DNA of 23,321 nt from a virus: IMG/VR virus record IMGVR_UViG_3300050029_000136, positions 1-23,321 of that record; one strand, given 5' to 3'. The position numbers and the translations under genes were made by a program. The notes under the pieces were generated by a model, which worked only from the letters and a program-made list of their open reading frames with translations, searched no databases and was not told where the DNA came from. Of the stretch, positions 1 through 23,321 are shown piece by piece. The number at the start of each line of letters is the position of its first letter. The first letter of the stretch is position 1.

Positions 1-41
1 CATTGCATTGCCTATAACTGTGTATAAGCAATGCTAGGGAG

Positions 42-275
42 TTATGACAATGCGTCTACATTCATCCAGTCCATTGCTAGTTTGTGGTTTCTAAAATACC
101 GGCTCCCCTCTCCGCCTTGATTGTGCCACTTCTGTACTACATACCCGCGCTTGCGGGGTTCGTCTACCATTGAGCCGTTGCCCAGTGTATACACGAGCAT
201 ATATTGCCCGTTATGGCGCTTTGAGGCATTCCAGTCTTTCACTTTATATATCTTGTGATGGGTTATGTTTTTCAT
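42..275 (-). CDS. Small hypothetical protein, 77 aa
   Basis: I do not recognise the family. The product is a basic, soluble-looking 77-residue protein with no membrane segment and no clear motif; aromatic and charged residues dominate (KDWN, QKWHNQGGEG, MDWMN). It is the last of three overlapping minus-strand genes: its start lies inside the end of the zinc-ribbon gene (32-nt overlap), which suggests coupled translation. The start codon is preceded by the purine run AAAGAAA rather than a true Shine-Dalgarno sequence; the next in-frame methionine is 25 residues in and would remove a third of the protein, so I keep the first. Small accessory phage proteins of this kind are common next to packaging genes but usually have no known function. 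Confidence 0.5.
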   Translation of the reverse strand: MKNITHHKIYKVKDWNASKRHNGQYMLVYTLGNGSMVDEPRKRGYVVQKWHNQGGEGSRYFRNHKLAMDWMNVDALS

Positions 276-405
276 TTTCTTTGTTATTTATCTGATAAGT
301 TATCTCGTCTACTACTTCTCTGATCCTTTTATAACAGTCCGGACATATCGCCTCGCCGTTGTTCATAGTGATTGTGGCCGGAGTGTTGCAACGGGTGCAG
401 ATCAT
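244..405 (-). CDS. Zinc-ribbon small protein, 53 aa
   Basis: The protein begins MICTRCNTPA and carries two CxxC pairs, CTRC near the N-terminus and CPDC about 20 residues later, the usual arrangement for a small zinc ribbon that binds one metal ion. A charged, probably helical tail follows. I chose the ATG at 405 rather than the ATG at 453 because it overlaps the stop of the upstream membrane-peptide gene in an ATGA, a standard coupling arrangement, and because the longer form adds only arginine- and asparagine-rich residues. The end overlaps the 77-aa gene. Zinc ribbons of this size in phages may bind nucleic acid or mediate protein contacts; nothing here decides between these. Confidence 0.6.
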   Translation of the reverse strand: MICTRCNTPATITMNNGEAICPDCYKRIREVVDEITYQINNKENEKHNPSQDI

Positions 406-515
406 ATGCTCATGCCTATTATTACGCCTATAACGACTATTAAGGCGGCGCATACTATTGCATACCGGCGCTCTGTGATCGGTTGCACGATTGGATATAG
501 ATTACTATGTTTCAT
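402..515 (-). CDS. Putative single-pass membrane peptide, 37 aa
   Basis: Reading the minus strand from the ATG at 515 gives a 37-residue peptide. Its N-terminal half is polar and ends in ERRY; its C-terminal half is a hydrophobic helix (AIVCAALIVVIGVIIGMSI) long enough to cross a membrane once. The stop TGA overlaps the ATG of the zinc-ribbon gene (ATGA), and a good divergent promoter lies 40-70 bp upstream, which together argue it is a real gene. Arginines just before the helix suggest that end stays in the cytoplasm. It could be a small holin-like or host-membrane-modifying peptide, but size and hydrophobicity alone cannot show that. A short ORF like this may also be fortuitous. Confidence 0.5.
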   Translation of the reverse strand: MKHSNLYPIVQPITERRYAIVCAALIVVIGVIIGMSI

Positions 516-557
516 TTTTGTTATCTGATAATTATTTATTAATGCGACTACTCGTAT

Positions 558-586
558 ACTATAAACTATCGCATGTTATAAGTAAA
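558..586 (-). promoter_or_regulatory. Sigma-70-like promoter for the minus-strand operon
   Basis: On the minus strand a TTTACT (-35-like, 586-581) is followed after exactly 17 bp by TATAGT (-10-like, 563-558). Transcription would start near 551 and give a leader of about 35 nt before the membrane-peptide ATG at 515. It is divergent to the + strand promoter that feeds the terminase genes. Predicted from sequence only. Confidence 0.5.
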
Positions 587-630
587 GGCTAAAAGTGGAT
601 AACTTTTCATGCGGTCCGGATTGCCTATAT

Positions 631-660
631 TTGCGTATATAGTCATATATATCGTATAAT
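631..660 (+). promoter_or_regulatory. Sigma-70-like promoter for the packaging module
   Basis: TTGCGT at 631-636, an 18-bp spacer and a perfect TATAAT at 655-660 form a convincing promoter. Only 9 nt separate the -10 hexamer from the ATG of the small terminase, so the mRNA would carry a leader of about 2-3 nt, close to leaderless. The alternative is that translation starts at the second ATG (676). The surrounding 516-669 region holds both divergent promoters and no gene I can support. Confidence 0.6.
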
Positions 661-669
661 ACGGGCAAT

Positions 670-1242
670 ATGGCTATGCCACTAGAAAAAGCAAAAACGA
701 TATTGAAAGCTTATAAAGACAGCAATTACAAGGCTAGTCAAGCTTTACCGCCGTTGGGATATTCTGGGAATAATGTTAGAGCCAACAGCGGACAGATTAT
801 AGATACAGCCACGCGCGCCGTCGCTTCATCTGGAGACAAAGACGCGATCCTAGAGTTCCTTGGTATGACTTCTAGAGATGTTTCAAGAGAGTTCAAGAAA
901 ATTATAGAGCAGGATAAAAACTATCCGGCTAAATTGCGAGCGTTAGAGCCACTACTAAAGAAGCAAGGCATACAATGGGAAGAGCAGAAGATCAATATGA
1001 ACCCAACCCTCAACCTCACCGTAAAAGAAGTAGCGCCAAGTAGAGCCGTTGAGAGTGTCGCACAATACATCTTGTGCGACGTGGACTGTACGGCTCAGCA
1101 TAGCCATAATTATGGAACGGCTATACAGAGCCACCCCCGTCCCGATTCTCCAAACGGCGATCAAAAGGAAGAGGACTCACGTATCCAAAATTTTGATGAA
1201 AAAGTCACTATTGACAAAAAGGAAGAGCCGTTGCCAAATTAA
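670..1242 (+). CDS. Terminase small subunit (TerS)-like protein
   Basis: A 190-aa protein positioned directly before the large terminase. The first 50 residues look like a helix-turn-helix segment (AYKDSNYKASQALPPLGY), as found in small terminases that recognise the packaging site. Residues 65-105 (MTSRDVSREFKKIIEQ, then PAKLRALEPLLKKQG) resemble the oligomerisation part of TerS proteins, where a typical motif has the shape KLRALELLAKxLG. The C-terminus is acidic and basic mixed and probably flexible, the part that contacts the large subunit in other phages. Small terminases diverge strongly, so identification rests on synteny plus these motifs. The MAM start allows initiation at 670 or 676; 670 lies 9 nt after a -10 box. 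Confidence 0.7.
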   Translation: MAMPLEKAKTILKAYKDSNYKASQALPPLGYSGNNVRANSGQIIDTATRAVASSGDKDAILEFLGMTSRDVSREFKKIIEQDKNYPAKLRALEPLLKKQGIQWEEQKINMNPTLNLTVKEVAPSRAVESVAQYILCDVDCTAQHSHNYGTAIQSHPRPDSPNGDQKEEDSRIQNFDEKVTIDKKEEPLPN

Positions 1243-1243
1243 T

Positions 1244-1339
1244 ATGCTGTCAAACACTCCGCCAACAACTTTCATTGAATGCGTTGACACTGAAGAAGAG
1301 ATTGATTTTGTGGAATCTTTAATAAACGAAAATGAATGA
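1244..1339 (+). CDS. Putative small acidic protein, 31 aa, between the terminase genes
   Basis: An ATG one base after the TerS stop opens a 31-residue reading frame ending in ATGAATGA, where its TGA overlaps the TerL start by 8 nt. The peptide is acidic (DTEEEIDFVESLINENE), with no membrane segment or recognised domain. Without it there would be a 90-nt gap in an otherwise packed module, and it would carry ribosomes straight onto the TerL start. Its main role may be that coupling. Its frame differs from the TerS frame, so an alternative is a sequencing or programmed shift extending TerS; I see no slippery sequence near the TerS stop. Confidence 0.45.
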   Translation: MLSNTPPTTFIECVDTEEEIDFVESLINENE

Positions 1340-2753
1340 CTATGAACTTCTAGGCCAACGCTGGCTCCGTGGAGAAGTCGAGATAGAAGATTTCGGCAAG
1401 TTCAAGCTCACTCCTAAACAAAAAGAATTTGTAAATTCTAAGGATCGTATGGTCCTCGCTAACGGAGGTTTCGCCTCCGGTAAGTCACTTGCTTTCATCG
1501 TTAAACTTTATCTTCTGTGTATGTTCTTCCCCAACAACAGAATCCTTCTAGGCCGCAAGTCTAGGATTGACGTCGAGCAAGCCACCCTCCCAGACATCTT
1601 CGACATATTCCCAGAAGGTACTTACACATATCGACCAGGGCCCGGCATCATCGAATTCCCTAACGGTTCTGAAATCCTTATTTACGGTCTTGATGTCATG
1701 CAGGCCGGTACCAGCCAAGATATAAAGAAGTCCGTACAGAAGATTAAGTCCCTCAACTTAGGTGGAGTCTTCATTGACCAACTTGAGGAAATTGATTATT
1801 CCATTATCGAGGCTCTTACTGGCCGTCTTCGTCGTGACGTTCCTCTTCAGCAGATGTGTTTTACCGGAAACCCAGCGAACTATTGGGCCTATGATTATTT
1901 CAAAACTAATCCACGTCCAGGCACCAAGCTCATTGAAACATCAATGCTTGATAACAAGGAAAATCTTTCTCCTTCTTTCATAGAGGATCAAATGGCTAAG
2001 CCAAAGATTTACAGGGACAAGTTTGTTTATGGTATCTGGGACCCGACGACTCTCGTTGAAGGTACGGTCTACAGCCAAGAGCAGATTTATTTCATGTCTA
2101 CCACAACGAAAGAGACTATTCGCGCGTATGATGGTATCAATATATACACCAACCCAGAAGCTCACTCTTATCAGATTGGTGTTGACCCGTCTCTAGGTGC
2201 GGAAGATCCGTGTCACATATGTGTTGTGGATAAGGATACCGGCGAAGAAGTCGCTAACTATTCTGGATTCGTTCCCAACAACGTTATTGTGCAGAAGACT
2301 TTTCAGTTGGCCTCTCTCTATTCTCTTTCCTCCGAGCCATTAGTCGTCCCAGAAGTGACGGGGGCCGGTCAGGCCTTTATTGAGGAGTTCAAGAAGATAT
2401 ACTCTAATATCTATATTCGTGAGGTGTTCAATCATCGAGAGAACAAGCGTACACAGAAGCTAGGCTTCTATACCAACTTCTCATCTAAGACCCAACTCAT
2501 TGAGAACTTCCGTACCCTCCTCGATAAGAAGTATCCTAAGATCCGTGACACAAAGACCGTAGAAGAGTCTCGCACGTTCATTTACACCGATGAAGCCGCG
2601 CAAAAGGGTGCTGGGGCACAACGGGGATATCATGACGACCGGATGATGGGTAAACTTTTGGCTTACTGGGGGGTCGTCCCAGTTATCACTTCCCCGTCGC
2701 GCCGTGATCCTGAAGAGGAACAGATAGGCCTCTATGCAACCAAATACAACTAA
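1332..2753 (+). CDS. terL: Terminase large subunit (TerL), ATPase-nuclease
   Basis: The packaging motor, 473 aa, complete. The N-terminal ATPase has a Walker A motif NGGFASGKS at residues 44-52, a Walker B-like VFIDQLEE at about 147-153 (D149, E152/E153) and a coupling-type CFTGNPA at 176-182. The C-terminal RNase H-like nuclease keeps its acidic residues: D285 in IGVDPS, E341 in VVPEVTG and D435/D436 in GYHDDRMM. It hydrolyses ATP to thread DNA through the portal and cuts the concatemer into genome lengths. The start overlaps the 31-aa ORF (ATGAATGA), suggesting coupled translation. Length and motif order are normal for the Terminase_6/GpA-like group; the packaging strategy (cos or headful) cannot be read from the sequence here. 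Confidence 0.95.
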   Translation: MNDYELLGQRWLRGEVEIEDFGKFKLTPKQKEFVNSKDRMVLANGGFASGKSLAFIVKLYLLCMFFPNNRILLGRKSRIDVEQATLPDIFDIFPEGTYTYRPGPGIIEFPNGSEILIYGLDVMQAGTSQDIKKSVQKIKSLNLGGVFIDQLEEIDYSIIEALTGRLRRDVPLQQMCFTGNPANYWAYDYFKTNPRPGTKLIETSMLDNKENLSPSFIEDQMAKPKIYRDKFVYGIWDPTTLVEGTVYSQEQIYFMSTTTKETIRAYDGINIYTNPEAHSYQIGVDPSLGAEDPCHICVVDKDTGEEVANYSGFVPNNVIVQKTFQLASLYSLSSEPLVVPEVTGAGQAFIEEFKKIYSNIYIREVFNHRENKRTQKLGFYTNFSSKTQLIENFRTLLDKKYPKIRDTKTVEESRTFIYTDEAAQKGAGAQRGYHDDRMMGKLLAYWGVVPVITSPSRRDPEEEQIGLYATKYN

Positions 2754-2762
2754 TGGTATAAT
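2754..2762 (+). promoter_or_regulatory. Extended -10 promoter for the portal gene
   Basis: TGGTATAAT is a perfect extended -10 element (TGnTATAAT) starting one base after the TerL stop; no good -35 is visible, as is usual for this class. It would produce a leader of about 35-40 nt before the portal ATG at 2807. That leader contains AGGCGG and ATCCTTACCT (2773-2778 and 2783-2792), a pair also present in the leader at 13366-13390. There is no Shine-Dalgarno sequence before the ATG (TTTTTAATATGG). Confidence 0.5.
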
Positions 2763-2806
2763 ACATTTTAGTAGGCGGGCTAATCCTTACCTCTCACATT
2801 TTTAAT

Positions 2807-4660
2807 ATGGCGAAGAAAACAAATTTGCAGAAGAAGATAGAGCAGAAGGCCATCACCATTGTTGACCAAGAGCGTTACAACTGGGAGGATGCCGTTTCTT
2901 TTATTACTCCGAAAGTTGGGTTCCGTATGCGCGAGCTTATTCGTATTTTCAGAAAGAACTTCTGGGGCATTTTTGATGAACCTGTTGATAAGAATACCGG
3001 CAGGGATAAGATTTGGATTGGTCTTGCACAGGCCACTGTTGAGGCATGGGTAAAGAACATTGACATCGATCAGAAGGACATTGACTTCATGGCAAGGAAC
3101 CCTTCTGGTTATGACATCACTGCTATTATTCGTTTGGCGGTTAAGGATTATCTTGACAGGATGTATTTTGGTGAGACTCTCGACAGCGATGAGAGACAAG
3201 TTCTTATAGATGGGACGGTTGTCTGGAAGACATGGGAGGATAAGTCGAGTGGTAAGGTTGTTCTCAAGCGCCGATCAGTGGACTTGTTGAACTTCTATAT
3301 CGATCCGACAGAGGAAAATATACAGTCTGCATATCGCGTAACTGAACGCGCAATCCTATTACCGGAACAAATCAGTGCTATGACCGGGTGGATGAATACA
3401 CGTGGTAAGGACGGTAAGGAACTTCCTGGCTCTGAAGTTCTTAACAGAGTTGATGGTTCGAGACGCTCAAACTTTGGTACCCGCACCACTGGAAACTATC
3501 GTGATGTTTGGGAAATGTGGGGGAAGATTCCGAAGTGGATGGTAACCGGCGACGAGAAGGCCGATGATGCGTATGACGAGATTGATGGACATGTCATTGT
3601 TTCAGGTTTGGAGACTACTGGGCCGGAAGTACACCTGATTGAGCAGAACACAAAGAAGGATAAATTCGGGAACGTCCTCAAGCCTTATGAGGAATGGCGT
3701 GCGGCCAAGATTAATGGGCGCTGGTACGGGCTTGGTCCAGTTGAACGTATTCTAGCGCTTCAGGAGTATTTGAACACCATTATGAACATCCGTATTGGAC
3801 GTTCGTATGTGTCACAACTTGGCCTCTTCAAGATCAAGAAAGGTAAAGGAATCACCTCAACTACTCTCAGCCGTCTCCAAGTGAACGGTGCAGTACAGGT
3901 TCAGGACATGGATGATATCCAGCAATTGAATGTCCAGGAGGCTTCAGAAGCGTCTTACAAGGATGAGGAGGTTATTAAGGCATGGGCAGAACAGATCAGT
4001 TCTGCCTTCCCTATTTCTAATGGCCAAATGACACAGGCTTCTGTGTCAGCAACCGCGACAACGACCGCTAACACAAACGCCAAGAGCTCCTACACCATGT
4101 TCAAAGAAGGTGCCGGGTCGTTCTTAGAGCGTTGGATAGATCGCCATGCTCTTCCTATCATCGCTAAGACTGTTTCAATAGGTGATTTATATAAGATTAG
4201 CTCGGCTGATGAGGGATATAAGAAACTTGCTGAGTCTATCGCCTTGAATTCAGTTATGAACACTCTCCAGAACACTAAGGCCGTACCAACACAGATGGAG
4301 GTTATGCGTGAGATTCAGAAAGAGACTGACAAGATTTTGAGCAAGCCTCAGATATTCTTAGAGACTGTGCAGGACTTGATTGCTGAACATGTTGATACGA
4401 AGGTCAGGATTATGAATGAAGAGATTGATACATCAGTCACGATCAATAATTTGATTCAGATGCTACAGATAGCGCCGGAGTATCGTGAGTCTATGATGAG
4501 AGATATCTATGATTTGATGGGTATGTCATTGCCAAAGATTAATCCAGCGCCACCTCAGGGACAATTACCTCCAGGCGCGGCTCCTCAAGGACAGCAGCCT
4601 GCTCCAAGCCCAATGAACGCTCAACAAGTATTCCAAAATGCCGCAATCAGAAAACAATAA
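2807..4660 (+). CDS. Portal protein
   Basis: A 617-aa protein immediately after the large terminase, of the right size and position for the dodecameric portal at the capsid vertex through which DNA enters and leaves. Residues 305-322 (RWYGLGPVERILALQEYL) match the conserved pattern of podovirus-type portals, a GxG followed by a helix with LQxxLN; a segment DGTVVWKTWED (135-145) also fits. A long helical region follows (about 430-570), and the last 45 residues are rich in proline and glutamine and probably disordered. The 3' end overlaps the next gene by 23 nt. It has its own extended -10 promoter. Assignment rests on motifs and synteny, and I am confident of it. Confidence 0.88.
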   Translation: MAKKTNLQKKIEQKAITIVDQERYNWEDAVSFITPKVGFRMRELIRIFRKNFWGIFDEPVDKNTGRDKIWIGLAQATVEAWVKNIDIDQKDIDFMARNPSGYDITAIIRLAVKDYLDRMYFGETLDSDERQVLIDGTVVWKTWEDKSSGKVVLKRRSVDLLNFYIDPTEENIQSAYRVTERAILLPEQISAMTGWMNTRGKDGKELPGSEVLNRVDGSRRSNFGTRTTGNYRDVWEMWGKIPKWMVTGDEKADDAYDEIDGHVIVSGLETTGPEVHLIEQNTKKDKFGNVLKPYEEWRAAKINGRWYGLGPVERILALQEYLNTIMNIRIGRSYVSQLGLFKIKKGKGITSTTLSRLQVNGAVQVQDMDDIQQLNVQEASEASYKDEEVIKAWAEQISSAFPISNGQMTQASVSATATTTANTNAKSSYTMFKEGAGSFLERWIDRHALPIIAKTVSIGDLYKISSADEGYKKLAESIALNSVMNTLQNTKAVPTQMEVMREIQKETDKILSKPQIFLETVQDLIAEHVDTKVRIMNEEIDTSVTINNLIQMLQIAPEYRESMMRDIYDLMGMSLPKINPAPPQGQLPPGAAPQGQQPAPSPMNAQQVFQNAAIRKQ

Positions 4661-4955
4661 AATAGATCCTGAGACAGATGCTCTTTTGGCCGAGCAGAGG
4701 CTTATTAAGGACGTGGTTAATCATGAGGGTTGGAAATATGTGGAACAGAGGTTTTTTGATAAGTTGCTTTCATTACAGAATGTCTTTGATATCAATGACC
4801 TTAACAAGACCACGATACGAAATGACATCTTGTCAAGAAAGAAGGCTCATGAGATACTACTGTCATTCTGGCAGGATATCAAGGGAACGGCGATTGAGGC
4901 GGATGAGAACAGAACATTGACACCAAAGCATAAGTATATTTATAAAAAGGATTGA
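4638..4955 (+). CDS. Hypothetical head-module protein, 105 aa
   Basis: A charged, largely helical protein without membrane segments (VVNHEGWKYVEQRFFDKLL). It starts inside the portal gene (23-nt overlap), so the two are translationally linked, and it lies between portal and scaffold. Small helical proteins occur in this slot in many phages, but I cannot assign a role; a minor head protein, portal cofactor or scaffold helper are all possible. The frame clearly differs from the portal frame and stays open for 105 codons, which together with the position argues it is real. Confidence 0.7.
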   Translation: MPQSENNKIDPETDALLAEQRLIKDVVNHEGWKYVEQRFFDKLLSLQNVFDINDLNKTTIRNDILSRKKAHEILLSFWQDIKGTAIEADENRTLTPKHKYIYKKD

Positions 4956-4959
4956 GTCT

Positions 4960-5013
4960 CCGCCATGCTTCAGGCGGGTATTTAACCCGGTGCGTTTATC
5001 GAAAGCGCATTTT
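4960..5013 (+). terminator. Two tandem hairpins and T-run between portal and scaffold genes
   Basis: CCGCC (4960-4964) pairs with GGCGG (4973-4977) around an 8-nt loop. A second hairpin pairs TGCGTTT (4991-4997) with AAA+CGCA (5002-5009, one bulged G) around ATCG and is followed by TTTT at 5010-5013. The second resembles a modest rho-independent terminator, which would let portal-region and scaffold-capsid transcription be controlled separately. It could equally be a leader structure protecting the scaffold mRNA. The T-run is short, hence moderate confidence. Confidence 0.4.
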
Positions 5014-5023
5014 AATAGATAGT
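5014..5023 (+). promoter_or_regulatory. AATAGATAGT element before the scaffold gene
   Basis: AATAGATAGT lies exactly 14 nt before the scaffold ATG, directly after the T-run of the putative terminator. The same ten bases occur with the same 14-nt spacing before the capsid ATG (5665-5674). The copy number, position and spacing suggest a shared late-gene signal, either a -10-like promoter element or a translation element. No database match is claimed. Confidence 0.45.
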
Positions 5024-5037
5024 ACATTACAAATTTT

Positions 5038-5658
5038 ATGGACCCAGACAACACTACCGCCGCAGCAGTACCTGAAGGATCTCAATTGAATCCTGCAGGC
5101 GCAGCAGCGACTGTTGCCCCCGCACCCGTTACAGCGCCAGAAGGTCTGACGCTCGCAGAGCTTAACGAGCACCTCGGCAAGCAGTTTCCTAATCGAGACT
5201 CTGCCTTAAAGGCGCTCAAAGACACTTTCTCCTATGTTGGGAAAAAGAAAGAAGACATTGAGAAAGAAGTCCGAGCCTCCGTTCAACAGAACGATGGCAT
5301 CGAAAGGCTCTCGAAAGAACTGGAAGTGGAACGCAGAGAGCGATTCTATGATAAGAATCCTCAATTTGCGGACCCATCTATTCGCAAAATCATCGAATCT
5401 ACCGGGAAATCCCCCCAGGAGGTCGTGAATAGCGAAGAGTTTAAAACCGTTTTTAACAAAGTATCGGAGTACGATAAGTCACAGAAATTGAGAACTGTGC
5501 TTGAAAGTAACCCTCGTCTTGCTACAAGTAAAGACAATCTCTCCAAGGCCCGTGAACTTCAGGAAGCCGCCTTTAAAACAGGCAACTACCAAGGGAGGCC
5601 GAAGGAAGAAGTAGACCGCCTTGCGGTTGATGCCGTTAAGGAGGCATACGAGATGTAG
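5038..5658 (+). CDS. Scaffolding-like protein
   Basis: A 206-aa protein directly before the capsid gene, where scaffold proteins sit. The first 45 residues are alanine-, proline- and threonine-rich and likely disordered; the middle (about 60-115) is very highly charged and looks helical or coiled-coil (KKKEDIEKEVRASVQQ); the C-terminus is helical and charged. This disordered-plus-helical, low-complexity design is typical of scaffolds that drive capsid assembly and then leave or are degraded. There is no protease motif, so a separate protease or simple exit would be needed. The call rests on position and composition, not on family identity. The AATAGATAGT element sits 14 nt before its ATG. Confidence 0.72.
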   Translation: MDPDNTTAAAVPEGSQLNPAGAAATVAPAPVTAPEGLTLAELNEHLGKQFPNRDSALKALKDTFSYVGKKKEDIEKEVRASVQQNDGIERLSKELEVERRERFYDKNPQFADPSIRKIIESTGKSPQEVVNSEEFKTVFNKVSEYDKSQKLRTVLESNPRLATSKDNLSKARELQEAAFKTGNYQGRPKEEVDRLAVDAVKEAYEM

Positions 5659-5664
5659 TTTTTG

Positions 5665-5674
5665 AATAGATAGT
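5665..5674 (+). promoter_or_regulatory. AATAGATAGT element before the capsid gene
   Basis: Second copy of the ten-base element, again 14 nt before an ATGG, and again preceded by a T-run (5659-5663). It lies in the 30-nt gap between scaffold and capsid genes. A dedicated signal here would allow the capsid protein to be made in larger amounts than its neighbours. Confidence 0.45.
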
Positions 5675-5688
5675 GAGACAATAAGTCT

Positions 5689-6612
5689 ATGGCCATTGCA
5701 TCCGCATTGCAGACTTACGGGGATGTGTCAAAAAGAGAGGATGTCGTATTGAACTCCATTGAAATTCTTACCGCTGTTGAGAACTCTGTTCAATCAGCTT
5801 TGGGAAAGACAAAGGCTATCAATACGGTTCACTCCTACTTGATCGACACACTCCTTACCGCAGCTTCGCTCGCGGTTCAACAGGGGACAGACTTTACCTT
5901 GAGCACCCTAACGACTCCTACACGCTTGACAAACATCGTGGAGGAAATCGCTAAGGCTATCTTGGTGACCCGTCCCGAAGAGATTGTTCAGTCTTATTCC
6001 GGTGTTAACGAAAATGATCGTCAGTTGACAAAGGGATTGAAGGACTGGGGCAATGCTCTTGAGTTCGATCTAGTTCGTGGAACGCTTGCTTCAGGTCTTT
6101 CGGGAACCGTCGCAACGTTCGATGGTATTATCAACGGAACTTCGCTTGCTAATAACACGACTGCCCAGACATCTGGAACCGTGTTCTCAGCAACGATTTT
6201 GGACGCTCTACAACAGAACTGCTGGAACACTTCCAATGGTGATGTTGCTACGGATGTCTACGTTGGCGGTATCATGAGGCGTGTTGTGGATAACTTTACT
6301 CAGAAGAGCAACGTCGTTGTTAATACTCCTTCGGTCATGAATATCGTAAGGACTGTTACTAGCTTCGAAACCTCTATGGGTACTCTCCAGATCCACAAGC
6401 ATCGTTACGTTCAACAGAGCGGTGATGCTACGGGCCGTGTTTTGGCCATTCGTCCGGAGAAGATAAAAGTCGCGTATCTTGATATGCCTTTTATCAAGCA
6501 GCTAGCAGAGGCCGGTGCGTATTCAAAGAGGGCGATTTATGGTTCTTGCACGGTGGAATTCCACAACCAGAACTCTAATCATTTTTCTTCAGGATATTTG
6601 CTGACCGCATAA
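5689..6612 (+). CDS. Major capsid protein, SU10/DUF5309-like
   Basis: A 307-aa protein following the scaffold. The pattern matches the DUF5309/SU10-type capsid family: an N-terminal segment with VHSYLIDTL, a region rich in TRLTNIVEEIAKAILVT, an LTKGLKDWGNALEFDL stretch, then near the C-terminus ALDMPF-like YLDMPFIKQLAEAG and an ending EFHNQNSNHFSSGYLLTA. This family has the HK97 fold and builds the icosahedral or prolate shell; its namesake SU10 is a podophage. Length is slightly short but normal. The chaperonin gene comes next, suggesting it may help fold this protein. The start is supported by the matched AATAGATAGT spacing with the scaffold gene. Confidence 0.85.
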   Translation: MAIASALQTYGDVSKREDVVLNSIEILTAVENSVQSALGKTKAINTVHSYLIDTLLTAASLAVQQGTDFTLSTLTTPTRLTNIVEEIAKAILVTRPEEIVQSYSGVNENDRQLTKGLKDWGNALEFDLVRGTLASGLSGTVATFDGIINGTSLANNTTAQTSGTVFSATILDALQQNCWNTSNGDVATDVYVGGIMRRVVDNFTQKSNVVVNTPSVMNIVRTVTSFETSMGTLQIHKHRYVQQSGDATGRVLAIRPEKIKVAYLDMPFIKQLAEAGAYSKRAIYGSCTVEFHNQNSNHFSSGYLLTA

Positions 6613-6622
6613 AGTGTGTTAG

Positions 6623-6645
6623 AATTAATCTTATCGGGATTAATT
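6623..6645 (+). terminator. AT-rich hairpin after the capsid gene
   Basis: AATTAATC (6623-6630) and GATTAATT (6638-6645) form a perfect 8-bp stem around TTATCGG, 10 nt after the capsid stop. There is no proper T-run after it, and the stem is AT-rich, so termination would be weak. It may instead stabilise the abundant capsid mRNA 3' end while letting some transcription continue into the chaperonin gene. Confidence 0.4.
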
Positions 6646-6649
6646 TGTT

Positions 6650-6693
6650 GGTGGGGTTTGGTACTCAAGATCCCTTTCCCCACCGATCTTGAG
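6650..6693 (+). promoter_or_regulatory. Interleaved inverted repeats in the chaperonin leader, possible RNA switch
   Basis: Two perfect inverted repeats are interlocked: GGTGGGG (6650-6656) with CCCCACC (6678-6684), and CTCAAGATC (6664-6672) with GATCTTGAG (6685-6693). They alternate in a-b-a'-b' order. No base separates a' from b', so a full pseudoknot looks sterically strained and the two hairpins are more likely alternatives. The b' arm covers the only purine-rich GAGAG before the chaperonin ATG at 6704, so one fold would hide the start region and the other expose it. The regulatory role is inferred from geometry. Confidence 0.5.
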
Positions 6694-6703
6694 AGTAAAT
6701 TAA

Positions 6704-8197
6704 ATGAAAATAATCAAACAAGGACAAGAAGCGCGGGAGGCGCTGAAGAGAGGAATCGACCTAGTGGCCGATTGTGTCAAAGTTACCTTGGGACCAAGTG
6801 GAAGAAACGCCGTCCTCGGTAAAATGGATATTCCACCAGATATTACAAACGATGGTGTAACCATCGCCAGAAATATTGAAGCGGATGATGAGATAGAGAA
6901 TCAGGGTGTCTGGATGGTGAAAGAGGCTTCCTCGATCACGGATAGAGAGGGTGGAGACGGCACAACCACTACGACGGTTCTTCTTCAGGCCATTGTTGCC
7001 GAACTGTTCGAGGTTTTAAAGGATGATGGCTCACTTGTTAAGAATAAGGTGGACAGTATTAAACTAAAAAAGGAGGTCGATCATTGGTGCGGTCAAGTTG
7101 TGGAAAAGCTCAAGGAACATGCTCGACCTATAACTAAAAAGGACATTTACAATGTCGCAATGGTATCAGGCGAGTATGAGTGGCTTGCCAAGATGGTGAC
7201 GGACATTTATGAGAAGATTGGCCAGGATGGGTATGTGACTATCGAGGAGGGAGTAAAGACTGAATATGAGATATATAAAGGCATTGAACTTAATGCCGGA
7301 TGGCACAGTGATTACTATATCAACAATGATAAGAGGGAATGTGTTATTGAGAAGCCTCGTATCTTAGTGACCAATAATAAGATTGACGGTAATGCTCTCC
7401 AGCCAATTGTTAATCTTATTGGAGAACTTATAGCCGCAGAAGTCAAAGAGCTTATTATTATCGCTCCGGAGTTTTCAAGGGACGCGTTAAGCCGTTTGAC
7501 TACGACTAAGACTAAAGGCTTATTTACTGCTGTGGCTTTGAAATTACCTACTTTTGATAAGGATGATTTGCTTGTTGATGTCTGTACTCTTACACAGGCT
7601 AAGTTTTTGGATAAGAATACATATGCTAGTGGGGATGCTTTTTTCAATGATTTTAAAGTAGTCAATCTTGGTACTGCGACTCGCGCCGTTATAGGAGAGG
7701 TTAAGACTTTTATTATGGGGGGTGAGGGAAATACAAAGGCTAGGGTGAAGGAGATAAAGACCGTTTTGGCCAAGACTGAATCCGCATTTGATCGGGATGC
7801 GCTAGAGAAACGTATAGCCTTCTTAGGGGGCGGCATGGCAATAATCAAGATTGGTGGTGAGTCGGAGTTTGAAAGACATTATTTCAAGTTGAAATGTGAG
7901 GATTCGGTAAACGCTGTGCCGGCTGCGTTGAAAGATGGTGTGGTAAAAGGTGGTGGTTTAGCTCTAAAAGAGATTGCTGATGATCTACCAAAAAACCTGT
8001 TGACCAAGGCATTAAGCGCCCCGTATGAGCAAATTCAGAAGAATAGTGGGGGCATTGTAATTAAGGATTCAGTGGTCGATCCTGTGAAGATTACTATAGC
8101 GGCACTGAAGTCGGCCTGTTCTTTGGCCGGCATGATTATCACTACCGAGGTTGTCACGGCGTTTAAACGAGAAAAACATGCTGAACTTAAGGACTAA
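6704..8197 (+). CDS. groEL-like: Phage-encoded group I chaperonin (GroEL-like)
   Basis: An ATP-driven protein-folding machine subunit, 497 aa against about 548 in Escherichia coli. Hallmarks are intact: VKVTLGPSGRN (25-35), TNDGVTIA (48-55), the nucleotide motif GDGTTTTTV (84-92) with D85 at the place of D87, ED at 399-400 at the place of catalytic D398, GVVKGGGLAL (412-421), VDPVK (458-462) and GMIITTE (476-482). All three domains are present. The missing length comes mainly from a shortened loop in the C-terminal equatorial domain (about 447-458) and from the absent C-terminal GGM tail. In the apical domain the E. coli V263-V264 pair corresponds to T266-T267. No GroES-like gene is visible here. 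Position after the capsid gene suggests capsid folding as its job. Confidence 0.95.
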   Translation: MKIIKQGQEAREALKRGIDLVADCVKVTLGPSGRNAVLGKMDIPPDITNDGVTIARNIEADDEIENQGVWMVKEASSITDREGGDGTTTTTVLLQAIVAELFEVLKDDGSLVKNKVDSIKLKKEVDHWCGQVVEKLKEHARPITKKDIYNVAMVSGEYEWLAKMVTDIYEKIGQDGYVTIEEGVKTEYEIYKGIELNAGWHSDYYINNDKRECVIEKPRILVTNNKIDGNALQPIVNLIGELIAAEVKELIIIAPEFSRDALSRLTTTKTKGLFTAVALKLPTFDKDDLLVDVCTLTQAKFLDKNTYASGDAFFNDFKVVNLGTATRAVIGEVKTFIMGGEGNTKARVKEIKTVLAKTESAFDRDALEKRIAFLGGGMAIIKIGGESEFERHYFKLKCEDSVNAVPAALKDGVVKGGGLALKEIADDLPKNLLTKALSAPYEQIQKNSGGIVIKDSVVDPVKITIAALKSACSLAGMIITTEVVTAFKREKHAELKD

Positions 8198-8210
8198 AAC
8201 AAAAGTCAGG

Positions 8211-8480
8211 ATGGCCGTTAAGGACTATCAGAACATGTTCCCAGAGGAATATCAGAAACTTATGCTTATTATTGAACAACAGCGCCAAAACCTACAATCT
8301 GAATATGCCGAGATACCAGCTACCAAGGGTATCAAACGTGCGTTATTCAGTGTCAGTGAGAAATTATCGGCGATGATAGGGCTCAAATTAACCCAAGAGG
8401 AACGTATTGAGTTTAAGGATTTACAAGCACAGAGGTGGTTCTGTAAAGAATTTCCTCAATTTTCATTGACCAAGATATGA
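8211..8480 (+). CDS. Hypothetical helical protein, 89 aa
   Basis: An unrecognised, charged, probably helical protein (KLMLIIEQQRQNLQSEY) without membrane segments. It follows the chaperonin by 13 nt when started at 8211; an earlier ATG at 8178 would overlap the chaperonin end by 20 nt. I prefer 8211 because it follows the chaperonin stop and has AGG just upstream. The stop overlaps the start of the glycosyltransferase (ATGA), so it is co-translated with that gene. I looked for a GroES-type beta-rich co-chaperonin and this is not one: it lacks the glycine-rich mobile loop and beta pattern. Confidence 0.6.
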   Translation: MAVKDYQNMFPEEYQKLMLIIEQQRQNLQSEYAEIPATKGIKRALFSVSEKLSAMIGLKLTQEERIEFKDLQAQRWFCKEFPQFSLTKI

Positions 8481-10804
8481 AACTCGCTGCCGCCATTATT
8501 TGTAAAGGATCAGACGATGAAGCTGTCGTTCTGCGCCGGTGTCTCAAGTCCATATCACCATATGTTGACGGTATCTTTTTAACGGTTACTCACAAAGCAG
8601 GAGAAGAACCGAATGCCGCAGTGTGCAAGGTAGGGGCTGAGTTTAAGGCTAATGTGTCTTATTTTGAATGGATCAATGACTTTGCGGCAGCTAGGAATTT
8701 CAATTTCTCTAAGGTTACAAAGGATTATGATTACATTTTGTGGTGCGACGCCGACGACGTTTGGCAAAACCTAGATAAGTTTAGGGACATTCTTGAGAAA
8801 AGTGCGGCTGTGGATGCCTTCTTATTCAACTATCTTTATGAGTTCGATAGCTCGAATAATCCAACAGTTGTTCACAAGAAAACCCAAGTTGTCCGTAATG
8901 ATGGATGTGTCAACTGGGTTGGCAAACTTCATGAGGATTTCCATGAGAACCGCAAGCTAAATGCCTGGTTCGTTGGAGATATTCAAAGGATTCATTTGAC
9001 CACGAAGGAGCGTGGTGCAGTAGCAGCAAAAAGAAATGTTGAGATTTCTAAGGAGGAATTGAAGCTAAAAAAGGAGGATCCTAGGGCTTATTTCAATCTT
9101 GCCAATTCCTATCTCGGTGCCGGTAATAATAAGCTTGCCATCAAGAATTTCAAAACATTCATGGAAATGTCTCAGTCAGATGATGAGAAGTATTTGGTCT
9201 ATATGAGGCTTTCTGCCTGCGAGAATGCTGAAGGAAACTTTGATAGAGCCGTTGAGTGTCTACAGATTGCCATTGGTATGTTCCCGGAAGCACCAGATGC
9301 CTATAACGCTTTGGGCTATCTCTATTTTAGTAAGAACTTCTTTGACAAGGCGGAGAAGTATTTACTTATCGGTTTGCAGATGAAGCCTCAGTATCATAGA
9401 ACCATTGTCTATAATCCTCGTGATTATGATTACAATCCGATGATGGCCTTGGCTAAGGTGTATTTCAATAAGGCTAGACCTGATTATGCTCTGCCAATGC
9501 TCAAAGGCTGTCTAGCCATTTATCCAGATGATAAGAGCCTTCAGGAGAAAATAACCATCATGGAGAAGGAGTTGGAGCGTCTGCAAAGCGTTCTTGATGC
9601 GGTTAAGCACATGGAAACTTTGAATGGGGATAAGGATAAGATTTTGTATAATATCAAGAAGCTCCCTATCGATCTACAATCACATCCTGCTATCTGCCGT
9701 ATTAGGAATCAATACTTTGTTAAAACAACGTCAACTGGGAAGGATATTGCTTATTATTGTGGGGAGACTAGTTTTGATTGGAATCCGGACCTGTTCAAGA
9801 CTAAAGGTTTTGGCGGTTCCGAAGAGGCAGTTATCAATCTATCGAAGGAGTGGGTGAAGCTAGGTTACAATGTTACCGTATTCAATTCCTGTGGTTTTGA
9901 GGATATGGTACGCGACGGAGTGACATATAAGCCGTTCTGGTCGTACAATCCGAAGGATAAATATGACCATCTCATTCTCTGGCGTTCTCCGCGTTTAGCG
10001 GACCGAGAGCTTAATGCGACGAATATCTATGTGGATATGCACGATGTCATATCTGCTGGGGAGTTTAATGAAGCAAGGTTAAAGAAGATTACGAAGGTGT
10101 TTGTAAAGACTCAGGCACATCGAATCTTGTTCCCTAATGTGACAGGCGAACAGATTGCCATTATTCCTAATGGTATTGATGTATCGATGTTTGAGGGTAC
10201 AGTAAAGCGTGATCCGTATCTATTACTGAACACTTCAAGTCCAGACCGCTCAATGGACGTGCTTCCAAAGTTATTTCTGGAGGTGAAGAAAAGGGTGCCG
10301 CAGGCTAAATTGGCGTGGTGTTATGGTTGGACAACCTTCGACTTGTCGTTTAGGAACGATAAACGAATGATAGAATGGCGCGATAAGATTCAGAAGGAGT
10401 GTGATGAGGCGGGGATTATGTCATTGGGTAAGATTCCTCAAGCAGAGTGTGCTGAATGGTATCAACGGGCGACAATATTGGCCTATCCAACAGAGTTTTA
10501 CGAAATAGATTGTTTGAGCGTTAAGAAAGCCCAGTTAGCCGGTTGCTATCCTGTAGCCACTGATTTCGCGGCGTTGAATGAAAGTATCTCATGGGGAGCA
10601 AAAATTCATTCAACCAAGACTAAAGATAATTGGAGTAAGCCATATCAGATTTCTTTTGGTCTTGAAGGTAAGAAAGAACAAAAGGCATGGGTAGACGCTG
10701 TAGTTGAGGCATTAAAAAATCCACCGAAAGAAGGGGGCATTGATATAGGCGAAACATTTAAATGGTCAAGAGTCGCTAACGCCTGGGCGGAAATATTCAA
10801 ATGA
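8477..10804 (+). CDS. GT2-TPR-GT4 fusion glycosyltransferase
   Basis: A 775-aa protein with two different glycosyltransferase modules. Residues 1-175 look like a GT-A/GT2 domain: KLAAAIICKGSDDE at the start, NDFAAARNF (67-75), the metal-binding D-x-D type sequence WCDADD (89-94) and WVGKLHEDF (147-155). Residues 200-350 hold tetratricopeptide repeats (AYFNLANSYLGAG, DAYNALGYLYF). Residues 420-775 look like a GT-B/GT4 domain with GFGGSEEAV (444-452), IIPNGIDVSMF (562-572) and EFYEIDCLSVKKAQLAG (673-689), where the second glutamate of the usual E-x7-E is not conserved. Such enzymes transfer sugars from nucleotide-sugar donors onto protein or glycan acceptors. Both ends overlap neighbours by ATGA. 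Confidence 0.85.
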   Translation: MKLAAAIICKGSDDEAVVLRRCLKSISPYVDGIFLTVTHKAGEEPNAAVCKVGAEFKANVSYFEWINDFAAARNFNFSKVTKDYDYILWCDADDVWQNLDKFRDILEKSAAVDAFLFNYLYEFDSSNNPTVVHKKTQVVRNDGCVNWVGKLHEDFHENRKLNAWFVGDIQRIHLTTKERGAVAAKRNVEISKEELKLKKEDPRAYFNLANSYLGAGNNKLAIKNFKTFMEMSQSDDEKYLVYMRLSACENAEGNFDRAVECLQIAIGMFPEAPDAYNALGYLYFSKNFFDKAEKYLLIGLQMKPQYHRTIVYNPRDYDYNPMMALAKVYFNKARPDYALPMLKGCLAIYPDDKSLQEKITIMEKELERLQSVLDAVKHMETLNGDKDKILYNIKKLPIDLQSHPAICRIRNQYFVKTTSTGKDIAYYCGETSFDWNPDLFKTKGFGGSEEAVINLSKEWVKLGYNVTVFNSCGFEDMVRDGVTYKPFWSYNPKDKYDHLILWRSPRLADRELNATNIYVDMHDVISAGEFNEARLKKITKVFVKTQAHRILFPNVTGEQIAIIPNGIDVSMFEGTVKRDPYLLLNTSSPDRSMDVLPKLFLEVKKRVPQAKLAWCYGWTTFDLSFRNDKRMIEWRDKIQKECDEAGIMSLGKIPQAECAEWYQRATILAYPTEFYEIDCLSVKKAQLAGCYPVATDFAALNESISWGAKIHSTKTKDNWSKPYQISFGLEGKKEQKAWVDAVVEALKNPPKEGGIDIGETFKWSRVANAWAEIFK

Positions 10805-11721
10805 TAATTAATTTTTGTTGGCAAGGCATAGGAGAAAAGCATATCTACGGGCATTGGGGCGACGGCCTTCGTGCCGCGATGAAACTTATTGAGAAAGATC
10901 ACGTTGTTAGGTATCAGGAGCCGTGGGAACCGATACTTGACGATGTTGATATTATATTGTACTGGGAAGCACCATGCACTGCCGGGGGAAAAGATCGAGA
11001 TAATTACGAAAAGATACGAAGGAATCCAAAACCAAAGATTCTCCTCTTCGCCGGTGGTCCAGTGAAGAAAGAATGGTGTGATGGTTTTGACCTCTTTCTT
11101 GTTGAAAGTAAAGTCAATGAAGATGATTTCTCAGCTATAGGTAAGCCGTGGTTGCGGGCGTTTGGGGTAGATTCTGGGCTTATGAAGCCTGAACAACAAC
11201 CTAAGGTTTTTGATGCTATCATGCCGGGTACGTGCGCGAGTTGGAAGAGACAGTCATTGTTTGCTCGCGCCTTAGGGAGTAAAGGAGTTATCGCTGGACG
11301 ATTCCAGGAGACAGATCCTATCGGTTTTATCAATGCTCGCAAAGAAGGTACCCTTGTGTTTGATGAGGTTCCGTATAAAACTTTGAATACTCTTTATAAT
11401 GCTTCTTGGTGTTGTGTCAACACTTCTGATAAGAATGGTGGTGGTCAGCGTATCACTCTTGAAGCCATGGCGGCGGGTATTCCGGTTATTGTAATGTCTG
11501 ACAGCCCTAAGAATCGTGAATATGTTGAGGAGTCTGGTGTGGGGTTGGTGGTCGATCCAAATGAGCATTCTATCCGTAAGGCGATTGGAGATATTATGAC
11601 TTGGACACCAGAACATAGGTCGGCTGGGCGAACTTATATTGAACGGAAGTGGACGGCGAAACATTATGCAGATGCTATAATACAGGGTATCAATCAGGTA
11701 CTCAAACAACATGGAAAATAA
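10801..11721 (+). CDS. GT4-type glycosyltransferase
   Basis: A 306-aa enzyme whose C-terminal half has the GT-B donor-binding signature GGGQRITLEAMAAGIPVIV (213-231), containing the conserved glutamate and the G-x-P turn, followed by DSPKNREYVE and a GVGLVVDPNE segment typical of family GT4. The N-terminal half (acceptor side) is shorter than in canonical GT4 proteins and diverged. It probably adds a sugar during polysaccharide or glycoprotein synthesis; donor and acceptor cannot be read from the sequence. It overlaps the fusion glycosyltransferase by ATGA and the methyltransferase gene by 11 nt, so the three form a translationally linked run. Confidence 0.85.
   Translation: MIINFCWQGIGEKHIYGHWGDGLRAAMKLIEKDHVVRYQEPWEPILDDVDIILYWEAPCTAGGKDRDNYEKIRRNPKPKILLFAGGPVKKEWCDGFDLFLVESKVNEDDFSAIGKPWLRAFGVDSGLMKPEQQPKVFDAIMPGTCASWKRQSLFARALGSKGVIAGRFQETDPIGFINARKEGTLVFDEVPYKTLNTLYNASWCCVNTSDKNGGGQRITLEAMAAGIPVIVMSDSPKNREYVEESGVGLVVDPNEHSIRKAIGDIMTWTPEHRSAGRTYIERKWTAKHYADAIIQGINQVLKQHGK
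11673..11681 (+). promoter_or_regulatory. Extended -10 element before the methyltransferase gene
   Basis: TGCTATAAT inside the end of the GT4 gene, 29 nt before the next ATG. The 13 bases TGCTATAATACAG (11673-11685) recur identically before the HNH gene (13348-13360). No clear -35 is seen. It may be an internal promoter, but lying in coding sequence it could be coincidence. Confidence 0.35.
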
Positions 11722-12271
11722 AGAACTTGAAGAACGTATTATAAGAGAAGTACCTAAAGACGATTCAACGTCTTATGGAGAGAAGATGTTGCTCTACTGG
11801 CTGATTCGTGAGCTTAAACCTAAGGTGGTCGTAGAGACCGGCACCCATCGCGGGCTTACAGCTTGCTATATGGCTGCAGCCATTAAGGAGAATGGTATTG
11901 GCCACCTGACCACTTGCGATCCTAATCCAGAGTGGTACGCGCATAAGAACTTCCTAAAGTTTCCGGAACTTGATCCTCTTGTGACTTTCAAGCTGATTCG
12001 AGGTAAAGATTTGGACGTTAAGAACATAGACTTCTTCTTCTGCGACGGCTTTCATGGCATTAATGATGTGCTCGAGGAGGTTGATGCTCTGTTTCCATAT
12101 TTAGCCAAGAGCGCTGTGGTGGTGTTCCATGATTGTTGGTTCAACAATTCTGATGGGGTTAATGAGGCAGTCGAGGCCAGAGGACTTCATACTATCTGGC
12201 TCCCGACAACAAATGCTATGCGTATTTACTCAAAACACATTCCTAAGCCAACTGGGCGACAAGATTTATGA
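11711..12271 (+). CDS. SAM-dependent methyltransferase-like protein (Methyltransf_24/CmcI-type)
   Basis: A 186-aa Rossmann-fold protein. Motif I is VVVETGTHRG (39-48), with the acidic residue and glycine-rich loop that hold S-adenosylmethionine; D70 ends the second strand (TTCDPNPEW); FFFCDGFH (108-115) and VVVFHDCW (136-143) match the D-G-x-H and H-D signatures of the Methyltransf_24 and cephalosporin-hydroxylase-like CmcI groups. These groups often methylate sugars or are found in polysaccharide clusters, fitting the flanking glycosyltransferases, so O-methylation of a glycan is the best guess. The 5' end overlaps the GT4 gene by 11 nt. A 40-nt gap follows, with no supported gene. Confidence 0.8.
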   Translation: MENKELEERIIREVPKDDSTSYGEKMLLYWLIRELKPKVVVETGTHRGLTACYMAAAIKENGIGHLTTCDPNPEWYAHKNFLKFPELDPLVTFKLIRGKDLDVKNIDFFFCDGFHGINDVLEEVDALFPYLAKSAVVVFHDCWFNNSDGVNEAVEARGLHTIWLPTTNAMRIYSKHIPKPTGRQDL

Positions 12272-12311
12272 AATACTCGATAATCCTTATTTTGTAATAA
12301 CCATAATCAAT

Positions 12312-12986
12312 ATGTCAAAAATTCTCATCAGCATAATTTGTCCGAGCATTAGACCGGAGGGATTGAAGATTGTCCAAGAGTGTTTAGAGAGACAAACAAT
12401 GCCTGGAGATGAGTTTGAGTTCCTTACAGAAATCGGCCTTATTCGTAACGGCTATGATCTAAACGCCGCGTGGAATCGGATGGTCAAGCGAGCGCGAGGC
12501 GAGCTCCTTGTATGTTATCAGGACTATATTCGCATACTTGATGACGGCCTTGAGAGGTTTTGGAAAGCGTATCAGGAACATCCAAATACATTGTTTACCG
12601 CTCCTGTCGGTAAAGTAAAAGACTGGAAGGATAAGCCAATGTGGGACTGGAGAGCGTATAAACAGCGTCCGGAACAGACTGATTACACAGATTGTTTGTG
12701 GCGAACGTGTGAGGAAGATTGGGGGGCGATTCCGAAGAAGGCTATCTATGATATTGGAGGATTTGACGAAGAGTTGGATAAATGGTGGAGCATGGATAAT
12801 GTTTCTGTGGGTATGCGCGCGGAAGCGAAGGGTTATAAGTTTCTTTGTGTGTTCACTAACCCCGCGGTAGCATGGGATCATGACGTGCATATCAAGAATC
12901 CATTTAGGCCTAATTGGAACCCTAAAGAGGGAAACGCCAGGATGGCGACTTATCCATCTGTGAATAACAAACTAGACTATCTATGA
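12312..12986 (+). CDS. GT2-like glycosyltransferase
   Basis: A 224-aa protein starting MSKILISIICPSIRPEGL, the first strand and donor-binding turn of a GT-A fold. LLVCYQDY (65-72) takes the place of the usual D-x-D; only one aspartate (D71) remains, so metal binding may differ. GGFDEELDKWW (149-159) and DNVSVGMRAEAKGYKF (162-177) are standard family GT2 C-terminal elements, and WDHD (188-191) follows. The ATG at 12312 is chosen because the frame upstream overlaps the methyltransferase gene without similarity to this family. The stop overlaps the next gene by ATGA. It likely adds one sugar in the pathway encoded by this cassette. Confidence 0.8.
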   Translation: MSKILISIICPSIRPEGLKIVQECLERQTMPGDEFEFLTEIGLIRNGYDLNAAWNRMVKRARGELLVCYQDYIRILDDGLERFWKAYQEHPNTLFTAPVGKVKDWKDKPMWDWRAYKQRPEQTDYTDCLWRTCEEDWGAIPKKAIYDIGGFDEELDKWWSMDNVSVGMRAEAKGYKFLCVFTNPAVAWDHDVHIKNPFRPNWNPKEGNARMATYPSVNNKLDYL

Positions 12987-13345
12987 AATATCCACTTTCA
13001 GAACTTATTGACCGGTACTCCATATTACTTCTTAAACAGGCAAGATTGCCTGGGGGCATTTCCACTTATGAGAGTAGCCAGTTTCAAGAAGCTATTCAAC
13101 AATCTGGCATTAAATATCAAAAATTGGTCGATTGGATTGACGATTTTAAAGAGATAAATGGCCGTATTTGGGACTTGGAATCGGACATTAGACGTGGGAA
13201 AGAGAACATTTTGGGACTTGAGGAAGTGGGGCGGCGCGCGTTGGCTATTCGGGACATCAATAAAGAACGTATAGCCCTTAAAAACAAGATTGCGGCACAG
13301 TTAGGCGAGTTTGAGGATATCAAGGTTGACCATAGAAGTGCATAG
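12983..13345 (+). CDS. DUF6165-like protein associated with glycosyltransferases
   Basis: A 120-aa helical protein starting MKYPLSELIDRYSILLLK, closely resembling the start of the DUF6165 family (pattern ELIDKxTILxIK), with IWDLESDIRRGKE and INKERIALKNKI further on, where that family has a W-D-I-E-D-x-I-R element and an N-x-E-R-x-x-I-K element. Members are often encoded beside sugar-transfer genes, as here; function unknown. ATGA overlap with the GT2 gene makes it the last gene of the cassette. The end coincides with a -35-like TTGACC of the next promoter. Assignment is from remembered family pattern, not a search. Confidence 0.6.
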   Translation: MKYPLSELIDRYSILLLKQARLPGGISTYESSQFQEAIQQSGIKYQKLVDWIDDFKEINGRIWDLESDIRRGKENILGLEEVGRRALAIRDINKERIALKNKIAAQLGEFEDIKVDHRSA

Positions 13346-13356
13346 TGTGCTATAAT
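13326..13356 (+). promoter_or_regulatory. Promoter with extended -10 before the structured leader and HNH gene
   Basis: TTGACC (13326-13331) and TATAAT (13351-13356), spaced 19 bp, with a TGC extension (13348-13350) that compensates for the long spacer. It overlaps the last codons of the DUF6165-like gene and would start transcription near 13363. One of the best promoter matches in the window. Confidence 0.6.
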
Positions 13357-13362
13357 ACAGTC

Positions 13363-13460
13363 ACGAGGCGGTTATCAATTATCCTTACCTGCTTTCTTTC
13401 TGAGAGCTTGGATTGTCGAAGCATCAATCTGAGCTATCCGTAAGACGGCAGGTATTTTTA
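13363..13460 (+). ncRNA. Structured leader or small RNA candidate, about 100 nt
   Basis: Starting from the promoter at 13326-13356, the transcript contains an 11-bp stem (13405-13415 with 13425-13435, including two G-U pairs, 9-nt loop) enclosed by TACCTGC (13386-13392) and GCAGGTA (13448-13454), the latter followed by TTTTT (13455-13459). CTTAC (13384-13388) can instead pair with GTAAG (13440-13444), giving two exclusive folds. Promoter, folded body and T-run together look like a small RNA with its own terminator, or an attenuating leader for the HNH gene starting at 13477. No coding frame explains it. I do not recognise it as a known family. Confidence 0.45.
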
Positions 13461-13476
13461 TATATAAAACAATTTT

Positions 13477-13947
13477 ATGCCAAGTGGAGTATATACACGA
13501 ACACCAGAAATAATTAAATCTCTTTCTCTTGCAGGAAAAAAGAGAGGTGTTCCTATTAGATTATTTACTCCAGAAGCAATTGAGAAGCGTGCTGCCAAAA
13601 GACGTGGAATGAAATTTGATGCCAAGTGGAAAGAAAATTTGAGTAAGGCTCATATAGGACAAAAAGCATGGAATACTGGTATTCAATATGAACTTGGAGA
13701 AGAACATTGGAATTGGTCTGGTGATGAAGTTGGGTATCGGGGCATACATCATTGGATTATAAAAAGATTAGGTAAACCGACTACATGCGCTCATTGTGGG
13801 GAAACAGATTTGGTTGGACATAAAATCCATTGGGCTAATCTAAGTGGAAAATATAAACGAGACATTTCTGATTGGATGCGTTTGTGCGCCCGGTGTCACA
13901 AAAGAATGGATGTTGGTAAATTACAAATTAACAAACAAACCAAATGA
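13477..13947 (+). CDS. HNH endonuclease with NUMOD3-like N-terminus
   Basis: A 156-aa homing-type nuclease. The N-terminal part has NUMOD3-like DNA-binding repeats (KENLSKAHIGQKAWNTG, 53-69). The C-terminal part has the zinc-binding HNH arrangement: CAHC (104-107), GHKIHWANLSGKY (114-126), SDWMRLCARCHKRMD (131-145), so C104, C107, C137 and C140 hold a structural zinc. Such enzymes cut DNA at one site and spread their own gene. It stands at the border between the glycosylation cassette and the tail module, with its own promoter and leader, and its sequence is visibly more AT-rich than the head genes, suggesting later arrival. Its stop overlaps the next start by ATGA. Confidence 0.85.
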   Translation: MPSGVYTRTPEIIKSLSLAGKKRGVPIRLFTPEAIEKRAAKRRGMKFDAKWKENLSKAHIGQKAWNTGIQYELGEEHWNWSGDEVGYRGIHHWIIKRLGKPTTCAHCGETDLVGHKIHWANLSGKYKRDISDWMRLCARCHKRMDVGKLQINKQTK

Positions 13948-14675
13948 CTTTGCAGGATATTAATTCCAAGATAAGCTCTCTCACAACCGCTGACACAAAT
14001 CAGTATGCCAATTCTGACCGTCTTATAGACATCAACATCTGGCTCCAGAAGATTATCGGCATGATTCTTGATTCACAAGACGAGACGGATTTCGATGATG
14101 GAAACAAGACGGACTATCCAATAAAGACAACCCCTCTTACGACCAATCGAGACTATGCCATTCCGGTTTCTGAGAAGATGTTGAAAATAAAATCTCTTTC
14201 TATCGCTTATGATGGTACGAATTTCTATCGCGCTACTCCAGTAGAGTTTTCGGATAGCGGTATAGGTAATTCTACATCAGCCGATACAACACAGAATGCA
14301 AAGATTGATGCGAGTTATTCCAGGACGTCTCCACGGTATGACATTAAATTTGGTTCCGTGTGGATTTATCCGGCAGCCACTGCCGCAGATGTTGCGGCTG
14401 GTGGGCAGATGATTATGGAATGGTTTAGACAAGCGACTCCATACACTCTATCTGATTTGACTACAGGCACGCTTGTGCCAGGTTTCGACGATACTTTCCA
14501 CGCTATGTTGGCCTATGGTCCGGCTTCTGAATACTGTTTGGCGAAAGGAATGGAACAGGCTAATGATTATTTAAAGATTCTTGCTGATTTTGAAGCACGT
14601 CTTCGTACCCAGTATTCCTCCAAGCAATTGGATCGCAAGTATTCGCTACAGAGTGATTATCAGACTTATAAATAA
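13944..14675 (+). CDS. Head-tail connector/adaptor-like protein
   Basis: A 243-aa protein with a helical N-terminus (SDRLIDINIWLQKIIGMIL), a beta-rich middle, and a helical C-terminus beginning PGFDDTFHAMLAYGPASEYCLAKGM, a pattern I associate with adaptor proteins that dock on the portal (P-x-x-x-x-x-F/Y-H-x-x-L followed by an alanine-rich helix). The position after the head genes and before fibre and tail genes fits the connector slot. The start overlaps the HNH stop. It might instead be a minor tail protein; the call is family-style plus synteny. Confidence 0.55.
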   Translation: MTLQDINSKISSLTTADTNQYANSDRLIDINIWLQKIIGMILDSQDETDFDDGNKTDYPIKTTPLTTNRDYAIPVSEKMLKIKSLSIAYDGTNFYRATPVEFSDSGIGNSTSADTTQNAKIDASYSRTSPRYDIKFGSVWIYPAATAADVAAGGQMIMEWFRQATPYTLSDLTTGTLVPGFDDTFHAMLAYGPASEYCLAKGMEQANDYLKILADFEARLRTQYSSKQLDRKYSLQSDYQTYK

Positions 14676-14678
14676 ACA

Positions 14679-15098
14679 ATGGCTACATTACAAAAAATTA
14701 ACAGTTTCGCAGGAGATATGGGAAAAGCGATATTTAACTTTTCATCTGATAGTTTAGGTGTTGCTTTAACCGATGTTGCACCTACGGCATCAAGCCATGT
14801 TTTGGCGGATATTACCGAGATTTCTTATACAAACCTTTCCTCAAGAACATTAGCTAGTGTTACATGGACTAATTCAGCTACGACTACATGGAATCTAAAA
14901 GCCGCTAATCTTACACTCACTTCTTCTACAGGTGCAGTAGCACAATTTAGATATATTGTATTTTATGACATAACTGCCGCTAGCAAGAATATAGTCGGTT
15001 GGGTTGATTACGGCAGTGAGATAAACATGAACGGGGTCAATGGAGATACTCTTCTTCTTTCTTTTGACTCAACCAACGGGTTGGTGAGTAACGGATAA
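14679..15098 (+). CDS. Small beta-rich virion/tail protein
   Basis: A 139-aa protein with the layout seen in many phage structural proteins of unknown role: FNFSSDSLGVALTDVAPTAS, then LADITEI, a beta-rich middle with TTTWNLKAANLTLTSSTGAV and AQFRYIVFYD, then GWVDYGSEI. It starts three bases after the connector stop. The product probably sits at the tail or connector surface. The exact role is unknown to me. Confidence 0.6.
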   Translation: MATLQKINSFAGDMGKAIFNFSSDSLGVALTDVAPTASSHVLADITEISYTNLSSRTLASVTWTNSATTTWNLKAANLTLTSSTGAVAQFRYIVFYDITAASKNIVGWVDYGSEINMNGVNGDTLLLSFDSTNGLVSNG

Positions 15099-15101
15099 AC
15101 T

Positions 15102-16079
15102 ATGGCAACAGTCATTGTACAAGTCAGGGCAGGTGGAGGAGGTGGGGCGAAAGAAGGAACCCATCCAAGGGCCACAGGTGGTGGCGGAGGTGGTTTCGCT
15201 CAACTCAATGCCTTTTCCGTAACTAGTGGTACTGGTTATACTGTTACGGTGGGAGCAGTTGGGGCAGCCGTTAACGGGGTTGGTACTTCTGGAGGAAACG
15301 GAGGAGATTCGTGGTTTAGCACTACAGGAACAGTTTATGCAACTGGTGGAGGTGGAGGTCAGTTTGGAGGAGGTTCAAATGTCAGTGGGGGTAGCCCTGG
15401 ATCTGGAACAATTGGAGACGTACTGCATACAGGTGGAACCGGAGGTAATATAGATAGTAGTTCAAACGTTGCCACAGGAGGGGGCGAAGCGGCAGGGAGC
15501 ACTAATACAGGAAATAGTGGAACACTAAATTCAAATACGCCAGGTAGCGGCGGCGGTGACGGCGGTGACGGCGGAGCAGGGAGCAGTGGTTCTACTGGTA
15601 CCGCAGGTAGCACAGTGGGTGGTGGTGGAGGGGCGTCTGGATCTGGTACCTCTGGTGTTTTTTCAGGGGCAGGAGCAGTTGGACAGGTGGTTATAAAAGC
15701 CCTTTTAGGAGTAATTCTTAGCGCAACAGGAGGCACACATACAGCTGACGGAACATATGATTATTGGACTTTTACATCAACTGGCACATGGACGCCTTCG
15801 GTTTCTCAATCCCTTACTCTTTCAATAGCTACTGCGACATACTCTGTTACAGGACGAACGGTAACAATGTCAAAATTTAGGCAATTTATATTGAACATTT
15901 CTACAGCGATTTATAATGTTACAGGACAAACGATTTCTGCGGTATTAGGAGGTTTAATTACTTGGATAGCCCAGTCGAAAAATAGTGCAACTTGGACGCC
16001 CCAATCGAAGAATAACACCACTTGGACGCCCCAATCGAAGAATAACACCACTTGGACAGCTCAGTCGAAGGGACATTAA
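15102..16079 (+). CDS. Glycine-rich tail fibre or adhesin-like protein
   Basis: A 325-aa protein. Residues 1-200 are dominated by glycine clusters (RAGGGGGAK, ATGGGGGQFGGG, VGGGGGASGSG) around a strand pair with SVTSGTGYTVTVGAVG, as in glycine-rich phage adhesins that fold into polyglycine-II sandwiches and bind receptors. Then come two imperfect beta repeats (SIATATYSVTGRTVTM, NISTAIYNVTGQTISA) and four copies of a ten-residue repeat of the form TWTPQSKNNT, ending in SKGH. It likely helps bind the host surface. The repeat-bearing DNA allows length change by slippage. Confidence 0.65.
   Translation: MATVIVQVRAGGGGGAKEGTHPRATGGGGGGFAQLNAFSVTSGTGYTVTVGAVGAAVNGVGTSGGNGGDSWFSTTGTVYATGGGGGQFGGGSNVSGGSPGSGTIGDVLHTGGTGGNIDSSSNVATGGGEAAGSTNTGNSGTLNSNTPGSGGGDGGDGGAGSSGSTGTAGSTVGGGGGASGSGTSGVFSGAGAVGQVVIKALLGVILSATGGTHTADGTYDYWTFTSTGTWTPSVSQSLTLSIATATYSVTGRTVTMSKFRQFILNISTAIYNVTGQTISAVLGGLITWIAQSKNSATWTPQSKNNTTWTPQSKNNTTWTAQSKGH
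15961..16076 (+). repeat. Four tandem 30-bp repeats at the 3' end of the adhesin gene
   Basis: Units start at 15961, 15991, 16021 and 16051, each opening CTTGGA. Units two and three are identical over 30 bp, the first is diverged, and the fourth is cut off by the gene end. Each encodes ten residues of the form TWTPQSKNNT. The perfect middle pair shows recent duplication, and the in-frame unit length keeps the gene open when copies are gained or lost. Confidence 0.85.
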
Positions 16080-16090
16080 TTAAAAACATC

Positions 16091-16441
16091 ATGAATGATA
16101 TGCAACAACAAATTGATGATTTAAGAAGGCGTTTGGATCAAAAAGATTCACAGCCTTTACGATACCCTATTGATCCAGTTAGTCTGGCGGCATTAGTTGA
16201 GTCGCTTAAAACAACGTTCAGCTCGTTTAGTTCAGCTGCTATGTGGGGCAAAGTAACCTTGGTCTCTGGAACAAAAACTGTTTCCGACAGTCGTATTAAA
16301 GCGACTTCAACAGTTCTTCTAACGGGCGACACGTCGGGGACATCTGATTTGTTGTTTGCCTATCCGGTTGCTGCAGGATCAGTGGTTATAGGAAGTAATG
16401 GGTCGAATAATTTTGGTGTTTATTATTTAATTATATTTTAA
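16091..16441 (+). CDS. Small fibre-like protein, coiled coil plus beta domain
   Basis: A 116-aa protein from the ATG at 16091; I reject the earlier in-frame ATG at 16052 because it lies in the adhesin repeats. Residues 1-20 (MNDMQQQIDDLRRRLDQKD) form a short coiled coil, useful for trimer formation. The C-terminal part, starting at GTKTVSDSRIKATSTVLLTG and ending NNFGVYYLIIF, follows the beta-strand pattern of phage fibre C-termini, where a fixed end such as W-M-I-I or Y-L-I-I is usual. Probably a minor fibre or tail-tip protein. Its TAA overlaps the next ATG by one base. Confidence 0.6.
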   Translation: MNDMQQQIDDLRRRLDQKDSQPLRYPIDPVSLAALVESLKTTFSSFSSAAMWGKVTLVSGTKTVSDSRIKATSTVLLTGDTSGTSDLLFAYPVAAGSVVIGSNGSNNFGVYYLIIF

Positions 16442-18273
16442 TGTTTAGACTACCTCAAATGGCGTCTGGAATGCTCCAACGAACAAAGAGTTGGATACAG
16501 ACAAATCGTTCAGATACGATAGGTAACTTGGTTGCAACTTTCAATATGGATCCTTGGTATAACCTCGGAAAGATTAGACCGACTAGGATGATATGCACAG
16601 ATAATGTGAATTCCCCAACGGATACAGACATAACAGATGTTCCTGTTGGTTTTAGATTTTCTCCAACTGGAACAGGTTTAATTTTTACCGTTGCGGGTGC
16701 ATTTGTTCACGCTAATCCAGGTGCTCCGCAGTCCGCTTTTACTAAATTTACAACAGCGGCTTCATATCCAACCACTTGCAGTTCAGCCGTATCAGACATT
16801 GAAACTATGTGGGGAGCGCTTTATGTCACAACCAATAGTAACTCCGTTTATTACTACGATGGGGCATGGCACAATTTTACAGCAGGCGGGGCTGCTTCTG
16901 GTACTACACATCAATTGACATCATACGCCGGACGTCTGTACATGGTGCATACGAATAATCAAATCATTTCATGGGGGTCTAATAATACTCCTGCGACGAT
17001 GGGAAATGATTACACATTAAATAATGGAAGCAATTCTGCTTTTGATCCAACTCAATATATTACTTTTGTTCGTGGTGCCACTAACCGTATCTGGATAGGC
17101 GTGGGCTCTGTTTCTAACCTTTCTAAAGGTAAAGGATATGTTTACGAATGGGATGGGGTCAGTCAGTCCACAACCCGGTATTACAGATTAGGAGCTACCT
17201 CTCCGCTTGCCTGTGTTCTTATGGACGATATTCCATACGTAATGGATTCCAATGGACGATTGCTAAAATACAATTCCAATTCATTCCAAGAAATTGCTCG
17301 CCTTCCTTTGAATGATAAATATCTAACTAACCCATTGAGTAATGCTTTTAATAATAAATTCATTCATCCAAATGGAATGAGTGTTATTAACGGTAAGATA
17401 AATATGCTCATTAGTAATCAGGTCAACGATAATACTGGAACGATTCTTGAACATTGCCCGTCAGGTATCTGGGAATATGATGAGACGATAGGGCTATATC
17501 ATAAATACTCTCTTTCTTATACTCCATCGCATTCAAACACAATTACTGACTACGGGCAGAATCGTCTTTCGGCGGTTGGGGGTCTTTCTGATATGAAAAT
17601 AGACAGTACGTTAGTCGACACAAACGGTCAATTCCTCGCAGGTGCCACCATCTTCAAAGACGGTTCAAATACTGTTTCACAGGTTTGGACAAACGATACT
17701 CTTCCATATTCCACTACTGCTACTTACCATTCAACTCTCCGTGCCGGCTACTTTATCACGACAAAATTAGAGTCTCAAGGATTAACGGAAACATGGAAGG
17801 CGATTGCTCTCAAGTATAAGAACATGATTAATGCCGCTGATAAGATCGTAGTGAAATATCGAACTTCCGCTACTGTACCATTGGAAGTTCCTATCACATG
17901 GGTTAACACGACCTCCTTTACAACTACATCTGATATTTCCTATTACGCCATTGGAGACGAGGTTGAAATCACTCAAGGGACTGGAGGTGGTATGTGTTCG
18001 CACATTGTCTCAATGCCACTTGTTGCCGGTACCTACACAGTGACCATGGATGAGGTTCATACAGGGGTTACCACAGGTACGGCAAAAGCTCGTTTTCAGG
18101 AGTGGATCAAGTCCGGAATTGCGACAAACCAAGTTAAGCAGTATCAACAACTGAACCTACCGATGTCAGCGACAACCCCGTGGATACAGATAAAAGTATT
18201 CATGCTTATGGATGAAGGAGACGAGTTTGAAGAATTAGCGGTGATGAATAGCGTGTCGCAGGATTATAATTAA
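16441..18273 (+). CDS. Large tail protein, possibly beta-propeller nozzle
   Basis: A 610-aa protein rich in threonine, serine and asparagine, with repeated short strand segments such as MWGALYVTTNSNSVYYYDGAW, AGRLYMVHTNNQIISWG, TNRIWIGVG and GKGYVYEWDGV. Evenly spaced hydrophobic-aromatic strands separated by turns look like propeller blades. In short-tailed phages the tail nozzle (T7 gp12, P22 gp10) is a propeller-bearing protein of comparable or larger size, so a nozzle role is attractive in a genome without tape-measure gene. There is no clear signature, so this is inference from pattern and position. Confidence 0.5.
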   Translation: MFRLPQMASGMLQRTKSWIQTNRSDTIGNLVATFNMDPWYNLGKIRPTRMICTDNVNSPTDTDITDVPVGFRFSPTGTGLIFTVAGAFVHANPGAPQSAFTKFTTAASYPTTCSSAVSDIETMWGALYVTTNSNSVYYYDGAWHNFTAGGAASGTTHQLTSYAGRLYMVHTNNQIISWGSNNTPATMGNDYTLNNGSNSAFDPTQYITFVRGATNRIWIGVGSVSNLSKGKGYVYEWDGVSQSTTRYYRLGATSPLACVLMDDIPYVMDSNGRLLKYNSNSFQEIARLPLNDKYLTNPLSNAFNNKFIHPNGMSVINGKINMLISNQVNDNTGTILEHCPSGIWEYDETIGLYHKYSLSYTPSHSNTITDYGQNRLSAVGGLSDMKIDSTLVDTNGQFLAGATIFKDGSNTVSQVWTNDTLPYSTTATYHSTLRAGYFITTKLESQGLTETWKAIALKYKNMINAADKIVVKYRTSATVPLEVPITWVNTTSFTTTSDISYYAIGDEVEITQGTGGGMCSHIVSMPLVAGTYTVTMDEVHTGVTTGTAKARFQEWIKSGIATNQVKQYQQLNLPMSATTPWIQIKVFMLMDEGDEFEELAVMNSVSQDYN

Positions 18274-18276
18274 TAG

Positions 18277-18282
18277 TATAAT
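18277..18282 (+). promoter_or_regulatory. -10-like TATAAT 9 nt before the next ATG
   Basis: TATAAT at 18277-18282, and a second one at 18265-18270, lie in the 18-nt gap and the end of the previous gene. The 9-nt distance from TATAAT to ATGG equals that before the small terminase. No -35 hexamer is convincing, so this may be AT-rich chance. Confidence 0.3.
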
Positions 18283-18291
18283 ATTACCAAT

Positions 18292-20235
18292 ATGGCAACT
18301 TCCTCTCTTAATTTCAACCTCAATTCCTCTCCTGTTTTCACGCCTTCGTCCGGCGGAACACAGACTAGCACCCCTGTAATGAATAATGGGGGACAAAGTA
18401 CTGTTGGTGGTTTCATAAATACTGCCCTTGCGGGAAATATTGGGTTGCCGGTTGCTCAGGCACAAACTACTCCAACATCTTATGGTCCAACACAGCCTAC
18501 AAAAACAACTACTCCCGCACCGACTGTCGGCACTTTCTCTTCAGCCTATGCCGGACTCACTCCTCAACAGCAGTCAGCTTATATCCTAGCTAACCCGAAC
18601 GTCGATCTTGCGACAGGGTTGAGCAAGTCTCCTGTGATGGATTCAATCAGTCAACAACACTCAGCATTACCTTCTTCTGCAGTTAGTTCAAACGGATTTA
18701 ACGTGAACACACCATCGAATGTTCCGTCAAACTATGCCAATAGTAATACCAGTACAGGTGACATTATGAGCTATCTAAATGGTCAACAGACTTCTTTGGC
18801 CACTGGTTCCAACCCTTCTCTATATCCTACTACTTCAAATTCTCAGGGAATGACTGCCGCACAGCAATACTATACTCAACAGTTACCAGCGGCCAATCAA
18901 ATGACGCCAGACCAAGTTGGCACATACCAGCAGTACATCCAATCTCAACAGCAAATACAGGCTCAGCAGTATCATGCCGCTCAACAGATTTCAGATCTGT
19001 ATTCTAGTGGCCAGATGACCAAAGACCAGGCAGATCAGGCTTCACAGGATATTCAGCATGAGAACGATGCCCGTCTCGCACAACTCACTCTTGCCGGTCA
19101 GGGTGCGACATTGAATTATAATGTCATGCAAATGGCTCGTCAGAACAACATTGCAGCTCTAACAGCTCAAGCTCCATACTATGCTCCGATGCAGGTTACT
19201 CCGGGTAATAGTGTAGTATCGCCGGGGTCTGGAACTACGATGTATCAAGGTGCCGGGGCTTCACCTCAGACAATCATGTCAACGGCTCAGGGCCTTGCTC
19301 AGATAGCCGTTCAGAACGGATCAGCCCAGTACAACCCAGATGGTTCTCTAAATATGCAACCATATATCCAACAGGCCCAGCAGTTCTATGGTTCGGGTGC
19401 GATGGGTCAGCAACAGTCTCAGCCAGGCGGTTCTACCGCTCCAGGAGGCAATAATGGCTCACAGAATCAGCCACAAGGAGGTAGCATGGGTGCCGTGCCA
19501 GCTTATACGGCAGATGGTCAGGCTACTCAGGTACAGTATCAAGGACAGCCTCAGGGTCAGTCTCAGGGCTACGGATCTAATGGATATGGCAACATTAACG
19601 CCCTTACACCATCTCTAAGACAATATGTTCAGAACGTGTCCTTCCAGAATGCCGATGGTAGCGTCACCCAGCTTGGGTTCATAGACGGTAACAGGCTTCC
19701 TGCCGCATTGCAGGCAACAGCACAAAGCCAATCGGCGGCCGCGGGTATTCCATACTTCCCAGGAGGCGGAAGCGGCGCTAACGCAGTCTTGGCCGCCCAA
19801 CAGATTATTGATGTGGTGAATTCAGCAGAGGCCCTCTCGATACGTAACTTGAAATCTGGCGTTGGCGGCAAGAACGCCGATAGCGCCTTAGCTTGGGCTA
19901 ATCAATGGCTACAGTTTAATCCAGACCTATCGAACTTTAATCAATTGAAAGACGCCGCTTCTAAGGCCACCACGGCCCTCGCTGGCGGTGTGGGTTCAGG
20001 ATTCCGCATGAACATGGGTATCATTGAGGCTGCTACACAGAACATGCCGGTTGCCGGGGATAACCTCGAAACGGCAATGACGAAAGCCGAAGCATTGCGT
20101 GGACAGATAATCAACGCTCTTGCTCCTCTCTACCCTCAGATGCGCGGTGGTCAAGTATTTTCAGGAAACTACACTTCGTCTAATCCGACAGGTGGTGCGG
20201 CAGGGAGTTCAGTAGACTGGGCTAATCTTCAATAA
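18292..20235 (+). CDS. Large Gln/Ser/Gly-rich internal virion-like protein
   Basis: A 647-aa protein of low complexity. The first 250 residues are rich in serine, threonine, proline and glutamine (TPQQQSAYIL, YIQSQQQIQAQQYHAAQQI); the middle contains glycine-glutamine tracts (QGQPQGQSQGYG); the last 200 residues look more ordered, with alanine-rich helices. No signal peptide, no enzyme motif. It lies just before the transglycosylase-bearing gene (start two bases after its stop), and in short-tailed phages a run of large internal proteins is ejected into the host to form a channel. I infer such an ejection-protein role from size, order and composition; I do not recognise a family. Confidence 0.5.
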   Translation: MATSSLNFNLNSSPVFTPSSGGTQTSTPVMNNGGQSTVGGFINTALAGNIGLPVAQAQTTPTSYGPTQPTKTTTPAPTVGTFSSAYAGLTPQQQSAYILANPNVDLATGLSKSPVMDSISQQHSALPSSAVSSNGFNVNTPSNVPSNYANSNTSTGDIMSYLNGQQTSLATGSNPSLYPTTSNSQGMTAAQQYYTQQLPAANQMTPDQVGTYQQYIQSQQQIQAQQYHAAQQISDLYSSGQMTKDQADQASQDIQHENDARLAQLTLAGQGATLNYNVMQMARQNNIAALTAQAPYYAPMQVTPGNSVVSPGSGTTMYQGAGASPQTIMSTAQGLAQIAVQNGSAQYNPDGSLNMQPYIQQAQQFYGSGAMGQQQSQPGGSTAPGGNNGSQNQPQGGSMGAVPAYTADGQATQVQYQGQPQGQSQGYGSNGYGNINALTPSLRQYVQNVSFQNADGSVTQLGFIDGNRLPAALQATAQSQSAAAGIPYFPGGGSGANAVLAAQQIIDVVNSAEALSIRNLKSGVGGKNADSALAWANQWLQFNPDLSNFNQLKDAASKATTALAGGVGSGFRMNMGIIEAATQNMPVAGDNLETAMTKAEALRGQIINALAPLYPQMRGGQVFSGNYTSSNPTGGAAGSSVDWANLQ

Positions 20236-20236
20236 A

Positions 20237-22348
20237 ATGTTACCAACAGATAAATCACAACTCGATCCGTCAGTCCTGAATTTGATGGCTGGCATCAAGC
20301 AGGTTGAGAGTGGGGGAAATATGAATGCGCAGGGAGGCACTGGAGAGAACGGTGGTTTTCAATTTATGCCCTCAACCTGGACTCAGTGGGCAGGTAAATA
20401 TCTAGGCGATCCTAATGCAAATGTTAATGATCCTGCCAATCAGAATAAAGTCGCTTATGCGCGCATCGCGGATCTAAAGGCTCAAGGAATGAATCCAAGC
20501 CAGATAGCTTCGATGTGGAACAGTGGTAAAATAGACCCTACAGGAAACGTCGGTACAAACAGTGCCGGCGTATCATATGACACGCCTACCTATGTTCAGA
20601 ACGTTCTAGCGGCCGCACAACAAGCCGCACAAGCGAGGAGACAGCAATCTGGAGGCATTCCAGGCGTTGATACCGCCCAGGCTTCGACAGGAATGACTCC
20701 AAGCGCCACACCAGACCAAGGACCGTCGGTTTCGGGATTTGTTGGGAATCTTGCTAGTAGTACAATGGGAGTTCTTGGTGGACTTGGACAAGCCGTAATG
20801 CACCCGATACAAACTGCGCAAAATATTTTAGGAATGGGTGCGGGCGGTGTTGAAAAACTTTTTGGAGCTAATAATCAGGATACTCAATTATTTGATGGGG
20901 CAGTAGGATACTTAAAGAATAAATATGGTGGCGACTCTCTTTCTCAAGTGATTAATCATGTTGGTCATAGTTTATATACCGATCCCGCCTCCGTTGCCCT
21001 TGACCTTTCCACTCTTTTGGATGGCGTGGGAGCTGCAGTAGGGGCGGTGGGCAAGGTAGCTGACATATCTAGGGCAGCAGATTTAGCAAGAGCATCTGAT
21101 TATATTTCTACTGCTAAAGGTTTAGTAGCAGGCAGTTCTCCGGAAGCAACAGCCGCTCTCACGACACCTGGCACACTTTCTAATATAGGCAGTGGTTTGA
21201 AAACCGCTGGACAGTATACAAATCCGCTAACCCCTCTCACAAAGGGAGTAGGAATGGTTGCAGGAGGTGTTACAAGTGCGGCACGAACGCTGTCATCAAA
21301 GATGATTGGGCTATCAGACCCAGCCTCTATGACGGCCGTCCTAAGTGATCCCGCACAGTATTCAAGAATGGCAATGGAACAGGTGAATAGAGGTTCTGTG
21401 GCAGATGAGTTCGCAAGCTCCCTAGATGCCTTGGAACAAGCTAAGACTGACGCTGGCCGGGCGTATAACCCTATAAAAGCCGGTGGAGGAACAGTTTCCG
21501 TCCCAGAAAATTGGCTCTCGGATATTCTCTCTAAAGGTACAAGTGCCGATGAAAGCGGTAAGGCGATTCCTTTTAAGCTGAGCTTAGAAAAACAAGCAGA
21601 CGGTAGTCTCAAGGTAGTTTCAGGTACTGCTTCAAATATATATGCACCAGGAGATTTAGCCGCTATTCAAAACTTTGTGGATCGATGGGGAAATAAGACA
21701 ACAATGACTCCGGAAGAGTTTTTGAACATGCGTCAACAGGCTACTAAGATGGGTAAATTCGGGCGTGAACTCGGTATCAATGATGGCGCGGCACTTGTTG
21801 GTAAGGCTATCCGGGCGGACGCTAATAAGGTAATGAGACCTCAAGTGCAAGGGCTTCAACAGTTGGATACAACCTCTGCACCTCTTATTAAGCAGTATCA
21901 AGACGCCAAAAAGACATTCCTAACAGCTGATGGGCAAGATTTTAAGCCTGGGGCGATAAATAAAATTGCTAATGCTAGTGGAAAGGGCAAGAGCGAACTC
22001 TTGGCTACGATGGAAAAGATAAGCCCCGGTATTACGAAAAAATTACAGATATTGAAGACTGTGGAGGATATACAGAGTACCTATGGAATTAAGACCGCAA
22101 CCTACATGAAGGACATCATCACTGGTGGCGGCATTATGACTGGCAATGTGCCAATGATAATTGCATCATTGATTTCACATCCAGCCATTGCGATACCTCT
22201 TCTACGAGGAGCTGGATACACAGCTAAGACAGTCCAACCAATCATCAACGTTTTAAAGATGATTGCAGGGGATCCGCAACTGTTGAAATACTATGCGGTT
22301 GCTGGGCAGACTTCACTTGGTGCTACCAATAATAGCAAAAAACAGTAA
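20237..22348 (+). CDS. Ejection protein with N-terminal lytic transglycosylase domain
   Basis: A 703-aa protein. Residues 14-95 match the soluble lytic transglycosylase/Rpf-like fold: a helix with catalytic-type glutamate E24 in KQVESGGN, then GGFQFMPSTWTQWAG (39-53), the conserved G-x-x-Q-F-M/I-P-x-T-W, and QIASMWNSGK. It would cut the glycan backbone of peptidoglycan so the genome can pass. The remaining 600 residues are alanine- and glycine-rich and probably helical; about 627-657 (IITGGGIMTGNVPMIIASLI and on) is hydrophobic enough to enter a membrane. An N-terminal hydrolase on a long internal protein parallels T7 gp16. No signal peptide, so it is carried in the virion rather than secreted. 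Confidence 0.75.
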   Translation: MLPTDKSQLDPSVLNLMAGIKQVESGGNMNAQGGTGENGGFQFMPSTWTQWAGKYLGDPNANVNDPANQNKVAYARIADLKAQGMNPSQIASMWNSGKIDPTGNVGTNSAGVSYDTPTYVQNVLAAAQQAAQARRQQSGGIPGVDTAQASTGMTPSATPDQGPSVSGFVGNLASSTMGVLGGLGQAVMHPIQTAQNILGMGAGGVEKLFGANNQDTQLFDGAVGYLKNKYGGDSLSQVINHVGHSLYTDPASVALDLSTLLDGVGAAVGAVGKVADISRAADLARASDYISTAKGLVAGSSPEATAALTTPGTLSNIGSGLKTAGQYTNPLTPLTKGVGMVAGGVTSAARTLSSKMIGLSDPASMTAVLSDPAQYSRMAMEQVNRGSVADEFASSLDALEQAKTDAGRAYNPIKAGGGTVSVPENWLSDILSKGTSADESGKAIPFKLSLEKQADGSLKVVSGTASNIYAPGDLAAIQNFVDRWGNKTTMTPEEFLNMRQQATKMGKFGRELGINDGAALVGKAIRADANKVMRPQVQGLQQLDTTSAPLIKQYQDAKKTFLTADGQDFKPGAINKIANASGKGKSELLATMEKISPGITKKLQILKTVEDIQSTYGIKTATYMKDIITGGGIMTGNVPMIIASLISHPAIAIPLLRGAGYTAKTVQPIINVLKMIAGDPQLLKYYAVAGQTSLGATNNSKKQ

Positions 22349-22392
22349 CCAAACTATTATCATTAATATGAACATGCGCTAACTATAACACC

Positions 22393-22800
22393 ATGGCCAA
22401 TCCAGAACAACTATTTAATGATCTAAACGTAGACGTTATCACTGGCGTTGAGCTTATGGAGGCTCTAAATATAGGCGTGGATGAAATAGGTTTTCCACAG
22501 CGTTTCCACAGGTTACAAGAGGTTGTGGGCTATTTAAAGCAGTTTCCGATAGACACTCAAAGGTACCTCATCAGGAAGGCCTGCTACGGTAAACAAGTAG
22601 ATAAGCTCGATCATATGTTTGAATATACCAACTTGTTGAAAAACAAGTATGAAATTGAGCAAAATCTTGGTAAAATAAAGGCCGAGAAGTCTGCTGTCGG
22701 TAATGATATGGGCAAGGCAATCGCTATCGCGCAGGTCGAAAAAGAGACTGAGGAGCATTTAGCAAGAGTTAACGATGAGGTCCAAATATATGAGCGTTGA
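22393..22800 (+). CDS. Hypothetical protein, 135 aa, helical/coiled-coil
   Basis: A charged, helical protein with no membrane segment or known motif; residues 80-135 (LLKNKYEIEQNLGKIKAEK and on) look like a coiled coil. It lies between the ejection protein and fibre-like genes, so a minor virion component is likely. A 44-nt gap precedes it, containing TATAAC only 3 nt before the ATG, too close to act as its promoter. The stop overlaps the next gene's likely start. Confidence 0.6.
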   Translation: MANPEQLFNDLNVDVITGVELMEALNIGVDEIGFPQRFHRLQEVVGYLKQFPIDTQRYLIRKACYGKQVDKLDHMFEYTNLLKNKYEIEQNLGKIKAEKSAVGNDMGKAIAIAQVEKETEEHLARVNDEVQIYER

Positions 22801-23041
22801 ATATTCATCATATAGGATCAATAAAGGGGAACAAGCTGTTCCTAGTATTCCTATTGGAAAATTAAATAATCATGAAATAAGGATCAGTAAACTTGAATTA
22901 GGTTCAGGGTCCTTCCCCCCCCTTTCCCAAGCTCAAATCAACGCTCTCACTCCTACCAACGGCCAGACCGCTTACAACACAGATACCGATTCTCCTCAAA
23001 TCTATATTGCAGGAAGTTGGTATAGTTTACAAGTAGCTTAA
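22790..23041 (+). CDS. Small fibre/tail-tip-like protein, 83 aa
   Basis: I use the ATG at 22790 (11-nt overlap with the previous gene) rather than the one at 22775, since the extra residues are only MRSKY. The C-terminal part LSQAQINALTPTNGQTAYNT followed by DSPQIYIAGSWYSL is the motif seen at the start or in the shaft of many phage fibre-like proteins (AQ-x-NALTP-x-NG-x-x-x-YNT...GxW). So it is probably a fibre accessory or short tail protein. It carries a run of eight cytosines at 22915-22922 inside the frame, which could slip. Confidence 0.6.
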   Translation: MSVEYSSYRINKGEQAVPSIPIGKLNNHEIRISKLELGSGSFPPLSQAQINALTPTNGQTAYNTDTDSPQIYIAGSWYSLQVA

Positions 23042-23052
23042 TAAAAAATAAC

Positions 23053-23321
23053 ATGTTCAAAAAAACCCTTATAACTCTCGCAATCATCGCAATACCTTTC
23101 GTTTCTTATGCCGCCCTCGGCGACATCCTTTACGGCTCTTCCAATCCTTCAATAAACAATCGTTTGCCGATTGGCACGAATGGGAAGGTCTTGCAATCAA
23201 CTGGAAGCATTCCTCAATGGGTCGCCACCTCTTCTCTTGGCATCTCTGGTGGCGGTGAACCTCTCTACACTGCCGCTTCCTCAACCCTACTTCGCTTCGG
23301 TACAACCACAGACTGGCTCGG
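23053..23321 (+). CDS. Secreted fibre-like protein, partial at the right edge
   Basis: The frame opens at 23053 and runs off the window after 89 codons. Residues 1-20 (MFKKTLITLAIIAIPFVSYA) form a textbook Sec signal peptide with basic start, hydrophobic core and a small-residue cleavage site before ALGD. Next comes GDILYGSSNPSINNRLPIGT with GKVLQSTGSIPQW, the repeat typical of phage tail fibres (GD-L-G...LP-GT-G-VL...G-P-W), then VATSSLGI and TAASSTLL, Ser/Thr-rich motifs I associate with Patescibacteria-type surface proteins. A virion protein does not normally need a signal peptide, so it may act at the host envelope. The rest of the protein is outside the window. Confidence 0.65.
   Translation, partial: MFKKTLITLAIIAIPFVSYAALGDILYGSSNPSINNRLPIGTNGKVLQSTGSIPQWVATSSLGISGGGEPLYTAASSTLLRFGTTTDWL

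Follow-up and report, generated by a model that had tools for sequence, protein, structure and literature searches.

A 23,321-nucleotide virus record (23.3 kb, hereafter the window, the whole stretch of DNA that was analysed) encodes a GroEL-type chaperonin directly after its major capsid gene. The protein belongs to a widespread natural clade in which the adenine loop of GroEL and its known contacts between rings are gone, yet the catalytic aspartates are retained. By a modest balance of probability, we favour a reading in which it is an ATP-driven, single-ring chaperonin that folds or holds virion proteins, most likely the capsid protein, without a phage GroES. The need of GroEL for two rings, and the way in which a chaperonin folds proteins when GroES is lacking, are long-standing questions, for which the engineered mutant SR1 and a few giant-phage proteins have been studied. 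Phages sharing the window's capsid module carry the chaperonin, a mini-GroES instead, or neither, which provides a natural comparison; since they differ in this content, the dependence of the capsid on the chaperonin is directly testable.

The Chaperonin Gene and Its Neighbours

The genes are listed left to right on the + strand, with features of the chaperonin gene and its junction, as follows.

670-1242, + strand: possible small terminase subunit, by position
1332-2753, + strand: terminase large subunit (PF03237, E 3e-7; phrog_2, E 1e-32)
2807-4660, + strand: portal protein, assigned from its position and from synteny kept in relatives, without a family match
Between the portal gene and the scaffold-like ORF, + strand: 105-aa ORF, from the ORF list
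5038-5658, + strand: scaffold-like ORF, named for its place after the portal and before the capsid gene, without a family match
5689-6612, + strand: major capsid protein, SU10 type, 33 kDa (PF17236, E 4e-39; phrog_1328)
6640-6703, + strand: predicted three-stem pseudoknot RNA (H-type plus outer stem), from folding, scan and shuffles; stems S0 6640-6649/6694-6703, S1 6650-6656/6678-6684 and S2 6664-6672/6685-6693
6704-8197, + strand: chaperonin (Cpn60/GroEL-type), 497 aa, from Pfam, PHROGs, NCBIfam, PDB sequence and predicted structure
6851-6853, + strand: codon of D50, equivalent to GroEL D52 (nucleotide/Mg site), residue map, invariant column
6956-6958, + strand: codon of D85, equivalent to GroEL D87, residue map, invariant columns
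7901-7903, + strand: codon of D400, equivalent to GroEL D398 (hydrolysis), residue map, invariant columns
8027-8029, + strand: codon of E442, equivalent to GroEL R452, residue map; Glu as in SR1
8054-8080, + strand: shortened stretch from helix PYEQIQKNSGG to D459 (GroEL D495), from alignment
8211-8480, + strand: small ORF c22, 89 aa from the ATG at 8211, conserved after the capsid gene or the chaperonin gene in relatives
8477-10804, + strand: glycosyltransferase family 2 with TPR repeats (GT-TPR), at the same place in relatives

The ATG of the chaperonin gene lies 91 bases past the end of the SU10-type capsid ORF, and the position directly after the capsid gene, in the head module, is as the earlier note described it. 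No Cpn10 turned up in the window ORFs that were scanned against Pfam. A sigma-70 promoter scan of 6400-8400 gave no candidate above chance, and c22 has no Pfam or PHROG family match. Behind the capsid region, the segment 8477-12986 encodes the GT-TPR protein, a GT1, a methyltransferase and another glycosyltransferase-like ORF, and the distal genes include a transglycosylase. The GT-TPR gene is present in nearly all relatives, a conservation that may point to glycosylated virions.

Identity and Predicted Fold

The ORF at 6704-8197 encodes a member of the Cpn60/TCP-1 superfamily (PF00118). It opens with an ATG, and GDGTTTTTV, GVVKGGGLAL and MIITTE, the motifs on which the first identification as a GroEL-type protein was based, are all in frame. 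The protein matches PF00118 (Cpn60_TCP1) with E 7e-31 and 107.8 bits (cut-off 34.3) and PHROG 5725 'chaperonin groEL' with E 2e-96, and its top PDB sequence match is the GroEL of E. faecium (E 1e-78). Against the GroEL equivalog model TIGR02348 it scores 329.7 bits, below the cut-off of 582.1, and its identity to bacterial GroELs is about 35-40%. Structure prediction, which had been proposed as a check, agrees with the assignment. The AlphaFold2 model (28-row alignment) has a pLDDT of 88 and a pTM of 0.77; in Foldseek it aligns with GroES-bound T. thermophilus Cpn60 at TM 0.86, and a VIA-align Z of about 40 covers the full-length three-domain fold. The best superpositions of the model are with GroEL subunits in GroES-bound states.

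The gene had also been called intact. This is so within its own family, but in alignment with E. coli GroEL (548 aa) two equatorial segments, residues ~425-440 and ~460-488, and the GGM tail are missing. As for the supposed rarity of phage chaperonins, 238 phage records match, some of them apparently bacterial contigs filed as phage, and phage chaperonins are no longer very rare. Two top matches filed as Enterococcus and Listeria 'phage' (L006 and L007) were set aside; they have GGM-type tails, group with bacterial GroEL and look like bacterial contigs.

Nucleotide Site, Ring Contacts and Apical Face

In GroEL, E434 is a ring-contact residue, and residues 479-481 form the adenine side of the nucleotide pocket. 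At 8054-8080 of the window, about 28 GroEL residues are missing, including E461, S463, V464 and N479-A481. Across the clade, D52, D87 and D495 are retained in all 39 members and D398 in 38 (the exception is a single D398N), and a gap spans positions 434, 461, 463, 464 and 479-481 in 39 of 39, in a sample that comes from degenerate-peptide scans favouring the motifs used and is thus not an unbiased count. The search patterns did not include the two deletions. Position 452 is E in 21 members, N in 11, another residue in 7 and never R (n = 39), the share of E being raised by the APYEQIQ pattern, which enriched the clade; in bacterial GroELs it is R or K in 14 of 16 rows (R in E. coli). The GroEL-strict ring-ring contacts E434, R452, E461, S463 and V464 are deleted or replaced, and the adenine loop 479-481 is deleted, in every one of the 39.

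The retained aspartates make it highly likely that the chaperonin is active and ATP-dependent, hydrolysing ATP. The loss of the known ring-ring contacts suggests that it is probably a single ring, a reading to be taken with the caution that the ring contacts could be rebuilt in another way. A phage GroES is quite likely not needed, or else the host GroES would be used. On the apical face, the residues equivalent to GroEL Y199/Y203/F204/L234/L237/L259/V263/V264 are W/Y/Y/V/I/L/T/T; that is, the GroES/substrate positions are mostly hydrophobic from 199 to 259 and polar at 263/264, and the face is partly conserved. The glycine hinges are retained, and the intra-ring residue R197 is replaced by A.

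Comparison with Known Chaperonins

The chaperonin resembles bacterial GroEL in its three-domain fold throughout, in D52, D87, D398 and D495, in its glycine hinges and in its place on the group I side of the tree. It differs in being about 50 aa shorter, with ~35% identity, no GGM tail and no adjoining groES, and in the deletion of the adenine loop and of the two sites of contact between rings, with R452 replaced. SR1, an engineered GroEL carrying R452E/E461A/S463A/V464A, is altered at the main contacts between the rings and assembles as a single ring (PMC5653362). Like SR1, the chaperonin has E at 452, and E461, S463 and V464, which are A in SR1, are absent. Unlike SR1, it is natural, has deletions instead of substitutions, and has lost E434 and the adenine loop as well.

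The phage chaperonins EL gp146, OBP gp246 and AR9 gp228 are likewise phage-encoded GroEL homologues without a neighbouring GroES, but they come from phages of 200+ kb and are very divergent, EL being about 25% identical to the window chaperonin. Those of OBP and AR9 form single rings and do not need a co-chaperonin (PMC9598537). The EL protein is 22% identical to GroEL and forms double rings without ATP, which separate with ATP (PMC7185714). A single ring in the window chaperonin would be in line with OBP and AR9, though EL demonstrates that pairing of rings still occurs among phage chaperonins. Marine and soil viral chaperonins are, like the window protein, GroEL-like proteins of environmental phages that are phylogenetically apart from bacterial GroEL, and those of soil viruses were detected as peptides; the passages on them in PMC8390657 do not describe the deletion signature of the window clade. 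Part of the clade may already be in the trees of Marine et al. 2017. The chaperonins of the crAss-like phages cr108_1 and phi14:2 are also short (490-494 aa) and also lack GroEL residues 479-481, but they keep K51 and fall outside the supported clade of the chaperonin; their genes precede terminase and portal by a few genes.

Phylogeny and Selection

The chaperonin belongs to a phage-only clade with bootstrap 100 and SH-aLRT 100 in a careful tree of 38 rows (SH-aLRT 96 in a quick tree of 86 rows), both built with the deletion-bearing columns removed. The GroELs of Patescibacteria, Bacillota, Planctomycetota and enterobacteria all fall outside it. In the 86-row tree, a 100* branch parts the chaperonin and group I from groups II/III, and the EL and AR9-like rows are on long branches, a common clade with the window chaperonin being neither favoured nor contradicted (OBP was left out). 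The phages that carry the clade are about 30-45 kb, and homologues are present in many environmental phages. Tight clustering within the GroEL of one host, named beforehand as the outcome that would speak against a phage chaperonin under selection, was not found; as a member of the supported clade, the gene is not a recent capture from a host. Two specific sources were rejected. Against a recent acquisition from Patescibacteria (CPR) stand the trees and an identity of 34-40% to CPR GroELs. A Planctomycetes origin, suggested by a genome hit (L053), fails because that locus is an ordinary bacterial groEL beside chromosomal genes.

Between the window and L154, the chaperonin gene has pN 0.23 and pS 0.83, and between L144 and L155, pN 0.19 and pS 0.76, values that indicate strong purifying selection. 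The capsid protein has pN 0.11 and 0.07 in the same two pairs, and the chaperonin changes at about two to three times its rate.

Gene Position Among Relatives

A capsid-profile scan yielded 33 phage contigs that share the module of the window, with capsid homologues 49-85% identical. The chaperonin gene lies between the capsid gene and c22 in eight phages (window, L144, L150, L154, L155, L156, L162 and L176; the L154 and L155 contigs end inside it). In two phages with the same capsid module, L015/L011 and L145, it is upstream of the terminase genes. It is missing from 25 of the 34 records that share this module (window excluded), seven of them 33-41 kb long, and all records are fragments by the classification of the tool, such that absence does not prove loss. 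Phages of the wider clade have other capsid types; where their flanks reach that far, the gene mostly lies immediately before the terminase genes, and in L004, L005, L032, L038 and L039 it is between terminase and portal. The strand is that of the terminase-portal-scaffold-capsid genes in the window and most relatives. Since the positions differ among relatives, location in the virion module is general, and the post-capsid slot is one of at least three. The earlier note had read that slot as a special clue, which does not fit the variable position or absence of the gene in same-capsid phages. In the capsid tree, the chaperonin marks a nine-row clade (98/95), plus L176, and is absent from the eight-row sister clade; confined in this way, it follows the capsid lineage.

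Small partner genes occur at some of these loci. L180, which has the same capsid family, carries just upstream of terminase, at 568-804, a gene for a 78-aa GroES-like protein (Cpn10, 31 bits); there is no Cpn60 match in that record, and the Cpn10 sits in the chaperonin slot of others. In a set of 24 relatives' records, Cpn10 was found in one. In the wider clade, a family of 82-103 aa, c8, is encoded immediately, or almost immediately, before the chaperonin in ten records (L012, L017, L018, L024, L027, L029, L031, L036, L040 and L043). The c8 member examined matched neither Pfam nor PHROGs, and c8 is a possible partner protein of the chaperonin. The idea that c22 and c8 are disguised GroES proteins was dropped, as neither has a Cpn10 match.

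In several relatives, ORFs interrupt or trail the capsid gene, which makes the capsid/c22 region a hot spot for insertions. In L144, a group I intron at 9290-9998 (Rfam RF00028, 75 bits) splits the capsid gene near codon 18, and an accompanying HNH ORF overlaps the start of the RF00028 match. Other such ORFs are found in L173 (6711-7241), an HNH endonuclease by Pfam; in L172 (11159-11788), matching the HNH ORF of the window; and in L165 (10945-11388), HNH-like by eye and without a Pfam match. The ORFs in the large-terminase position of L144 (657 aa), L037/L044 (791 aa) and L041 (691 aa) are 200 to 380 aa over those of relatives and are possible inteins or fusions.

A Predicted Pseudoknot at the Capsid Junction

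The outer stem S0 of the predicted pseudoknot ends at the base that directly precedes the chaperonin ATG, and the window pseudoknot beat 300 of 300 dinucleotide shuffles. Under strict three-stem criteria, a scan of 497 kb from these phages gave 18 + strand hits, nearly all at the capsid junction, against 8 in the reversed-sequence control; the scan parameters were fixed after the first four cases had been seen, and exact significance is not claimed. The relatives have the same topology with differing stem sequences, and the next gene is the chaperonin gene or c22. Pseudoknots are predicted in L015 (6456-6498), L144 (10904-10944), L150 (5789-5839), L156 (5339-5382), L162 (7966-8010) and L176 (6455-6501), and also at the junctions of L175, L177, L165, L167, L163, L173 and L180. 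In the remaining relatives with a structure at this junction, it is a simple hairpin resembling a terminator. The junction pseudoknot has no match in Rfam. Our guess is that it affects how the downstream gene is translated or how stable the capsid mRNA is.

Proposed Role and Alternatives

The capsid proteins of lambda and T4 require GroEL plus GroES or gp31 (PMC9598537). We propose that the chaperonin would be made together with the late virion genes; that seven subunits would form a single ring without a phage GroES; and that newly made virion proteins, most likely the abundant 33-kDa capsid protein, would be captured and then folded or held. That the capsid protein is a main client has, in our estimate, slightly less than an even chance. 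Capsid folding is a reasonable role to infer, and we put it no higher than plausible because same-capsid relatives vary in slot and mostly lack the chaperonin. The 25 of 34 records without it imply that this capsid type can do without a chaperonin, unless the hosts' GroEL suffices. Facultative presence with the same capsid suggests that the need is set by the phage-host pair and not by the capsid fold alone. Nor is a single client implied for the wider clade, as its capsid families are not the same: the window has an SU10-type capsid, and others match Phage_capsid_4 weakly.

The strongest alternative, which we consider unlikely though far from negligible, is a general folding helper for non-capsid phage proteins (tail, terminase, lysis, glycosyltransferase), with the late operon serving for timing only. 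The shifting place of the gene in the module and the many phages of this capsid type without it would fit such a helper, as would an endolysin among the characterised clients of OBP/AR9/EL type chaperonins (PMC9598537). The GT-TPR proteins (~780 aa) adjoin the chaperonin in the window and its nearest relatives, but their gene is equally present in phages without a chaperonin, and the restriction of the chaperonin to one capsid clade (9 rows, against none in the 8-row sister) also counts against this alternative. A bolder extension of the single-ring reading we advance only as a doubtful, speculative idea: the clade would be a phage-only class, naturally single-ring and GroES-independent, with a rebuilt nucleotide pocket, serving the virion proteins of small phages, and the pseudoknot would set the ratio of chaperonin to capsid synthesis.

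It is distinctly improbable that the chaperonin instead co-assembles with or modifies the host GroEL/GroES, in mixed rings or by using host GroES. In its favour, the phage has no GroES among its scanned ORFs, the predicted fold is in a GroES-bound-like extended state, and T4 gp31 rewires host GroEL (PMC9598537). Against it stand an identity of only ~35-40% to bacterial GroEL, the change of the GroES/substrate positions 234, 237, 263 and 264 to V, I, T and T, and the change of the intra-ring R197 to A. Finally, a captured bacterial groEL carried as cargo without selected function, which would suit the patchy presence among close relatives and a capsid junction that also takes homing endonuclease genes, is strongly disfavoured by the fully supported phage-only clade (100/100), the catalytic residues kept despite deep divergence, a pN far below pS and the homologues in many environmental phages.

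The Host

The closest match in the genome collection (L051, 57% identity) is on a partial, 4.4-kb contig in a Taylorbacteria MAG. Its gene order, chaperonin-c22-GT-TPR, is that of the window, which marks it as a phage contig binned into the MAG, and its chaperonin is the only Cpn60 match there. This binning is a weak hint, and the only one, to Taylorbacteria as host. An ordinary GroEL of ~550 aa is found in 87 of 118 genomes of the order of that MAG, which gives no support to the suggestion in the earlier note of a host with limited folding capacity. A search of genomes with the capsid gave one match in 380 CPR genomes and two in 398 of another phylum, all remote. In one CPR genome (G200), contig 1, of ~623 kb, has a chaperonin fragment within an open frame of 24,298 residues, which is probably masked sequence.
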